Positions 1-64,000 of a stretch of DNA of 64,000 nucleotides are shown piece after piece. The DNA is from Bacteroidia bacterium (GTDB lineage Bacteria; Bacteroidota; Bacteroidia; J057): NCBI GenBank assembly GCA_033391075.1, contig JAWPMV010000001.1, forward strand, positions 1,426,001 through 1,490,000, given 5' to 3'. The notes under the pieces are model-generated. The model was not told the origin of the DNA and made no database searches. It saw only the letters and a program-made list of their open reading frames with translations. The position numbers and the translations under genes were made by a program. How positions within the stretch are numbered: position 1 is the first letter of the stretch; every line of letters begins with the position of its first letter.

Positions 1-511
1 AGAAACCCTCATAGACTTTGCCTCCTTCTTCCCAATCTGTTTCTTCTTTTAAAATAGGATTGTGGTACCTTCCCTGGCCGGGTAAGACACTAAAGTGATC
101 AAAACCTGAGGGTTTCTTTTTCAAATGCCATTTTCCTATGATAGCTGTTTCATAACCTGAGGATTTGAGGTTTTTGGCAATATTATCCTGTGCTGGATCG
201 AGGGCATCAGAGAGGGTATAAATTCCATTTTGATGACTGTATTGTCCGCTTAGTATACTTCCTCTACTGGGTACACAAATGGAATTGGTACAATAGACCC
301 GATTGAGTAATGCACCCTCTTTGACCAATCTTTTGATATGATCATTTTTTACATATTCATCCAGAATTCCTCCATAAACTCCCCATGCCTGAGAAGTATG
401 GTCATCGGACATGATAAAGAGGATATTGGGCCTGAAATCCTTTTGCGCATCTTCTTTCTGAGTACAGGCAAAAAGGAAGACTAAGGTGAATAGTAGCCAG
501 TTCTTTTTCAT
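1..511 (-). CDS. Sulfatase lipoprotein (N-terminal part; runs off the window start)
   Basis: Type I sulfatase of the alkaline phosphatase superfamily, which would hydrolyse sulfate esters, typically on algal or animal glycans, outside the cytoplasm. The reverse-strand reading starts at the ATG at 511 with a lipoprotein signal (MKKNWLLFTLVFLFACTQ). The metal-binding start 'NILFIMSDDHTSQAWG' and the sulfatase signature 'CVPSRGSILSG' follow; the Cys of CxPSR is the residue matured to formylglycine. 'TAIIGKWHLKK' is the next conserved block. About 170 codons are present and the C-terminal two thirds lie outside the window. The gene could belong with the catabolic cluster at 6522-13733, but two unrelated transcription units lie between. 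Confidence 0.9.
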   Translation of the reverse strand, partial: MKKNWLLFTLVFLFACTQKEDAQKDFRPNILFIMSDDHTSQAWGVYGGILDEYVKNDHIKRLVKEGALLNRVYCTNSICVPSRGSILSGQYSHQNGIYTLSDALDPAQDNIAKNLKSSGYETAIIGKWHLKKKPSGFDHFSVLPGQGRYHNPILKEETDWEEGGKVYEGF

Positions 512-601
512 AAAGGAAAGGTAGGTAAAAAGAAGGCTAGAGGAAAATGTTACGGACGCCCACGAGCCAGGCTCGCGGACATCCATCGCTAAACATAATT
601 C

Positions 602-2587
602 TTAGGTTATTTCTTTTTTGTGGTCTGGATTGACGATGAAAATGTTTGTTGTGTAGGCAATCCAGGAAGCATTGGGTTGGGCATCTGGAGCTTTTTTAAA
701 TTTAAACTTTCTGTGCCCGGACTCATACGGAGTAGGAAGTGCGTTCTGCTCTACATCATTCAAGTCAAAAGGATCCAGGGATGCCACCAGGAGGATATGC
801 TCCTGGCTACCGGCCCATTTATCCAGATAAACAAACTTCTGCAATGACATGCCAATTATGGCCCCTTCTCCAACATGGTAGTTTCCTCCAGATGGGATTA
901 ATATACTTTGTGCACCAAGCATATTTGAGATCCCGAATGATCTGGTCAAATAGGTAAGACTTACGTATAAGTCTTTAGAGCTTCTATTATAGAGTGTCAT
1001 TTGCACATCAAGAAATCGGTCATAGCCTTCTCCCTGATTTAAATTAAATATATACTCTTCTCCCTCCTCTTCTAACTTCTGGCTATTTCCTAAAGAGTCA
1101 TAGCTGGTAATAAGCAATTCTATAGGTTTACCTTGCCATTTAGGATCAAGACCTTGCTGTAAATTTGTCTTTGGATTGTTGATTTGTTTTACAAATTCCC
1201 AGTTTGCTATTCTACTTAATAAGAAGAGCAAATAATTGGCTGATACGGATTGTCTAATAGTGGTGGGAAGTACAAGATCTTTTTGGTCGAAGGGTAAACA
1301 GATTTTGTATTCTTTCTCCGAAAATCTGACGCTGTATTTTGCCGCCGATTCTTCGCTAACAAATTCTATATAATCCGAACCAAGGATATCTTTCATTTCT
1401 TCCTTGACCTCCATTATTATCTTTTCAGCTTGCTCTTTATGGGTGTCAAGAAAGACCGGTAGGGGATTGATCTCAATTTTCACCTCACATGGATAGGATT
1501 GGTCTTGATTAAGTTCCCATTCATTTTTTACCTTAATCACAGAATGTGCGGGGAAAACTTTGCTCAAATGGGTGCTAAGTTTTTCTTTCTTTTCTTCTCC
1601 GACGTAAATATTGCAGGGCACAGCTCTTGCTAAAGTGTCGATCCCGTGAATAGATCCCATACCAATCACCCAGCCTTCACTTGGATTATAGGTAATTTGA
1701 CTTTGATAAGGTTCTGGCTCTATCTCTGCCCCTAAAAAGCCTCTGTGTTTTTTGCCAGAATCTTCACTATTAATGAAAAACTGAGGGGTTTGCTTTTTAT
1801 TTTCCCATGACCGCAAGTAATTTCTGATCTGTGATTGCAGAGACTTGATACTAATGTTTGGGCCGGATTCTTTTAGAATTCTTAGAAGAGATATACTAAA
1901 TAGGCCACCGCTTTCTCCTTCTTTGTCTTTGGCTTCCCAGGCAACTTCAACATTCCTGCATGCTGACATATGAACAATTCTGGGGAGAGGAATTACCTCT
2001 GGTAAAGCTTTGCTCTGAAGGTCCTCAATATTTAGCTTGTCGTGAAAAATAAAACCTTTCCAATCTCTTGCTTTTATGGCATCACTTCCGAACTTCCTGA
2101 CACGATCAACTCCTGAAAATCTTGTGCTTTCTCCGGAATGACAACAATCCGTAATAAAGTAAATGTCTGAACCTTTTTGATTAAGCTCCTGGATCAGGTA
2201 TCGCACCTCTTTATCTGCCAAACAAGTATATGAAGCTTCCTGACTCCTTTCCGGATCAGAATTATAGCAAAGGAAAGTTTGTAAATTTTTAGTGTTGCTT
2301 GCTTGTTGAAAAGCTTTAATCTCTGTAGCCTCCTCAACTCCATGCCCGGCAAAATAAAAGAGACTTATATCCTCTGGGCCTGCCTTTCCTAAATGTGTCT
2401 GGATACCGTTGACAATATTGTCTTTGCTTGCCTCTTCATTTCTCAGACAAAGGATCTCGGAATTGAGATCTTCCCGTCCTTTTAGATAAGCCTCCATATT
2501 GCTAATGTCATTAACACATCCTTTCAGATCAGAGGCATAGGGATATTCATCAATCCCAACTAAAAGAGCAAAGAGTTTACGGGCCAT
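602..2587 (-). CDS. Caspase-family peptidase A (C14), 661 aa
   Basis: Cytosolic caspase-like cysteine peptidase; no signal peptide. The caspase fold occupies roughly residues 1-225, opening with 'KLFALLVGIDEYP'. The catalytic His is H82 in FAGHG and the catalytic Cys is C149 in DCCHSG, so the dyad is intact. The remaining 430 residues match caspase B (18002-20137): both carry a 'NW/HWxFVxxxxNPK' stretch near the middle and a beta-rich C-terminal block with 'LYVSLTYL' and a final 'NPD'. This block resembles the DUF4384-like tails of other bacterial caspases. The open frame extends to 2722, but I chose the ATG at 2587 because the caspase fold starts right there and the upstream part contains a perfect hairpin. 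The operon 3031-6165 lies upstream on the same strand. Substrate unknown. Confidence 0.85.
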   Translation of the reverse strand: MARKLFALLVGIDEYPYASDLKGCVNDISNMEAYLKGREDLNSEILCLRNEEASKDNIVNGIQTHLGKAGPEDISLFYFAGHGVEEATEIKAFQQASNTKNLQTFLCYNSDPERSQEASYTCLADKEVRYLIQELNQKGSDIYFITDCCHSGESTRFSGVDRVRKFGSDAIKARDWKGFIFHDKLNIEDLQSKALPEVIPLPRIVHMSACRNVEVAWEAKDKEGESGGLFSISLLRILKESGPNISIKSLQSQIRNYLRSWENKKQTPQFFINSEDSGKKHRGFLGAEIEPEPYQSQITYNPSEGWVIGMGSIHGIDTLARAVPCNIYVGEEKKEKLSTHLSKVFPAHSVIKVKNEWELNQDQSYPCEVKIEINPLPVFLDTHKEQAEKIIMEVKEEMKDILGSDYIEFVSEESAAKYSVRFSEKEYKICLPFDQKDLVLPTTIRQSVSANYLLFLLSRIANWEFVKQINNPKTNLQQGLDPKWQGKPIELLITSYDSLGNSQKLEEEGEEYIFNLNQGEGYDRFLDVQMTLYNRSSKDLYVSLTYLTRSFGISNMLGAQSILIPSGGNYHVGEGAIIGMSLQKFVYLDKWAGSQEHILLVASLDPFDLNDVEQNALPTPYESGHRKFKFKKAPDAQPNASWIAYTTNIFIVNPDHKKEIT

Positions 2588-2630
2588 GGATTTTTGTGTT
2601 AAGCGGGCATTTAAATAAGAGTGAAAATAA

Positions 2631-2657
2631 TATGCACGGATAAAAAATCCGTGCATA
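2631..2657 (-). promoter_or_regulatory. Perfect hairpin in the leader of caspase A
   Basis: An inverted repeat TATGCACGGAT / ATCCGTGCATA (11 bp stem, 5-nt A-rich loop) lies 44-70 nt upstream of the chosen ATG at 2587. No T-run follows on the minus strand, so it is not a typical terminator. It could be a leader hairpin controlling expression or an operator for a dimeric regulator. The hairpin is seen directly; the role is inferred. Confidence 0.45.
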
Positions 2658-2807
2658 TAACTCCTAACAATAAGCTTTTCCCAAATGGGATTTTTAATAA
2701 AGAACGCTGAGCGTAGACTCAAAGAATAAACTTTGTCTTTGTCTTAACTCAGGTACAAATTGTGAATTAATCCCAGGAGATGCCCTACACGTATTCCGTT
2801 TAAGATT

Positions 2808-2825
2808 CTAAGGGTTTTCCGTAGG
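2808..2825. promoter_or_regulatory. 18-bp motif, copy 1 (shared with 6252-6269)
   Basis: The 18-mer ctaagggttttccgtagg occurs here, 221 bp upstream of the caspase A start, and again at 6252-6269, 87 bp upstream of the operon encoding the sensor kinase and response regulator. Both copies have the same orientation relative to the minus-strand genes they precede. It is a good candidate binding site for the NarL-type regulator encoded between the two copies, linking the two transcription units. This is inference from an exact repeat. Confidence 0.45.
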
Positions 2826-2978
2826 TTTTTAAACTATGCGTGTACGTTTTGTGGCAATTTTACCTAGAGAGTAACCATTCAGCTTTAATATAACATAATT
2901 TCCGTAAATTAAAATAGTAGGGGATTGTGAAATAAGTCAAATTTTTCCAGGAAAAATCTGAGCCATTTAAAATGGAAA

Positions 2979-3011
2979 TTCCCCGACTGTATTGGATGTA
3001 CAGACGGGGAA
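2979..3011 (-). terminator. Terminator-like hairpin after the response regulator
   Basis: ttccccg and ctgta pair with tacag and cggggaa around a 7-nt loop (one A-A mismatch), 20 bp beyond the stop codon of the response regulator. It separates the two-component operon from caspase A. The downstream T-tract is weak. Confidence 0.55.
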
Positions 3012-3030
3012 GCATTGAAGTGTGGTGTAT

Positions 3031-3717
3031 CTATATCATGTTGTACTGGTAAGCTAAGGCAATCATATGAGGTGCATTACGAGCATTGAGTTTGCGCATG
3101 ATGTTTCTACGATGGGCTTCAACACCATCTTCACCCTTACCTCTTTTATCCGCAATTTCTTTGGTAGTTAGTCCTTCTGAAATCAATTGAAGTATCTCTT
3201 TTTCGGTAGGAGTAAGCTTGGGGATTTCAATAATACCTGTATGCTCATAGGAAAACTGATCCCATGCTTCGGCTATTTCCCCCCGGAAATATCTGCGTTT
3301 TCCAATACAGATACCTTCAATCGCTTCAAAAAGGATATGAGAATCCGCATCTTTAGCCAAATACCCATGAACCCCCATTTTATGAGCCAGGTCGATCAGA
3401 TATCCATCTACCAATTGGGTCATGATCAGAATTTTTATTTCGTTCACCCCTTTCATATATATTTCTTTCAGAATCCTCCGGGCCGTAGTAAGGCCGGCTG
3501 GTTCTTCCGTATCCGCCTCCTCCATGCGAAGGTCCATGATAACAAGGTCTATATCCTGACTGCTTTCTCTCAGGTATTTCAAGGCATCTCTTCCGCTGGT
3601 TGAGATCGCTTTGACATCCATATTTTCGCGTTCATTTATTAGTCTACTCAGAGACTCTGCCAGGATCTTATGATCATCTACAATCATGATCCCTAAGTTT
3701 TGTACTGTGTTGGTCAT
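3031..3717 (-). CDS. NarL/FixJ-type response regulator
   Basis: Two-component DNA-binding regulator of 228 aa. The receiver domain (about residues 8-130) has the acidic pair D14-D15 and the phospho-acceptor D62 in 'VIMDLRM'. A LuxR-type helix-turn-helix (about 165-225) contains 'LTPTEKEILQLISEGLTTKEIA'-like sequence, typical of GerE domains. The linker between them is long. It sits 15 bp after the histidine kinase gene and is surely its partner. The gene downstream is caspase A, which makes it a plausible target together with the operon itself (see the 18-bp motif). Confidence 0.93.
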   Translation of the reverse strand: MTNTVQNLGIMIVDDHKILAESLSRLINERENMDVKAISTSGRDALKYLRESSQDIDLVIMDLRMEEADTEEPAGLTTARRILKEIYMKGVNEIKILIMTQLVDGYLIDLAHKMGVHGYLAKDADSHILFEAIEGICIGKRRYFRGEIAEAWDQFSYEHTGIIEIPKLTPTEKEILQLISEGLTTKEIADKRGKGEDGVEAHRRNIMRKLNARNAPHMIALAYQYNMI

Positions 3718-3732
3718 CGATTCTTTATTGTA

Positions 3733-5733
3733 TTAGCCTGGGATTGAAATTTCCATAAATAAGGTGCTACCTCTTCCCGGTGCAGTATCCAGGGTAAAGG
3801 TTCCATTGAGTTCTTCTGTCCTTGAGCGCATTGAGTCGAGGCCAACTCCGTGCTGTATCTTTTTGGGATCGAAACCTTTACCATTGTCCTCGACGGTTAT
3901 GCTGAGGATACGATCAGCCCAGTCCAATTGCAATTGGATGTCCGTCGCCTGCGCATGCTTGATGATATTGGTGATAGCTTCCTGGATAATGCGGAAAATA
4001 TGAAGTTCATGTTTTGCTGGAAGTTTGACACCTTCAAGCCGATAGGTATTGAGTTCTATGTTGGGTGAGTTTTCGATGCGATTGATGTTTTTGCAGAGTT
4101 CTCGCAAAGAAGGGATGAGTTGTTCTTCGAGGGAAAGTTTATCTGGAGATTTAGAGATCTTTCGCAGGTCGCGTATGGCTTTGTCGATCATCCCATACGA
4201 ATGCTCAAATTGACTCTCTGCCTTATTGGGAATTTCTACTAGGTTATTTCTGAGGTTTTCCAATTCTCGTTTGGCTGCAGACAACATAGAACCAATGCTG
4301 TCATGCAGTTCCTTACCGATGGAAGTCAGGAGCATCTGTTGTTTGGCACTTTGATCTGCGAGGATTTGTTGTTCTGCCTCTTCCAATTGAGAAAGGAGGT
4401 GTTGCATGTGATTGGCTTCCTGGTTTTCAATGATGATCGCCTGATATTTTTGTTTTTGATAGGAATTGTAGAGAATCATTGAAAGCAGAGCACTAATCAG
4501 GACTCCTCCAATAAGGATTCCGAGGGAGAGTCTTTTTTGGTATTTGTTTTCAAGTAGTTTCTCTTGAACGGTAGATTCCAATTTGTACATCTCATTATCA
4601 TCTTCCAATTGGGCTTTATTGGTTTCCAGATAAATTACCGTATTGAGTTGGGTCCTTTCTTTCAGGTAGAAATTGGCTTCCGAATTTTTACCCAATGCCT
4701 CATAAGCTAAGATCAGGTTGTCATAGAGGTTGAGAAGTTGGCGTTTATCTGAATTGGCTGCGGATTTTAATTTTTCTGCTTTTTTGAAATTTGCCAATGC
4801 TGCCTGAAAGTCTTCTCGGTCAATTGCATTATCTCCCATATTGATAAAGGCGATAAAGGAGTTTAATGAATCAAAAGCTATTTGATTTAACTCAATAGCT
4901 TTTAGGTGATAATCAGTGGCTTCATGAACTTTCCCTGACTCTGAATATATCAAGCCTTTTCGGGTATAAATATCTGCCAGCTCCCGTAAATATTTTGTCG
5001 AATCGCTGGCACTAGAATTTTCAAGCTGGGCCAAATTAATTTTTTCAGCTTCATTAATGGCGGAAATTGCTTGATCGTATTCTCCCAGGGCCCTATAGAC
5101 TGAGGAGATCATCATGGACGCATCGGCATATCGCTTGGGATTTTCTAATTTGCTCCGGTCCATGGATTCTTGATAGTGGAAAATAGATTCTTGGAAATCA
5201 CGTTTCGCCGAATCAAGATTGAAAACACTTTGTTTCCTCAAGGCAAGGTTTTTATAGGCAATTCCCAAATCGATATGAGCTTCATAAATCCATTGATTTA
5301 CCTCTATTTCTTTGCGGATTTTTAGTGCATCAGTTAAATGAATGATCGCACGGGCATACAAATTCTTGTCTTTATAGGTGTTTCCAATACGCGTGTAAAT
5401 TCCGGCAATGCCACTTTTTGACAGTCCTGAAGCTTTTCGAATTTCAAGGCTTTTTTCAAAAAAATGGATGGCTGAATCGAGTCTTCCCTGATTTCTGGAT
5501 ACTATGGCCAAACGAGTGAGGGCAAGGGCTTTACCTTTCGGGTATGAAATAAGGTCTGACTCTGCCAGTACTTCCTTTGCAAGAAGTACGGCAGAGTCAG
5601 GTTTTTCTTCCACCATATCGAATGCCTTTCTATTGAGCGCATCTATTCTTTCTGTTTGCGCTGTAGTTTGTGTCCAAGCACTTTGCAAAAAGAAACTCAG
5701 AAAAAAGCCTAATATGAAGAAATGTTTTTTCAT
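3733..5733 (-). CDS. TPR sensor histidine kinase (HisKA_3, NarX/DesK-like)
   Basis: Membrane sensor kinase of 666 aa. Order of parts: signal peptide (ends near 'QSAWTQ'), periplasmic TPR repeats over about residues 30-390, one membrane helix near 403-423 ('LGILIGGVLISALLSMILY'), a coiled coil, the dimerisation/phosphoacceptor helix with H477 in 'KELHDSIGSML', and a C-terminal ATPase domain with 'EDNGKGFDPKK' and 'GVGLDSMRSR'. This class of periplasmic-TPR kinase with a LuxR-type partner is common in Bacteroidota. It is 15 bp upstream of the response regulator and 3 bp downstream of the 142-aa gene, so all three are probably co-transcribed. Signal unknown. Confidence 0.93.
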   Translation of the reverse strand: MKKHFFILGFFLSFFLQSAWTQTTAQTERIDALNRKAFDMVEEKPDSAVLLAKEVLAESDLISYPKGKALALTRLAIVSRNQGRLDSAIHFFEKSLEIRKASGLSKSGIAGIYTRIGNTYKDKNLYARAIIHLTDALKIRKEIEVNQWIYEAHIDLGIAYKNLALRKQSVFNLDSAKRDFQESIFHYQESMDRSKLENPKRYADASMMISSVYRALGEYDQAISAINEAEKINLAQLENSSASDSTKYLRELADIYTRKGLIYSESGKVHEATDYHLKAIELNQIAFDSLNSFIAFINMGDNAIDREDFQAALANFKKAEKLKSAANSDKRQLLNLYDNLILAYEALGKNSEANFYLKERTQLNTVIYLETNKAQLEDDNEMYKLESTVQEKLLENKYQKRLSLGILIGGVLISALLSMILYNSYQKQKYQAIIIENQEANHMQHLLSQLEEAEQQILADQSAKQQMLLTSIGKELHDSIGSMLSAAKRELENLRNNLVEIPNKAESQFEHSYGMIDKAIRDLRKISKSPDKLSLEEQLIPSLRELCKNINRIENSPNIELNTYRLEGVKLPAKHELHIFRIIQEAITNIIKHAQATDIQLQLDWADRILSITVEDNGKGFDPKKIQHGVGLDSMRSRTEELNGTFTLDTAPGRGSTLFMEISIPG

Positions 5734-5736
5734 GAA

Positions 5737-6165
5737 TTATTCATCATCTGGTGGATTGCTTTCCTTGTCTTTATCAGTTCCATCCCGATCGTCATCTCCT
5801 TCTTCTACTCCCTGTGTACATAAAACAGTTTTACCAAGTAAAAGAGGACTTGTAGTCAGGTCTGAAATCAATTCCTGGAAATCTGGCGGTAATTCATGTG
5901 AAGGAATATTCGTTTGGACAACAATTTCAATCACATGTCCAGCAGGAACATCATCTACATAGATAAGATAATCTTTTGCAGCAGCATGTACTTTACCTCC
6001 TAAAGATATTAAATTGAACGTAAGCCGGGTGATGTTTTCGGCGGAAATGTCTTGTCTGTTTCCTTGAACCAGTTCGTATTCATCAGGTATAAGTACACTT
6101 AGGCTGAGTCGGAAATCATCTGTTCCGATTTTTGTGAGGTGCCCGTAGGGCTTAAATAAAATCAT
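5737..6165 (-). CDS. Unknown 142-aa protein with acidic C-terminal tail
   Basis: No family recognised. It has no signal peptide or membrane segment. Residues 1-115 look like a compact alpha/beta or beta domain ('GTDDFRLSLSVLIPDEYEL', 'DYLIYVDDVPAGHVIEIVV'). The last 25 residues are almost entirely charged and probably disordered (GVEEGDDDRDGTDKDKES). Its stop codon is 3 bp before the kinase start, so it is the first gene of the two-component operon. It could be a cytosolic signalling partner of the kinase or part of the caspase system; the sequence alone does not decide. Confidence 0.7.
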   Translation of the reverse strand: MILFKPYGHLTKIGTDDFRLSLSVLIPDEYELVQGNRQDISAENITRLTFNLISLGGKVHAAAKDYLIYVDDVPAGHVIEIVVQTNIPSHELPPDFQELISDLTTSPLLLGKTVLCTQGVEEGDDDRDGTDKDKESNPPDDE

Positions 6166-6229
6166 GATCTAGAGCTTTGGGTTTTTTGATTCTGTAAGTG
6201 CAAATTAGCTTAAAAGTCTTAGGCCTAGT

Positions 6230-6269
6230 CTACGGTTTTTAGGCCCATAAACTAAGGGTTTTCCGTAGG
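6230..6269. promoter_or_regulatory. Candidate operator: ctacgg...ccgtag and 18-bp motif, copy 2
   Basis: The 18-mer ctaagggttttccgtagg at 6252-6269 repeats the motif at 2808-2825. Here it is paired with an inverted half, ctacggtttttagg at 6230-6243, giving a spaced palindrome (ctacgg / ccgtag). It lies 65-104 bp upstream of the 142-aa gene that opens the kinase operon. It is a likely site for autoregulation by the response regulator. Inference only. Confidence 0.45.
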
Positions 6270-6282
6270 CTTTCTGAATATA

Positions 6283-6380
6283 CCACAATTTTGAATATTG
6301 TGGATTGTCATACTTTTAGAGATTTCTTTTTTCCTGATGGAAAAGAAGCCCTCTATAATTCTTGACAAAGTGAATTATAG
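6283..6380. other. Two inverted repeats in the 6166-6521 gap
   Basis: The 356-bp gap between divergent genes holds two perfect hairpins besides the candidate operator. One is ccacaat/attgtgg at 6283-6303 (7 bp, 7-nt loop) and the other is ctataattc/gaattatag at 6353-6380 (9 bp, 10-nt loop). No convincing gene is present. They may be regulatory sites or part of a leader RNA for one of the divergent genes. Confidence 0.35.
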
Positions 6381-6521
6381 AAGGAATCCAGCTAAAACTT
6401 GCTAATAAAGATATGAATTGAGTATCGGAACTAAATAATAAGCTAAGCCAGGAAGAGCAAATGTTCAGTTTGCAAAGCATTTCCACACTTCTTAGCTTAC
6501 CGTTCCTCAAGCTTATATACT

Positions 6522-7439
6522 ATGCGATACTACTTTTACTTTTTCTGCCTTCTCCCACTATTTTCTTGTCAGAAAGCGACTACAGAGAGTCCAAAAGAAA
6601 TCGAGAAAGAGCTTTTTCAGGCTAGCGATCTTACCGCAGATAGCTTGTTTACCTCAGGAATAGAAGGGCCTGCAACGGACAAAGCCGGCAATATTTATAT
6701 AGTAAATTTTAATGAACAAGGGACGATAGGAAAAGTCTCTCCAAAAGGAGAGGCAGAATTGTTTGTTCGCTTGCCAGAGGGAAGTACGGGAAACGGGATT
6801 AGAATAAATCCAGAGGGAAATCTTTGGGTCGCTGATTATACGGGACATAATGTTCTGGAAGTAGATGTCTCTACGAAAGCCATCAGCATCCATGCCCATA
6901 ACGATGAGATGAATCAACCCAATGATCTCGCCATCATGAAAAAAGGAATCCTTTTTTGCAGCGATCCCAAATGGGGGGATTCGACGGGTCAATTGTGGCG
7001 AGTAGATACAGATGGGACGCTAAGCTTGCTGGAAGAAAATATGGGTACCACCAATGGAGTTGAAGTGAGTCCTGATGAAAAAACACTATATGTGAATGAA
7101 AGCATCCAGCTAAATGTCTGGGCCTATGATCTTTCTGTAGAGGGGGAGATAAGCAATAAAAGACTCTTCCATAAATTTGAAGATCATGGTATGGACGGTA
7201 TGCGCTGTGATGAACAGGGCAATCTATACGTGACGCGTTATGGCAAGGGAACGATTGCTATTCTAAATCCCCAGGGGGAATTGCTTCGGGAAGTACAGAT
7301 GAAAGGAAAGAAAACCTCAAATATAGCTTTCGGAGGTCCGGAAGGGAAGACCGCCTATGTAACCCTGCAGGATAGAGGAAGTGTAGAAAGCTTTGAAACA
7401 GAGCTTGCGGGGCGTGAATGGTCTTGGAGGCAAAAATAA
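6522..7439 (+). CDS. SMP-30/gluconolactonase-like lipoprotein
   Basis: Six-bladed beta-propeller of the SMP-30/gluconolactonase/LRE family, 305 aa, likely hydrolysing a sugar lactone or a related ester. The lipoprotein signal ends at 'LPLFSCQK', placing it in the periplasm or outer membrane. The usual metal ligands can be placed: Glu in 'GIEGPA', Asn in 'NQPNDLA', Asn in 'GTTNGVEVS' and Asp in 'HGMDGMRCD'. It is the first gene of a plus-strand run to 13733, with 56 bp to the amidohydrolase, which suggests a shared catabolic role. Confidence 0.85.
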   Translation: MRYYFYFFCLLPLFSCQKATTESPKEIEKELFQASDLTADSLFTSGIEGPATDKAGNIYIVNFNEQGTIGKVSPKGEAELFVRLPEGSTGNGIRINPEGNLWVADYTGHNVLEVDVSTKAISIHAHNDEMNQPNDLAIMKKGILFCSDPKWGDSTGQLWRVDTDGTLSLLEENMGTTNGVEVSPDEKTLYVNESIQLNVWAYDLSVEGEISNKRLFHKFEDHGMDGMRCDEQGNLYVTRYGKGTIAILNPQGELLREVQMKGKKTSNIAFGGPEGKTAYVTLQDRGSVESFETELAGREWSWRQK

Positions 7440-7495
7440 AATGGCTATTAAATGGGTAATCCTGTAAATTATACCTAATAAGATATTGCTACCAC

Positions 7496-8737
7496 ATGAG
7501 AAAACTACTACTAACTACCCTTTGGGTCCTGGCAGGTATGGCCTACCTAAATGCCCAGGATTATGACCTTTTACTAAAAGGAGGCCACATCATCGATCCA
7601 AAAAACCAAATCAGTCAGAAAATGGACCTGGCAATTTTGGATGGGAAAGTGGCTAAACTTGCGGAGAATATTCCCGTTTCCTCAGCCAAAAAAGTGATTG
7701 ATGCCTCAGATTTATATGTTGTTCCAGGCGTCCTTGATATTCATTCCCACAATTTTTGGGGGACCAAAGATGATGCCTATTTGGCGGACAGCTATACGGC
7801 ATTGCCTCCTGATGGATTTTCTTTCCGAGCAGGAGTCACCACCCTGGTAGATGTAGGGGGAGCAGGTTGGCGAAACTTTAAAACCTTTAAAAAACAAACG
7901 ATAGATAAATCCAAAACCCGGGTATTGAGTTTCCTCAATATCGTTGGCTCGGGTATGGCTGGTGGAGCGACAGAGCAAAACCTCGTCGATATGAGTGCCA
8001 AATTGACGGCTATGGAAGCCAAAGCTTTTCCAGACCATATAGTAGGGGTGAAGGTAGCCCACTATTATGGACCGGAGTGGACTCCAGTAGAAAGAGCCGT
8101 GGAGGCCGGAAGGCAAGCGGGCATTCCTGTGATGGTAGATTTTGGGGGTACCGATCCTCCTCATTCTATTGAAACCTTATTTATGGAAAAACTCCGACCT
8201 GGAGATATTTTCACACATGCCTTTGCTCATGTAAAAGGGCGTGAACCTATTGTCGATGAAAATGGAAAGTTAAAACCCTTTGTTGTCGAGGCCCAAAAGA
8301 ATGGGATCATATTTGATGTAGGCCATGGGGGTGGAAGTTTCCTTTGGGCGCAGGCAATTCCTGCTTCAAAACAAGGCTTCAAACCTAACTCCATCAGTAC
8401 TGACCTTCATACAGGTTCTATGAATACCGGTATGAAAGACATGTCAAATGTGATGTCTAAATTTCTCAACCTGGGAATGAGTCTGGAAGAGGTAATCGAA
8501 AGAAGTACCTGGAATCCTGCTCAAATCATTCAAAAAGAAGAACTGGGACATTTGAGTGAAGGAGTTGGAGCTGATATTGCGGTTTTTCGATTGGTAAAAG
8601 GAGATTTTGGATTTATTGATACACAGGGCTATAAAATGAAAGGAGATCAGAAACTGATCTGCGAACTCACCCTTAGAGATGGGCAAATTGTCTGGGACCT
8701 AAATGGGATCGCCGCTCCTGAAACTACCGCAAAATGA
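7496..8737 (+). CDS. Amidohydrolase/deacetylase-family metallohydrolase (EF_0837 type), exported
   Basis: Metal-dependent amidohydrolase, 413 aa with a cleaved signal peptide (ends 'YLNAQDYD'). The composite beta domain starts with 'DLLLKGGHIIDPKNQ', followed by the HxH metal motif in 'DIHSHNFWG', a candidate carboxylated Lys in 'GVKVAHYYG', His in 'FTHAFAH' and Asp in 'SISTDLHTG'. The family is close to dihydroorotases and to the EF_0837/AHA_3915 group. That group is known to be encoded next to SelA-like PLP enzymes (EF_0838), and such an enzyme is encoded at 11320, which supports the assignment. Expected reaction: hydrolysis of an N-acyl or cyclic amide bond; substrate unknown. Confidence 0.85.
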   Translation: MRKLLLTTLWVLAGMAYLNAQDYDLLLKGGHIIDPKNQISQKMDLAILDGKVAKLAENIPVSSAKKVIDASDLYVVPGVLDIHSHNFWGTKDDAYLADSYTALPPDGFSFRAGVTTLVDVGGAGWRNFKTFKKQTIDKSKTRVLSFLNIVGSGMAGGATEQNLVDMSAKLTAMEAKAFPDHIVGVKVAHYYGPEWTPVERAVEAGRQAGIPVMVDFGGTDPPHSIETLFMEKLRPGDIFTHAFAHVKGREPIVDENGKLKPFVVEAQKNGIIFDVGHGGGSFLWAQAIPASKQGFKPNSISTDLHTGSMNTGMKDMSNVMSKFLNLGMSLEEVIERSTWNPAQIIQKEELGHLSEGVGADIAVFRLVKGDFGFIDTQGYKMKGDQKLICELTLRDGQIVWDLNGIAAPETTAK

Positions 8738-8749
8738 TTCTTAAATAGG

Positions 8750-9859
8750 ATGCAAGCACTTCATAAATATTTACTGGGAGCTGCTGGTATTGGCTTTTTG
8801 ACCTCTTTACTCATGTTCTTTATGGGGATGGGGAATGAGATCGGCTTCATATTGGTCATCAGTCTTCTATTACTGGCAATATCCCTGAGAGGACACCCCT
8901 TTTTCAAAGGCTTTTCATTTACGGTCTTGATTTTTTCATCCGTAACGGCTGCCCTGTTTTATCCTGCTCTATTTACTAATTGGGGAGGATTTGATTTGAA
9001 GCTTCTCATAGTTCCTTTATTACAAGTCATCATGTTTGGTATGGGAACGGCCATGAGTTTCAAGGATTTTGTCGGGGTGGTGAAAATGCCAAAAGCAGTA
9101 GGAATTGGCCTGATCTGTCAGTTTACAATTATGCCGATTGTAGGATTTAGCCTGGCTAATATATTCGGTTTCGAACCAGAAATTGCTGCAGGTATTATTC
9201 TCATTGGATCAACGCCATCTGGCCTGGCTTCCAATGTGATGTCCTATCTGGCAAAAGCTAATTTGGCTTTATCCGTAACGCTAACAGCATGTGCAACTTT
9301 ACTCGCTCCGCTCATGACACCCTTCCTCATGAAAACCTTTGCCGGGCAATTGGTACCCATAGAGTTTTGGGCTATGATGTGGAGCATTATCAAAATCGTC
9401 ATCCTGCCTATAGCAGGCGGTTTGCTCTTCAATCATTTCTTTCAAGGCAAATTTTCCTGGTTGGATAAAGCCATGCCTCTCCTGTCCATGGGAGGAATTG
9501 CTTTCATTATTACCATTATCACAGCTGCAGGTAGAGATAGCTTATTGAGCATAGGTCTACTCCTCATTCTCGCTTCCATTATACACAACTTAATGGGTTA
9601 TGGATTGGGATATTGGGCATGCAAACTATTTCGTATGCCGGAAAATGACTGTCGAACCATCGCCCTGGAAGTAGGTATGCAAAATGGAGGCTTGGCATCA
9701 GGCCTGGCATTGGAAATGGGGAAGGTAGCTACAGTCGGATTAGCTCCTGCAGTTTTCGGGCCCTGGATGAATATATCCGGTTCTTCGCTTGCCACCTGGT
9801 GGAGAGAAAATCCTCCCGGAAAGGAAAAAGAACTCAAAGAAGAAGAAGCCTTTTTTTAA
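8750..9859 (+). CDS. Bile acid:sodium symporter family (BASS) transporter
   Basis: Inner-membrane secondary transporter, 369 aa, with about nine or ten hydrophobic helices. The core 'GSTPSGLASNVMSYLAKANL' segment is the typical BASS discontinuous-helix region, and 'GLICQFTIMPIVGFSLA' is another family block. BASS proteins co-transport organic acids with sodium. It starts 12 bp after the amidohydrolase and ends 18 bp before the RraA-like gene, so it probably imports the organic acid released by the periplasmic enzymes around it. Confidence 0.88.
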   Translation: MQALHKYLLGAAGIGFLTSLLMFFMGMGNEIGFILVISLLLLAISLRGHPFFKGFSFTVLIFSSVTAALFYPALFTNWGGFDLKLLIVPLLQVIMFGMGTAMSFKDFVGVVKMPKAVGIGLICQFTIMPIVGFSLANIFGFEPEIAAGIILIGSTPSGLASNVMSYLAKANLALSVTLTACATLLAPLMTPFLMKTFAGQLVPIEFWAMMWSIIKIVILPIAGGLLFNHFFQGKFSWLDKAMPLLSMGGIAFIITIITAAGRDSLLSIGLLLILASIIHNLMGYGLGYWACKLFRMPENDCRTIALEVGMQNGGLASGLALEMGKVATVGLAPAVFGPWMNISGSSLATWWRENPPGKEKELKEEEAFF

Positions 9860-9877
9860 CCCAAGAATCTCAAATTC

Positions 9878-10804
9878 ATGAAACTCAAAACAAGCCTTAT
9901 TCTCATATTTTCTCTTGCGTGTTTGCTGCCCGCAGGCTTTACTCAAACCATCAGTAAAGAGTATCTCATTTTCCTCACCTCCAAATGGGAAGGAGAGAGG
10001 TTTCCTGATGGTAGACCCAAAGTCAGCGATGATATCCTCGAGCGGATGAAATCTGTAACGATAGAAGAAGCCTGGGGAGTTTTGAGGGGAGAAGGTTATC
10101 ACAATCAGTTTGAAGGAAACTGGGAACCCTTGCATGAAGATGTAGCCGTTGTAGGAAGAGCTCTGACTGCCTTGTATATGCCCAATAGACCGGATGTTTC
10201 TGATCAAATCAAAGACAAAGGAGAAAAAGACGGTCGCATTGGAAGTCCCAACTCCTGGCCCATTGATATGCTGAGTCAGGGAGACGTATATGTGGCAGAT
10301 GCCTTTGGGAAAATTAAGGATGGTACCTTGATCGGAGATAATCTTGGCAATGCCATCTATGCAAAATCCGGCAATGGGGTTGTTTTCAATGCTTCTAGCA
10401 GAGATATGGAAGGCTTGTCAGAAATAGAAGGTTTCAATGCCTTTGTACGGGGATGGGATCCTTCCTTCTTAACTGAGGTAATGCTAACGGGTTTGAATGT
10501 TCCCATTCGGATGGGGCAAGCTACCGTCATGCCAGGTGATATTGTCCTGGCAAAGAGGGAAGGAATCATGTTCATTCCTGCTCATTTGGCTGAGAAAGTC
10601 GTGCTAACCTCAGAGATTGTTCGACTTCGCGATTTATTTGGAATTACCCGATTGAAAGAAGGAAAATATTCCCCCGGCCAGATTGATAGCAGATGGACAG
10701 ATGTGATTGAAAAAGATTTCTCTCAATGGCTGAGAGACCATATAGATGAGCTTCCTGTATCCAAAGAACAAATACAGGAACTCCTGAAAAACAGAACCTG
10801 GTAA
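9878..10804 (+). CDS. RraA-family protein with signal peptide (aldolase/decarboxylase-like)
   Basis: RraA/4-hydroxy-4-methyl-2-oxoglutarate aldolase fold, 308 aa. The family motifs are visible: 'GDNLGNAIYAKSGNGVV' followed by 'ASSRDMEG', and 'VMPGDIVLAKREGIMFIP', which matches the conserved 'PGD..v.D..Gvv.iP' block. Unlike RraA itself (about 160 aa, cytosolic), it begins with a clear signal peptide ending near 'PAGFTQT' and has extra N- and C-terminal helices. Retro-aldol cleavage or decarboxylation of a 2-oxo acid is the usual chemistry of the catalytic branch. The gene lies within the catabolic run. Confidence 0.82.
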   Translation: MKLKTSLILIFSLACLLPAGFTQTISKEYLIFLTSKWEGERFPDGRPKVSDDILERMKSVTIEEAWGVLRGEGYHNQFEGNWEPLHEDVAVVGRALTALYMPNRPDVSDQIKDKGEKDGRIGSPNSWPIDMLSQGDVYVADAFGKIKDGTLIGDNLGNAIYAKSGNGVVFNASSRDMEGLSEIEGFNAFVRGWDPSFLTEVMLTGLNVPIRMGQATVMPGDIVLAKREGIMFIPAHLAEKVVLTSEIVRLRDLFGITRLKEGKYSPGQIDSRWTDVIEKDFSQWLRDHIDELPVSKEQIQELLKNRTW

Positions 10805-10831
10805 TTCTATACTGCTTTAATACTATCTACT

Positions 10832-11308
10832 ATGCGAAACTCAAACAACCGAAGATCAGTCCTCAAGAAATTTTCAGCCTTTCTGGCTGCAGGACTGGGC
10901 ATCACAGCCGTACAGGCAAAGAGTCCTGAAAAGGGAGATGACCCAAGTCAAAAAACTGCCTATGATGTAGTCAAAGATGAACAGGAAGTTCCACTTTTCT
11001 CCGGTGCTGTAAAGCATGGAGGCCTGCTGTATATAGCGGGCAAAGGGGCGCACTTTGATGGAGATATAAAAGCACATACCGATCATGTCCTCAAAGAATT
11101 GGAAAAGGCGCTGAAGAAACATGGCTCTTCAATGGAAAAAGTGCTGAAAGTGAATGTGTATTTGGCCGACCTGGCTGATTACCATAAAATGAATGAAGTT
11201 TTTCGCGGACGATTTGGGGATAGCCCTCCGGTTCGGACAACGGTTGCCACCTACGGAGGCGTACCTGGAAATTCACTAGTTGAAATGGATTGTATAGCTG
11301 CTGTTTAA
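10832..11308 (+). CDS. RidA-family protein with Tat-like signal
   Basis: RidA/YjgF/UK114 fold, 158 aa; RidA hydrolyses reactive enamine/imine intermediates made by PLP enzymes. The key Arg lies in 'PPVRTTVATY' and the conserved Glu in 'SLVEMDCIAA'. The N-terminus carries a twin-arginine-type signal (NRRSVLKKFSAFLAAGLGI), so it is probably exported folded. It sits directly before a SelA-like PLP enzyme that also has a Tat-like signal, a pairing that fits removal of 2-aminoacrylate-type products in the periplasm. Confidence 0.86.
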   Translation: MRNSNNRRSVLKKFSAFLAAGLGITAVQAKSPEKGDDPSQKTAYDVVKDEQEVPLFSGAVKHGGLLYIAGKGAHFDGDIKAHTDHVLKELEKALKKHGSSMEKVLKVNVYLADLADYHKMNEVFRGRFGDSPPVRTTVATYGGVPGNSLVEMDCIAAV

Positions 11309-11319
11309 CCCCAATTATC

Positions 11320-12525
11320 ATGGCACTTAAAAGACGAGAACTCCTCAAACGACTTTCCGCCCTTCCTGTAATGGGAGGCTTATTTGGTACTGCATGGCTC
11401 CATGCTGAGACAAATGAAAAGCAGCCTGTACGCGATTATTATAAAGAACTGGGCTTGCGAACCTTCATAAATGCTGCAGGAACCTATACAGCTCTTACGG
11501 GTTGTTTACTGCGGGAAGAAGCCGTAGGTGCATATAATTATGCGAGCAAGCAATACGTGGCTCTGGACGAACTACAGGATGCTGTAGGCCAAAGATTGGC
11601 CGAATTGATCGGTTGTGAGGCTGCTACGGTAACTGCCGGAGCTGCTTCTGCCATCACCCTGGGTACAGCAGGGGTATTGGCCATGGGCGATTCCAAGAAA
11701 GCCAGTCGCATTCCAACAGATTTAAGTGGAATGAAAACCGAAGTGATTATGCAGAAATCCCATGTGATCGGTTATGCACATGCGATCAAGAATTGCGGAG
11801 TAAAAATCATTGAAGTTGAAAGTCTGCAGGAACTGGAAGCAGCTATTAATGAAAATACGGCTATGCTTTGGTTCCTCAATACCGCTAATTTTAACGGAAA
11901 AATCCAATACAAAGAATTCATAGCCACTGGAAAGAAACATGGGATTCCTACCATGAATGACTGTGCAGCTGATGTACCTCCGGTTGAGAACTTGTGGAAG
12001 TATACCGATATGGGCTTCGATCTTGTTTGTTTTTCAGGAGGTAAAGGCCTGAGAGGTCCACAAAGTTGCGGTTTGCTCCTGGGTAGAAAGGATTTGATTG
12101 CTTCGGCTCGATTGAGTGCCCCTCCCAGAGGAGATACAGTCGGTCGGGGAATGAAGGTGAATAAAGAAGAAATTCTGGCTATGCTTATTGCAGTTGAAAA
12201 CTATATCAACAGAGATCATAAGGCAGATTGGGCCTTATGGGAAAAGCAGATTCAGTTGATCCATGATGCGGCAGCTTCTGTAGAGGGAGTAAAACCGGAA
12301 ATCCATGTTCCAAAAATTGCCAATCATGTGCCCTCACTCAGAATACGCTGGGATGAAAAGAAGCTGGGGAAGAGCCCTAATGAGGTGAGAGAAGCCTTGA
12401 GAAACGGACATCCTTCCATAGAGACAGTTGGCGGAAAGGAATCTGTGGACATCACAACCTGGATGATGAATCCGGGCGAGGAGCGCATCGTCGCTCGACG
12501 TATTAAAGAAATTCTTTTAGCATGA
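11320..12525 (+). CDS. SelA/DgaE-like PLP enzyme (EF_0838 type) with Tat-like signal
   Basis: PLP-dependent fold-type I protein, 401 aa, related to selenocysteine synthase SelA and D-glucosaminate-6-phosphate ammonia-lyase DgaE. The predicted Schiff-base Lys is in 'FSGGKGLRGPQSCG'. The start at 11320 gives the signal MALKRRELLKRLSALP with an RR pair and a hydrophobic stretch; an upstream in-frame ATG at 11290 would overlap the RidA gene and spoil the signal. The likely reaction is an alpha,beta-elimination from an amino acid or amino-sugar acid, but the true substrate is unknown. Its stop overlaps the next start by 4 bp. The family is normally cytosolic, so export is unusual. Confidence 0.85.
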   Translation: MALKRRELLKRLSALPVMGGLFGTAWLHAETNEKQPVRDYYKELGLRTFINAAGTYTALTGCLLREEAVGAYNYASKQYVALDELQDAVGQRLAELIGCEAATVTAGAASAITLGTAGVLAMGDSKKASRIPTDLSGMKTEVIMQKSHVIGYAHAIKNCGVKIIEVESLQELEAAINENTAMLWFLNTANFNGKIQYKEFIATGKKHGIPTMNDCAADVPPVENLWKYTDMGFDLVCFSGGKGLRGPQSCGLLLGRKDLIASARLSAPPRGDTVGRGMKVNKEEILAMLIAVENYINRDHKADWALWEKQIQLIHDAAASVEGVKPEIHVPKIANHVPSLRIRWDEKKLGKSPNEVREALRNGHPSIETVGGKESVDITTWMMNPGEERIVARRIKEILLA

Positions 12526-13733
12526 GAATAATTAGCATCCTTAGTATTGTTTTATTGTTAAGCGCCTGCGGCCTGGGGGGAGCATTTGAAGAAAAAGTGG
12601 TAGAAGGCCGACAGGTAATATTTAATGGAAAGGACACAAGAGGCTGGGAGGAAGTCGGGGAGCTAGAAGTAGAAATTGAAAATGATGCCATGTTCCTGAC
12701 CAACGAGAGCGATGAACTCGCTTTCCTCTATAGTGACAAATCCTATGGAGATTTTATCATCTATGCAGAATTCCTGGCTCCTTTTATCAATAGTGGGATT
12801 GCCATTCGCCTGGAAAATGAAGAAACAGAAGATCTTGCTTCATCGGCTTACCTGATAAACATTGATTGGGAAGAAGAGCAACAACATCCCCTCGGCTCTA
12901 TAGTTGGAGTGGCCAGGGCTAAAGTGTCAGATAGCTTAAAGGCAGGTGAATGGCATAAGATTCAGATAGAAGCTATTGGAGATCATCTCCGGGTTTTGGT
13001 GGATGATCAGTTGCTGAGTGAAAGTCATGATCGGAAAAGGAAAGTTGGTAAAATTGCCTTAATGGCCCCAACAGAAAGTGGGCAAACCATTGGTTTTAGA
13101 GAACTTTTGTTGGAAGAAGTTGAGGCCCCCAATGTGCCAGATGTCATGATGGAACATGCATTCCGAAGAAATACGGAAGTTCCCCTGGAGCCGATGTTCC
13201 CGGACGATAGTTTCGAAGGCTGGAATCCCATAGGAGATGGGAGCTGGAGGATTAGCAATGGGGTAGTTCATGGATACTCAGGGAGAGAAGGGGGCTATTT
13301 GGTCAGTGAGGAAGTCTACAAAAATTTCTATCTCAAATTCTCCTTCAAAATTAAAAAGGAGGACAACAGTGGAGTCTTTATTAGAAAAAGTCCGGATCGC
13401 GAAGATGTTAGTCTGGAAGATGCCCTGGAGTGCAACATCTATGATCATAATGGTTTTAGTCATCCCTATTCTACGGGATCTATTGTAAATCATGTCCGGG
13501 CCTGGTACGGTATGATCGACTATGAGAACTGGAACCAAATGGAAATTTTTGCAAAGGAAGATCATATTGTCATGTATGTCAATGGAGAAAAATCTTCTGA
13601 CACCCATGTACCAGATATGTTCAATAAGAGAGGGAATATCTGTCTACAAGCAGGAATTCAGGTATTTTCAGAAAGTAAAGGTCCTTCTGATATTTATTTT
13701 AAGGATGTAATGATTAAAAATATGGATCAATGA
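12522..13733 (+). CDS. DUF1080 (3-keto-disaccharide hydrolase-like) lipoprotein, two domains
   Basis: Exported lipoprotein, 403 aa, lipobox 'LLSACGLG'. Two concanavalin-like beta-sandwich domains are visible. The first (about 28-190) contains 'VIFNGKDTRGWEE' and 'AGEWHKIQIEAIGDHLRVLVD'; the second (about 215-400) contains 'FEGWNPIGDGSWRISNGVV', 'GVFIRKS' and 'WNQMEIFAKEDHIVMYVNG'. These match the DUF1080/3-keto-glycoside hydrolase family. It overlaps the SelA-like gene by 4 bp (ATGA), so it is translationally coupled and probably the last gene of the catabolic operon. Confidence 0.85.
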   Translation: MRIISILSIVLLLSACGLGGAFEEKVVEGRQVIFNGKDTRGWEEVGELEVEIENDAMFLTNESDELAFLYSDKSYGDFIIYAEFLAPFINSGIAIRLENEETEDLASSAYLINIDWEEEQQHPLGSIVGVARAKVSDSLKAGEWHKIQIEAIGDHLRVLVDDQLLSESHDRKRKVGKIALMAPTESGQTIGFRELLLEEVEAPNVPDVMMEHAFRRNTEVPLEPMFPDDSFEGWNPIGDGSWRISNGVVHGYSGREGGYLVSEEVYKNFYLKFSFKIKKEDNSGVFIRKSPDREDVSLEDALECNIYDHNGFSHPYSTGSIVNHVRAWYGMIDYENWNQMEIFAKEDHIVMYVNGEKSSDTHVPDMFNKRGNICLQAGIQVFSESKGPSDIYFKDVMIKNMDQ

Positions 13734-13890
13734 GAAAGGGATAGAATAAGAATAGGGAACAAAAATTGGGAAATTCAGGAGGTCATAAACTTCTCAGGTC
13801 TCCATTTCTTATTCCTGTTTTTTTGGATGTCTTCTTTCCACCAAAAAGGTACATACTCACACCAATCAACTATTTCAAAACTACATACGC

Positions 13891-14457
13891 ATGAAACAAG
13901 TACTAGCATTTTTCCTCATAGTCTCCCTTTTCGCTTGCCAAAGTCCCAAGAAAAGCGAAAAAGTATCAGAAGCCGGAATTACACAAAGTTCAGATTATGA
14001 TCCGGAAGCCAATCTGGCTGCAGCGGGAATAGAATTGAGGACGCCCTCCAAACCTGTAGCCAATTATGTAAATGCCGTAAGAACAGGAAATCTCATATTT
14101 CTAGCGGGCAAAGGTCCCATGCAGGCCAATGGAGAAAATATTACCGGAAAAGTTGGAGCAGACCTGAGCATCGAGGAAGGCTATAATGCTGCCAGAGAGA
14201 CAGGGATCAACCAATTGTCGGTTCTAAAAGCTGAATTGGGGAACCTGAACAAGGTGAAAAGGATCGTCAAGGTGCTCGGTATGGTGAATTGTAGTTCTGA
14301 TTTTACCGATCAGCCCAAAGTAGTCAATGGCTATTCGGACTTGATGGTTGAGATCTTTGGGGATAGAGGAAAGCATGCACGTGCAGCTGTGGGAATGAAT
14401 GCTTTGCCGGGAAATATCGCCGTAGAGATAGAAATGATCGTCGAAGTAGAAGATTAA
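13891..14457 (+). CDS. Second RidA-family protein, lipoprotein
   Basis: RidA-like domain (about residues 45-188) behind a lipoprotein signal with lipobox 'LFACQS'. Family features are 'NYVNAVRTGNLIFLAGKGP', the Arg in 'HARAAVGMNALPG' and Glu in 'AVEIEMIVEV'. It belongs to the branch with a longer central region than classic RidA. It lies 157 bp after the DUF1080 gene, so it may have its own promoter, but its function fits the neighbouring cluster. Confidence 0.85.
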   Translation: MKQVLAFFLIVSLFACQSPKKSEKVSEAGITQSSDYDPEANLAAAGIELRTPSKPVANYVNAVRTGNLIFLAGKGPMQANGENITGKVGADLSIEEGYNAARETGINQLSVLKAELGNLNKVKRIVKVLGMVNCSSDFTDQPKVVNGYSDLMVEIFGDRGKHARAAVGMNALPGNIAVEIEMIVEVED

Positions 14458-14507
14458 AAAAGAATCCTCTGATAATTTTACTACTAAATTGAATCTAATC
14501 TATTTTT

Positions 14508-16016
14508 ATGAAACGAATCCTTCTTCTCAGTTTACTATTGCTTTCTGCCTCAGTCCTTCTCTTTGCCCAGGAAAAAGAAACTAAGCCCGGGCCTATTCCG
14601 GCTGCTGAAGTTTCTGAAACCCCTCAAAGAGTGGTTATAAATGGTAGCAGTATTAGCCTTACTGCTCAAGCAGGTACATTTAAGCTAAGAGATGAAAACA
14701 ATGAGCCAATTGCACTTTTTGGTTTTACTTTCTACAAAAAGAATAATGCCTCAAGCAAGCGGCCCATCGTCTTTGCCTACAATGGAGGACCAGGTTCCTC
14801 TTCCTTTTGGTTACATATGGGAGTACTGGGGCCGAAAAGGATCGTTGTGAATGATCCGGATTTCACAAAAGCAGCTCCTTATGAATTGGCCAATAATGAT
14901 TTCTCTATTCTGGATGTAGCAGATTTGGTCATGATGGATCCCATTGGTACAGGATTGAGTGTGCCCATTGGTAAAGCCAAATTTGAGGACTTTTGGGGAG
15001 TAGACCAGGATATCAGAAGTATCAGTCTTTTCATCACTCAATTTCTGATAGAACATGGCCGCTTGAATTCTCCTAAATATCTTTTGGGCGAAAGCTATGG
15101 AACTTTCAGAAATGCAGGGGTGATGAATCGTCTGTTGAGTCAGGGAATTGCGATGAACGGAGTCATTATGGTTTCAGCTGTTTTTGACTTGAGAACCCTC
15201 ATGTTCCCGCCTGATGATGATATGCCTTATATCGTTCATTTACCTACCTACGCAGCAACTGCCTGGTACCATGATAAAATTGCCAATAAGGGGGACAATC
15301 TCGAAGCCTTTATTGCGGGAGTTCGGGCATTTACCGAAAATGAATATGTACCGGCTCTTTTTAAAGGGGATCGTTTGAGCAATGAGGATAAACAGGCCAT
15401 GGCAAAGAAACTGGTGTCAATTGCTGGTTTAACGGAAGACTATTGGATGAAAGCCAATCTTAGGGTAAAGGCCAATGAATTCTTTGCGGAGCTCTTGAGA
15501 GAGGAAGGACAGACAGTAGGTCGATTGGACTCTCGTTTTAGCGGGATCAATCAGGACTTACTCGCTCAGGGAGCCAATTATGACCCTCAAAGTCTGGCCA
15601 TTTCACCTGCTTACATCACTCGTTTTCTCGATTATTTCCACAATGATCTCAAAGTGAATAAATCCCAGATGTATAGCATCACTGCTGGTAGAAGAGCTGG
15701 CTTCAAATGGGATTGGAAGCACCAGGGCAACTTTGGTTGGGGAACTTCAACTGCCATCAATACCGGTCCGGATATGGCTCAGGCTATGTCTCGTGATCCA
15801 AATATGAAAGTCCTTATCCTGAACGGATATTATGATATAGCCACGGTATTTTATGGAGTAGAGTACAGCATAGATCATCTGGGACTTACTCCTGAGATCA
15901 AGGACAATATCATCATGAAATATTATGAAGCGGGCCACATGATGTACACGCATCAGCCTTCTTTGGAGAAATTTAAAAAAGACGTTTCAGAATTTATTCA
16001 GGCTACTTCTAAATAA
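14508..16016 (+). CDS. S10-family serine carboxypeptidase, secreted
   Basis: Serine carboxypeptidase of family S10, 502 aa with a signal peptide (ends 'LLFAQE'). The oxyanion-hole block 'AYNGGPGSSSFWLHMG' is followed by the triad: S196 in 'LLGESYGTFR', D443 in 'NGYYDIATVF' and H477 in 'YEAGHMMYTH'. It removes C-terminal residues from peptides at acid pH in known relatives. It probably acts in the periplasm. The gene is 50 bp after the RidA lipoprotein and may be co-transcribed. Confidence 0.92.
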   Translation: MKRILLLSLLLLSASVLLFAQEKETKPGPIPAAEVSETPQRVVINGSSISLTAQAGTFKLRDENNEPIALFGFTFYKKNNASSKRPIVFAYNGGPGSSSFWLHMGVLGPKRIVVNDPDFTKAAPYELANNDFSILDVADLVMMDPIGTGLSVPIGKAKFEDFWGVDQDIRSISLFITQFLIEHGRLNSPKYLLGESYGTFRNAGVMNRLLSQGIAMNGVIMVSAVFDLRTLMFPPDDDMPYIVHLPTYAATAWYHDKIANKGDNLEAFIAGVRAFTENEYVPALFKGDRLSNEDKQAMAKKLVSIAGLTEDYWMKANLRVKANEFFAELLREEGQTVGRLDSRFSGINQDLLAQGANYDPQSLAISPAYITRFLDYFHNDLKVNKSQMYSITAGRRAGFKWDWKHQGNFGWGTSTAINTGPDMAQAMSRDPNMKVLILNGYYDIATVFYGVEYSIDHLGLTPEIKDNIIMKYYEAGHMMYTHQPSLEKFKKDVSEFIQATSK

Positions 16017-16036
16017 ATTCTTCTATAACATATGAC

Positions 16037-16064
16037 ATCCCGGCCTTAAATTAAGGGCCGGGAT
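16037..16064. terminator. GC-rich hairpin after the S10 peptidase
   Basis: atcccggcc pairs perfectly with ggccgggat around a 10-nt loop, 20 bp downstream of the S10 stop. The stem is strong but no long T-run follows, so it may need a factor or may only protect the 3' end. Confidence 0.55.
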
Positions 16065-16109
16065 CTCTCGTTAATCCCTATTCTTTTTCCCATTCCAAGC
16101 CTTTGTCCT

Positions 16110-16601
16110 ATGCAAGATATGCTCGTTAAATTATACGACCTTCCAGACCTCACTCCTTTGAACCAAAGGATGGCAGAGGAAGAAATCTTTGTTCGGGTAG
16201 CTCTAGCTGCTGAAAAATCAATCGTCGTGGAATGGGTACGGGAACGCTTCGATGATGGCTGGGCGAGCGAAGCGGAAGTTTGCTTCTCCTATCAGCCAGT
16301 TAGTTGTTTTATCGCTATTCACAAAGGGCAAATAGTGGGTTTTGCTGCCTATGATGCAGCTTATCGCAATTTCTTTGGTCCTACTGGAGTTGAGAAATCA
16401 TTTCGAGGAAAAGGAATCGGAAAAATTCTCCTCTTGAGATGTCTGATAGCCATGAGAGAGCAAGGTTATGCCTATGCAATCATTGGCGGAATAGGGCCTG
16501 CACGTTTTTATGAAAAAGCGGTAGGAGCTAGCTTGATCGAAGGATCAAATCCCGGAATTTATCAGCACCTCCTGAGTGATATTCCAGATGAGGCGCATTA
16601 G
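16110..16601 (+). CDS. GNAT-family N-acetyltransferase
   Basis: Acetyl-CoA-dependent acetyltransferase, 163 aa. The acetyl-CoA-binding motif A is 'SFRGKGIGKILLLRCLIAM', preceded by the beta4 strand 'IVGFAAYDAAYRNFFGP', and motif B includes 'GPARFYEKAVGA'. No signal peptide. It is convergent with the patatin gene with 42 bp between stops. Substrate cannot be told from sequence. Confidence 0.85.
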   Translation: MQDMLVKLYDLPDLTPLNQRMAEEEIFVRVALAAEKSIVVEWVRERFDDGWASEAEVCFSYQPVSCFIAIHKGQIVGFAAYDAAYRNFFGPTGVEKSFRGKGIGKILLLRCLIAMREQGYAYAIIGGIGPARFYEKAVGASLIEGSNPGIYQHLLSDIPDEAH

Positions 16602-16643
16602 GCCAGAAAGAAGATACGCTAGGATATTTAATGGTCTGGAGGA

Positions 16644-17861
16644 TTATTTTTTCTTGGCACGAGCCATTTCAACCAACAATTCACATACAATCTCCAGGGC
16701 TTGGTCTACGCTTGGTAAATTATCAGGATCCTCCTGCAAAGCAGAGTCGATTTTCGTCTCAGAAGAAATGAGGGAATTCCCGGATACTACCAGACTATCA
16801 ATATGCATTTGCGAAACATTGTCAATTTCAGGTGAATCTTCTGGTAACTCTATGTTGAATCGATAATAACGCCTGGTAGTTGAGCTAGGATCTTCGGGGT
16901 CCTGGTATTTTGGAAGTAGGTGTTCCATTTGAAAATGAACAGACTCAGATACGCCTTGCATCAAAATATCAAAAAGAGGCTTGATCCATTGAGATTTCCA
17001 CAACCTTCTGGTCTTCTTGTAAGCATAGGGTTTTCGAGTCTTCCCGGTACCGATAGAAATAAGCAAAAATGGCACATCAAAATTGTCCGAACCAACCTTG
17101 CCAACTGTACCTTTATCCCCCAGCACCTTTTCCAGGGCAAGGGTTCTGATTTTGTATTCTTTACTTTTCTTCCATTTCTCACGTTCCAGGACATACGCTA
17201 GCACGGATGGATTATTGGCAAAAACACCTCCGTCTACCAGGGCAAGGTGCTTACCATTTGCTACTTGAGTATCCTTTATTTCATTATCTAGCTCAGGTAT
17301 CCGATGTGGAGGGAAATAGGTTGGTGCCGCAGAGGTAGAGCGAGCGATATCTTTTAATTCAAAATTTTCGTTCACTTCATCCTCTTGTGCATGAGGTGTA
17401 TAAAAATAGAAAGGCTTTTTTAAGGCCGTATCATAAGAGGTAATCAGGATATCTGTGAAAGTTTCTTTCAACTCAAAATTACCCAGTTTTTCTTCTAAAA
17501 CTTTCTTTATTCCCTTATCTCTGAACTTGCTCCCAAACCACCATCCATCCAGAGAAAACCATCCCAGTTTTTTCTTGAAAATAACTTTTCTTTCTTCTCC
17601 TTTGTAAATGTTCAGAAGGTCCGTAGCTGAATATTTGGGCAGTTGTGTTTCCTGGTCTTTTACCGTTAGTCCACAAGCCAGAATCCCTCCGGTAGAGGTG
17701 CCTGCTATCAGGTCAAAAACTTCTGCGATTCGGGTGAATTCATCTCCGCTGATCTCACTGATTCGCTTCTCCATTTCTACCAGGACTTTGGCAGGGATAA
17801 CGCCCCTGATTCCTCCACCATCTATACTCAAAATGGCTCGGGTGTGTGTAAATTGACTCAT
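16644..17861 (-). CDS. Patatin-like phospholipase
   Basis: Cytosolic patatin-fold lipid acyl hydrolase, 405 aa. The oxyanion hole is 'DGGGIRG' (14-20), the nucleophile S56 is in 'GTSTGG' and the catalytic Asp D210 is in 'LVDGGVFANNPS', so the Ser-Asp dyad is intact. Length and motif layout resemble the CapV-type effectors of CBASS, which degrade membrane phospholipids when activated, but no cyclic-nucleotide synthase is encoded nearby. It is divergent from caspase B with 140 bp between start codons, so the two may share control. I infer a membrane-attacking effector role; a metabolic lipase is the alternative. Confidence 0.9.
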   Translation of the reverse strand: MSQFTHTRAILSIDGGGIRGVIPAKVLVEMEKRISEISGDEFTRIAEVFDLIAGTSTGGILACGLTVKDQETQLPKYSATDLLNIYKGEERKVIFKKKLGWFSLDGWWFGSKFRDKGIKKVLEEKLGNFELKETFTDILITSYDTALKKPFYFYTPHAQEDEVNENFELKDIARSTSAAPTYFPPHRIPELDNEIKDTQVANGKHLALVDGGVFANNPSVLAYVLEREKWKKSKEYKIRTLALEKVLGDKGTVGKVGSDNFDVPFLLISIGTGKTRKPYAYKKTRRLWKSQWIKPLFDILMQGVSESVHFQMEHLLPKYQDPEDPSSTTRRYYRFNIELPEDSPEIDNVSQMHIDSLVVSGNSLISSETKIDSALQEDPDNLPSVDQALEIVCELLVEMARAKKK

Positions 17862-18001
17862 AGTATATCGTAGTTTTTACAGAAAGTTGCCTTCAATGAT
17901 GAAGGCAGCGAAAAGCTTTTAACTTAAATTAAGGAGAAATTTAATTTTTTCGTAAATTATAATCTGAAAAAGCAAAATATGCCTTAAATTACACAGCGCC
18001 C
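17862..18001. promoter_or_regulatory. Shared upstream region of patatin and caspase B
   Basis: This 140-bp, AT-rich divergent region must hold both promoters. It contains a small hairpin (tgccttc / gaaggca, starting near 17887) and the stretch ttttcgtaaattataat, which resembles ttccgtaaattaaaat near 2900 upstream of caspase A. No clear consensus promoter could be fixed. Confidence 0.35.
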
Positions 18002-20137
18002 ATGTCCCACCTTCACGCCCTGCTGATTGGAATCGATACGTACGCAGCAAGTAATGAAATGGATCAATTGAAGGATCTATCTGCTTGTGTTAATGATGTA
18101 AATAATTTTGCAAATTATTTGTCATTGAGTCTTCCCCGAGAAAGACTAATTGTCGAAAAACTGATCAATCAAGATGCTACCAAACAAGGAATTGAGGATA
18201 AAATTCGGGAATTTTTTCTTAGCGATAATCGCCAGATATCAGATGAGGATACTCTTTTATTTTATTACTCGGGCCATGGTTGTCAGGAGGAAGCAGATCC
18301 TGGCTGGAAGGAGAAAGACAATCAGCTGGAAGCCCTGGTCTGTCATGATACCTATGTGAATGGTACCCCTCCCTTTTCCGACAAAGAATTGCGCTATTTG
18401 TTTCATTTGATTTCCCTTCGAACAAAGGCAAGAATAGTTCTGATTACCGATGCTTGCAACTCCGGGGGGTTGAGTCGGGATCTTTCACAACTGACCAATC
18501 GTTTGGGTCCACAGGCAGGAGTAAGACCCTGGGATCAATTTCTTTTTAGCACGGGAGAACATGAGCCCACGGTGAGTAAAGCTGTATTGACGGACACCAA
18601 TTTGCTTGAAACATCCCTTCCTGAATCTATCCATATCCACATGGGAGCTTGTGAGAGTTATCAATCTGCATTTGAGGTTCCTGGCCAACAAGGGGTTTTT
18701 TCCAAAAATTTGCTACATATTCTGGAGCAGACTCAGGATTCCATAAGTTTTCGGGACCTTCATGCAAGGGTCAGGTACCGAGTCAGGCAAAAATACAGTC
18801 AATTTCCCACCCTGTATGCGAAGGGATTGAAAAAAGATCAAATTATTGTTCATGATTTGCTTGATGGGACATTTTTGACGGGTCTGGAATCTCAACGCAA
18901 AGTTTTGGCAAATGTTTTCAAACAACATGGGAAGTGGAGATTGGACAAAGGAGCTATACATGGAATCCCTCCAAAACAGGCAGTACAAAAGCTAAACATT
19001 CAGATCCTGGACGATACTGATGAAACCTTTTCTCTGGGTAAATTGAAAGAAGTAAAGCCTGCTTTTAGTGTTATTGATTCTGTAAATCCTGAAAACCTAC
19101 AAGTAAGAAAGCGATTAGGTACGGGTCCAAAGAAAGAATACCAAGCCAGAATCAGTGGATTGTATAATGATCCATTAGTTATTTATATAGGCGGAACGGA
19201 TAGGTTGATTGCCGACCTCAAAAGCCTCCTTGATGAAGCTAGCATCCAAGTGCAACTTCAGGAGCTGAATATCGAATGGGTAGATGACCCTATGGAGGCT
19301 AGCTATCAATTACTAGCATCAGAAGAAGGATACACCCTAACTCATGCAGGCGAAACTCTGGCCAAGAAGGAAGATTTTCCTCTGTTAGACCCAATTCGCA
19401 GAAATACGGCAAATCTTGCCGAACAACTATTGCGCTACCTTTCCCATATTGCCCATTGGAATTTTGTGAGAGCTCTTCATAATCCCAAACCTAAAACTAA
19501 TCTGAAAGAGGTTTTAAAATGGGAATTGATTTGGCAGCCTGCTTTGGGAGATCACACCAAGGATATAGCGATGCAAGAATACCTGGAGGAAATCACCTTC
19601 AACCCAGATAAAGAGGCAGAAGAAGCAAAATTGCCAGATCCTTTTGAGTATCCAGACTGGGAAATTGAATTAGCAAAGCCCCGCTTGGATGAAGAAGCCT
19701 TTGGATACTTGCGTCTGTGGATTCAAAACTTGTCAGAAAAGCCTTTGTACATAAGCTTACTCTACATGGGGCATCTTTTTCAGGTGAATTCAAGAACTAT
19801 GCCTAGACAAAAAGAGGTTGTAAGACTAGGCGGGAAGGAAAAAATTTGGGGCTTGGGCAATGAAAGCATAGGCTCTCCTGTGTATTTTCGTCCATATGAA
19901 AGGGATAAGCGTAACCGGGGGCAAATGTTTTACCTTAAATTAATTGTCAGTAATAGCCCTTTTGAATTGTCTGGAAGTCTCAACCAAACCCGATTGCCGT
20001 TTCCCGGGGAAAATCTAGCCAAAGACGGAATAAAGCAAGAACAAGGGCCTGTTCAAGGCTATCCAGACGGTGCTTTTTGGCTAACAAAAATACTGAGGAT
20101 ACGTGTGCTTAATCCCGACTACCAAGCTAGCCCTTAG
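18002..20137 (+). CDS. Caspase-family peptidase B (C14), 711 aa
   Basis: Cytosolic caspase-like peptidase and paralogue of caspase A (602-2587). The caspase fold (about 1-235) begins 'HALLIGIDTYAA'; catalytic H92 lies in 'YYSGHG' and C152 in 'DACNSGG', so it should be active. The C-terminal 450 residues share with caspase A the 'LSHIAHWNFVRALHNPKPK' region, the 'LYISLLYMGHLFQV' block and the end 'VLNPDY'. It starts 140 bp from the divergent patatin gene and ends 38 bp before the giant caspase gene, so caspases B and C are probably one operon. A role as the protease of a suicide or immune module is inferred. Confidence 0.88.
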   Translation: MSHLHALLIGIDTYAASNEMDQLKDLSACVNDVNNFANYLSLSLPRERLIVEKLINQDATKQGIEDKIREFFLSDNRQISDEDTLLFYYSGHGCQEEADPGWKEKDNQLEALVCHDTYVNGTPPFSDKELRYLFHLISLRTKARIVLITDACNSGGLSRDLSQLTNRLGPQAGVRPWDQFLFSTGEHEPTVSKAVLTDTNLLETSLPESIHIHMGACESYQSAFEVPGQQGVFSKNLLHILEQTQDSISFRDLHARVRYRVRQKYSQFPTLYAKGLKKDQIIVHDLLDGTFLTGLESQRKVLANVFKQHGKWRLDKGAIHGIPPKQAVQKLNIQILDDTDETFSLGKLKEVKPAFSVIDSVNPENLQVRKRLGTGPKKEYQARISGLYNDPLVIYIGGTDRLIADLKSLLDEASIQVQLQELNIEWVDDPMEASYQLLASEEGYTLTHAGETLAKKEDFPLLDPIRRNTANLAEQLLRYLSHIAHWNFVRALHNPKPKTNLKEVLKWELIWQPALGDHTKDIAMQEYLEEITFNPDKEAEEAKLPDPFEYPDWEIELAKPRLDEEAFGYLRLWIQNLSEKPLYISLLYMGHLFQVNSRTMPRQKEVVRLGGKEKIWGLGNESIGSPVYFRPYERDKRNRGQMFYLKLIVSNSPFELSGSLNQTRLPFPGENLAKDGIKQEQGPVQGYPDGAFWLTKILRIRVLNPDYQASP

Positions 20138-20175
20138 CCGGAGAAGAAACCTTAACCTAAAACTTTTTCTATTCT

Positions 20176-23100
20176 ATGGATATATTTACGGCAGATCAAC
20201 GGAGTGGTATAGACAAAAAGCCCATACTTGACCAATGGGCCGTAGTCATTGGTATATCTACATACAAAGATTCCAAAAGGCCCCCAAAAGGAAAAGATCA
20301 GGAGGCGGTAGGGCTCTCTCCAGCATTTAATAGGACCATTAATCCCTTGGAATTCGCACATACTGACGCCCGTTCATTTAAGGAACAATTGGAATCAGGA
20401 AGATGTGGCTCCTTTAAAGATATCAGATACCTCGTCAATGAAGACGCTACTACCCGAAACATCCTATCAGCCCTCCGGACCTTTCTTAAACAACCCAAGG
20501 CTGAGGATCTTGTCATCATTTATTTTTCAGGACATGGGGTTCCGGATGAAGCCCGCCCTAGCAACAACTACTTTCTGACCTATGATACAGAAGCCGAAGA
20601 TATTCCAGGGACTGCTTTGCACATGAGTGAGATAAAGCAATGCATAGACGATACCCTGCTTGCCGAACGGATATTGGTTATTATCGACTCATGTTATAGC
20701 GGAGCTGTGATAGATACCTCCGGAAGGGCCGCGATCGTAACCCAAAAAGTGAAGAGTGGAGCTTCCTCAGGAAGCGGGAACAATGAATTACTGGGGAAAA
20801 TGATTATTGAGAGCAAACCAGGAATTACCTGGCTTGCCTCTTCTCAATCCGGTCAAAAATCTTTGGAGGATGCAAAGTGGGGCGCAAAAGGGGAGGATGG
20901 TAAACCCATAGGTGGTGGAGCTTTTACACATGCGCTAATTGAAGGAATCAATGGGGCTGCCGATGGATATCTGGGAGGAGGTAATTATGGAAAAAAAGAC
21001 GGTATAGTATCTGTAGGAGAACTGAGCATATACGTTAGAGACAAGGTGGTCGAATTGACCAACACCCAGCAAGAGCCAACGACCATAAGTGGTACCCACG
21101 ACATGCCCATTTCCTACACAGGAGGGCTAGACACTCAACTGCATTTTAAACTGGGAAAATTACTTATGGAAGTAGGTAATAGAAGCCGCGACCTCGAACG
21201 GTACCTATCTGCATATTGGCATTTCCGGAAAGCTGTTCAGTTGTATAAAGGCAAGAAGGAAGAATCGCAACTACAAAAAGAACAATACCTGTTATGGCAG
21301 GCACGTGCATTGAGTGCTGCGGGTAAGTGGGAAGAAGCAGAACAAATCTTTGCAAAAATCTATTTGGACCGAAAATCGGCAGATGTCTTATTCCTAAAAG
21401 GCTGTATGCAATTGCTCCAAGGCAAGAGAGATGAGAAAAAATTGCTGGAAGCAGCTGAAACACTTAAACAATTTGGCAATCAATATCCTGAACATGAGAA
21501 ATATGCCTTTGCGAAGGTTTTAGGAGAGGTCCTGGTTAAAAAAGCGCAGCGAGGGAAAATTTATGCCTTCCTGCTGGGGGTTGACAGCTATAAACATTTT
21601 GGCAATTTAAAGGGACCTTTGAATGATGTGGAGATTATGAAAGAAGCACTTAGTACTTTTTGGGAGGATGTAGAGATCGAAGTGCTTCTAGGGGAAAAGG
21701 CAAACACACATTCTCTGAAAGAGAAGCTTACTTCCTACGCCCGATCACTAAGCATAGAGGATACCTTTATTTACTATCATACGGGAAGAGCCTTTCATGA
21801 GCCTTTCCTGCTAGACGATTACAATTCCGCTCCTGATGCACCGTATATCCCATTATTTGCATCTAAAATTGATAGCCATCCTAAAACAGGTGAAAAAGTA
21901 TTTGAAGAAATTGTATATGCCCGTCAATTTCATGAATACATCAAAGGAATTCCGGCTAAATCAAAAATTCTTATTTTGGATCATTGTCATTCTCCAGCTT
22001 TTCTGGAACTGGTAGAAAGCGAAGGGGATTATTCGGTCTGGTCAGCAGCAATAGAGGGACAATTTGCTAATGAGAAAATTCTTGAAGGAAAACTAAATGG
22101 GGTATTTTCCTATTCTGTGTCTAAAACCTTAAAAAGGTTTAAAGGGAAAGAACAAGAAGATTCTTTTAAAGAAGCATTTTCCCGAGAAGTCGAAAAAATT
22201 GTGAAAAAGGAGACTTCAAATCAGGATCCCCAGTTTATTTGGGCTCCTGGATCCTTCCCTTCAGAAAGTCCACTAGATAATATCTATGACCTGGTAAATT
22301 TTACCTATGGTGCCAATACCTATTATTCTTTTTCCAAACTTCAAACTTTCTCTAGTTTACTGCCTGATACACCTGTTCTGGATGTCTACAAAAAGCTGAT
22401 ACAATCCTACATGGATCAAGATCCCCTAAAGGCTATGCGATTGGCATCAGAATTAGAAGCGATAGGTTTATTGGATGATGAACTTCATTTGAATTTGGTT
22501 TTGCTCAATCACGGCAAATTTAATTTTTCTAAGGCAAAGGAGCATTTGGACATCTATCTTCAAACTAATGATGGAAGCCATACCGCTGAGCAAGCCCTGG
22601 CAAAATTGTATAAAGAAAGGCATGAAGTCAAAAAACGAGCCTTATTGGTAGGCGTAGACTGCTTCGAAACTAAAGAAGGGGAAGAGGCAATCGGTGAAGA
22701 TCTAACAAATACTATTGATTACCCCAGAAGGTATAGCGGTCAGGATGAAATCCTTCGGGATGTAGATATATGGAAAAAATTGTTGGAAGAATTTGGCTTT
22801 AAAGTCAAGGTCTTGAAAAATAAAGCTGCGAGTCGAAATGAGATTGAGACGGAATTTAAGAAATTGGTGGAACACGCTGAGCATGGTCCGGCTGTTTTCT
22901 TCTATGCAGGATATTGTTCCCATGAAGTGAGACGAAAAAGCATGACGAGGTCTACCGATAAGAAATTTAAGTTCAATAACGATCACAAAGTTAAAGGGAG
23001 TATTCTGAGCTACGATGTTTTTTTAGATCATGTCCAGGATATCAGCTTCTTGGAACTGGCACATATGGCCAAGTCAGCCAATCATTTAACCACGATCATT

Positions 23101-25275
23101 GAAGCTGGTCTTATAAAGGGTTCAAGAAGATATATAGACCCCGATGTGATTACTGGTACTTCCCAAAGTAAGGGTTTGATGTTCGAAGAGGATGAATCTG
23201 ACCTGGAGGATCGTATAATAAGGAAGTTCCAGGGAAGTTCATTGCGCCTTCGCAATAATTGGCTTAAATTTCTCCAAATTGGCAACGTAAGTGTTTTTTC
23301 GGGCGGGACTATCTCAAAAGCTTATTCCGCTAATTCTGGACTCTGGATTGAACTCGTAGGCCATGAGATACAAGATGAGCAAGAACCCTTTCCCGAGAAT
23401 CGAGGAGGAGGGATTATGACAGCTTTTCTCCAGAAGATTTTAAGCCAGGAAGGTCAAAAAGGATCAAGGGAACCCTTATCCTTGGAAACGCTTAGTAGAC
23501 AGGTGAAGAGATTGAAAAAGCAAATTCCAAATTCCCTGGACAATCAGAAATATAAGTATTTCTCCCCCATTATTTTGGGGCCTAAGAAGGCGGCTTTTGC
23601 GGGATTTGTGGACTTAGGAGTTGATGAGATATTTGAAATCAAAAACAAAAGCCTGAGGTTGGCCAAAGATGAACTGTCAAAACTCATAGCAAAATTAGAG
23701 TCCAATGAAAGACTTTCAGTTACCCAAATCGATTTAGGAGTCGTTCATCACTTATTGGGGGAGCGTTACCAGCTGGCTGATAAGCATGAAGAAGCAAAAC
23801 TACAATTTGAGAAAGCAGAAATAGCGTTTAAGAAAGCCATCGCCAATGAGGATGAAAAAGCCAACTTTCCCATGGGAAGATTATTGGTGGATGCTTTCAA
23901 AACATTCAAATATACTTGGACTCAATCCCTTAGTTTTTTACGAAAGGCGAATAAATTAGAACCTTCCAATCCTTCTATCAAATACTATTTGGCTACTGCC
24001 ATGAAAGGAGAAATAGAAGAAGAACGTGAAACGGAATTGATTACAGCTTTTGAGTCCTATTTAAAGGCAGGCGCACCTATGGGAAATCGGGATCGGGTAG
24101 TGGAAAGTTTGAATGAACTTGATCCCAAAAGGAAAAAGATAGCATTGATAGAAAAGGGAAAGAAGAGCTTGGAATCCGGGAAGCATAAAGACCTGAAAGA
24201 AGGTATTAAAGCCTTTGAAGAAGCTATCGAGTTGGGAGATGAAAGCTCTTTCGTTTTTCTGGGGCAGGCATACGAAAAACAAAAGGACTATGTTCGAGCG
24301 GTTCAGGCCTATAGTCAAATGAAAGAAGTAGACCGTAAAAAACCGGAACACAAAAAACGCATGGGTTTCGCCATCCAGCAACTCTTTCATGATAAATCGC
24401 TCCTCTTGGAAGGAATTTCTTATTTGAATATCCACGAGCTCGATGCTGAAGAGAAAAGCATTAGGAGAAGATTGTTGGATTCTTATCAATTGTTGACCAG
24501 CGTGGAGGGAGTTAAAACCTATGATTTCTTAGCGAAACACTTTGAGAACAGAGCAACAAGTTACCTGAAGGCCCTGGGCTCAGATTTCCCCCCAAGAACA
24601 ATGAATGAGCCAAGTATCAAGGCATTTGGGGATTTCCTGAAAAAGTATCAAAATGTAGAAACTCTGGTAGAAAAGCGAGTAAACTTGATCCTAAAAGGGC
24701 AAACTTCTCCTGCGCTTCCGGAATTTGATACCTTCGAAGACCCACGAGTAAAACCTGGCTCCGAGAGCTCGGAAAAATACCGTACACTTGTTCTCAATGG
24801 GCTGATATGGATGGCAGAAGATATGAATTATGAAACAGAAGAGGGATCCTGGTTAGTTGAAAATGAGTACGGTTCATACAGCAGGCTCTATACTTGGGAA
24901 ACGGCTATGAAAGTATGCCCACAAGGATGGCGTCTTCCCAGCGACGAAGAATGGAAAAGTTTGGCCGAATCTTTTGGCGAAAAAATGGATGGAGGATGGG
25001 AAGAACCTTATGCTCAACTAATCGACGGGGGATTGACGGGTTTCAATGTTAAACATGCGGGTTGGATGGAAGAAGAGGGCATCCATAAAGGAATTCAAAC
25101 CGAGGAGGAACATGCCAAATACTGGACAAGTACGGACTTCAAGGAAGATACAAGCCAAGCAATGGCTTACGTATTTAAGAAAATAAATGGGAAAATGTAC
25201 AGAGGCAAAGACTCAAAAACCAAGGGTTTTGCATGTCGATATGTGACAAACATAGCTCAAATCACCCTTCGGTAA
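20176..25275 (+). CDS. Giant triple-caspase protein with TPR-like regions and FISUMP domain, 1699 aa
   Basis: Cytosolic multidomain protein. Caspase fold 1 (about 20-320) is intact: H120 in 'YFSGHG', C173 in 'IDSCYSG'. TPR-like helices follow (about 330-450). Fold 2 (from 461, 'AFLLGVDSYKHF') keeps a Cys (C604 in 'LDHCHSPAF') but has HTGR where SGHG is expected (535-538). A helical stretch follows, then fold 3 (from 819, 'ALLVGVDCFE'), which has AGYC at the His motif (Y913) and EAGLIKG at the Cys motif (G978), so it is catalytically dead. TPR-like repeats fill about 1150-1530. The C-terminus (1536-1695) is a FISUMP domain: 'GLIWMAEDMNY', 'LYTWETAMKVCPQGWRLPS', 'KYWTSTDF', 'GFACRYV'. The dead folds may be sensing or docking units. 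Third caspase gene of the window and 38 bp after caspase B. Confidence 0.88.
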   Translation: MDIFTADQRSGIDKKPILDQWAVVIGISTYKDSKRPPKGKDQEAVGLSPAFNRTINPLEFAHTDARSFKEQLESGRCGSFKDIRYLVNEDATTRNILSALRTFLKQPKAEDLVIIYFSGHGVPDEARPSNNYFLTYDTEAEDIPGTALHMSEIKQCIDDTLLAERILVIIDSCYSGAVIDTSGRAAIVTQKVKSGASSGSGNNELLGKMIIESKPGITWLASSQSGQKSLEDAKWGAKGEDGKPIGGGAFTHALIEGINGAADGYLGGGNYGKKDGIVSVGELSIYVRDKVVELTNTQQEPTTISGTHDMPISYTGGLDTQLHFKLGKLLMEVGNRSRDLERYLSAYWHFRKAVQLYKGKKEESQLQKEQYLLWQARALSAAGKWEEAEQIFAKIYLDRKSADVLFLKGCMQLLQGKRDEKKLLEAAETLKQFGNQYPEHEKYAFAKVLGEVLVKKAQRGKIYAFLLGVDSYKHFGNLKGPLNDVEIMKEALSTFWEDVEIEVLLGEKANTHSLKEKLTSYARSLSIEDTFIYYHTGRAFHEPFLLDDYNSAPDAPYIPLFASKIDSHPKTGEKVFEEIVYARQFHEYIKGIPAKSKILILDHCHSPAFLELVESEGDYSVWSAAIEGQFANEKILEGKLNGVFSYSVSKTLKRFKGKEQEDSFKEAFSREVEKIVKKETSNQDPQFIWAPGSFPSESPLDNIYDLVNFTYGANTYYSFSKLQTFSSLLPDTPVLDVYKKLIQSYMDQDPLKAMRLASELEAIGLLDDELHLNLVLLNHGKFNFSKAKEHLDIYLQTNDGSHTAEQALAKLYKERHEVKKRALLVGVDCFETKEGEEAIGEDLTNTIDYPRRYSGQDEILRDVDIWKKLLEEFGFKVKVLKNKAASRNEIETEFKKLVEHAEHGPAVFFYAGYCSHEVRRKSMTRSTDKKFKFNNDHKVKGSILSYDVFLDHVQDISFLELAHMAKSANHLTTIIEAGLIKGSRRYIDPDVITGTSQSKGLMFEEDESDLEDRIIRKFQGSSLRLRNNWLKFLQIGNVSVFSGGTISKAYSANSGLWIELVGHEIQDEQEPFPENRGGGIMTAFLQKILSQEGQKGSREPLSLETLSRQVKRLKKQIPNSLDNQKYKYFSPIILGPKKAAFAGFVDLGVDEIFEIKNKSLRLAKDELSKLIAKLESNERLSVTQIDLGVVHHLLGERYQLADKHEEAKLQFEKAEIAFKKAIANEDEKANFPMGRLLVDAFKTFKYTWTQSLSFLRKANKLEPSNPSIKYYLATAMKGEIEEERETELITAFESYLKAGAPMGNRDRVVESLNELDPKRKKIALIEKGKKSLESGKHKDLKEGIKAFEEAIELGDESSFVFLGQAYEKQKDYVRAVQAYSQMKEVDRKKPEHKKRMGFAIQQLFHDKSLLLEGISYLNIHELDAEEKSIRRRLLDSYQLLTSVEGVKTYDFLAKHFENRATSYLKALGSDFPPRTMNEPSIKAFGDFLKKYQNVETLVEKRVNLILKGQTSPALPEFDTFEDPRVKPGSESSEKYRTLVLNGLIWMAEDMNYETEEGSWLVENEYGSYSRLYTWETAMKVCPQGWRLPSDEEWKSLAESFGEKMDGGWEEPYAQLIDGGLTGFNVKHAGWMEEEGIHKGIQTEEEHAKYWTSTDFKEDTSQAMAYVFKKINGKMYRGKDSKTKGFACRYVTNIAQITLR

Positions 25276-25276
25276 A

Positions 25277-25969
25277 TCAGGGTACCTCTTCGCCTGCATC
25301 CTCAAGGGCCTCATCGGTTTGATCGGAAGTTTCATCTTCGTTTGTTTGGGGTTCATCACTACTCAAACCGCCCTCGGTATGAGCTGAAGGATCTTTCTTA
25401 ACTTCTTCTGAATCCTTTTTCTTTTCCTCTGTTTTTGCATTCTCCGGTATACTAATCATACTGTCCTCTTCTTCTGTATCTAAGAAATCCTGGTAGAATT
25501 TAATGCTCTCGGAGATCGTTCTTTCTACATTCCCCAAAAATGCTTTCAGGGCATCTTTATGAGTCTGGAATTCTTTGTATTGATTGGTAAGGCTTAAGAA
25601 TGCAAAGCCTTCCTGTTTGATAAGGTGAGACTGTTGACGATAGAAAGCCCAGCGTTTCCGGTAATTGATCAATTGGTTAAGACCAGCAGCTAAAGCCGCC
25701 AGAACGCCCAAAATTGATACAATAATGTCCTGGGCAATTTCATTCAATAACGTATTATTAAGATTCGTGATAAAGGGAATCAGAAGACTCGCAACGAGGG
25801 CAGTGAGGTAATACCACCTAAATCGGTCTACGTCTCGCTTGGCTTTCTTTTCATAATCATCAATGGTATCCAGCCATCTAATTTTCAGAAGTTCTTTTTG
25901 AGAAGGCTCCAAGTCGAGTTGACTGACGTAGTTCCTGATTTCTTTGATTCTTGCGGGAGTGAGATCCAT
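25277..25969 (-). CDS. SLATT/DUF4231-like two-TM membrane protein with acidic tail
   Basis: Small predicted inner-membrane protein, 230 aa. An N-terminal helix (1-50) leads to TM1 (about 52-70) and TM2 (about 81-101). The segment after TM2, 'NYRKRWAFYRQQSHLIKQEG', fits the 'W..YR..ae.lk.e' motif of DUF4231/SLATT proteins, which are predicted pore-forming effectors in nucleotide-activated and other immune systems. Residues 165-230 form a Glu/Asp/Ser-rich, probably disordered tail. Its stop is 1 bp from the stop of the giant caspase gene, so the two transcripts overlap at their 3' ends. The pore-forming role is inferred from the family. Confidence 0.75.
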   Translation of the reverse strand: MDLTPARIKEIRNYVSQLDLEPSQKELLKIRWLDTIDDYEKKAKRDVDRFRWYYLTALVASLLIPFITNLNNTLLNEIAQDIIVSILGVLAALAAGLNQLINYRKRWAFYRQQSHLIKQEGFAFLSLTNQYKEFQTHKDALKAFLGNVERTISESIKFYQDFLDTEEEDSMISIPENAKTEEKKKDSEEVKKDPSAHTEGGLSSDEPQTNEDETSDQTDEALEDAGEEVP

Positions 25970-26526
25970 AATGTTTAAAATAGTTTGGGCTAAAGGCTAT
26001 ACCAGAAATATTTCGAATGCAAACCAAGACTTAAAAGAGGTTTGAATGCATACAGGAAATATGAAAACTATTTGCTAGGAATATATAGAGCAATAAAAAA
26101 GCAGTAGTCTATTTGAATATACTCAATATAATCAAATGTTTCAACGGATGGAAATATACGCCTTTGCATGCACTATTTTTGCCTGCTTTGGCCCTTTTTT
26201 GAAGAGGCTTAGGTAAGGAATGCACAGAAAGCCCTAAAAAAGCCACTAAGCAAAATGGAAATAAATTTCTTTTTCTCGAATAATATTAGTAACTAAAACA
26301 TTCAACGGGTGATTCGGCTGTCTCAAGTCAATATCATCATTATGCTAACTAGTTACTCCTGATAGCTATTCTTTTCTTTCCCAGGATTTTGGGAAATGGG
26401 GTTTTCTTTTCTTAATCACTACAATTCAAAATGAATTGCTTAGTAGATATACAGAATGGCAAATAAGATTTATTTGGCATTTATGTCTGCTACTTTTCAT
26501 CATTTAGAAAACTCAAACTAATAAAC
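25970..26526. other. 557-bp AT-rich gap, no gene seen
   Basis: It lies between the start of the SLATT-like gene (-) and the peptidoglycan-binding gene (+), so promoters for both are expected here. I see a widely spaced inverted pair agtaact / agttact (26289 and 26351 regions) and several TTTG words, but no convincing promoter pair, RNA gene or open frame. Confidence 0.4.
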
Positions 26527-27756
26527 ATGTCTATATTGTATATCGGTCATCACGACCAAGACAGCAATGTCCGTGATAAAAAAGCCTACCTTAAGCCCTT
26601 CCATAATGTGGGAGACATCTTGCGAACAGCCATATCATTTAGGGATGATGATAGAAGCAAATGGCGCAAGTTTAAAAGAATAAAAGGGAGTAAGGTAAGA
26701 GAACTCCAGACTTTCCTGTTCGATGCTGGGTTTATGCCCCGTAGTGCAAAAGATGGCATCTTTGGATACGTAACGCAAGCTTCTGTGAGACTTTTTCAAG
26801 AATACATGAGAACCGTTGAGGGCCAGAATATGAAACCAGACGGTTTTGTGGGCTCAGGAACATGGGGGGCTATTAATTCCTGGCCAAAAGGAAAAAAGTG
26901 CGAATGGGCCCTTGCTAGGGAGAAGCCTACAGAAGAATACAACATGTGGTTGAACTTGCTGGGAAACGCAAAAAAACATTATTCTGGCATAGACGATCCC
27001 ACCTTGAAACAAATCAAGGCCTTCGACGGCAACACAGATACCTTAAAACCAACGGACTGGAAGTTCAACAAATCGGATATACATTTGATTGGGATTCGAA
27101 TTGGAGAATCGGATAAAGTAAATCGAAGGAAAAATGATGATATCTTCATTCTTCTGATAAATGGCCTGGTCTTCAAGTTCTGGGGATCAACAGATCCCAG
27201 TCAATCGATGGCCTTTAATGCCAAAACCAAGAAAGGTCGATTTGATGAAGCCTTTTTAGTAGAGGGGCAGCATAAATACAGATTTGCCTGGCACAAAATT
27301 TCGAGTGATAAAAAGATCTATCGAGCCTTAAGGCCTTACAAGTATGGGGTGCTGGTATTTAGAGATAGAGATAATGATGATGCCTTAACCCTTAAAGATA
27401 TTAAGAAAGGCTTGGATAAAAATACCAATCAAACCATAAATATTCATTGGTCGGGCATAGGGAAGGCCAATTTTTCAGCTGGTTGTCAGGTGATTGCGGG
27501 GAAGAGTTATATCAACCATAGTGGCAAAGTCGTGGATTGCTCTGGCTTTGCGGCCAAAAGTTATGGGGATTTAACTGATTCCAGGAAAAAGACAAAAGGG
27601 GCCTATAATATGTTTACCGATTTGATTCTCGCCTATGCACCTCAAGGAGTTGAATATTTGTACTATACTTTAGGGAGAGATGAATCTTTAAATATTTCGG
27701 GAAGTTTAAGCGAATCCTACGCAAGCAATACGCTAGCATCTATGAAGAATATCTAA
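26527..27756 (+). CDS. Peptidoglycan-binding protein with YkuD-like HxxG...SxGC motif, no signal peptide
   Basis: 409 aa. Residues about 55-112 form a PG_binding_1-type domain ('VRELQTFLFDAGFMPRSAKD', 'GIFGYVTQASVRLFQEY', 'PDGFVGSGTWGAINSW'). The C-terminal part has H307 in 'NIHWSG' and C320 in 'FSAGCQVI', spaced like the catalytic His and Cys of L,D-transpeptidase/YkuD enzymes and of related phage and secreted proteins. No Sec or Tat signal is visible, so delivery to the wall would need another route. It is the last plus-strand gene of the caspase region, 557 bp from the SLATT gene. It could be a cell-wall enzyme, a delivered effector or an unrelated neighbour. Confidence 0.7.
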   Translation: MSILYIGHHDQDSNVRDKKAYLKPFHNVGDILRTAISFRDDDRSKWRKFKRIKGSKVRELQTFLFDAGFMPRSAKDGIFGYVTQASVRLFQEYMRTVEGQNMKPDGFVGSGTWGAINSWPKGKKCEWALAREKPTEEYNMWLNLLGNAKKHYSGIDDPTLKQIKAFDGNTDTLKPTDWKFNKSDIHLIGIRIGESDKVNRRKNDDIFILLINGLVFKFWGSTDPSQSMAFNAKTKKGRFDEAFLVEGQHKYRFAWHKISSDKKIYRALRPYKYGVLVFRDRDNDDALTLKDIKKGLDKNTNQTINIHWSGIGKANFSAGCQVIAGKSYINHSGKVVDCSGFAAKSYGDLTDSRKKTKGAYNMFTDLILAYAPQGVEYLYYTLGRDESLNISGSLSESYASNTLASMKNI

Positions 27757-27761
27757 ATGAA

Positions 27762-27803
27762 GAAGAATCCAGCAGGGCTCGTCAAAATACTGTTGGATTC
27801 TTC
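27762..27803. terminator. Bidirectional terminator-like hairpin between convergent genes
   Basis: gaagaatccagca pairs with tgttggattcttc (12 of 13, 16-nt loop) between the converging stop codons at 27756 and 27823. The position fits termination of both genes. Confidence 0.55.
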
Positions 27804-27822
27804 CTATGAACACTTCTGCCTC

Positions 27823-28782
27823 TTACCACTCCTTCAAACCCAACAATTTCTCTCCAAGCTCCGTCAGCTCCGCCTTTCCATACTTCGTTTGCTCCCAGTT
27901 TCTGGGGTCCCCTGGAAAGGCATAGCCTTCAGGCGCGATGCGATCTTTCCAGGAATTGATCCGCCAGGTTCGGAGCTCTTCATTCTCGTTTTGAGCAGGG
28001 GTCATAGCCACGTATTGAGCGAGGCGAGGCTTATGCGAATGATTGGGTCGGATGCCATGTGCGAGCATACTATCCCAGATCACCAGATCTCCTTTTTCCA
28101 ATGCCACCTTCTCTATCTCAAATCCACTTACATCTGGCATAAATGGGTTTCGATCTGCAGGCTGTGTTTTTACCCATTCGTCAAAATCCCGGTATAATTG
28201 AGGGATACACTGGAAGCCGCCCATATTGAGATCGGTTTGATCATTAAGGGCCAGGACGCCTTGTACATTGACAGGTTTAGGATCTAAAGAAGTGTCGATA
28301 TCCCAATGGATAAAGCCTTTGTATTCCTGCCCGGGCCGCATAGGAAGGTTGAGGTTGGCTCGGTCAATGGAAACCCAGAGTTCTTCCTGTCCCCAGATGT
28401 CGGCAAATATGTCATGGATTTTGGGATGCTGGCGATTGTTCCAAAGGGCTGAATGATTATAAACTTCCACCATACCTGTATTTTTCAATTCAGTCATGCG
28501 GATATCATTTTTGGTTCCTTTATCTATATACCAACTCTCCGGATCATTGGGGTCTTTTTCTTCAAACTCCCAAAGCATAGCCGCCGCTTCATCAATCAAA
28601 GATTCCGGAGCCGCTTGTTTTATCACTACATATCCATTCCTTTTCCAAAAGGCCCATTCCTCTTCCGTCATAATCCTTAGGGGATCATTATTCTCTCTTT
28701 GATTGAGCGCTATTTTCTGGGTATATGAAACAGTGGCATTTCCCGGCTGTTCTTTATCATTGAGTTTTGGAGTTTCACGCAT
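27823..28782 (-). CDS. Phytanoyl-CoA dioxygenase (PhyH) family oxygenase
   Basis: Fe(II)/2-oxoglutarate-dependent oxygenase fold, 319 aa from the ATG at 28782. The longer open frame to 28962 would overlap the divergent neighbour's start, so I prefer 28782. Iron ligands: HxD in 'GFIHWDIDTS' and the distal His in 'LAHGIRPNHS', with an Arg ('KPRLAQY') placed to bind 2-oxoglutarate. The start of the fold is 'WKRNGYVVIKQAAPESLID'. Family members hydroxylate lipids, small molecules or secondary metabolites; substrate unknown. Confidence 0.88.
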   Translation of the reverse strand: MRETPKLNDKEQPGNATVSYTQKIALNQRENNDPLRIMTEEEWAFWKRNGYVVIKQAAPESLIDEAAAMLWEFEEKDPNDPESWYIDKGTKNDIRMTELKNTGMVEVYNHSALWNNRQHPKIHDIFADIWGQEELWVSIDRANLNLPMRPGQEYKGFIHWDIDTSLDPKPVNVQGVLALNDQTDLNMGGFQCIPQLYRDFDEWVKTQPADRNPFMPDVSGFEIEKVALEKGDLVIWDSMLAHGIRPNHSHKPRLAQYVAMTPAQNENEELRTWRINSWKDRIAPEGYAFPGDPRNWEQTKYGKAELTELGEKLLGLKEW

Positions 28783-28944
28783 TGGAGTAGTATTTAGTCT
28801 AAATGATCCAATCAAAATAGGAAATCTAGTTAATAATTGGAATAGGAATCTTGTGATAAATTCCTGCGGACTTCTTCCCAAACTCCCAATAAATTGAGTA
28901 GCTATATGTAACTTGCCATCCAAACAATTTTCAAATACCCATAC

Positions 28945-29952
28945 GTGAATTTTAGTCCTCAAATCCTCAGGGGTACAGGCGTTTTAGCCGAGATTTCCCC
29001 TAAACTGGAAAACTATGTGGTTTTTATCTCTGAACTGGAATGGGACTCCTTTCAACAGTTTTTAGAAAAGGAACCCTTTGATTTGATTCAGCTTAGTAAT
29101 CTGGAAGAATCTCAATTGGAAGTATTTGCTGATAACATCGAGGATAGTGAGTATGTCCTGGGAGTCGGAGGAAGTATGGGAATAGAGGCCGCAAAATTTG
29201 TCGCTTTTCAAAAAGGTCGTAAGCTCATCACAATACCGGGAAGTCTGGCAAGTAGCGAATATGCAAATCCACGGGTAAGGGCTTTCAATTATGAACAGGA
29301 ACAGATTTTTGGGGAAATAAGTCCTGAAGTTCTGGTCCTGGATTTTCAGCTGCTCGGAGAAATCCCTCCAGATATTCATGCTGAGGGCCTCACAGAACTT
29401 TTGGCTATGCATACGGCTGTTTTTGATTGGGAACATGCCAAAGCCCAGGGGAAATCAAAAGATCATTTTTCTCATAAAGCCATAGATGAGGCAAAACAGA
29501 TTCTCTCTGATCTGGAGGTGAGGGTAGGAGAAATCTCCATGGGGACAGAAAGGGGGCTGGAAGCTTTGGTAGATGCTCAACTTAAACAAAGGGAAATCTG
29601 CCTGGAAGTAGAAAACGAGAGAGTGAAAAGAGGCTCAGAACATGTATTTAAACAGTTTCTGGAAGAACAATCCCAACAAAGTTATGAACCAGCGGGCCTA
29701 CTGGCTTTATGCACCCTGCTGATGGCCCGCCTCCAAAACAACCAGGCCGACAGCCTATACCAACAACTCAAAGAATCTGGTATCTTTTTTCAGCCAGCTC
29801 ATCTTGGTCTTCAACCTCCCCAGCTCGCGAGAAGTTTACAGGACCTGCGATATTATGTAGAAAGAAGACAAGGACTTCCCTATACCTGTCTCAATGATGC
29901 CTACATCGATGAAGAATGGGTATTTGAGATGATACAGGATTTGGATTTCTAG
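28945..29952 (+). CDS. Iron-containing alcohol dehydrogenase / G1P dehydrogenase-like protein
   Basis: 335 aa, dehydroquinate synthase-like fold. The dinucleotide-binding loop is 'VLGVGGSMGIEAAKFVA', and 'TIPGSLASSEYANP' matches the 'iPT..stsg' segment. 'AEGLTELLAMHTAVFDWEHA' aligns with the 'aGlgDllaKytAl.DW' metal-binding segment of sn-glycerol-1-phosphate dehydrogenases, but with Glu where the Asp ligand is expected, so metal use may differ. It is divergent from PhyH. Possible role in polar lipid or polyol metabolism; weakly supported. Confidence 0.72.
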   Translation: MNFSPQILRGTGVLAEISPKLENYVVFISELEWDSFQQFLEKEPFDLIQLSNLEESQLEVFADNIEDSEYVLGVGGSMGIEAAKFVAFQKGRKLITIPGSLASSEYANPRVRAFNYEQEQIFGEISPEVLVLDFQLLGEIPPDIHAEGLTELLAMHTAVFDWEHAKAQGKSKDHFSHKAIDEAKQILSDLEVRVGEISMGTERGLEALVDAQLKQREICLEVENERVKRGSEHVFKQFLEEQSQQSYEPAGLLALCTLLMARLQNNQADSLYQQLKESGIFFQPAHLGLQPPQLARSLQDLRYYVERRQGLPYTCLNDAYIDEEWVFEMIQDLDF

Positions 29953-29954
29953 GA

Positions 29955-30030
29955 GGTGGTGTTGTAGTGTTTTAGTGTTGTAGTTCGTGGGTTATTTTTA
30001 AATAATTAACTATAGCACTACAACACTACC
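29955..30030. repeat. Imperfect 21-bp inverted repeat with gtgttgtag words
   Basis: ggtggtgttgtagtgttttag (29955-29975, 21 nt with 18 matching) faces ctatagcactacaacactacc (30010-30030) between convergent stops. The left arm also carries the tandem word gtgttgtag. It probably works as a shared terminator and looks like a dispersed hairpin repeat of the genome. Confidence 0.5.
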
Positions 30031-30038
30031 GAACCTCT

Positions 30039-30857
30039 TTAATAATCCGTCGGAATATCCTTATTAAAAGGTAAGCCCAATTGGTATTTAATATTTCTGT
30101 CTTTGCTGTCATCAGCGACATCCAGGCCGTACTGAATTTTCTGTGGATCTTCGTATACAAAAGTGCCGAACATACGATCCCAGAAAGAGAATATATTACC
30201 AAAATTTGTGTCGGTCCAGGGACGTTCAAAATGATGGTGGAACTTATGGATATCAGGAGTGATGAATACATAGCTCAGACCCTTGTCCAACCATTTGGGC
30301 AAAGAAATATTTGCATGTGTTATGTACGTAAATAGCACAGTAGTAATCCGGTAGAAAATATAATAAGAGATTGGCATACCACTGACTACTATAGCTACTA
30401 AGGCATAGCATTCGCGGAGGGCATAGTCTCCGGGATGGTGGCGTGTTCCGGTTGTCGCATCTACCATGGTATCACTATGGTGTACCATGTGCATTTTCCA
30501 CATCCATTTAAATTTATGGAGGAAATAATGTGCCACCCACTGAGCCAGAAAATCCAGGAATAGAACTGCCAACAACAATTCCAACCAAACCGGCCAATCT
30601 ACCAAATACAAAAGGCCAAACTCATTCTCCATTGTCCAAGCAAAAATCCCTACAGTTGCCAAAGTGAAAAGGACATTGAGTACCATACTCATTGAGAGGA
30701 AAATTAAATTGGTCCCTACATGCTTCCATTTTTGATATTCCTTTGTAAAAAGAGGAATACTCCCTTCCAGGATCCATGATAGGGATAGACATATAAGAAT
30801 CCAGACAAATTTTTGCCAGTTCGGCATTGCTTCGAAAAAATCAAGAAAAGCTTCCAT
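30039..30857 (-). CDS. Sterol desaturase / fatty acid hydroxylase family protein
   Basis: Integral membrane di-iron oxygenase, 272 aa with about four hydrophobic helices. The histidine clusters are complete: 'HYFLHKFKWMWKMHMVHHSD' and 'HKFHHHFERPW', with an additional 'RHHPGD'. Members hydroxylate or desaturate lipids, sterols or carotenoids. It stands alone, convergent with the G1PDH-like gene and divergent from the gene at 31052. Substrate unknown. Confidence 0.9.
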   Translation of the reverse strand: MEAFLDFFEAMPNWQKFVWILICLSLSWILEGSIPLFTKEYQKWKHVGTNLIFLSMSMVLNVLFTLATVGIFAWTMENEFGLLYLVDWPVWLELLLAVLFLDFLAQWVAHYFLHKFKWMWKMHMVHHSDTMVDATTGTRHHPGDYALRECYALVAIVVSGMPISYYIFYRITTVLFTYITHANISLPKWLDKGLSYVFITPDIHKFHHHFERPWTDTNFGNIFSFWDRMFGTFVYEDPQKIQYGLDVADDSKDRNIKYQLGLPFNKDIPTDY

Positions 30858-31051
30858 ATGAGTTATAGTAGTCTTTAGCTGTAATTCATAACCGATAAGG
30901 GTTCGGCTTGGTTCAATAAATATAGGAAAAGCTAAGGATAAGTTTAGAGCCTCGCTTATGTGTAAGAAGCCTTATTAAACCAGGATAATAGCTCTTTTTC
31001 ATTGTCTAGCCTCCATTTTATCCCTAAATTCCTTAAAAATACTAGTACTAC

Positions 31052-31837
31052 ATGCGCAAAATTTACTACGTGGGAGACTGGGCTGTTTTGACCGGGCCGG
31101 TTTTTGCCGAAACACCTTTTCACTTTTCCCATAAAGGGCTCGATATCTTCAATTATGGAAAGTGGCTCAAAGATGGGCTGGAAGAAAGTGGAGAATATGA
31201 AGTCAATTCTGTCTCAGCCTGGGACTTTTACAACAAATTGGGCCCAGGAGATTATGAGAAGATTCTGGATGAGTATGATGCATTTATCTTCAGTGATGTA
31301 GATGCCAAATTATTCCAATTGGCTCCCAGCTTTTTCGACAGAAATAAGTTCGGAAAGGAAGTGCTGACCTTTCCTGATCGAATCCGATTGACGGTAGAAG
31401 CAGCAAATGCCGGAAAGCATTTTATGTTTTTGGGTGGCTGGTATTCTTTTACTGGAGAATTGGGCAAAGGAGGCTGGGGGAGAACTCGTTTGAGAGAATT
31501 GCTTCCGGTAAAGTGTCTGGATATTGAAGACTTGGTCGAGAGTACAGAGGGCTATAGCCCGATTTATACAGAAGCTGGAGCAAAAGCATTTGGAGGCATG
31601 GAATTAAGTAGCTGTCCTCCCATTTTAGGCTATAATCAAACTCTTGAAATCCCGGAAGGAGAAGTCTTGATGCGATTTAAAGAAACGGGAGATCCTGCTT
31701 TAATTATTCGGGATAAAGGAAAGGGCAAAGTCTTGGCTTATACCTCTGATCCCGCGCCGCATTGGGGAGCTAATTTTGTGTATTGGAAAGATTATGGCCG
31801 ATTTTGGAGAAATTGTGCGGATTTACTTTTTGCTTAA
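31052..31837 (+). CDS. Putative glutamine amidotransferase-like protein (PF07090 type)
   Basis: 261 aa, class I GATase-like fold. 'YDAFIFSDVDAK' and 'FMFLGGWYSFTGELGKGGWG' followed by 'LRELLPV' are typical of the cytoplasmic GATase1-like family. The nucleophile elbow shows no Cys, so amidotransferase chemistry is doubtful. The end 'VLAYTSDPAPHWGANFVYW' is also characteristic. It is followed closely by the cyclophilin gene. Function unknown. Confidence 0.75.
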   Translation: MRKIYYVGDWAVLTGPVFAETPFHFSHKGLDIFNYGKWLKDGLEESGEYEVNSVSAWDFYNKLGPGDYEKILDEYDAFIFSDVDAKLFQLAPSFFDRNKFGKEVLTFPDRIRLTVEAANAGKHFMFLGGWYSFTGELGKGGWGRTRLRELLPVKCLDIEDLVESTEGYSPIYTEAGAKAFGGMELSSCPPILGYNQTLEIPEGEVLMRFKETGDPALIIRDKGKGKVLAYTSDPAPHWGANFVYWKDYGRFWRNCADLLFA

Positions 31838-31847
31838 AATTGAGAGT

Positions 31848-32516
31848 ATGAAAAATATGGTAAAGGTCTTGGAGTATTGGCGTCTTGGCGTTCATGGTCG
31901 ATTCTATCTCAACACCAACACCCCAACACAGCAATACGTTCTGTTCCTTCTTTTTATCTGCCTCTTTTCAGCCTGTAAGGCTCCTGAAACAGAAGCTTCT
32001 TTTCCCATCGCCCAAATCAAAACACCCAAAGGTGAAATGCTGCTTTGGCTTTATGATGAAACTCCTATCCATAAAGCCAGCTTTTTGAAAATGGCCCGTG
32101 GAGGCTATTGGGATACACTGAGTTTCAATCGAGTCATTGAAGATTTCGTGATCCAGGGAGGATGCCCGGATACGCCTGAAGGCTTTGCGGATTCTCCTTA
32201 TCTACTCGAACCCGAATTTAGAGATAGCCTCAAACATGTCTATGGTGCATTGGGAGCGGGAAGAGATGGGAATGCGGAGAAATTATCTGCAGGCTGCCAG
32301 TTTTATATTGTTGATCGGGAAGAAGGGATTCCTCGTTTAGATGGAGATTATACCATTTTTGGTCAGATCATAAAGGGCATGGAGGTACTGGAAGCTATTG
32401 CTACAAGCCCAACGGATAGCCTGGATCAACCCCTGGATGAGGTGGGCCTGGAGGTAAATATCCTGATGCTAACGGAAGCGGAGATTCGGAAACATGGATA
32501 CCAGGGAAAGCTGTAA
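31848..32516 (+). CDS. Cyclophilin-type peptidyl-prolyl isomerase, lipoprotein
   Basis: 222 aa. The cyclophilin domain (about 55-200) shows 'TPKGEMLLWLYDETPIHKAS', 'SFNRVIEDFVIQGG', 'GALGAGRDGN', 'SAGCQFYIV' and 'DGDYTIFGQIIKGMEVL'. The lipobox 'LFSACKA' places it in the periplasm as a folding helper. The signal is odd: about 42 residues precede the Cys, and residues 5-27 ('VKVLEYWRLGVHGRF...') read like a translated dispersed repeat. The start is therefore uncertain; 31848 or 31857 are the nearest ATGs. Confidence 0.85.
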   Translation: MKNMVKVLEYWRLGVHGRFYLNTNTPTQQYVLFLLFICLFSACKAPETEASFPIAQIKTPKGEMLLWLYDETPIHKASFLKMARGGYWDTLSFNRVIEDFVIQGGCPDTPEGFADSPYLLEPEFRDSLKHVYGALGAGRDGNAEKLSAGCQFYIVDREEGIPRLDGDYTIFGQIIKGMEVLEAIATSPTDSLDQPLDEVGLEVNILMLTEAEIRKHGYQGKL

Positions 32517-33363
32517 AGAAGAACTTTTCATGATCCCTGGCAGAGGTGAGATTTCCCTTGCCTTGTGGAAAATATATGAGGAAAATTTGCAGAAAAAAGG
32601 AGATGTGTTTCTTACGCATGGGACTTTCTCAGACAAGCGTGTTTGTAGAGGTATAGCTACTTTTCTGGCAAATAAGGGATATCACGCCTGGATACTTGAA
32701 TGGCGGGAACACGGAAGCAGTGGTGGAAATGATCGTCCCTTTAATTTTGAAAGCATAGGACTGGAAGACATCCCTGCTGCTTTAGACTATCTGAAAGAAG
32801 TCGAAAAGCTTGAAAATATAGATGCTGTAACCCATAGTGGAGGTGGGATTTGTCTAACTATGGCTCTGGTCAAATATCCCGATTACAGAACTTTTATAAA
32901 AAGCATGACGATTTTTGGCTGTCAGGCATTTGGTGCTGCCAATTCCAGCAGTAATTATCTGAAAATCCTCTTTGGCAAATACCTGGGGATCTTATTGGGG
33001 ACCTTTCACGGGCGAAAGATGGGAAGAGCCCATGATGAAAGTTATTATACCATGAAACAATGGTATGAGTGGAATTTAGAAAGAAAGTTTCTGGGGGAGG
33101 ATGGAAGAAATTATAGAGCTGCTATGTCTTCTATCGAAATTCCTGTTTTTTCCATTGCTGCGAAAGGAGATACCCTCATAGCTCCTGCTGAGGGATGTAA
33201 ATTGTTTTTGGATGCTTTTCAAAATCCAGCCAATCGGTTTTGGTTATTATCCCAGGAAGCCGGAAATCTGGAAGACTATGATCATGGAAGAATCATGCAT
33301 TCGAGTAGTGCGAGTAAAGAGATTTGGCCGGAGGTGTTAGGCTGGATGGAAAAGAACGTCTAA
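32494..33363 (+). CDS. Alpha/beta hydrolase
   Basis: 289 aa, cytosolic. Strand 'GDVFLTHGTFSDKRV' carries the HG oxyanion motif, 'HAWILEWREHGSSGG' is the next conserved loop, and the nucleophile is the Ser in 'VTHSGGGICLTMAL'. The acid may be in 'AAKGDTLIAPAEG' and the His in 'YDHGRIMHSSSAS'. It overlaps the cyclophilin gene by 23 bp if the ATG at 32494 is used; the ATG at 32530 is an alternative. Substrate unknown. Confidence 0.85.
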   Translation: MDTRESCKEELFMIPGRGEISLALWKIYEENLQKKGDVFLTHGTFSDKRVCRGIATFLANKGYHAWILEWREHGSSGGNDRPFNFESIGLEDIPAALDYLKEVEKLENIDAVTHSGGGICLTMALVKYPDYRTFIKSMTIFGCQAFGAANSSSNYLKILFGKYLGILLGTFHGRKMGRAHDESYYTMKQWYEWNLERKFLGEDGRNYRAAMSSIEIPVFSIAAKGDTLIAPAEGCKLFLDAFQNPANRFWLLSQEAGNLEDYDHGRIMHSSSASKEIWPEVLGWMEKNV

Positions 33364-33494
33364 ACAAAAATCCCAGGACTCAAGAATTTTGAAGGCTTAA
33401 AAACTACGACCATTTGGGGTGAAAGGATTTGCTATAAAACTGTAGAAAATACACCTCCAAAAATTATAACTTGCCGACAAAATAACACCATAGA

Positions 33495-34472
33495 ATGAAA
33501 ATCTTAGCTGAGTATCAGAACCCAAACGAATCTAACAAAACTATGAGACAAGATCTGTTCCGAGAATTTTTAAATTTCTTTTGGCTCAGACCAGAAAACG
33601 CTTTACTACTGGCTTTAAGAGCTGAAGTTTATCGATCAACCTTTGACAAATTTGGAGACGGTAGTGGCACCCTGGATGTGTCCTGTGGAGATGGAGTCTT
33701 TTCCTTTATAGCACTGGGAGGAAAGCTGACGAAAGAGACAGATATGTTCAGAGCACTCAACCTTACCAAAAAACGAGAAGATACCTTCGATGTATTTGAT
33801 GCTTTTAGCGAAGAGTACTTTGTGGGAGTTGCTCAGGCTGCCGAAAGAGCATATGAATATGGATCAGATTGGAAGGAAAATCTGCTTGCAAAAGCAAAAC
33901 AACTCGATTTTTACAAAAATCTTCTTCACCACGATAATAATTTTCCTCTTCCTCTGGAAGATGGCCAGATAAATTATGCTTACTCAAATAGTGCATACTG
34001 GGTCAATAATTTCGAAGGACATTTAGCGGATCTTGCTCGGGTAACGGCTTCTGGAGGACGGATTGTTTTGGAAATGAAAACCTCCGAAATTACCCGTTTC
34101 ACGGCTCAGAATTACCTGCCCGATATGGGACCCAAATTCCATGACATCATTGATGCAGGTCGTATGGGAACCTGGAAAGGACTCCGTTCGAAGGATGAAA
34201 TTCTAAAGATAATAGAGCAAATTCCTAATACTCGTATCGAATCAGTTAAGCCAATTTATGGAGATATAATGGCTATGATTTGGGATGTGGGTTTGAGACC
34301 TCTCTTCTATCCGCTTTCCAAAATGGCTAATAATTTAACATTGGAACAAAGGGTTCATATCAAGGACGAATGGTGTCAGATTTTTATGGATTTGTTCAGT
34401 GATTTATTAGCAGGTTATGAGGCAACAGACAAGGATGCCATTGAATATTGCATCATTCTTGAGAAAGAATAG
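33495..34472 (+). CDS. SAM-dependent methyltransferase (class I)
   Basis: 325 aa. SAM-binding motif I is 'LDVSCGDGVFSFIALGG'; the post-motif 'INYAYSNSAYWVNNFEGHLA' and 'VTASGGRIVLEMKT' match the strand 4-5 region of class I enzymes. An ATG at 33543 (MRQDLFREFLNFF) is an alternative start closer to the conserved region. A strong terminator hairpin follows at 34520-34562. Substrate unknown. Confidence 0.8.
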   Translation: MKILAEYQNPNESNKTMRQDLFREFLNFFWLRPENALLLALRAEVYRSTFDKFGDGSGTLDVSCGDGVFSFIALGGKLTKETDMFRALNLTKKREDTFDVFDAFSEEYFVGVAQAAERAYEYGSDWKENLLAKAKQLDFYKNLLHHDNNFPLPLEDGQINYAYSNSAYWVNNFEGHLADLARVTASGGRIVLEMKTSEITRFTAQNYLPDMGPKFHDIIDAGRMGTWKGLRSKDEILKIIEQIPNTRIESVKPIYGDIMAMIWDVGLRPLFYPLSKMANNLTLEQRVHIKDEWCQIFMDLFSDLLAGYEATDKDAIEYCIILEKE

Positions 34473-34519
34473 TGTGAAGACCAGGATCGGCATTAGCTAC
34501 CGAACTCTCTAGCAAAAAA

Positions 34520-34562
34520 AGTAGAACAGTTTGTGGATGACCGCAAACTGTTTTGCTTTTTA
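34520..34562 (+). terminator. Rho-independent terminator after the methyltransferase
   Basis: aacagtttg pairs with caaactgtt around a 10-nt loop, followed by ttttgcttttt. It lies 48 bp after the stop codon at 34472. Confidence 0.75.
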
Positions 34563-34585
34563 GTCCGTTAGTTTGTTGATGTTCC

Positions 34586-35146
34586 ATGAAAAACATAGGT
34601 ATGAAGTGGATTTTATTGTTAAGCCTTCTTTTTCTCGCAAATTTGGAGAAAAAACATCTCCAGGAAACGCCTCCTTATCCCATTCATGCTGAGATTTCTA
34701 TTCTAAATAAGGTAGTAAGCGCTCAGGAGGAATTGAAACTTAAACTAACTCTCACCAACACCGGCAGAGAAACCATTCAGTTTTGCCTTCCCAGACGTAG
34801 CTTATTAAGTAAACAGAAAACCCCTTATGTATTCGTAGTCTTGAAAAGCACAAATCAGCTTTGTGGTCAAAGTCTTTACACCCGTTTTTCTGAATTATGG
34901 ATACCAAAGAATAAGGATAGGATAACATTAAGAGCAGGACAGAAGCATAAGCTTATATTCAATCCACTAGAAATTCTGGTAGATTGCGAATTGGAATTTG
35001 GGGATGGTCTTAAGCCTGGAAAATATAAGATCCAGATTAGCGCAGCCGTCAATCAGGGCTGTTTAGAAGCTTCAGATGATTTAGGGGAGAAGGATGGAAA
35101 GTTTCAGTATTTATTTAAGACTGAGGAGTTAACATTTGAGGTTTGA
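34586..35146 (+). CDS. Exported protein with Ig-like fold, unknown function
   Basis: 186 aa with an N-terminal signal (MKNIGMKWILLLSLLFLAN). The body looks like a beta-sandwich with 'LKLKLTLTNTGRETIQFCLP' and 'LKPGKYKIQISAAV', reminiscent of BsuPI-type or other Ig-like accessory domains. No catalytic residues stand out. It overlaps the open frame of the next gene, but the chosen start of that gene (35178) lies 31 bp after this stop. Confidence 0.65.
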   Translation: MKNIGMKWILLLSLLFLANLEKKHLQETPPYPIHAEISILNKVVSAQEELKLKLTLTNTGRETIQFCLPRRSLLSKQKTPYVFVVLKSTNQLCGQSLYTRFSELWIPKNKDRITLRAGQKHKLIFNPLEILVDCELEFGDGLKPGKYKIQISAAVNQGCLEASDDLGEKDGKFQYLFKTEELTFEV

Positions 35147-35177
35147 GAGTCCTGATAAAAACTTAATTGCCAGATAC

Positions 35178-35723
35178 ATGAAAATCCTCATATTCGGAGC
35201 ATCTGGCTCAGGAACTACAACTTTGGGAAAACTTCTTTCCTCAAAAATGGGCTATACCTTTCTGGATGCGGATGATTTTTACTGGGAGAAAACCGATCCT
35301 CCTTTCACCGAAAAAGTCCCCCTAGCCTTACGAAGTAAAAATTTGCAAGCTGCTTTGGAAGCCGAAAAGCGAGCCATAATATCGGGATCCCTGGTAACAT
35401 GGGGAGACTATTGGTTGACTGCCTTTGATCTGGCTATCTTTTTACACCTTTCTCCGCATATACGACTCCAAAGATTGGGAGATAGAGAGCTTAAACGATA
35501 TGGAGATAAACTGCAACATGATCCAGATCGTAGAGCGAATTCAAAAGCCTTTTTAGCATGGGCGGCAAAGTATGATGATCCTGAATTTGAGGGTCGGAGT
35601 ATTCGCCAGCATGAAGACTGGATCAAGAAACTCAGTTCTGCCATCTTGAGAATTGAAGGAGACCTTGATTTAGAGGAAAAAGTGCGGTTTGTTGAAAAAT
35701 TCTTGAATGAGAATTTAGTATAG
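35178..35723 (+). CDS. P-loop nucleotide kinase-like protein
   Basis: 181 aa, cytosolic. It starts MKILIFGASGSGTTTLGKLL with a clear Walker A (GASGSGTT), then 'FLDADDFYWEKTDPPF', typical of small adenylate/shikimate-kinase-like AAA family proteins of unknown substrate. 'LHLSPHIRLQRLGDREL' is the lid-side region. I chose the ATG at 35178 because the P-loop strand begins immediately after it; the frame is open from 35136. Confidence 0.8.
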   Translation: MKILIFGASGSGTTTLGKLLSSKMGYTFLDADDFYWEKTDPPFTEKVPLALRSKNLQAALEAEKRAIISGSLVTWGDYWLTAFDLAIFLHLSPHIRLQRLGDRELKRYGDKLQHDPDRRANSKAFLAWAAKYDDPEFEGRSIRQHEDWIKKLSSAILRIEGDLDLEEKVRFVEKFLNENLV

Positions 35724-35762
35724 AATGTCTATCTTGGACAGGAGAAGCATATACATGAAAAC

Positions 35763-36425
35763 ATGAAAAAGGGACTTCTTCATTTTTTCTTAATTCTTAG
35801 CCTGTTTTCCTGCCAATCATTGAAAGACGGTAGGGAGCAAAAGCAATTATCCTCTTCAATTATGGAAGAATACTGGTCCAGAATAGACAACTGGATTCAA
35901 AAAGAAGCACCTGCTCTGGCTGCTGAAATCAATGGACCTGCCACTGCCAATGAAATTAAAGACCTTGAAGAATATCTGGGAGTTGAGTTTCCTGGATCCT
36001 TCAAAGAATTTTACAGGATACATGATGCGCAAAAGGCACATTCGGATGGTATCATGAATGCGGAAGAGTTTTTATCATTAGAACGCATCAAGGATGAATG
36101 GACCGTTTGGAATGATTTGCTAAAGGGGGGTGATTTTGAAGGAATTACCTCTACTCCGGTAAAAGGGATCAAAAATGACTGGTGGAATGCAAAATGGATC
36201 CCGATCACCTACGATGGAGGGGGGAATCACATTTGCCTGGACCTGGATCCGGCAGAGGGAGGAAATTATGGGCAGATGATCCGGATGTGGCATGATGATG
36301 ATACCCGCGAAATGATTGCTCCCTCTTTCGAAGCATGGATCAAAACCTATGTAGAAGATTTGGAGAAAGGAGAATATGTGTATTCCGATGACTATGGAGG
36401 CTTGATTCGGAAAGATGAGCTTTGA
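35763..36425 (+). CDS. SMI1/KNR4 (SUKH-1) family lipoprotein
   Basis: 220 aa. A SUKH-1 domain (about 50-205) shows 'ATANEIKDLEEYLGVEFPG', 'WIPITYDGGGNHICLDLDP' and 'GQMIRMWHDDD'. SUKH proteins are mostly cytosolic immunity proteins against contact-dependent and polymorphic toxins, or general scaffold proteins. This one has a lipoprotein signal (lipobox 'LFSCQS'), so it would act in the periplasm. No toxin gene is seen next to it. Confidence 0.85.
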   Translation: MKKGLLHFFLILSLFSCQSLKDGREQKQLSSSIMEEYWSRIDNWIQKEAPALAAEINGPATANEIKDLEEYLGVEFPGSFKEFYRIHDAQKAHSDGIMNAEEFLSLERIKDEWTVWNDLLKGGDFEGITSTPVKGIKNDWWNAKWIPITYDGGGNHICLDLDPAEGGNYGQMIRMWHDDDTREMIAPSFEAWIKTYVEDLEKGEYVYSDDYGGLIRKDEL

Positions 36426-36523
36426 TTTTTAACGGCAGCTGGGAAGGGTAAATGTACTTTGCAATACATACACCATAGAAAGCCGAACTTCCTGCCTCCC
36501 AGCTTCACCTTAACTCTATATAC

Positions 36524-37696
36524 ATGAAAACCTTCGCAAGTTTCGCTTTCCTGATTTTGTATTCTCTCAGCCTTAATTTCCTGATTGGCCAGGAGGAACA
36601 GTACTTCGAACACAAAATCACTTCTTCCCATTTCGAGGCAGAAAGAAAAGTAAAAGTCTTTCTGCCGGATCGCTACCTTAGAGATACGACGGGGCAGTTT
36701 GCAATCATCTTTGTTCTGGATGCACAATACGAACCCTTTTGGCAAATGGCTAAAGGCAACATTTCCTATATGGTGACAAGCTATGTCATGCTTCCGTCAA
36801 TAATTGTAGGTATTCACTCGGATGACAGAGGTTCTGACTTTACACCTCCTGCCAGAGACTTGCGAAAGCATATAAAAGAAGAAGTTATCCCACTTATTAA
36901 AGAGAAGTATCGGGTAAATGATTTCCGGGCAGTCATAGGGCATTCCTGGGGAGGAGCTTTTGTCGGTAGTACCTTGTTTAGCGAGGACAGGGATCTGTTT
37001 AGCGCATATATTGGAATTAGTCCATCTTTTGACGCAAATGATTATACAATTATTGAAGCAGGTTCAAGCTTGCTGAAAGAAGGGAAGCCTCTCAATAAAT
37101 ATCTTTATGCTTCAGCAGGAGACCTGGGATTTCGGGAAGCTGAATCAGCTGAGGGACTTCATCATATGGATTCCTTGCTCAATGCTCACAAAACGCCTGG
37201 CGTAGTATATGATCAACAAATTTTCAAAGGATTAGGACATTGGGGATGTGTTATTCCCTCCCTTTCTGATGGGCTAGTAAGAATGAGCCGTGAAGTATTT
37301 GCGGATCAGGGGTTACTTGAAGAAATGCTTAGAAAGAAAGACACAGATGTATTTGAGCAATTAGAGGCTTTTCATAAAAAAGCTCAGGATACCTACGATT
37401 TTTATTTTGAACCCAGTCCCTCTTATTATCAATCTTTTGCGAATGACCTCAGAGAACAGGGGCAATTGTCAGATGCTGTGATCTTTTATAAGAAGGCCCT
37501 GGAAATGGATCCGGAGCATGCACGTGCGACCGTAAATCTGGCGGATGCCTATGATAAATTGAAGATGCCGAAGGAGGCAAAAGCAGCTTTTGAACGCACC
37601 TTGGTACTCCTGGAAGAACAAAAGGATAGCCTCCCTGAATCCTTTTACACCAATGTGAAGAAATGGGCCAAAGAGAAAGTAGATAGCTATAAATGA
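36524..37696 (+). CDS. Esterase-D-type alpha/beta hydrolase with C-terminal TPR
   Basis: 390 aa with signal peptide (ends 'NFLIGQEE'). The esterase domain (PF00756 type, about 25-275) has 'ERKVKVFLPDRYLRD', the nucleophile Ser in 'VIGHSWGGAFVG' and His in 'FKGLGHWGCVIP'. Residues about 300-385 hold a TPR pair ('LSDAVIFYKKALEMDPEHAR', 'LADAYDKLKMPKEAKAAF'). Related proteins hydrolyse siderophores or acylated sugars. Periplasmic. Confidence 0.88.
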   Translation: MKTFASFAFLILYSLSLNFLIGQEEQYFEHKITSSHFEAERKVKVFLPDRYLRDTTGQFAIIFVLDAQYEPFWQMAKGNISYMVTSYVMLPSIIVGIHSDDRGSDFTPPARDLRKHIKEEVIPLIKEKYRVNDFRAVIGHSWGGAFVGSTLFSEDRDLFSAYIGISPSFDANDYTIIEAGSSLLKEGKPLNKYLYASAGDLGFREAESAEGLHHMDSLLNAHKTPGVVYDQQIFKGLGHWGCVIPSLSDGLVRMSREVFADQGLLEEMLRKKDTDVFEQLEAFHKKAQDTYDFYFEPSPSYYQSFANDLREQGQLSDAVIFYKKALEMDPEHARATVNLADAYDKLKMPKEAKAAFERTLVLLEEQKDSLPESFYTNVKKWAKEKVDSYK

Positions 37697-37779
37697 GGAA
37701 AGAGCCATTGATGCATAATGGTTTGAAATTCAGGATGAGCCTATGTATAATGAGCCTCATTTGATTAATAAGCAATAAG

Positions 37780-38223
37780 ATGACATACCTCAGCAGTGAT
37801 CCTCCTATTGTCGTAGAAGAGGTCTATGACGTAAGTATATATGATCTATGGACGGCCCTTACAGATCCCAAAGAGATGGTGCTATGGTTTTTCGACAATA
37901 TCCCCGATTTCAAAGCAGAGCCGGGCTTTCAAACCCAATTTCTAATTGAGAATGAAGGAAGGAAATTCACCCACACCTGGTTGGTTCAGGAGGTAGAAGA
38001 GGGGAAAAGAATAAAATACGGTTGGACCTTTCCAGAGTATCCCGGAGATTCTTATACAGATTTTGTCTTGAGTGAAGCAGAGGGAAAAGCAAAACTCAGA
38101 CTTACCGTAATGGTCGTAGAGGATTTTCCCACAGATATTCCTGAGTTTCAAAGAGAAAGCGGGATAGCTGGATGGAATTATTTTCTGAAGGAAAGATTGA
38201 AATCCTATCTCGAAGGGAAATAA
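37780..38223 (+). CDS. SRPBCC (AHSA1-like) domain protein
   Basis: 147 aa, cytosolic. The START/Bet v1-like fold begins 'IVVEEVYDVSIYDLWTALTD' and continues 'EMVLWFFDNIPDFKAEPGF' and 'GWNYFLKERLKSYLEGK', the standard AHSA1 layout. It probably binds a small hydrophobic ligand. It is 1 bp from the next gene and so is co-transcribed with it. Confidence 0.87.
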   Translation: MTYLSSDPPIVVEEVYDVSIYDLWTALTDPKEMVLWFFDNIPDFKAEPGFQTQFLIENEGRKFTHTWLVQEVEEGKRIKYGWTFPEYPGDSYTDFVLSEAEGKAKLRLTVMVVEDFPTDIPEFQRESGIAGWNYFLKERLKSYLEGK

Positions 38224-38224
38224 T

Positions 38225-38536
38225 ATGAGGCGGTATCGGATATGGATCATATTGAATTGGGTTGTACTGATCTTATTCTTGATTATTCTAACGATTCAAA
38301 TTCTATCCTGGATAGAATTAAATAGTATGCTAAATGGCCCTCTTTTTGAAGACAATCAGGATGAGAAATTTCATGCTTTAGTCAATAGCATGAAAGCCCA
38401 AAGCCAGGCTGTGATTGTTAAATATGGAGCATTTAGTGCCATTTCTGCGATCAGTTTATGGGTTTTATATTTATTGAAAAGGAAGCGTCCCAATACTGAA
38501 ACAGAAGAATCTCTGATTGACCAAATAGGGGAGTAG
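38225..38536 (+). CDS. Small two-TM membrane protein, unknown
   Basis: 103 aa. TM1 is 'IWIILNWVVLILFLIILTIQ' (about 6-27) and TM2 'AFSAISAISLWVLYLL' (about 69-86), with a hydrophilic loop between and a charged tail. It starts 1 bp after the AHSA1-like gene. No family recognised. Confidence 0.7.
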   Translation: MRRYRIWIILNWVVLILFLIILTIQILSWIELNSMLNGPLFEDNQDEKFHALVNSMKAQSQAVIVKYGAFSAISAISLWVLYLLKRKRPNTETEESLIDQIGE

Positions 38537-38571
38537 GGATTTGAAATCCTAATAAGCTTTCGGAAGAGTAA

Positions 38572-38862
38572 ATGAAAACACTTACAAAAGAAGCGGCCAT
38601 CCAAAGAGGGAATCAATATTTCAACGACTTGTATAACGCAAGAGCATGTTCAGATCAGTTCTATGTACTGGAAAATACGGTTCATGAACATGATCTCTGT
38701 TTTTCTATGGCCTGGCATTTGGTAAAAGAAAAACATCTCCCTTCCAGCCGCTGGAGTTCGATTGTTGGAGGGGGGCCTCTATTCATCTCCAAAATATCTA
38801 GTCACATAGGATTAGCGGGTTCAGGCTTATACTATGATGGCGTGGGAGATTTTGAGTTATGA
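38572..38862 (+). CDS. Small protein, possibly Imm35-like
   Basis: 96 aa, cytosolic. The pattern 'MKTLTKEAAIQRGNQYFNDL' then 'GGGPLFISKISSHIGLAGSG' resembles immunity protein 35 (YrhB-like), where 'GngPi.v.r..G.....Gs' is conserved. The match is by eye and weak. It follows the membrane protein by 35 bp and precedes another small gene by 9 bp. Confidence 0.6.
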   Translation: MKTLTKEAAIQRGNQYFNDLYNARACSDQFYVLENTVHEHDLCFSMAWHLVKEKHLPSSRWSSIVGGGPLFISKISSHIGLAGSGLYYDGVGDFEL

Positions 38863-38871
38863 ATACAGGGA

Positions 38872-39108
38872 TTGGAGGCTTATTCGGTCTTGGTCATTAA
38901 GTTCGAGAAAAAGAAACTCAGTGCTTTGAAGACTTTGCTGAAAATGAATACTCCACAGTTAATGAAGAAAGTAAATGAGGATCAGGAAATCCTTCTGGAA
39001 GGACCGGATTACGAGCTTAAAGAAATGATGAGCTATGTGGAAAAAGCCGGAATAATTTGCAAGTTTGAGCGGAGGAGCCGGGAAAGTAAGAGAGAAACCT
39101 GGCCCTAA
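38872..39108 (+). CDS. Small protein with TTG start, unknown
   Basis: 78 aa if the TTG at 38872 is the start. It is Lys-rich ('VIKFEKKKLSALKTLLKMNT', 'LLEGPDYELKEMMSYVEKAG') and has a plausible alpha/beta pattern, but no family is recognised. It is sandwiched between two real genes on the same strand, 9 bp after one. It could also be a remnant. Confidence 0.4.
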   Translation: MEAYSVLVIKFEKKKLSALKTLLKMNTPQLMKKVNEDQEILLEGPDYELKEMMSYVEKAGIICKFERRSRESKRETWP

Positions 39109-39121
39109 ATCGATCAAAACT

Positions 39122-39640
39122 ATGAAACTTAAGGCAGTCAGTTCAGATGCCACGTCTGATCTTCAATCCATTTGCAAAGAGGTTTACAGCATAAATTTTG
39201 GTAATCATTGGAAAGAAGGCGGGTTGGAGATTTATCTCCATGAACAATTCGGTGACGCACGCATGGCAAACGATTTGGCAGACCCGGATGTGCTTTATTT
39301 TTTTATCGAGGAGGAAGGGGAAAATATTGGGTTTGCCAAGGCCAAATTAAATGTTGAATTGGAAGGCTATGCTTCTTCCGGGATGGCAGAGCTTGAAAAG
39401 ATTTACATTCTCCCTCAGCATAAAGGAAAAGGCATAGGTCGCACTGCCATGACCCAAATCATGGATATTTGTAAGTCCCGATCAATGGAGCATTTATTCC
39501 TTTGTGTGATTGATACCAATTTTGCTGCCCAGGCTTTCTACGAAAAGCTGGGTTTTTACTTTCATTCCAAAATACGTCTGGATGCCCCAAATTTTAAAGA
39601 AGAGTTGAGGGGACTAAATAGGATGCTTAAAGTTCTTTAA
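39122..39640 (+). CDS. GNAT-family N-acetyltransferase
   Basis: 172 aa from the ATG at 39122. The acetyl-CoA motif is 'YILPQHKGKGIGRTAMTQIM' and motif B is 'DTNFAAQAFYEKLGF'. The substrate side has 'DPDVLYFFIEEEGENIGFAK'. The layout resembles spermidine/protein acetyltransferases such as PaiA-like enzymes. Substrate unproven. Confidence 0.87.
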   Translation: MKLKAVSSDATSDLQSICKEVYSINFGNHWKEGGLEIYLHEQFGDARMANDLADPDVLYFFIEEEGENIGFAKAKLNVELEGYASSGMAELEKIYILPQHKGKGIGRTAMTQIMDICKSRSMEHLFLCVIDTNFAAQAFYEKLGFYFHSKIRLDAPNFKEELRGLNRMLKVL

Positions 39641-39811
39641 TCTTTATTTTTTACTTTTTTTACGGAAAAATGTAGTGTAAAAAATTCAAGATTTTAAAAC
39701 TGCTGCACGGACGGCCTCAAGCAGCAAATCTTACTTGCTCTTGCAGCTGTAGAGAGGCTACTGCCTGTGTTGATTTAATATTAACTGCGAACAAATTGGC
39801 GCGCTGGAGAT

Positions 39812-39897
39812 GGAACGAGAATTTAGGGGATGGAAATGTGGGCAGGCAGGCTCTTCTCGTTCCGACTTTTTGCTCCACTTTTTGAGAGAAAAAGTGG
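39812..39897. repeat. Two-hairpin element, relative of the 57883 element
   Basis: ggaacgagaa pairs with ttctcgttcc (39812-39821 with 39854-39863) and ccacttttt pairs with aaaaagtgg (39875-39897, 5-nt loop). The second hairpin is preceded by tttttgctccac; the reverse complement of the hairpin at 57883-57903 is flanked almost identically (ttttggctccac...gtggaaaa). Probably a dispersed structured repeat just downstream of the decapeptide-repeat gene. Confidence 0.5.
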
Positions 39898-39905
39898 AAA
39901 AGAAA

Positions 39906-40274
39906 TTAAAAGAAACTAGAAAGAAAAAGCCCAAACTGGGCAATCCCCTCCCTGGCAATAGCAAACTGAGAAATCGCATAAGTTGCAATCGCAAACTGCC
40001 CAACAGAAAACATGGAAAGGGAGAACTGTGCAATGCTGAATAGGCCCACACCAAACTGGCCGATATTAACTACTCCCACCGCATATTGTCCAATCGCTAT
40101 AATCCCTTTTGCAGGAACTGGCTTTTTTCGGCCCTCATACTTGAAAGAAATGTGGAGCAGAGGAATCCCCCAGAGATGAGCATTGGATTTATATTCATAT
40201 CCACAGGGAAATGTTTTTGAATTGCAACACCCAATTAGGGCGGGTTTTGTAGCTGAACTTCCTGTAGAATTCAT
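39906..40274 (-). CDS. Decapeptide-repeat protein (xxIGQFxxGx), unknown function
   Basis: 122 aa. The N-terminal half has 'HLWGIPLLHISFKYEG', after which a 10-residue unit repeats five to six times: IAIGQYAVGV, VNIGQFGVGL, FSIAQFSLSM, FSVGQFAIAT, YAISQFAIAR, EGIAQFG. Short Gly/Ala/Ile repeats of this kind form flat hydrophobic or beta-solenoid structures, perhaps membrane-associated. I know similar proteins in Firmicutes and Bacteroidota without a known function. Start assigned at 40274. Confidence 0.65.
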   Translation of the reverse strand: MNSTGSSATKPALIGCCNSKTFPCGYEYKSNAHLWGIPLLHISFKYEGRKKPVPAKGIIAIGQYAVGVVNIGQFGVGLFSIAQFSLSMFSVGQFAIATYAISQFAIAREGIAQFGLFLSSFF

Positions 40275-40319
40275 TGATCTGGCCGTTAGGAGATTTTAAA
40301 TAACTCTACCTTAAAGATG

Positions 40320-40357
40320 AAAATGAGCCGGGAATAGTTGGAAGCCCGGCTCATTTT
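40320..40357 (-). terminator. Rho-independent terminator after DPP-IV
   Basis: aaaatgagccggg pairs perfectly with cccggctcatttt (13 bp, 12-nt loop), 11 bp beyond the DPP-IV stop codon. T-rich sequence is present on both strands, so it may also block plus-strand transcription. Confidence 0.8.
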
Positions 40358-40367
40358 TCTACATTTT

Positions 40368-42446
40368 CTATCGTGAGAGCTTATCCTCCAGCACCAGATT
40401 CTCAATGAAAAACTCCATCATGCGTTCGTAATCCATGGCCGTATGGCCTCTATCAGGGCCTATTTGCACCTCGAAGCTCTTTCTGGCTCTCTGTAAGGCC
40501 TGTATAAGCTGCAAGGAGTTGGAAGGGTGAACATTGTTGTCATTGGTTCCATAATAGATCATCAGGCGTCCTTGAAGATCCTGCGCATAATTCATAAGAC
40601 TGGACGCCTCATAACCTTCTTCATTATTTTCCAGAAGATTCATGTAGCGCTCGGTATAGATATTATCATAGTTTCTCCAATCCGTTACCGCTGAATTTGC
40701 AACTGCTACATGGAAAACCTCTGGATGTCTGAGCAAACAGGTCGCTGCAGTTGTTCCTCCATAAGAAGTGCCATAAACCCCTACACGATCTTTGTCAAAA
40801 TAGGGCCGATCGTAGAGTGATTTTACGCCTTCTGCAAAGTCATCCATTTCCACTATTCCCAGATTTCCATAGAGCGCATCCAGAAAATGCTTGCCTCTGC
40901 CTCCGGTATTTCTACCATCAATATCTGCAACCAAAAATCCGTATTCCGTAAGGGGATTGGGATAAGCAAAATTTTCTCTAAACTCATTGGTACCGGGCCC
41001 TCCATAATTTGCTAGAAGAAGGGGATACTTTTTATTGGGATCAAAATTGGAGGGGAAATGCAGCATACCATGAAGTTTGGTTTTCCCGTCTGCAGAAGTG
41101 AAGGTAAATACTTCAACTTTCTTCAACCCCAATTCCTTAAACGTGCTCTCATCGCTTTGTGCCAGCTCTGCGATTACTTTTCCCTTTGCATTCACCAATT
41201 GGGTGAAAGGAGGGATGTCATGCGTTTGAGCTACATCAACAAAATACTTTCCATCAGGAGATATAGTTACCAAATGGTTGAAAGCAGGATCTGTTAGGCG
41301 CACATCATTTTCTCCGTTCAAGTCCACCCGATGAAGCTGTTGCTTCATGTGATTATCTCCGGAACGAGCCATATAAAACAATTGACCAGCTTCTTCATCA
41401 ACTTTCACGATGCGTCCTACTTCAAACTCATGCTCACTTAAAGGGTTGATCAGTCCGTCGGCAAAAGAATAGAGGTAGTAGTTTTTAAAACCGCTTCTCT
41501 CAGATGCCCAGATAAATCGCTTGCCATCTTCAAGGATATGCATCTCTGGAGTATTTTTCGTAAAGCTTTTGAGCCACTCCTCTCTAACAACTATGCGGGA
41601 TTTTCCAGTTGTTGGATCTGCCGCACAATACTCCATGATATCCTGTTTTCTATTAGTCCTGTGATAGAGCAATTCCTTTCCATCCGGAGACCATTCAATT
41701 CCATAGAGATAGGTTCCGGGATGATCATCACTAAATGCTTTGCCCTCACGCGTATCCAATAAAACCGTTTCTTTGCTTTCCAGATCATAGACCATCAGGT
41801 CCACAGGAAGATTTTGAGCTCCTACTTTTGGATAAGCTTCTATCTCTACAGAATCCTGGATTTTGGTTTGGTGATAGAGGACATAGTATTTTTTAGATCC
41901 TTTTTCATTGAAGCGATAAAAGGCAATCTTCTTTCCATCCGGCGACCACCACATGGCCGTGTTTTGGCTCAATTCCTCTCCATACACCCAGGTCGCAATT
42001 CCATACTTCAACTGATTATCCATATTGCCATCTGTAGTGATTGCATAGGATTCGCTTCCATCAGCCTTGCTTATATACATATTGCGTTCATGCGTATAGG
42101 CTTTGAGGCTGCCATCCGGAGATTTGGCAGAACTATATTGTCTTCCTCTGGCAGGGCCGTTCCATCGTCTTCTTCCCTGTCTGGCTTTGGCTTTGCCTAT
42201 ATCTGTGGCTTTTTTCTTTTTGACATCATAACTCCACTGTCTTCCGTCTTTTGCATATTCAAATGATTTGCCATCTTCACTCCATTCCACACTCAGTCTT
42301 CCCATTTTTACAGAAGAATAAATTTGAGGAGCAACTTGCTTGTATTGCTCATAACCGGGCATTTTTTTTAGTCTATCCTGTGCCTGGATTTGAAAAGGAA
42401 GGAAAAACAATATGCCTATTAAGTAGATGAGTCCTTTATGATTCAT
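40368..42446 (-). CDS. S9B dipeptidyl-peptidase IV-like serine peptidase
   Basis: 692 aa, signal peptide ending near 'PFQIQAQD'. An N-terminal DPP-IV beta-propeller (about 60-440; 'WSPDGKKIAFYRFNEK', 'YGIEWSPDGKELLYHRTNR') precedes the alpha/beta hydrolase domain. Catalytic S561 is in 'YGTSYGGTT', Asp in 'YGTNDNNVHP' and His in 'DRGHTAMD'. The 'GEELSQ' segment would be the substrate N-terminus-binding Glu pair region. It cleaves Xaa-Pro dipeptides in known relatives and acts in the periplasm. Confidence 0.93.
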   Translation of the reverse strand: MNHKGLIYLIGILFFLPFQIQAQDRLKKMPGYEQYKQVAPQIYSSVKMGRLSVEWSEDGKSFEYAKDGRQWSYDVKKKKATDIGKAKARQGRRRWNGPARGRQYSSAKSPDGSLKAYTHERNMYISKADGSESYAITTDGNMDNQLKYGIATWVYGEELSQNTAMWWSPDGKKIAFYRFNEKGSKKYYVLYHQTKIQDSVEIEAYPKVGAQNLPVDLMVYDLESKETVLLDTREGKAFSDDHPGTYLYGIEWSPDGKELLYHRTNRKQDIMEYCAADPTTGKSRIVVREEWLKSFTKNTPEMHILEDGKRFIWASERSGFKNYYLYSFADGLINPLSEHEFEVGRIVKVDEEAGQLFYMARSGDNHMKQQLHRVDLNGENDVRLTDPAFNHLVTISPDGKYFVDVAQTHDIPPFTQLVNAKGKVIAELAQSDESTFKELGLKKVEVFTFTSADGKTKLHGMLHFPSNFDPNKKYPLLLANYGGPGTNEFRENFAYPNPLTEYGFLVADIDGRNTGGRGKHFLDALYGNLGIVEMDDFAEGVKSLYDRPYFDKDRVGVYGTSYGGTTAATCLLRHPEVFHVAVANSAVTDWRNYDNIYTERYMNLLENNEEGYEASSLMNYAQDLQGRLMIYYGTNDNNVHPSNSLQLIQALQRARKSFEVQIGPDRGHTAMDYERMMEFFIENLVLEDKLSR

Positions 42447-42538
42447 GTCTAATGCTTAGCGTTAGTATTGATAAAAATGAAAGAACTAAACTACGCAATT
42501 TCATTGAATTTGAAATTTTACTAATCTCAGGGAAAGGA

Positions 42539-42546
42539 TATATTTG
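42539..42546 (+). promoter_or_regulatory. Candidate Bacteroidota -7 box TATATTTG
   Basis: TATATTTG fits the TAnnTTTG -7 consensus of Bacteroidota sigma-ABfr promoters and lies about 20 bp upstream of the GNAT start at 42567. A TTTG further upstream is spaced too far (about 26 bp instead of 19-21), so support is limited. Confidence 0.3.
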
Positions 42547-42566
42547 CACACTAAGCCTCATAACAT

Positions 42567-43100
42567 ATGTCCCAAAGTCCCTACAAATCTTTTGAAACAG
42601 ATCGCCTTATCCTTAGGCCCACAGAGGAATCTGATGCCGCCTACATTCTGGAGGTGATGAATACGCCCAAATGGATCAAAAATATTGGAGATCGAAAGGT
42701 TCATTCAAGGGAAGATGCAATCAAATATATCCGCGAGCGGATGCTCCCTCAGTTGGAGCGTTTGGGTTATTCCAATTATACAGTCATTCGCAAATCAGAT
42801 GGAGTCAAAATGGGTTCATGCGGATTATATGATCGAGAAGGACTGGAAGGAATAGACATTGGATTTGCCTTTCTTCCGGCCTATGAAAAAAAGGGATATG
42901 CCTATGAAGCCTCTTCGCGTATCATGGAAGCCGCTATTGAGGATTTTGGGATTGAATTGATCAAGGCGATTACCATTCCCAGCAATACAGCTTCTCAAAA
43001 GTTATTGGAAAAATTGGGCCTGGAATTTCAGAAGCGTTTCTATATGGAAGGTGATTCGGAGGAACTGATGCTCTATCAATGGGAAGCAAAATCGGATTAA
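42567..43100 (+). CDS. RimJ/RimL-type GNAT acetyltransferase
   Basis: 177 aa. It begins 'SFETDRLILRPTEESDAAYI', the classic RimJ/RimL opening, with 'FLPAYEKKGYAYEASSRIME' as the acetyl-CoA motif and 'IPSNTASQKLLEKLGLEFQK' at the end. Members acetylate ribosomal or other N-termini, or antibiotics. It stands alone between DPP-IV (divergent) and threonine synthase (convergent). Confidence 0.9.
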   Translation: MSQSPYKSFETDRLILRPTEESDAAYILEVMNTPKWIKNIGDRKVHSREDAIKYIRERMLPQLERLGYSNYTVIRKSDGVKMGSCGLYDREGLEGIDIGFAFLPAYEKKGYAYEASSRIMEAAIEDFGIELIKAITIPSNTASQKLLEKLGLEFQKRFYMEGDSEELMLYQWEAKSD

Positions 43101-43155
43101 GTTAGGCCGTATTGATTATACCATTATTATCTGACGACGATAAATATCATCTCCA

Positions 43156-43190
43156 TAAAAAAATCAGGGAAGCCCGAAGACCTCCCCGAT
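43156..43190 (-). terminator. Rho-independent terminator with UUCG loop after threonine synthase
   Basis: On the minus strand atcggggaggtc and ggcttccctgat form a 12-bp stem (four G-U pairs) closed by a UUCG tetraloop and followed by seven T. It begins 20 bp after the stop codon at 43211. Confidence 0.82.
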
Positions 43191-43210
43191 GAGTTTGGAT
43201 GTAAAATCCT

Positions 43211-44362
43211 TTAGACAAAATTCTCCATGTACTTATAGATCGTTCCGGTGTTGAGAAGCACAACACACATATCTTTTGTGATCCAGCGATCTGCCAGGAG
43301 GTTTTGATAAGCTTTATACACGGCTGCACCTTCCGGTGAAAGCAGTATTCCATATTTCTGTGCAAACTGATGGATGGATGACTCTATATCCTGCTCTGGG
43401 ATTTTGACTGCCTTCCCATTGCTTTTGTATAAGATATTGAGGATCAATTCATCTCCGAATGCAGTTGGAACCCTCAGTCCATTGGCAAGACTTAGTCCCG
43501 GGTCCTCAAATCGTTTTGCCTGTGATTCTCCTGCCTCAAAGGCTTTAACAATGGGGTAGCAGGCTTCACTTTGCACTGCCACCATGCGAGGCATTTCACC
43601 TGCTACCCATCCTAGCTGCATCATTTCCTCAAAGGCTTTCCAAATTCCGATTAAACCCGTGCCGCCACCTGTTGGATACACGATTACATCTGGTATTTTC
43701 CAATTGAGCTGTTCGGCGATTTCATAGCCCATGGTCTTTTTTCCCTCCAATCGATAGGGCTCTTTGAGGGTAGATACATCGAAACAATCTTCTAAGCCAT
43801 CCGCTTTTATTTGAGCGGCACAATCGCCAATGTTTCCATCGATCAGTTTTACCTTCGCCCCGAAAAACTCACACTCTTTCGCAAAAGTTTTGGGGGTTTC
43901 GCGTGGCATATAAACATTTGCTTCCATACCTGCTTTCGCACAATAGGCACTCATCGCTCCCCCCGCATTTCCGGCAGTAGGAATCACACATTTCGTGATC
44001 CCCAGTTCCTTCGCTTTAGAAATAGCCATCGAGAGTCCCCGTGCTTTAAAGGAACCTGTGGGATTCGCGGCTTCATCTTTAAGGAAAAGTTCTTTTTCAA
44101 GGGGAATCAAAGGGCTTCCCCCTTCTCCCAGACTGACAATGTTTTCGTCCCATTCTACCGGCAGCAATTTTCGGTAGCGCCACATACCTTCATAAGAACT
44201 ATCCAGCAGATCCATGATCGGGTATTCTTCCAATTCATAGCAAGCCCAAAGCGGTTTATCTGCATTCGAATAGGTTTGGACTTTATCCTTTGCGTAAAAA
44301 TCGCCGTATTTAGAACACCTCAAGTGCGAAAATAACGTTCTTATAATTGTAGGATGCTGCAT
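43211..44362 (-). CDS. Threonine synthase-like PLP enzyme
   Basis: 383 aa, fold-type II PLP enzyme converting O-phosphohomoserine to threonine in its best-known form. The Schiff-base Lys is in 'ANPTGSFKARGLSMA'; the phosphate loop is 'YPTGGGTGLIG'. 'CRYCDFYA'-like N-terminus ('LRCSKYGDFYA') suits threonine synthases of this branch. It is not next to homoserine genes, so a related beta-replacement enzyme is possible. It is divergent from an AraC regulator, with 91 bp between starts. Confidence 0.87.
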   Translation of the reverse strand: MQHPTIIRTLFSHLRCSKYGDFYAKDKVQTYSNADKPLWACYELEEYPIMDLLDSSYEGMWRYRKLLPVEWDENIVSLGEGGSPLIPLEKELFLKDEAANPTGSFKARGLSMAISKAKELGITKCVIPTAGNAGGAMSAYCAKAGMEANVYMPRETPKTFAKECEFFGAKVKLIDGNIGDCAAQIKADGLEDCFDVSTLKEPYRLEGKKTMGYEIAEQLNWKIPDVIVYPTGGGTGLIGIWKAFEEMMQLGWVAGEMPRMVAVQSEACYPIVKAFEAGESQAKRFEDPGLSLANGLRVPTAFGDELILNILYKSNGKAVKIPEQDIESSIHQFAQKYGILLSPEGAAVYKAYQNLLADRWITKDMCVVLLNTGTIYKYMENFV

Positions 44363-44453
44363 GAATGTTGTGGGTTAATGCTTGGCTCAAGTTCCTCATT
44401 CTTGTTCTCCCTCACATCCTCTATCTTGACTTTGCGCTATATAATCTTGCTAT

Positions 44454-45302
44454 ATGTCGACTGTCGATACATCCCAAACAAAACAGAAACAACACTCTTT
44501 TCGAGTGGAGTTGAGGGAACATCCTGTGCAACATAAAGGGATGCATTTCCATCCAGAATTTCAGATCAGTCTTATTCTTAGGGGAAAAGGCTATGTGAAA
44601 ATTTCTAATATGGATCACCCAATCCAAAAGGGTGATATTCTCATGATTGGTCCTGATCTTCCACATGAAATCGGGCAGAAGAATCAAATACAGGAAGAAG
44701 AACTTCATTTGATTAGTATTTACTTTTTACCCGCAGTCTTTGGCAAACATTTTTTCAGCCTTCCTGAAATGAGTGAGATTGAGGAAATGCTGGATGAAAG
44801 TGTACGAGGACTATTCTGGGAAGTAAAGCATACCAAAGGTCTCAATCATTTGTTCTTTTCCCTCAGAAGAACTCATGCTGCAAACCGTATCATTCAATTA
44901 TTGGCTTTGTTGAATAAACTGGGAGGAAGAAAGGAAAGACAGCTGCTGAATCCACATAATTTGGTAAAGGAAAAGCAGTATGCAGATAGCACTTATAGCA
45001 AGATCATGAATTATATCTACCAGAATTTCGATAAGCCTATCAGTCTGGAAGAAATGGCCGATTTGGTCAACCTGAATAAATATTCCTTTTGTCGATACTT
45101 TAAGCGCATGACCCAAATGTCATTCGTGAGTTATCTCAATGAGTTTCGCATTAGCAAGGCCTGTAGTTTTTTGAGTTCCGACACCTACAACATCAGCCAG
45201 ATCGGTTATCTGGTCGGCTTCAATACCTTATCCAATTTCTATCGTCAATTTCAAAAGGTGATGAATTGTACGCCAACAGAGTATCGACAGGAAATGGGAT
45301 AA
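44454..45302 (+). CDS. AraC-family transcriptional regulator
   Basis: 282 aa. N-terminal cupin-like sensing domain (about 15-150: 'MHFHPEFQISLILRGKGYVK', 'GDILMIGPDLPHEIG') and C-terminal double helix-turn-helix (about 185-280: 'KPISLEEMADLVNLNKYSFC', 'NISQIGYLVGFNTLSNFYRQ', 'PTEYRQ'). The cupin pattern points to control of sugar or carbohydrate genes. The divergent threonine synthase-like gene is a possible target. Confidence 0.92.
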   Translation: MSTVDTSQTKQKQHSFRVELREHPVQHKGMHFHPEFQISLILRGKGYVKISNMDHPIQKGDILMIGPDLPHEIGQKNQIQEEELHLISIYFLPAVFGKHFFSLPEMSEIEEMLDESVRGLFWEVKHTKGLNHLFFSLRRTHAANRIIQLLALLNKLGGRKERQLLNPHNLVKEKQYADSTYSKIMNYIYQNFDKPISLEEMADLVNLNKYSFCRYFKRMTQMSFVSYLNEFRISKACSFLSSDTYNISQIGYLVGFNTLSNFYRQFQKVMNCTPTEYRQEMG

Positions 45303-45326
45303 TTCCCAGCTTTAATTTATACACAC

Positions 45327-45818
45327 ATGATCCTTGAAATCGAATTGGCTCCTAAATCCGATAGACCCGTTCTCCGGCAGTTGATGGAATTGTATTGCTA
45401 TGATTTCAGTGAATTTGATGATTTGGAGGTAAATGCACATGGCTATTATAGCTATTCCTATTTGGATTATTACTGGACGGGAGAAGACCGCTATCCCTAC
45501 CTGATCAAGGTCAATGGCAATCTGGCAGGTTTTGTCCTGGTGAATCAGCATTTTGTCAAACTGCAAGCGCCCGGTCATAGCATTGCGGAGTTTTTCATCA
45601 TGAGAAAATATCGAAAACAAGGATTGGGGAAACGTGTGGCTTTCGAAATCTTCGATAAATATGGGGGCGCCTGGGAGGTTTCCCAGCAATTATCTAACAA
45701 AGCTTCACTCATTTTTTGGGAGAAAGTCATTGCTGCCTATGTGGGAGATTGGAGTAAGGTAGAGGTCCATCAATTGGAGAAAAAACAAGTTTTAGTATTT
45801 GAGGGGAAGGGGGATTAA
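45327..45818 (+). CDS. GNAT-family N-acetyltransferase
   Basis: 163 aa. Motif A is 'FIMRKYRKQGLGKRVAFEIF'; 'GAWEVSQQLSNKASLIFWEK' is the usual end of this subfamily, often annotated as a predicted acetyltransferase. It is 24 bp after the AraC gene and probably in the same transcript. Confidence 0.87.
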   Translation: MILEIELAPKSDRPVLRQLMELYCYDFSEFDDLEVNAHGYYSYSYLDYYWTGEDRYPYLIKVNGNLAGFVLVNQHFVKLQAPGHSIAEFFIMRKYRKQGLGKRVAFEIFDKYGGAWEVSQQLSNKASLIFWEKVIAAYVGDWSKVEVHQLEKKQVLVFEGKGD

Positions 45819-45879
45819 AATCTTTCCTATTTATGGAATTCATATATTCTTACCCTCTTTTGGGAAAGACCTGAAAACC

Positions 45880-48800
45880 ATGAATCCGATTCGCTTACTT
45901 ACTACCGTACTACTATTTCTTATTGGCTTTTTTCCAGAATCTTCGAAAGCACAGAATCTATTAAAAAGTAGAAAAACTTCTCCCTATACCTATTATTATA
46001 AAATTACGGATGATGAAGCCCGTGAAATTTATAAAAAAGACCTATGTGTAGTCGATAGTTCCTTTTTTCATACACGTGTCGATTCCAGCCTGACTGATAG
46101 CAGCTTTGTGCCTGATCTGCCGCATGGACATTATTTGAGGACCTATGCGAAGGAGCACCTCCAGAAATTTGAGATCACCAGTGTCAATCCCTTCGACATC
46201 ATTGTCCTTAATAATACTTCTGATCTTTCTCTAAGGGTTTATAATAAGGAAGGGGAGCTTTTGAAGGATGCAAAGCTTATGCTTAAGGGATCTCGAATTG
46301 CTTTCGATGAAGAGACGCAATCCTTTGTCAAGAAAAAGAATAATCGGAAAGGACTTATAGAAGTCGAGTACGAAGGTTTTTCTGCTTTTTTTCAGCTTGA
46401 TAGAGCCTATAAAAATTCCGCCAGCCGGCGATTTTTTAGAAAAGTATTTGTGCGAAGTCCCATTCGATATGTATGGTACCCCATTTACTTTGTGGGTCGA
46501 TTACCTCTGGATGGATTCCGATCAATTAAATCCCGATATCCACAGGGGAGCATAAGAGGGCTTGTCAATTTTGTGCGACGAAGCTTTGATCGGCTTGCCT
46601 GTATGTTTGATGAATACTACTGTGATGACTTGTCCTACAAGTTTTCAGAAAAATACACGGGCTACTTCATTTTTAACAAACCCAAATATAGACCGGGAGA
46701 TACGGTAAAGCTTAAAGCATTCATCAGCCATAAAAATGGAAAAGCCGTCAATAAAGAACTGGGGCTGTATCTGTACAACAAGAAAGACATCAAACTCGGG
46801 ACCATTAGTCCTTACAGCAAAGGCGGCTATGTCTTTGAATTTCCTCTGCATGATTCCCTGGAGTTGACCCTGGATAGAGATTATCTACTGGAAATAAGGA
46901 ATAAAGAGCATCAGGTTTATATAGGGGAGAGATTTCGATACGAAGATTACGAGCTCCAGGAAAGCCAGTTAGCTATCCGTCTGAGCGGGGAGGAACAGTT
47001 TGCTGGAGAAAGCTTATCCGCCTATGTAAAAGCTACTGATGCTAATGGGCTTCAGATTCAGGATGGAAGATTGGAAGTAATTGCCCTACGATCAGGAGTT
47101 AGTGAATTTAAAGATGATCATGTCTTTATTTCGGATACCCTCTTTAAAAAGGAGTTGGACTTAGAGAAGAAGGGCGAAACCGAGATTGTGGTTCCGGATT
47201 CGATTCTGCCCAGAGCCAATTTCCAATACCTCCTCTACGTCCTGCTCAAACGAACGGATAACGAATGGAAGGAGGAAAGCAAGACGATCAGCTATTTCTA
47301 CCATCGGGAAAAAATCCAGTGGGAGTTGGCAGAGGATTCCCTGAAGATTTCGAAACTGGAGAATAAAGAAGAGGTAAAAGCCCAGGCTGTGGTTTTAGGC
47401 CAGTACAAAGGAGGAAAAAGCAAAGAAGTTTATCGAGGAGAGCTGCCTGCGAAATTGGTGATGAATCCCATTTTTATTTCTTATCAGGTACAGACAGATG
47501 GATACCTGGAAAATTATAAGATCAAAAATGAATCAAGTGGGATCTCCTGTGAAAGCCAAAGAACTTCAGATTCCTTATTTCTCAGTATTAGCAATCCACG
47601 AAAGCTGTTGTTTTCCTATCACTTATACGCCCACAATCGGGAAATTGAAAGGGGCTACTCGGAGGAGTTTGAGTTGAAGATGAAGGCTCATCCTGCGAAA
47701 AACTACTACCTCTCCATTCAATACCTTTGGGGAGGGAGTTCCGAGGAAAAGAATTATCGCTTTCCTTTTGATAATAAGGCATTGAAACTAGAGGTCAATC
47801 ATCCGAAATTGATCGTGCCGGGTCAGAAAGCTGAGATTGAATTACTTGTGAAGGATGTAGATGGAAATGCAGTTTCGGGTGTGGACATAGCGGCTTTTGG
47901 GCTAACAAAAAAGTTTGATTATCAGGCTCCTATACTGCCGGATTTTAAGAAAAAAGAAAAGCAAAAAGAGCAGATCAACCTTTTCCATCTCAATGATTTT
48001 AGAAAAGCCTCCGGCCAAATTACGCTCAAGAAAGCTGAATTACGTGAGATGCTAGGAGTAGATAGTATTCCTTATTTTTCATTTCTGTTTCCAGACTATA
48101 AAATCTTTCGCTTTGAATACGAGGGTAGCTCGCAGGAAACTCAGTTTGCTCCCTTTGTCCTGAAGAATGGAGAATTTCAGGACATTCATGTCATCTATAT
48201 CGACTCCCGCCCCGTCTACTTTAGCTGGTCAGACAATTATCGCCCCTATTCATTCAGGCTTTCCCCGGGCTATCACGATATCAGTTTACGAACCAGCTAT
48301 GATGAGATATATTTAGACAGTGTTTTCATCCCAAGAGGAAAGAAACTCATTCTGAGCCTGGATCTCGCAAAATTGGCACCCGGACTCAGAAGATCTGAGC
48401 GGATTCCTTTTTTGTTTCCCAATGAAAAACGGACACTTTATCCCTATATTTTCCCTTTCAGATATACCTTTGGGGATGATTTTACCTACCTGAAAAATAA
48501 AGAATCTTTTCAGCTGCTAAGTATCCCTTCATCAACATCAGCTAAACCTTCCATGATAGGCCCTGTGAGAGGAGAACTTGAATTGTATCGCGAAGGAGAT
48601 AAAGTAGCACAATTCAGGCATGAAGACTATTTCGAATACGATATGCGAGAAGGCCTGGTCAAAATGCGCCACTTTAAGCATGAGAACAAGTACCCCAATT
48701 CCTTGCAGGATTATCATTCTTCTCGTAGCCTGGAAGATTTGGCCTTTAATCCTGCCATGCTTAGAACTATGCTTTTTGAAATTTGGAAAAAGCAAAGGAT

Positions 48801-51800
48801 ACGGGAAAAACGTTATGCCTATCCTACAAGCACCAATCCAGGAAATGGACAGCTGCAAGTAGGATTTGGAAGTGCTTCAAAGAAACCGCAGGAGCCCCCC
48901 TTAAATGTTCTGGTATCAGGAATAGAAAATGTTGAATTCTTTCGGGTTTATCCAGGTTCTATGCGCGTGTTTCATGATCTGCCTCCCGCTTATTATCGCC
49001 TGAGTTTGATTTTTACGGAAGGAAAATACCAGACTTTTGATTCCCTGAAGATAGAGGCAAATGGCTTGAATTATTACAGCCTTATCCAGGGAGACAGCCT
49101 TAAGTCTGATGTTTTTGGGAAGGAATTAAATGAAATCCTGAGAAAACACTATTCATCTCCTATAAAGACAAAGGAACAGGAAATCGAAGAACTGCAGGAA
49201 ATTAATCGCAATTACATCGATAAATACAGCTATCAAGGGCCTGTGAAAAAGGTATTTGGCTATGTGAAAGATGATTATGATGGATCGCCTTTAATTGGAG
49301 CTACAGTTCGTGTTAAAAATACAGTCATGGGTACGATCACGGATATAAATGGATACTTTGAGCTGGAGGTGCCGCTTTCGAAAAAACAAATCATCATCAG
49401 TTACATCGGTTACCAAAATTTGACTACATCTGTATCGAATGAAAGTTATTTCGACATTGAACTCAAACAAGATCATAGCTCCCTGGAAGAGGTAGTTGTT
49501 GTCGGCTACGGCAGCATCAAAAACAATAAAGCTTTGGGATATAGTGTTTCTACCATTACTTCCGAATCTCTGGATAATTATACAGAATATGAAATAGCAA
49601 CTATGCTGCGCGGAAAAGCTAGCGGTGTTGAAATTGTACAAACATCAGGCTTGGCAGGAGGAGGGCATAAAATACTCATCAGAGGCTATTCTTTATTGGC
49701 AGAATCCAAGAATCCGCTGATCATCATCGATGGCATTCCTTATTCAGGTAATCTGGAGGAATTGGATGAAGGGATCATCCAAAAGATGGAAGTTTTGAAA
49801 TCTGAGACTGCGGCTTCAATCTATGGTTCTATGGCAAGTGGTGGGGCAATCCTTATCTCTACCAAATCCGGGGAATTTTCACTTCCTTCTGATTTGGAAA
49901 AGGGAGCTCTATTTGAAGATGAATTTATCCAGGCTGCCGAACAAAGCTCCGGCTTGCGCTCCAATTTCTCTGACTATGCTTTTTGGCAACCTGCATTGAC
50001 CACCGACAAAGAGGGGAAAGCCGTATTTGAAGTGGAATTTCCTGATGACATCAGCAGCTGGGATACGCACTTTATAGCCGTAGGTTCATCCGGCCGGGCT
50101 ACTGCCCATTCGGGCAATATAAAGTCTTATAAGCCTTTACTTGCTCGCCTTTCAACGCCTCGATTTTTGGTGGAGGGAGATAGTACCAATCTCATTGGAC
50201 AGGCAGTAAATTACCTGCCGGATTCCGTAAAAATTCAAACACAGTTTGTACTGGGTAGCGATACCCTGGTAACCAAAGACAATTGGCTGAAAGATGTATT
50301 CATCGATAGCCTCGCCTTAATTGCCGGCAAAGACAGCATAACAACTTCCTTTATCCTGAATAGTAGCAAGATGAAGGATGGAGAACGAAGGATTATCCCC
50401 ACATTCCGAAGAGGCATAGCTGAGACCATCGGGAAATTTGCCATACTTGAGGGAGATAGCAGTCTTGAAATGAGCTTTGATCCACAATACGGGGAAGTTA
50501 GGCTCTATGCGAAAGCAGATGCCCTGGATATTATGAAAGAAGAACTGAAAAACCTGATCCGCTACCCTTACAATTGTAATGAACAGATGGCCTCTCGATT
50601 GAAGGCGCTGGTTCTTGAACAAAGAATCGCTGACAGTTTAGCGATCAAAGTCAGTTCTTCGAAACAGATCAAAAGGCTTATCGGGAAATTGGTCAAGAAT
50701 CAAAATGATGCAGGATTATGGGGATGGTGGGGAAAGTCGACAGAAAATTTCTGGGTCAGTGCTCATGTCCTCGATGCTTTGTTATTGGCAAAGAAGGATG
50801 GTTTTAAGATTCCCAATATATTTGGAGTGGATCTGAAAAGAAATTTACGATTGCAGTATGAAGCAAGCTCAGATGTAAGTAGAAAAATACAGCTTCTGGA
50901 GCTCCTCAGTAAAATAGGGGCAAGTGGCAACTTTTATACAGAAATCGGAGAGTTGGAGAAAAAAGGCGGCTTGACAAAACGGCAGAAACTCTCTCTATTC
51001 AAGCTACGGAAAGAAAATTTTCTCCCAATACCAGTGGATTCTATCATTCAGCAATTAGATACGACCCTCCTGGGAGGAATCTATTTTCCCCGAGATAAAA
51101 TGGGGCATAGATTGTGGCAAAGTGAAATCCAAAATAGTTTGTTGGCCTACCAGATTCTTGAGGGAAATGAACGGGTAGATAAGGGCGTTTTGACAGGGAT
51201 GCGAAACTACTTTCTGGCGAATCGAAAAAACTATGGTTGGCGCAATACCTATGAATCCATCCGCATAGTAGAAACAATCTTGCCATCGCTACTTCAAGGG
51301 AAAAAAGAAATAACAGCTCCCGTACTTCAGCTAGCTGGTGCCACGGACAGCCTGATCAGTAATTTCCCAGCTGAGATGACCCTAAATCCTTCAGAAAATC
51401 TAAAGCTGGTCAAAACAGGGTCTTTTCCCCTATACCTTTCCCTTAGCCAGACGCGATGGGAAGCAAATCCAGAGGCGGTAGAAAATGACTTTGTCGTCAA
51501 GAGCAGCTTTGATTCGGGTGCTATTTCCCAATTGACTGCCGGGGAAAAGGAAACTCTGCGGCTAAAACTGGAAGTGAAAAAACGGGCTGAATATGTGATG
51601 ATCAGCGTTCCCATTCCGGCATCTTGTTCCTACGCACAGAAGCCACAGCGTTTTCCAAAAGAAGTCCATCGAGAATACTTCAAAGATCGGGTAGCTATTT
51701 TCTGTGAAAAACTGGAGCCCGGAAGCTATGAATTTCTGGTAGAATTGATGCCTCGCTATACAGGTCGCTTTAGCTTAAATCCAGCCAAAGTGGAATTGAT

Positions 51801-51855
51801 GTACTTTCCAACTTTTTCAGCCAATAATGTGATAAAGGAGATTCGGGTAAAGTAG
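45880..51855 (+). CDS. Alpha-2-macroglobulin with embedded carboxypeptidase-regulatory and TonB-plug domains, 1991 aa
   Basis: Giant exported protein; signal peptide 'LLTTVLLFLIGFF...KAQN' from the ATG at 45880, chosen over the in-frame start at 45799 because the signal begins there. An MG2-type block near residue 270 ('KPKYRPGDTVKLKAF') opens the macroglobulin body. A CarboxypepD_reg-like domain (about 1124-1190, 'GYVKDDYDGSPLIGATVRVK', 'TDINGYFELEV') and a SusC-type plug (about 1199-1330, 'SLEEVVVVGYGS', 'KNPLIIIDGIPYSG') follow with no beta-barrel. The A2M domain is near 1362 ('FWQPALTTDKEGKAVFEVEF'). The thioester motif CNEQ (C1566) sits in 'YPYNCNEQMASRL' and is followed by the helical thioester domain. 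It would trap proteases in the periplasm; the plug may dock with a TonB system. Confidence 0.9.
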   Translation: MNPIRLLTTVLLFLIGFFPESSKAQNLLKSRKTSPYTYYYKITDDEAREIYKKDLCVVDSSFFHTRVDSSLTDSSFVPDLPHGHYLRTYAKEHLQKFEITSVNPFDIIVLNNTSDLSLRVYNKEGELLKDAKLMLKGSRIAFDEETQSFVKKKNNRKGLIEVEYEGFSAFFQLDRAYKNSASRRFFRKVFVRSPIRYVWYPIYFVGRLPLDGFRSIKSRYPQGSIRGLVNFVRRSFDRLACMFDEYYCDDLSYKFSEKYTGYFIFNKPKYRPGDTVKLKAFISHKNGKAVNKELGLYLYNKKDIKLGTISPYSKGGYVFEFPLHDSLELTLDRDYLLEIRNKEHQVYIGERFRYEDYELQESQLAIRLSGEEQFAGESLSAYVKATDANGLQIQDGRLEVIALRSGVSEFKDDHVFISDTLFKKELDLEKKGETEIVVPDSILPRANFQYLLYVLLKRTDNEWKEESKTISYFYHREKIQWELAEDSLKISKLENKEEVKAQAVVLGQYKGGKSKEVYRGELPAKLVMNPIFISYQVQTDGYLENYKIKNESSGISCESQRTSDSLFLSISNPRKLLFSYHLYAHNREIERGYSEEFELKMKAHPAKNYYLSIQYLWGGSSEEKNYRFPFDNKALKLEVNHPKLIVPGQKAEIELLVKDVDGNAVSGVDIAAFGLTKKFDYQAPILPDFKKKEKQKEQINLFHLNDFRKASGQITLKKAELREMLGVDSIPYFSFLFPDYKIFRFEYEGSSQETQFAPFVLKNGEFQDIHVIYIDSRPVYFSWSDNYRPYSFRLSPGYHDISLRTSYDEIYLDSVFIPRGKKLILSLDLAKLAPGLRRSERIPFLFPNEKRTLYPYIFPFRYTFGDDFTYLKNKESFQLLSIPSSTSAKPSMIGPVRGELELYREGDKVAQFRHEDYFEYDMREGLVKMRHFKHENKYPNSLQDYHSSRSLEDLAFNPAMLRTMLFEIWKKQRIREKRYAYPTSTNPGNGQLQVGFGSASKKPQEPPLNVLVSGIENVEFFRVYPGSMRVFHDLPPAYYRLSLIFTEGKYQTFDSLKIEANGLNYYSLIQGDSLKSDVFGKELNEILRKHYSSPIKTKEQEIEELQEINRNYIDKYSYQGPVKKVFGYVKDDYDGSPLIGATVRVKNTVMGTITDINGYFELEVPLSKKQIIISYIGYQNLTTSVSNESYFDIELKQDHSSLEEVVVVGYGSIKNNKALGYSVSTITSESLDNYTEYEIATMLRGKASGVEIVQTSGLAGGGHKILIRGYSLLAESKNPLIIIDGIPYSGNLEELDEGIIQKMEVLKSETAASIYGSMASGGAILISTKSGEFSLPSDLEKGALFEDEFIQAAEQSSGLRSNFSDYAFWQPALTTDKEGKAVFEVEFPDDISSWDTHFIAVGSSGRATAHSGNIKSYKPLLARLSTPRFLVEGDSTNLIGQAVNYLPDSVKIQTQFVLGSDTLVTKDNWLKDVFIDSLALIAGKDSITTSFILNSSKMKDGERRIIPTFRRGIAETIGKFAILEGDSSLEMSFDPQYGEVRLYAKADALDIMKEELKNLIRYPYNCNEQMASRLKALVLEQRIADSLAIKVSSSKQIKRLIGKLVKNQNDAGLWGWWGKSTENFWVSAHVLDALLLAKKDGFKIPNIFGVDLKRNLRLQYEASSDVSRKIQLLELLSKIGASGNFYTEIGELEKKGGLTKRQKLSLFKLRKENFLPIPVDSIIQQLDTTLLGGIYFPRDKMGHRLWQSEIQNSLLAYQILEGNERVDKGVLTGMRNYFLANRKNYGWRNTYESIRIVETILPSLLQGKKEITAPVLQLAGATDSLISNFPAEMTLNPSENLKLVKTGSFPLYLSLSQTRWEANPEAVENDFVVKSSFDSGAISQLTAGEKETLRLKLEVKKRAEYVMISVPIPASCSYAQKPQRFPKEVHREYFKDRVAIFCEKLEPGSYEFLVELMPRYTGRFSLNPAKVELMYFPTFSANNVIKEIRVK

Positions 51856-51946
51856 CTAAAGAGAGAGGAGCAAGCATGGCAAATTTTTGGCCTTCCCTAC
51901 TTAGGGAAAATTCCTCAACTTATGGGAACACACTTAGCTAAAAATC

Positions 51947-53401
51947 ATGCGAACTCAATTTTTCTTCTCACTCCTTCTCAGTATTTGCTTCATATCCTCC
52001 CTTTTTGCCCAGAAAGCCGGAGATATCGAGTGGACTTCTTCCTTCCTTTCTGAAGAGGATAAAGTCTATGGAGAAGATATGAAGTTTGGCTACCTCTATG
52101 TACCGGAGGATTATGAAAAAGAAGGAAGTCGCCTTTGGAAGATGGCCTTTATTCGGATAAAGGCTAAGAGGACCATCTCAGAAAATATTGCCAGTTTGTA
52201 TTTCATGGGCGGTTGGGGAGCAAGAGGAATTAAAAACCTGGGTTTCTATCAAAATCATTTCCTGGCCTATCATGGAGATCTGATCATTTTTGATTATCGG
52301 GGCAGCGGTTATTCAGAACCCAAATTCTGCCAGGATATGCCGGCTAAAATCTATGATGCAGTTGCCGCAGATATGAGCTATAAGGATTTTGAGCTAAAAC
52401 AAAAGGGATTGCTGAATGGATGTTTGGATGAAATGGAAAGCAGGGGAATTGATTTTAATCAATTTGGGACAAATACAAAGGCAAGAGATGCCATCTTACT
52501 GGCAGAAAAACTGGGCTATGATAACTATAATCTCTTTGGGGTTTCTTATGGTACCAAGACCATTCTTCAATACCTCAGGCAGAGCACTCAAGATATCCGA
52601 TCGGTCATTCTGGACTCAAATTGCCCCCTCGATTATCCCATCAATAGTGCTATGGCTTCTGACTTTGCCCGAAGCCTGAACTTGATTTTGGAGGATTGTG
52701 TATCGGATAATAAATGCAGAAGCAAGTATCCTCGCTTGAAAGAAAAATACCTGCAAATGCTGGCTTCTTTGGACGAAAAACCCCTGAAGGTGAATCTCCC
52801 TAAAGATGAAGTCCTGTACCTCAATCGGCAGGAGATGAATGCCCTTCTTCATCAGCTTTTGTATGATGAGAACTACTATGCCTATGTCCCGAAGATTATC
52901 AAGAAATTTTCAAATAGGAATAAACTTTACCTGAACCGTCTTTTGAGAGGTATGGAAGAATTGCTGAAAGATAATTACAATGGATTAGGCCTATGCAATT
53001 ACCTCTATGACCATAAATCCATGCAGCTGGAGTCCCGACAGATTCGGGCAGATGCATGGGAAAGCGCTGCAGATTTTGATCTATTTGATGGCTATAGGAA
53101 ATTCTTTGAAGAGGACGTACGCTTTGAGGCAAATGAGGAACAAACTAAACTGGGAGAAATCAATATCCCCACCTTAATTCTCGCAGGAGAATACGACCCC
53201 ATTACTCCTCCTTATTACTCAGAGTCTATTAGAAAATACTTCCCTCAACATACTTATTTCGAATTTCCAAAAACAGGACATGGGGTAACGGATAATTATT
53301 GCGGTCGTCAGCTGGCTGGAGCTTTCCTCAAAAATCCAAAAAATCTTCAGCTCCCGCAATGCCTGGAATGGATCAAGGAGGAGAAGATTAGATTTAAGTA
53401 A
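51947..53401 (+). CDS. Alpha/beta hydrolase of the TAP-like peptidase type
   Basis: 484 aa, signal peptide ending 'SSLFAQKAG'. The nucleophile Ser is in 'LFGVSYGTKTILQYL', the acid in 'LILAGEYDPITPP' and the His in 'PKTGHGVTDNYC'. The arrangement of an inserted lid before the C-terminal Asp-His part fits tripeptidyl aminopeptidase-like (SCO7095/TAP) exported hydrolases. Probably releases N-terminal residues from peptides in the periplasm. The 119-bp repeat array starts right after its stop. Confidence 0.87.
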   Translation: MRTQFFFSLLLSICFISSLFAQKAGDIEWTSSFLSEEDKVYGEDMKFGYLYVPEDYEKEGSRLWKMAFIRIKAKRTISENIASLYFMGGWGARGIKNLGFYQNHFLAYHGDLIIFDYRGSGYSEPKFCQDMPAKIYDAVAADMSYKDFELKQKGLLNGCLDEMESRGIDFNQFGTNTKARDAILLAEKLGYDNYNLFGVSYGTKTILQYLRQSTQDIRSVILDSNCPLDYPINSAMASDFARSLNLILEDCVSDNKCRSKYPRLKEKYLQMLASLDEKPLKVNLPKDEVLYLNRQEMNALLHQLLYDENYYAYVPKIIKKFSNRNKLYLNRLLRGMEELLKDNYNGLGLCNYLYDHKSMQLESRQIRADAWESAADFDLFDGYRKFFEEDVRFEANEEQTKLGEINIPTLILAGEYDPITPPYYSESIRKYFPQHTYFEFPKTGHGVTDNYCGRQLAGAFLKNPKNLQLPQCLEWIKEEKIRFK

Positions 53402-53416
53402 GGCAGCCATGCAATT

Positions 53417-54107
53417 TTTCATTGTGAACATAATGAAGCAATCTCCTTGAATCAAATAATCTTTATAGGTGAAGGAGATTGCTTCGCCGGAGATTCCGAC
53501 TCGCAATGACAGGCTGACTTCTCTCCAACAGGCAGTGTCATTGCGAATGAAATGAAGCAATCTCCTTGAATGAGATAATCTATGTAGGCGAAGGAGATTG
53601 CTTCGCCGGAGATTCCGTCTCGCAATGACAGGCTGTCTTCTCTCCAACAGGCAGTGTCATTGCGAATGAAATGAAGCAATCTCCTTGAATCAAATAATCT
53701 TTATAGGTGAAGGAGATTGCTTCGCCGGAGATTCCGTCTCGCAATGACAGGCTGTCTTCTCTCCAACAGGCAATATCATTGCGAATGAAATGAAGCAATC
53801 TCCTTGAATCAAATAATCTTTATAGGTGAAGGAGATTGCTTCGCCGGAGATTCCGTCTCGCAATGACAGGCTGTCTTCTCTCCAACAGGCAGTGTCATTG
53901 CGAATGAAATGAAGCAATCTCCTTGAATCAAATAATCTATGTAGGCGAAGGAGATTGCTTCGCCGGAGATTCCGACTCGCAATGACAGGCTGCCTTCTCT
54001 CCAACAGGCAATATCATTGCGAATGAAATGAAGCAATCCCCTTGAATCAGATAATTTATGTAGGTGAAGGAGATTGCTTGGCCGGAGATTCCGACTCGCA
54101 ATGAAAG
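53417..54107. repeat. Array of 119-bp tandem repeats, about 5.8 copies, each with nested palindromes
   Basis: The word gaaggagattgcttcgccgg recurs at 53471, 53590, 53709, 53828 and 53947 with an exact 119-bp step, plus a diverged copy at 54066. Each unit contains a perfect 14-bp inverted repeat (gaagcaatctcctt / aaggagattgcttc) inside a wider one (tgtcattgcga / tcgcaatgaca), so every copy can fold. Unit ends are less conserved. No spacers or protein-coding logic are present; the frames that stay open through it are a consequence of the repeat. It resembles the cattgcga/tcgcaatg repeats found between genes in many Bacteroidota. Confidence 0.92.
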
Positions 54108-54223
54108 GCGCGTTTAGGGCTTCTCCCTTTATTTATCCTTAAATCGACAAATCCAATCTCCTAATAGTCCAATCGTATATCTTGGAAGCAGCTTTCTCCT
54201 ATATTTGGGGAAATTATACCCAC

Positions 54224-55381
54224 ATGCCACTACTTCACAGATTCTCGCTGCTAGTATTTCTACTACTCTTTTCCTGCAAAAGCAATGCGCCCATTGTTGA
54301 GCAGGTCCCCAATAAAGCAGTTCAGGATAAAATGGATTTTTTGCTGCAGGAAAATGACCTCCCAGGGATGAACTTTGCCTGGATAGAGCCAAATGGTAGA
54401 ATGAATAGTTATAGCTCTGGCCTGGAGGATCGGGAAAAAGGAAGCCCGCTCAATGATAAACATGTATTGTTTTCCGGCAGTATAGGCAAAACTTATGCGG
54501 TTGCTCTCCTGATGCAATTGGTGGAGGCAGGTGAAGTAGATTTGCAAGCGAAATGGAAATCTTATTTTCCAGACATTGACTGGTTGGATCGATTGCCAAA
54601 TATGGAGGAAATAACGGTCGAATATCTCCTTCAGCACAGGAGTGGTTTGCCCCGCTATGTGATGAAAAGGGAAGCCTGGGATGCTTTGGCTGCTGATCCC
54701 AATAAAGTCTGGAGTTATGAAGATCGCTTGTCTCTCATATTTGATGATGATGCGGTACATGAAGCAGGGAAAGGCTGGGCTTATTCAGATACCAATTACA
54801 TCTTGATTGGTATGCTGATAGAAAGAGTAAGTGGGAAACCCTATTATGAACTAGTCAGGACAAAACTGTTGGATGAGTTTGGGCTAAAAGAAACCCATCC
54901 CGGAATTCGCCGGGATATTTCCAATTTGGCAATGGCTTATTCTAAGCTTCCTGCAGCCTTTAGCATACCCGAAAAAGTAGTAGAAAACGGCCTCTATGTT
55001 TTCAATCCTCAACTAGAATGGACCGGTGGAGGCATGGCTTCCAGTACGCCTGATCTCGCTCGTTGGGCCAAAGTATATTATGAGGCGAAAGCCTTTTCTC
55101 CTGAAAGCCTGAAAAAGATTACAACGGTAAATCCTGATGGTGAAGGAGTAGACGCTGGAGATTCTTATGGCATGGGCTCTTTCATCTACAAAAGCAAAAT
55201 GGGTGAAGCCTTTGGGCATTCAGGTTTTATGCCGGGCTTTAATTCGCTCTTTGTTTACTTACCTGAACAGAAAGTAGCAGCTGCCTTGCAAATCAATTGT
55301 GACTATGCCAGTCAAAAAATGGGCCTCACCAGCTATATGGAAATTTTACTTGATATCGCTTTAACAGGAAACTCTAAATGA
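54224..55381 (+). CDS. Class C beta-lactamase-like serine hydrolase, lipoprotein
   Basis: 385 aa from the ATG at 54224, giving the lipobox 'LLFSCKS'. Catalytic SxxK is S86-I-G-K89 in 'FSGSIGKTYA', the second motif is YSD in 'AYSDTNYI' (in place of YxN) and the third is 'FGHSGFMPG'. Related proteins are D-aminopeptidases, esterases or DD-carboxypeptidases rather than true beta-lactamases. Its stop overlaps the next start by 4 bp. Confidence 0.9.
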   Translation: MPLLHRFSLLVFLLLFSCKSNAPIVEQVPNKAVQDKMDFLLQENDLPGMNFAWIEPNGRMNSYSSGLEDREKGSPLNDKHVLFSGSIGKTYAVALLMQLVEAGEVDLQAKWKSYFPDIDWLDRLPNMEEITVEYLLQHRSGLPRYVMKREAWDALAADPNKVWSYEDRLSLIFDDDAVHEAGKGWAYSDTNYILIGMLIERVSGKPYYELVRTKLLDEFGLKETHPGIRRDISNLAMAYSKLPAAFSIPEKVVENGLYVFNPQLEWTGGGMASSTPDLARWAKVYYEAKAFSPESLKKITTVNPDGEGVDAGDSYGMGSFIYKSKMGEAFGHSGFMPGFNSLFVYLPEQKVAAALQINCDYASQKMGLTSYMEILLDIALTGNSK

Positions 55382-56367
55382 TCCTGGAAAACTTAAAAGC
55401 CTTCGAGGGCAAGCATTGCGAAACTACGGCCACAGGAACACTGCTGAAACAGATTGGTATTGAACTATCCGAACCGTTGATGTTCGGAATAGGTGAGGGG
55501 CTGAGCTATATTTTCTGGAATATGAAGATCATGGATTATCCCTTTATTGGTGGTCGGGTGAAACCAGATGCTTTAACGGAAAATTTGTGCAGGAATCTGG
55601 GCTTGGACTTGGAAGTGAGAGAAACGACTTCAAAGAAAAAAGCCTGGATGCAAGTCAAGGAGGAGATTGATAAGGGAAATGCAGTGGGATTAAAACTGGA
55701 TTGCTACCATTTAGAATACTTTGGGGTAAAACATCATTTCGCCGGCCATTATGTCGCTATGTATGGCTATGATGAAAAGGAAGCTTATTTGGTGGATACG
55801 GAGCAACAGGGAGGTCGATATGTGAAAACCAGCCTGGAGAGTCTGGCATTGGCCAGAAGTGAAAAGGGACCTATGTCATCCAGAAATTTGAGTTATCTGA
55901 TCCGAAATAAAACTTCGAAAATTGAGCTTGAAAAAGCTATCAAAACTGCCATCAGGAACAATAGCTCTGAATTTCTCAATCCTCCCATCACTAATATTGC
56001 CTATAAAGGCATCCTTAAAACCAGCAAAGAGATCAAAAAATGGTTTAGCCGGAGTACAGATCGGCAAAGAGATTTTCAAACGACCGCAATGCTTATGGAA
56101 AGAGCAGGTACGGGCGGCTCCATTTTTAGGAATTTATATAGGGATTTCCTGGGCGAAAGTTATGACATATTGAAAATGGATGAACTCAAAGCCGGAGAAG
56201 AAGCCTATCGGAAAATTGCCCTTGACTGGAAAGAAGTGATTGACTGTTTTGATAAAGCCGGAGAAACAGAAGATGTACAATTCATCAATCAGGCTTCAGA
56301 AATCCTTGTCCAACTTTCAGAGAAAGAAAGACTGGCCATGGAAAAGCTCCAGAAGGCTTTCGCCTAA
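55378..56367 (+). CDS. BtrH-like / DUF4872 protein
   Basis: 329 aa, cytosolic. The N-terminal part (about 5-140) has 'FEGKHCETTATGTLLKQIGI', 'LSEPLMFGIGEGLSY' and 'FAGHYVAMYGYDEKEAYLVD', matching BtrH_N, a cysteine-dependent acyltransferase-like fold; the rest fits DUF4872. BtrH itself transfers an acyl group in butirosin biosynthesis. Here the role is unknown. It is translationally coupled to the serine hydrolase (ATGA), and its 3' end overlaps the convergent neighbour by 4 bp. Confidence 0.8.
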   Translation: MILENLKAFEGKHCETTATGTLLKQIGIELSEPLMFGIGEGLSYIFWNMKIMDYPFIGGRVKPDALTENLCRNLGLDLEVRETTSKKKAWMQVKEEIDKGNAVGLKLDCYHLEYFGVKHHFAGHYVAMYGYDEKEAYLVDTEQQGGRYVKTSLESLALARSEKGPMSSRNLSYLIRNKTSKIELEKAIKTAIRNNSSEFLNPPITNIAYKGILKTSKEIKKWFSRSTDRQRDFQTTAMLMERAGTGGSIFRNLYRDFLGESYDILKMDELKAGEEAYRKIALDWKEVIDCFDKAGETEDVQFINQASEILVQLSEKERLAMEKLQKAFA

Positions 56368-57038
56368 TCAAGAGGTTGCTCATATTTCTGACTTAAAACA
56401 AAGGCATCAAATTCAAAACCGTCCTCTCGCATGGAAAACATTACTTCATGCCAACCAGGAGTTTCAACCTCTATGAAAATCTTCTGAGCTTCCCCACAAT
56501 GATTGGCTTCAGTTCTTTGCTTGCTTTCCCAGGTCCATTTTTGCTTGCCTTCACACCATTGCATACGTTGACCGCTTTCTGGCCAATTTCCATCCAAACC
56601 GACATGAATGCCATTATCTTCCGTTCCTGTCGAATAAGCTTTTACCCAAACAAAATATTTCCCTGGATTTTTAAACTTAATGCGATAGCTAAGGATAGCC
56701 ATTTGTCCAGCCTCATTGGAAAAGCTTTCACCTACCACCAGAGGATCATCATGCGTCCGGCGAGTATCAGGTAGAATCTCAAGGTAAGCCTGTGAACTAG
56801 CAGTGGAATAATGAGCATCATCAGGATCAGGCTTGGGAAGAGATAAGGAATTCGCCTTTACCACATACCACCTTCGCTTATCTGTTTGGACTTGGCTGTT
56901 GAAGTGTTCGGCTTCAACCCTCACAAAACCTTTTTTCTCCTTTGATTTGAATTTGGAGGATTTTTGGGCGAATAGGCTGTTGGACTCCAGAAAAAATAAT
57001 AAAAGATACCCACAGCAAAGAAGGAGTTTGCAGTTCAT
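56364..57038 (-). CDS. Secreted carbohydrate-binding-like beta-sandwich protein
   Basis: 224 aa, signal peptide 'LLLCCGYLLLFFLESNSLFA'. The body opens 'FVRVEAEHFNSQVQTDKRRW', a typical CBM6/35-like galactose-binding fold start, and continues 'LSYRIKFKNPGKYFVWVKAY', 'GWHEVMFSMREDGFEFDAFV'. No catalytic domain is attached. It may bind a polysaccharide on the outer surface or in the periplasm. Confidence 0.75.
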   Translation of the reverse strand: MNCKLLLCCGYLLLFFLESNSLFAQKSSKFKSKEKKGFVRVEAEHFNSQVQTDKRRWYVVKANSLSLPKPDPDDAHYSTASSQAYLEILPDTRRTHDDPLVVGESFSNEAGQMAILSYRIKFKNPGKYFVWVKAYSTGTEDNGIHVGLDGNWPESGQRMQWCEGKQKWTWESKQRTEANHCGEAQKIFIEVETPGWHEVMFSMREDGFEFDAFVLSQKYEQPLD

Positions 57039-57056
57039 GTATATAGCAATTTGAGT

Positions 57057-57824
57057 TTACACAAGAGATTCCTTTCGGATTCTTCTATAAACTTCGTAGA
57101 TGATGAGGATGATTGCAAATATACATAGCATTCCTGCTGCTCCGCTGACTTCGGGTGTGGCTGTTTGTTTGGCGGATATTCCAAAGGCTGCCCAGGCAAT
57201 GACTCCCAGATAGGCAATGTCTCTTCTCCTAAGTCCTACGATAGCTGCAGCTGCTCCGGCTATTCCCAATTTGATCTGGGTCCAGGTAATGGCATCTAAC
57301 CAAAGATTGTCCCAGCCATTGCCTGTTTGAAGCGCGCTTAAATTAGCAATAAAGGCCACTGTAATCCAGCCGGTATATATGCTAAAGGGAATACGCATTA
57401 GCAAACTGGGAGCCGCTGAGAAGGAATTGCGGGCATTATTGAGTTTTTTATAAATGAGGATCAGACTTACCCAAATGCCGATCATCAAAAAGAGAGAGAG
57501 GAAAATAAGATTGTAATGCCAGGCAAAAATCCAACTTGCATTGAACGCACAGGAGATTTGAAAAATGCGACTGATTCCGGCTATTTCTGAATCTTCTCTC
57601 TTTGCTGGCAAAGCCTGATAAATTACAAAGCCTAACAAGCCTAAATAGATTATGCCCCAAATGGAAAAGGTAAATCCAGCTGGCGTAAAAAGGGAAGGAT
57701 AAGTAGCGGAAATTTCTCCGGTAGTTTGGCCCCCAATCGGAAGGGCAGTGGCTAGATAGTTGATGAGGATGACGAGGGTGAAGGCTATGATATTTAGCCC
57801 CCAATCTGAAAAGCTACGACGCAT
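57057..57824 (-). CDS. TspO/MBR-related membrane protein
   Basis: 255 aa with about seven hydrophobic helices. 'YPSLFTPAGFTFSIWGIIYL' and 'NASWIFAWHYNLIFLSLFLM' match the tryptophan-rich TspO/MBR superfamily, in the longer-form branch with extra C-terminal helices. TspO binds tetrapyrroles or sterols. It may be co-transcribed with the gene at 56364, 18 bp downstream. Confidence 0.82.
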   Translation of the reverse strand: MRRSFSDWGLNIIAFTLVILINYLATALPIGGQTTGEISATYPSLFTPAGFTFSIWGIIYLGLLGFVIYQALPAKREDSEIAGISRIFQISCAFNASWIFAWHYNLIFLSLFLMIGIWVSLILIYKKLNNARNSFSAAPSLLMRIPFSIYTGWITVAFIANLSALQTGNGWDNLWLDAITWTQIKLGIAGAAAAIVGLRRRDIAYLGVIAWAAFGISAKQTATPEVSGAAGMLCIFAIILIIYEVYRRIRKESLV

Positions 57825-57882
57825 AATGGTTTTGTATGTTATGTTAAAACTGTTTGCTGGCTATTTTGTTGGGCTTGTTTTT

Positions 57883-58169
57883 CCACCTTTTTAGAAAAGG
57901 TGGAGCCAAAATCGCAGAGCCCAAAGCCAGCCGCACATGCCGCCCCGGCTCCCGATGGGCTCTGCAGGGCCAGCGCACTTGGGTAAGGGGAGGGAAAGGT
58001 GTTTGGGTATTTGTGTGTTAGCGATTGTAATTACCTGGTCCCACTTCAACACCAACACTTCCCTTTGCGCGCCGGGGCCTCGCTGCTGCATAGGGCGTGG
58101 GGGCAGGAATGTGCGGCAGGTTTGCAGCAGCTTGATTTTTTGTTTCTTTTTCATCTAAGGAAAAAGAAA
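57883..58169. repeat. GC-rich element of four perfect hairpins
   Basis: Inside the 441-bp gap between divergent genes lie four stem-loops in order: ccacctttt/aaaaggtgg (57883-57903), gcagagccca/tgggctctgc (57914-57965), gctgctgca/tgcagcagc (58082-58131) and tttctttttc/gaaaaagaaa (58143-58169). The centre is visibly richer in GC than the neighbourhood and contains further partial complementarity (gggaaaggtgtt against aacacttccc). There is no credible protein. It may be a structured RNA, a mobile hairpin repeat or a double terminator. The first hairpin resembles the one at 39875. Confidence 0.55.
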
Positions 58170-58265
58170 AAGAAACCTAAATAATGATAGAAAAATAAGA
58201 ACGAATCAAATTCCTTTAATCTCCCCAATAAATACTATTTTAAAAATCATTTAACCTTAAGACTC

Positions 58266-59420
58266 ATGATCGATCCCATTCAAAGAAGAAAATTCCTAAA
58301 ACAGAGTTTACAGGCAGGAAGCTTATTATCCATAGGTGCTCCACTCCTAAGCGAATGGGCCATAGAGAATCAAAGAGAGTCAAACAAAAGTCTCGATATC
58401 CTGATCTTGGGGGGAACCTCCTTTCTGGGGCCTCATCAGATTGCCTATGCATTAGGGCGAGGACATAAGATCAGTACCTTCACGCGAGGAAAAACCGAAC
58501 CAACGGTTCATAAAAAATTGTTTGCTCAGGTCGAATCCCTGACTGGCGACAGATCCAATAATCTCGAATCTCTCAAAGGCAAAAAATGGGATGTCGTAAT
58601 TGATAATTCCGGACATCGACTTCAATGGGCCATTGATAGTGCCAATTTGCTCAAGGATCAGGCAGAGATCTACCTCTACACTTCTTCGACAGGGGTTTAC
58701 TATCCTTATTTGGGAAATGATATCAAGGAAGGGACGAAATTGCTGATGAAGGAGCCAGAGGAATTGGAGAATGAAGATGAGAAAATGGAATACTGGTATG
58801 GAGTGATGAAAGCCAATTCTGAAATGGAAGCCCAAAAGGCCTTTGGGAAAGAGAGAACTATTATTGTAAGACCTACTTATATGGTTGGGCCCGCAGACAA
58901 ATTGGATCGCTTTATACATTGGCCAGTACGATTGAGCAGAGGAGGAGAAGTTTTGGTTCCGGGAAATGGAAATGATCCGGTACAACTCATGGATGTACGA
59001 GATGTAGCTCAATGGATGATCCGTTTGGCAGAGCAAAAAGCTGCCGGAGTCTATAATGCAGTAGGACCTGCTTCACCTATGGGCATGCATGCTTTTGTCT
59101 ATGGAGCTCATGCTGCTTTCAATACTCCGGTTTCCTGGCAGATGATTGATGATTATGAATTCCTGAAAAAACAGGGCGTACACTATATCGTTCCCTGGAT
59201 TATGCCGGAAGGGAAAAATTGGGGCAGTGCACGAGTCAATAATGAACATTGTGTCAAAAACGGACTGATCTACACTCCTCTGGCAAAAACGGTGAGAGAT
59301 ACCTATGAGTGGTGGTATTCAGCTGCTTTAACAGATGAACGTAGGGCAAAATTCGAAGAAAATGCGAAGTCTGTTTTAGTCAGAGAAGCTGAGATCATCA
59401 AGGCCTGGAAAAATCGATAA
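58266..59420 (+). CDS. Tat-exported NAD-dependent epimerase/reductase-like protein
   Basis: 384 aa. The signal 'MIDPIQRRKFLKQSLQAGSL' has the twin-arginine motif RRKFLK. The Rossmann start is 'DILILGGTSFLGPHQIAYAL', followed by 'VVIDNSGHRLQWAI', 'YLYTSSTGVYYP' (catalytic Ser/Tyr region) and 'IIVRPTYMVGPAD'. It is an extended SDR similar to isoflavone-reductase/epimerase types. An NAD cofactor would have to be loaded before Tat export, which fits the pathway. Substrate unknown. Confidence 0.87.
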   Translation: MIDPIQRRKFLKQSLQAGSLLSIGAPLLSEWAIENQRESNKSLDILILGGTSFLGPHQIAYALGRGHKISTFTRGKTEPTVHKKLFAQVESLTGDRSNNLESLKGKKWDVVIDNSGHRLQWAIDSANLLKDQAEIYLYTSSTGVYYPYLGNDIKEGTKLLMKEPEELENEDEKMEYWYGVMKANSEMEAQKAFGKERTIIVRPTYMVGPADKLDRFIHWPVRLSRGGEVLVPGNGNDPVQLMDVRDVAQWMIRLAEQKAAGVYNAVGPASPMGMHAFVYGAHAAFNTPVSWQMIDDYEFLKKQGVHYIVPWIMPEGKNWGSARVNNEHCVKNGLIYTPLAKTVRDTYEWWYSAALTDERRAKFEENAKSVLVREAEIIKAWKNR

Positions 59421-59423
59421 AGT

Positions 59424-60290
59424 CTATTCACTTTTTGCTGTACCCATCTTGCCTAATTCCTGATTGGGTCTCAGGCTCTGGGGATTGATTGTATTTGTCT
59501 TCATATCCAGAATTCTCATCTCATGGATAAAACCTTCTTTCTGAAGATTAGATTCGACAGCTAATCGTGAAGGGAGAAGAATGCCCTGATAATCTTTGTA
59601 GTCTTTAAAGAGAGCAGCTCCCGTAAGGAAGCCATATAGTTCCCGGATGGTATACTCCATTTTTACTATGCGCTTACTTTCTTTATCTATCCATATCTGG
59701 TATTGATCAATGTCTTTTTGTGGCTCGGGACTTTTCCAGGAGGCCAAAACTCCTTCGCAGCTAATCCCTTCGATTTCCTTTTCCCCCGCATAAACAAAAA
59801 CATCAGCCTCCAATATCCTTTTGGGAAATTCAACAAAATACTGATAGGTGGGAATCCAAAACTTGATGTCCTTATCATCTTTGAAAATCGCTTTTCCTGC
59901 CTCATCTAAGGTATAGGTTTGCCAGGACTGAATTCCCCAGCTTTTGCCTGCTCTTTTTCCAGAAACAAATTTCAACTGCCCATCGAAACTCCCGGGAATA
60001 TAAGACAGGATCATTTCGGTTTTTTTTTGCTTAAAGGGGCTTCCGCTTTTACCTACAAAGCTCAAAAATTCATCCTCGAAATTTACCTGATAAGCATTGA
60101 CACTATCCCAATTGTCTACTCCATGAGCTATAGCCATTTCCTGGAGCAAACCAATAGCCTTCTCAGCATCCTGGCCGGACTTGGCTTTTTCTGTCCTCAA
60201 ATCAGCGGTTCCAAAGAACAAACTGCATCCGCCCACCAGCCCAATCAGCAAAAGACCTAGCAGAATTATTTTTATCCAGGAGTTTTTCAT
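59424..60290 (-). CDS. LolA-like lipoprotein, unknown function
   Basis: 288 aa, lipobox 'GLVGGCSLF'. The sequence has the shape of a LolA/LppX-like half-barrel ('AYQVNFEDEFLSFVGK', 'WIPTYQYFVEFPKRI', 'YQIWIDKESKRIVKMEYTIR', 'YQGILLPSRLAVESN'), a common periplasmic lipoprotein family in Bacteroidota. It may carry a lipid. It is divergent from an HxlR regulator with a shared 86-bp promoter region and is a likely target of it. Confidence 0.75.
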   Translation of the reverse strand: MKNSWIKIILLGLLLIGLVGGCSLFFGTADLRTEKAKSGQDAEKAIGLLQEMAIAHGVDNWDSVNAYQVNFEDEFLSFVGKSGSPFKQKKTEMILSYIPGSFDGQLKFVSGKRAGKSWGIQSWQTYTLDEAGKAIFKDDKDIKFWIPTYQYFVEFPKRILEADVFVYAGEKEIEGISCEGVLASWKSPEPQKDIDQYQIWIDKESKRIVKMEYTIRELYGFLTGAALFKDYKDYQGILLPSRLAVESNLQKEGFIHEMRILDMKTNTINPQSLRPNQELGKMGTAKSE

Positions 60291-60321
60291 TCTATTTTAT
60301 TTAGTTAATTTTATAAATCTA

Positions 60322-60336
60322 GTTACTTTTAGTAAC
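60322..60336. promoter_or_regulatory. Likely HxlR operator gttact-N3-agtaac
   Basis: A perfect inverted repeat gttact ttt agtaac lies 32 bp from the start of the LolA-like gene and 41 bp from that of the HxlR gene. HxlR-family regulators (for example HxlR and YodB types) bind short palindromes of this kind containing tact/agta halves. It probably serves as the operator for both divergent genes. Confidence 0.5.
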
Positions 60337-60376
60337 CAAATCTAAAGCCTTTACTTCCAATAGTCAATAAGTTTCG

Positions 60377-60847
60377 ATGAGCACCGCTAGTAACCCAAAA
60401 GAAACCCACATTGATTCTCAGTTACTTGAGACGAAAAAAAGAATGGAAAAACTTTTTGGAGGTCTTGATCCTGACAATCCGCCAGAGATTTGCCCGATTC
60501 GGGATATTTTATCTTCGGTTACTGATAAATGGAGTATCCTGATTGTAATTTTCCTGGGGGCCAGAGATGTACTGCGCTTCAATGAATTGAAACGGCTGAT
60601 TTATGGGATTTCCGCAAAAGTCCTAACGGAACGCTTGAAGCGACTGGAAAGAGATGCCTATGTTTCACGCAAAGTTTATCCGGAAGTTCCGGTTCGGGTA
60701 GAATATCGATTGACTGACTTTGGCTATTCCTATCTGGAACAATTACTCAATCTCACAGAATGGATAGATATCGCTATGCCGGAGATTGTGAAGCAGCGTC
60801 ATCGTTTTGATGAGGTTGTGAAGAAAAGGGAGAAAGGGAAAGTTTAA
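60377..60847 (+). CDS. HxlR-family transcriptional regulator
   Basis: 156 aa winged helix. The HxlR opening 'CPIRDILSSVTDKWSILIV' includes the conserved sensing Cys, followed by 'LRFNELKRLIYGISAKVLTE' (recognition helix region) and 'EVPVRVEYRLTDFGYSYLEQ' (wing). Such regulators respond to redox stress or aldehydes, via the N-terminal Cys in several cases. It is divergent from the LolA-like lipoprotein and has a palindrome between (60322-60336). Confidence 0.92.
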   Translation: MSTASNPKETHIDSQLLETKKRMEKLFGGLDPDNPPEICPIRDILSSVTDKWSILIVIFLGARDVLRFNELKRLIYGISAKVLTERLKRLERDAYVSRKVYPEVPVRVEYRLTDFGYSYLEQLLNLTEWIDIAMPEIVKQRHRFDEVVKKREKGKV

Positions 60848-61001
60848 ATTATTGTTGCCGAGCCTGGCTGGCATTATTTAGGTCTCTTCGCAATGAGCAG
60901 TATGCTGAGTATTTGCAAGTGCTCGGGATCAAGGGTCAGGATGAACAATCGATTTTTAATCTCATGTTACTTTTTCCCCGATCTATCATACAAACTGCTA
61001 C

Positions 61002-61421
61002 ATGAAGACTTACATTTATCTTACAGCTGTCCTTTTACTTTTTGCTAGCTGCAAAAAAACAGTTGTTACCGAAAGTACTATGGGGAAAATACCAAAAAGA
61101 GCCGATCAGAAATCTGGAGATAATCGAGTGATCATTTCAGCTGAAATCGTAGAAAAGACCTTTGTAAACAAAGCTGGAAAAGTAACAGATAAAAAGGAAT
61201 TTTATATACGTAGGTCCATCCAGGATTACTTTATCAAATTTTGTGAAAGTGGAGTGAGCAGGGATGAATTAAGAACTGCCTGGGAAAAAGAAAGTGGATT
61301 TATCAAAACTCTTAGGATGGAAGTTGAGTTTAGAAAAGGAAAGTGGGACGATTGCGGGGAAGAAGAAGTTGAACTTCAAAGTCGGCTAGGGGAGTATGCG
61401 GTCCTCCATAGGATTTTCTAA
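61002..61421 (+). CDS. Small lipoprotein, unknown
   Basis: 139 aa with lipobox 'LLFASCKK'. The mature part is charged ('NRVIISAEIVEKTFVNKAGK', 'FRKGKWDDCGEEEVELQSRL') and without a recognised fold. It starts a three-gene run to 62266 (gaps of 2-3 bp), so it is probably co-transcribed with the DUF4174 protein and the membrane protein. Confidence 0.7.
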   Translation: MKTYIYLTAVLLLFASCKKTVVTESTMGKIPKRADQKSGDNRVIISAEIVEKTFVNKAGKVTDKKEFYIRRSIQDYFIKFCESGVSRDELRTAWEKESGFIKTLRMEVEFRKGKWDDCGEEEVELQSRLGEYAVLHRIF

Positions 61422-61423
61422 AC

Positions 61424-61867
61424 ATGTTGATACTTAAATCTTTTAGTCTACTCTTTTTCCTATTCTCTTTTCTGATTTCACATGCGCAAGGGCTTGCTGA
61501 TTACCGCTGGGAATCCCGAATGGTATTATTGATTGTGGAAGATGAAGAGCTTCCTGTATTTAAAAAAGAGCTAATGGAATTGATGGAGGATGAAAAGGGA
61601 TTAGCTGAAAGGAAACTCATGATCATTCAAATCACGCCTAAGCAAAGCCGTATATTATTTTCTGCGGGAGAAAAACGAGAAATAAATCCTTCCCTTTATC
61701 GACAATTCAAACCTACAGAAAACCCATTCAGTTTCATCCTCGTGGGATTGGACGGAGGAGTCAAACTCAGAACAGATGAATTCGTAAGCAGAAAGTATCT
61801 CTATGCACTCATTGATGGCATGCCCATGAGGCAAGCCGAAATGAGGGAGAAAAAGAATAAAAATTAG
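61424..61867 (+). CDS. DUF4174-like secreted protein
   Basis: 147 aa, signal peptide ending 'LISHAQG'. 'LADYRWESRMVLLIVEDEEL', 'LAERKLMIIQITPKQS' and 'SFILVGLDGGVKLRTDEFV' follow the DUF4174 pattern, a thioredoxin-like fold often lacking the catalytic CxxC; no CxxC is present here. Starts 2 bp after the upstream stop. Confidence 0.75.
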   Translation: MLILKSFSLLFFLFSFLISHAQGLADYRWESRMVLLIVEDEELPVFKKELMELMEDEKGLAERKLMIIQITPKQSRILFSAGEKREINPSLYRQFKPTENPFSFILVGLDGGVKLRTDEFVSRKYLYALIDGMPMRQAEMREKKNKN

Positions 61868-61870
61868 CAC

Positions 61871-62266
61871 ATGGACCTGAAACGCAATAGAATTCTCTAT
61901 TTAGCACTCATCATCTTTACCATTGGGATAGGCCTTATGTCCCGAACTTCATTTGTCCCACAATCTGTCTTACCATACTTAGGGGATATTCTATACACCC
62001 TGATGTTTTATTTCATCTTTGGCTTTCTATTTCCTGAGATGCCACGAGCTAAAGTTGCTATGATTAGCATCGGCCTCTGCTTTCTCATCGAAATCAGCCA
62101 GTTATACCAGGCCGACTGGATCAATGAGCTGCGTGCTAACCGACTGGGAGGTTTGATTCTGGGCTTTGGTTTTCGTTGGAGTGATCTGCTCTGCTATACC
62201 ATGGGTGGGCTTTGGGGATACGGATTGGAAACTTACGGTCCTCTGGCAAAAAGCATAAGGAAATAA
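61871..62266 (+). CDS. DUF2809 family membrane protein
   Basis: 131 aa with about four hydrophobic helices. 'FTIGIGLMSRTSFVPQSVLP' and 'YLGDILYTLMFYFIFGFLFP', plus 'CFLIEISQLYQADWINELRA', are typical of DUF2809. Starts 3 bp after the DUF4174 gene. Function unknown. Confidence 0.8.
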   Translation: MDLKRNRILYLALIIFTIGIGLMSRTSFVPQSVLPYLGDILYTLMFYFIFGFLFPEMPRAKVAMISIGLCFLIEISQLYQADWINELRANRLGGLILGFGFRWSDLLCYTMGGLWGYGLETYGPLAKSIRK

Positions 62267-62343
62267 GAGAGCTCCCTTGCTGAGAAGGCTTTATAAAAAT
62301 GACGATTTTGGCGACAAAGTTTTCAATGCACCTAAAACAATAG

Positions 62344-62371
62344 GTCCGAATCCCTATGCGAGGATCCGGAC
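62344..62371. terminator. Hairpin between convergent genes
   Basis: gtccgaatcc pairs with ggatccggac (one mismatch) between the stop codons at 62266 and 62411. There is no T-run, but the site suits a shared terminator. Confidence 0.4.
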
Positions 62372-62410
62372 ACTCAAATTGCAATCAAACAATCGCCATA
62401 GCTTGTTTGC

Positions 62411-63331
62411 CTATTGATTCTTCTTAGCCGTAGTTTGGCTGATATTCATAAAATCCTGAGGAAGTCCCCACAAGGGAATACCTGTCGGATTGATCATCAA
62501 TTTGGTATTAGGAGAAGAGGCAAGCTTCGTAAAGGCCTCAATCGCCCGATAGCGTAAAACTTCTTCTGAAAGAGAGGCTCCCAACAATTGATTGGCTTTG
62601 GCTTCTGCTTCTGCCTGTAATCGAGTCGCATTTGCATGGGCTTCTGCCCTAAGCGTCAGGGTTTGTTTTTCTGCCTCTGCTTCCAGGATTTTTACTTCCC
62701 GTTCTCCCTTGGCCTCGATAATTCTTCTCTCAGCATCGGCCGTTTGTTGCTGCTTTACAAATTGCATGCGCTGAGCCTCTTGTTCAGCTTCCAGCTTTTC
62801 TTCAATAGCACGGGTAAGCCCGGCTGGGAGTTTGATACTTTTCAGAAGCACATTGTCAATGATGATCCCGTATTTCTCCAGGATTGAATTCATACGGTTT
62901 TTTATCTCGGATTCTATATTTGCCCTTTGCCCTGAGTGCATATCCTTGGCAAAGAATCGAGCCGAAACATCTGAAGTTGTGGATCGGAAAACCGGCATGA
63001 TCAACTGACCCTGATAATTCAGCCCGACTTCCTTCAGTAAAGAAGCAGCCGATGCTGCAGAAACATGGTACTGGATAGATATTTCAGATTGTATCGTCAA
63101 TCCTTCTTTAGAAGGTAAAGGGAGTTCAACCCGCACATTCACGATTTGGGTAGGGATTCTAAAAACGGTGGTATTGAAAGGATTGATATTCACCCGGCCC
63201 TCATATAAGACCTGAGGATCAATAACTCCCCGCACACGTTTGACTCCAACCATTCCCTGATTGATGGTTACACAGGAGTTGAATAAGGATAAAATAAAGA
63301 TCGCCAATAGAAGATTTCGCATTACATTCAT
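62411..63331 (-). CDS. SPFH/prohibitin-like lipoprotein
   Basis: 306 aa. The SPFH domain (about 30-185) shows 'FRIPTQIVNVRVELPLPSKE', 'LTIQSEISIQYHVS' and 'EKYGIIIDNVLLKSIKLPAG'; the following coiled coil is 'EEKLEAEQEAQRMQFVKQQQ' with EAEAEKQ repeats. Most prohibitins have an uncleaved membrane anchor; here the N-terminus carries a lipobox ('LFNSCVT'), so it would be lipid-anchored on the periplasmic side. It may organise membrane microdomains or protect proteins from FtsH. Confidence 0.88.
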   Translation of the reverse strand: MNVMRNLLLAIFILSLFNSCVTINQGMVGVKRVRGVIDPQVLYEGRVNINPFNTTVFRIPTQIVNVRVELPLPSKEGLTIQSEISIQYHVSAASAASLLKEVGLNYQGQLIMPVFRSTTSDVSARFFAKDMHSGQRANIESEIKNRMNSILEKYGIIIDNVLLKSIKLPAGLTRAIEEKLEAEQEAQRMQFVKQQQTADAERRIIEAKGEREVKILEAEAEKQTLTLRAEAHANATRLQAEAEAKANQLLGASLSEEVLRYRAIEAFTKLASSPNTKLMINPTGIPLWGLPQDFMNISQTTAKKNQ

Positions 63332-63487
63332 TGTTTAAATGGTAAAGGTGGAAATTGTCTATCGGTATGTGCAGGATAAAATTAGGGAGATTCTCTGGAT
63401 TACTATGACACGCTTGTTCAGGCAAATGACATACTTATACATTCTCAACATTTTCATTCCTATCTTTGAGCTCAATTCTAGCTTTTC

Positions 63488-64000
63488 ATGAACTTATCTC
63501 TTCTCAAAAGAAAGATTCTTAACCGGGGTGCGTACTATATTTCCCTATGGAAATTGAGACCCTTGCTAGCTGATTTAAATGAGGATTCTCTCGTCCTGGA
63601 TTGTGGAGCGAATATAGGCGAGATCAGCCAGCAATTTTTGCAAACTGGGGCTGAGGTGATTGCCTTCGAACCGGATCCCACAGCATTCGCCTTATTGGAA
63701 AAAAGATTTAAGGGAAAAAAAGGGATTCAACTGATCAATAAAGCGGTATGGATAGAAAATACCCGGCTTAGCTTCTATTTACATGAAGACCGGGAGGAAG
63801 ACCATGCAGAGCTGACCGTAAGTTCTTCTGTCTATGGAAATAAGAAAAATGTGAGCCAGGAGCATAAACTGGAAGTCGAGGCTATAGATCTTATTGAATT
63901 CATAGAGAAATTGGATAGAAGAGTGAGTTTGATTAAAATAGATATTGAGGGGGCCGAAACGGATATTTTATACAAAATGGTTGAGGCCGGTACATACGAA
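63488..64000 (+). CDS. FkbM-family methyltransferase (N-terminal part; runs off the window end)
   Basis: 171 codons present. SAM motif I is 'LVLDCGANIGEISQQFLQTG', followed by 'VIAFEPDPTAFALLEKRF' and 'VSLIKIDIEGAETDILYKM', the last being the FkbM signature. It probably modifies a sugar or polyketide in glycan or surface-polysaccharide synthesis. The C-terminus is outside the window. Confidence 0.9.
   Translation, partial: MNLSLLKRKILNRGAYYISLWKLRPLLADLNEDSLVLDCGANIGEISQQFLQTGAEVIAFEPDPTAFALLEKRFKGKKGIQLINKAVWIENTRLSFYLHEDREEDHAELTVSSSVYGNKKNVSQEHKLEVEAIDLIEFIEKLDRRVSLIKIDIEGAETDILYKMVEAGTYE

Follow-up and report, generated by a model that had tools for sequence, protein, structure and literature searches.

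A protein of 1699 aa, encoded at positions 20176 to 25275 on the forward strand of the window (the 64,000-nucleotide stretch of Bacteroidia DNA that was analysed), carries one caspase fold with a complete catalytic dyad together with two caspase folds that are without the dyad. The gene is a single ORF with zero internal stops, and its open frame measures 1704 aa, which therefore leaves no hidden longer start for the protein. Pfam and TIGRFAM-type profiles, along with reading of the ORF, give the domain order live caspase, TPR, dead caspase, linker, dead caspase, TPR and FISUMP. This layout, with a live fold, two dead folds, TPRs and a FISUMP domain, is new, and none of the other genomes searched has it. 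It is rare for one chain to hold a live caspase copy and two dead ones, and the combination may represent a built-in control device.

Three caspase folds and their catalytic residues

It had been proposed in a sequence-only reading of this DNA that three caspase folds lie in a row, and this is confirmed by Peptidase_C14 (PF00656), which matches three stretches in the whole protein (111.9 bits), with fold 1 as the best stretch and with folds 2 and 3 each over the cut-off when scanned alone. Fold 1 covers residues 20-305 (20233-21090, + strand, as are all features of this gene) and contains the dyad residues H120 (20533-20535) and C173 (20692-20694), as that reading had stated, as well as the pocket aspartates D64 and D171. 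D64, H120, G121 and C173 are invariant across 55 aligned caspase proteins, the 1699-aa protein among them. With a His-Cys dyad and a pocket Asp, fold 1 has the residues of an active orthocaspase, and it can be regarded as a putative protease.

Fold 2 covers residues 463-686 (21562-22233) and on its own matches PF00656 with an E-value of 1.9e-7 over profile positions 3-223 of 233 (31.5 bits, cut-off 21.4). It also scores 65.1 bits against a local profile built from 54 caspase domains, each with an E-value below 1e-15. An AlphaFold model (266 residues, 88 rows) has a pLDDT of 79.9 and a pTM of 0.80; the top Foldseek matches to this model are MALT1 and metacaspases, and VIA-align places it against Arabidopsis metacaspase 4 (6w8r_B) with a Z of 21.5 and an rmsd of 3.3 over 222 aligned residues. 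The segment had earlier been given as residues 461-760, of which the caspase fold is borne out and the boundary is not, as the fold ends near residue 687.

Fold 3, at residues about 820-1119 (22633-23532), has been recognized with less margin. When scanned alone it passes the PF00656 cut-off of 21.4 bits (29.6 bits, E 6.9e-7, profile positions 24-221 of 233), and its match to the local 54-domain profile is weak (18.1 bits, E 0.0088 per 100,000 sequences). The AlphaFold model (332 residues, 136 rows) has a pLDDT of 63.1 and a pTM of 0.66, with residues 978-1008 below 50. Its top Foldseek match is Geobacter GSU0716 (3bij; E 2.7e-6), and VIA-align against the same metacaspase 4 chain (6w8r_B) gives a Z of 12.5 and an rmsd of 4.1 over 223 aligned residues. 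MAFFT misplaced the Cys strand of fold 3 when aligning it to full-length caspases, and as a result the rows given to AlphaFold for this fold are a mixture of full-length, N-part and C-part sequences that leave residue 978 almost uncovered. Both models lean towards a caspase fold because their input rows are caspases, and the Pfam matches are independent of this. Structure prediction and profile comparison, the two checks that had been suggested for residues 461-760 and 819-1120, thus agree on a caspase fold for both segments, more firmly for fold 2 than for fold 3, and the outcome that had been named as a refutation, a segment without a caspase fold, did not occur.

At the residue level, T536-G537-R538-A539 of fold 2 align to the S-G-H-G motif, such that Arg538 (21787-21789) occupies the His site, and the profile puts C604 (21985-21987) at the Cys site. 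C604 stands in a D-x-C-H-S context, and the pocket aspartates D484 and D602 are retained. The earlier claim that fold 2 keeps C604 therefore holds, but the motif HTGR that had been set opposite SGHG is displaced in favour of residues T536-A539. With a changed dyad (R538 with C604) in a p20 fold, fold 2 is classed by its residues as a pseudo-orthocaspase.

The corresponding positions of fold 3 depend on the alignment. The His site is taken by Y913 (22912-22914) in MAFFT alignments, where 86 of 88 rows have His, and by H916 according to the local profile. The Cys site is ambiguous and falls at G978, near 960 or near 993 (960 or 993 in MAFFT), while the model, which is weak in the Cys region, places a strand at 985-993. 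Thus the original assignment of Y913 to the His position agrees with MAFFT and disagrees with the local profile, and that of G978 to the Cys position is one of three alignments. The only cysteines in this fold are C829 and C914, and the next Cys in the protein is C1581; with no Cys after residue 914, the dead status of fold 3 is therefore independent of which Cys-site alignment holds. Because the catalytic Cys is absent under any alignment, fold 3 is likewise assigned to the pseudo-orthocaspases on the strength of its sequence. With respect to its pocket acids, D862 is surely kept, and E976 is probably kept on the less certain profile alignment.

His and Cys were both kept in all 54 other caspase domains of the reference set, in which dead domains are under-represented because the domains were chosen by score. 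The two pocket aspartates of TbMC2, Asp95 and Asp211, are conserved in pseudo-orthocaspases (PMC6426788, in the portion available), and we take the columns of D64/D171, D484/D602 and D862/E976 to be the putative counterparts of these positions.

Distribution, FISUMP domain and neighbourhood

The host genome comprises 9.49 Mb in 5 contigs and contains 15 frames with 16 Peptidase_C14 matches among them; the 1699-aa protein accounts for two of these matches. Peptidase_C14 is present in 13/13 genomes of the family (own included), where the 1699-aa protein is the only frame with more than one match, and it is also the only one of 55 strong caspase frames from relatives to carry a second fold. At E 0.05, a second fold is absent from all 92 caspase frames in 79 named GTDB loci; these loci had been selected for an intact motif around the Cys or the His, and some of the proteins overlap with the 55-frame set. 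No other frame with two Peptidase_C14 matches was found in a set of 60 genomes that includes the host. Residues 690-1535 have no long match in 394 other sampled genomes of the class, with short matches in six, and a whole-protein search of genome contigs returned 28 pattern matches, none of them a relative; accordingly, no orthologue of the full 1699-aa protein was found in the genomes searched.

Internal duplication as the origin of the three folds gained no clear support: they are not each other's best matches, and in a FastTree of 57 domains they fall in different clades with weak support, with fold 3 placed on about 90 columns. There was no sign of a mobile origin, as no phage record matched and, of 28 plasmid records, the 15 listed have their match to fold 1 alone.

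A phylum sample of 296 genomes yielded one other two-match frame among the matches listed. This second protein (locus L213, 2314-4857, - strand; 848 aa) is from a genome of the same class and another family (G174), and by the local profile it has three caspase folds in the order dead, dead, live. Fold A (residues 40-292) keeps SGHG with the Cys replaced by Thr (71.1 bits in Pfam alone), fold B (residues 314-517) has lost the His and has Gly for Cys (17.3 bits, below the cut-off of 21.4), and fold C (residues 602-829) has an intact dyad (74.5 bits). Its N-terminus is signal-peptide-like by eye, no TPR or FISUMP match was found in Pfam, and the same stretch contains two more caspase genes. The two proteins are alike in having one live and two dead caspase folds per chain; they are unlike in the reverse order, in the substitutions (His-Thr and His-lost/Gly), in the signal-like N-terminus and in the lack of TPR and FISUMP matches. 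The folds of the L213 protein are not specially similar to those of the 1699-aa protein, and so their shared make-up looks independent in origin, albeit from two cases, which are few. A homology between fold 3 and fold B, considered on a shared E-A-G, is unsupported, as their pairwise z is 3.1 versus 2.8 to 3.1 for fold 3 against folds 2, A and C.

TPR-type repeats occur in two places and were missing from the earlier domain list. Those in the gap between folds 1 and 2 (residues 338-404; 21187-21387) are weak Pfam TPR matches below cut-offs, and those after fold 3 (residues about 1284-1389; 24025-24342) are over the cut-off, with TPR_2 at 30.8 bits against 27 when residues 1129-1531 were scanned alone. 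The C-terminal FISUMP domain (residues 1533-1691; 24772-25248), which had been recognized from the outset, passes both PF09603 (65.9 bits, cut-off 33.9) and TIGR02145 (85.9 bits, cut-off 41.65), and it is the single PF09603 match in the 9.49-Mb genome. A local FISUMP profile of 11 proteins, run on the overlapping sets of 55 and 92 caspase frames, matched the 1699-aa protein alone.

FISUMP had been described as known mostly from exported proteins, and this is consistent with 12 fetched FISUMP proteins, 11 of which start in a signal- or lipoprotein-like manner and one of which has an internal membrane helix (by eye). The 1699-aa protein has no evident signal or membrane segment. Its N-terminus is polar and its hydropathy maximum of 1.53 (19 residues) is at residues 161-179 within fold 1, so that by hydropathy it is not of the exported FISUMP type. 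Two FISUMP cysteines, C1581 (24916-24918) and C1687 (25234-25236), resemble the pair of exported members, which is odd in a protein with no evident export signal. FISUMP and the related DUF1566 are among the variable proteins of DGRs (PMC4159848, in part). A DGR-diversified FISUMP was rejected here, as the genome contains 0 RVT_1 matches and no template copy of the FISUMP DNA, for which a search of the genome gave, beyond itself, chance-level matches (best E 0.34).

In two relatives, a caspase gene adjoins a FISUMP gene on the same strand. In one (L201, 828-3899, - strand), the caspase gene (2451-3899) is followed 3 bp later by that of a 539-aa FISUMP protein with an unassigned, TIR-looking N-terminal domain and a membrane helix (both by eye), DUF1573 and FISUMP; in the other (L202), a caspase gene at 2461-5319 is followed by one for a FISUMP lipoprotein-like protein. 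Across the 60-genome set minus the host genome, a caspase match is found no more than 3 kb away from 2 of the 55 FISUMP places, versus 0.135 expected (P about 0.008), in a test that was run after both cases had been noticed and that rests on these two cases. For these counts, 62 FISUMP rows were merged by hand by frame into 55 places, and 133 caspase places were used after one piece of a split caspase (G012:C615) had been dropped. A separate Bacteroidales metagenome contig has three consecutive FISUMP genes beside two caspase genes (L148, 4861-8803, - strand).

Immediately upstream of the 1699-aa gene, 38 bp away on the same strand, is the gene for a 711-aa protein with one caspase domain (18002-20137, +; Pfam E 3.3e-23). 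No terminator-like site was found in the 38-bp gap, and the two genes are likely co-transcribed. Divergent from the 711-aa caspase is a patatin-like phospholipase (PF01734; 16644-17861, -), which scores 165.6 bits against NCBIfam CBASS_lipase, under the cut-off of 200. Convergent with the 1699-aa gene and 1 bp from its stop is the gene for a SLATT-domain protein (25277-25969, -), supported by PF14015 and by NF033634 SLATT_1 (73.5 bits, cut-off 41). Patatin-like and SLATT proteins are known conflict effectors; with one of each and another caspase next to it, the 1699-aa protein probably works in a pathway of cell death or conflict. A further caspase gene in the window (602-2722, -) encodes a protein that is related to the 711-aa caspase in its C-terminal part. 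The neighbourhood is known from one genome. Relatives of the patatin were absent from the other caspase loci fetched, which are short; the same search reached proteins of the size of the SLATT one in part, covering ORFs of at least 250 aa in the first set and, for the 79 GTDB loci, ORFs of 150 aa or more. No vWA or MoxR was found in the 1699-aa protein, the upstream caspase or 10 scanned neighbours.

Possible roles of the dead folds

The explanation that we favour, which we hold tentatively, is that the dead folds serve as non-catalytic modules that bind peptides or partners within a FISUMP-sensing single-chain protease. A non-catalytic binding role is suggested because the dyad has been lost while the pocket acids stay in folds 2 and 3. 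A sensor role is suggested because the pairing of an N-terminal caspase with a C-terminal C-type-lectin fold recurs, and because caspase and FISUMP genes adjoin in L201 and L202. In this scheme, the C-type-lectin-like FISUMP domain would bind a ligand or partner, and the TPRs, together with both dead folds, would form the transmitting and holding part, in which the dead folds may bind peptides or caspase partners through their retained acidic pockets without cutting. Ligand binding would then release or position fold 1, which would cleave its protein targets after basic residues. The likeliest specific form of this explanation would be that the two dead folds control fold 1 within their own chain. 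The L213 protein counts in its favour, as an unrelated protein that likewise joins a live fold to two dead ones; counted against a sensor-protease are the lack of an orthologue in the genomes searched, the odd FISUMP cysteines, the absence of diversity-generating machinery and a neighbourhood from one genome.

Other roles for folds 2 and 3 have to be considered. They could act in trans to bind or control the upstream 711-aa caspase or other caspases of the genome, in the style of cFLIP and caspase-8. The 711-aa gene is on the same strand across a 38-bp gap without a terminator-like site, and partners abound given 16 Peptidase_C14 matches in 15 frames; but the pairing of the two genes is known from one genome, and the chain has a nearer partner in its own fold 1. 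Action in trans is considered unlikely. A similarly low probability is given to a decoy function, where the dead folds would capture caspase inhibitors made by phages or other invaders and so spare the cell's live caspases. In bacterial conflict systems, inactive enzyme domains have been proposed to work as decoys, and inactive caspase domains to act in a dominant-negative or peptide-binding manner (PMC7159879, in the portion available), but the published systems have MoxR-vWA partners, none of which was identified among the 10 neighbours scanned, and there is no known invader inhibitor for this host.

We also consider it improbable that folds 2 and 3 are relics, i.e. decayed copies that act as mere spacers in a long scaffold. 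That no orthologue was found, that fold 3 is strongly diverged with a model weak in the middle, and that fold 2 has a codon-position-3 G+C of 0.31, the lowest of seven segments, would all be in keeping with decay. Set against this are the frame that is intact across 1699 codons, the pocket Asp retained though the dyad is gone, the codon-position-3 G+C of fold 3, which matches the rest, and the same make-up in the L213 protein. Lastly, fold 2 could be live if C604, kept in its D-x-C-H-S context, paired with another histidine such as H535 or H541, both of which are close to R538 in sequence; with His at the profile position in 54/54 other domains, this appears very unlikely.

The proposal of dead folds as binding modules of a sensor protease can be extended to a poly-caspase class in the Bacteroidota that has arisen more than once, in which a live fold would be controlled by two dead folds of the same chain, joined in the present case by a cytoplasmic FISUMP sensor. 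This broader claim is rather doubtful. If true, a poly-caspase with a cytoplasmic FISUMP would constitute a complete device for sensing, holding and cutting in one polypeptide.

Comparison with known systems

Inactive bacterial caspase domains, like proteins that combine a caspase with a C-type-lectin fold, are already published, and dead caspases as a novelty among bacteria are not borne out: of the caspase domains that occupy the effector position in vWA proteins of ternary systems, about 70% are reported to be inactive (PMC7159879, in part). Pseudo-orthocaspases have a p20 fold in which the dyad is replaced (YS, YN, YG, QC, HA and others) and the acidic pocket is kept, and YG has been reported for Synechocystis (PMC6426788, in part). 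Folds 2 and 3 are like these in their p20 fold, changed dyad and acidic pocket, and YG is the dyad read for fold 3, whereas the Arg-Cys of fold 2 is not among the dyads in the available portion of that paper. Each pseudo-orthocaspase described there has one p20 fold, aside from a published remark on a few proteins with several p20 domains, whereas the 1699-aa protein has two dead folds along with a live fold and FISUMP. With the exception of this multi-p20 remark, no description of dead and live caspase folds in one bacterial chain was found in a literature search. In the MoxR-vWA ternary systems, dead caspase domains in the vWA effector position have been proposed to act as dominant-negative or peptide-binding modules (PMC7159879, in part), which is akin to the binding role favoured here. 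The 1699-aa protein is unlike these systems in that no vWA or MoxR was identified nearby and in that a live caspase is part of the same chain.

The idea of a lectin-fold sensor draws on several reports (PMC7517822, PMC10907252, PMC8195603) and on caspase-FGE-sulfatase proteins of Haliscomenobacter. Orthocaspase-like domains have been described at the N-termini of cyanobacterial DGR target proteins (PMC7517822), and CLec sensors adjoin caspase-like peptidases (PMC10907252). On plasmid pHALHY02 of Haliscomenobacter hydrossis, all three proteins scanned have an N-terminal caspase and a C-terminal FGE-sulfatase domain. Three caspase and FGE-sulfatase genes lie in a row on this plasmid, followed by a SUMF1-annotated gene (L217, 5935-12326, +). 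The 1699-aa protein shares with such proteins the N-terminal caspase and the C-terminal lectin-fold domain, and differs from the FGE-sulfatase and CLec cases in having FISUMP and three folds and in a genome without a reverse transcriptase match. Judged by title, none of the papers found with a FISUMP term concerns caspases. The placement of FISUMP, which is usually exported, in an apparently cytoplasmic caspase protein fits the lectin-fold sensors proposed for conflict systems.

Separase contains a pseudo-protease subdomain, and an in-chain pseudo-protease of this kind is a nearer formal parallel to the 1699-aa protein than cFLIP, which is a separate chain. TPR-CHAT (Csx29) resembles separase (PMC9729208, in part), and both are like the 1699-aa protein in combining helical repeats with a caspase-like protease in one chain, and unlike it in that here the live fold comes first and the repeats lie between folds. 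Neither separase nor TPR-CHAT is among the best 50 VIA-align rows of folds 2 and 3, which is no evidence against either. Animal pseudo-caspases control live caspases, and cFLIP controls caspase-8. PMC8195603 (in part) makes mention of an inactive caspase domain. The likeness to cFLIP would be that of a dead caspase fold tied to the control of a live caspase, as may be the case in the 1699-aa protein; cFLIP is unlike it in being a separate chain with DED domains that acts in trans. With live and dead folds in one chain, and with the L213 protein as a second case, pseudo-caspase control in bacteria becomes directly testable.
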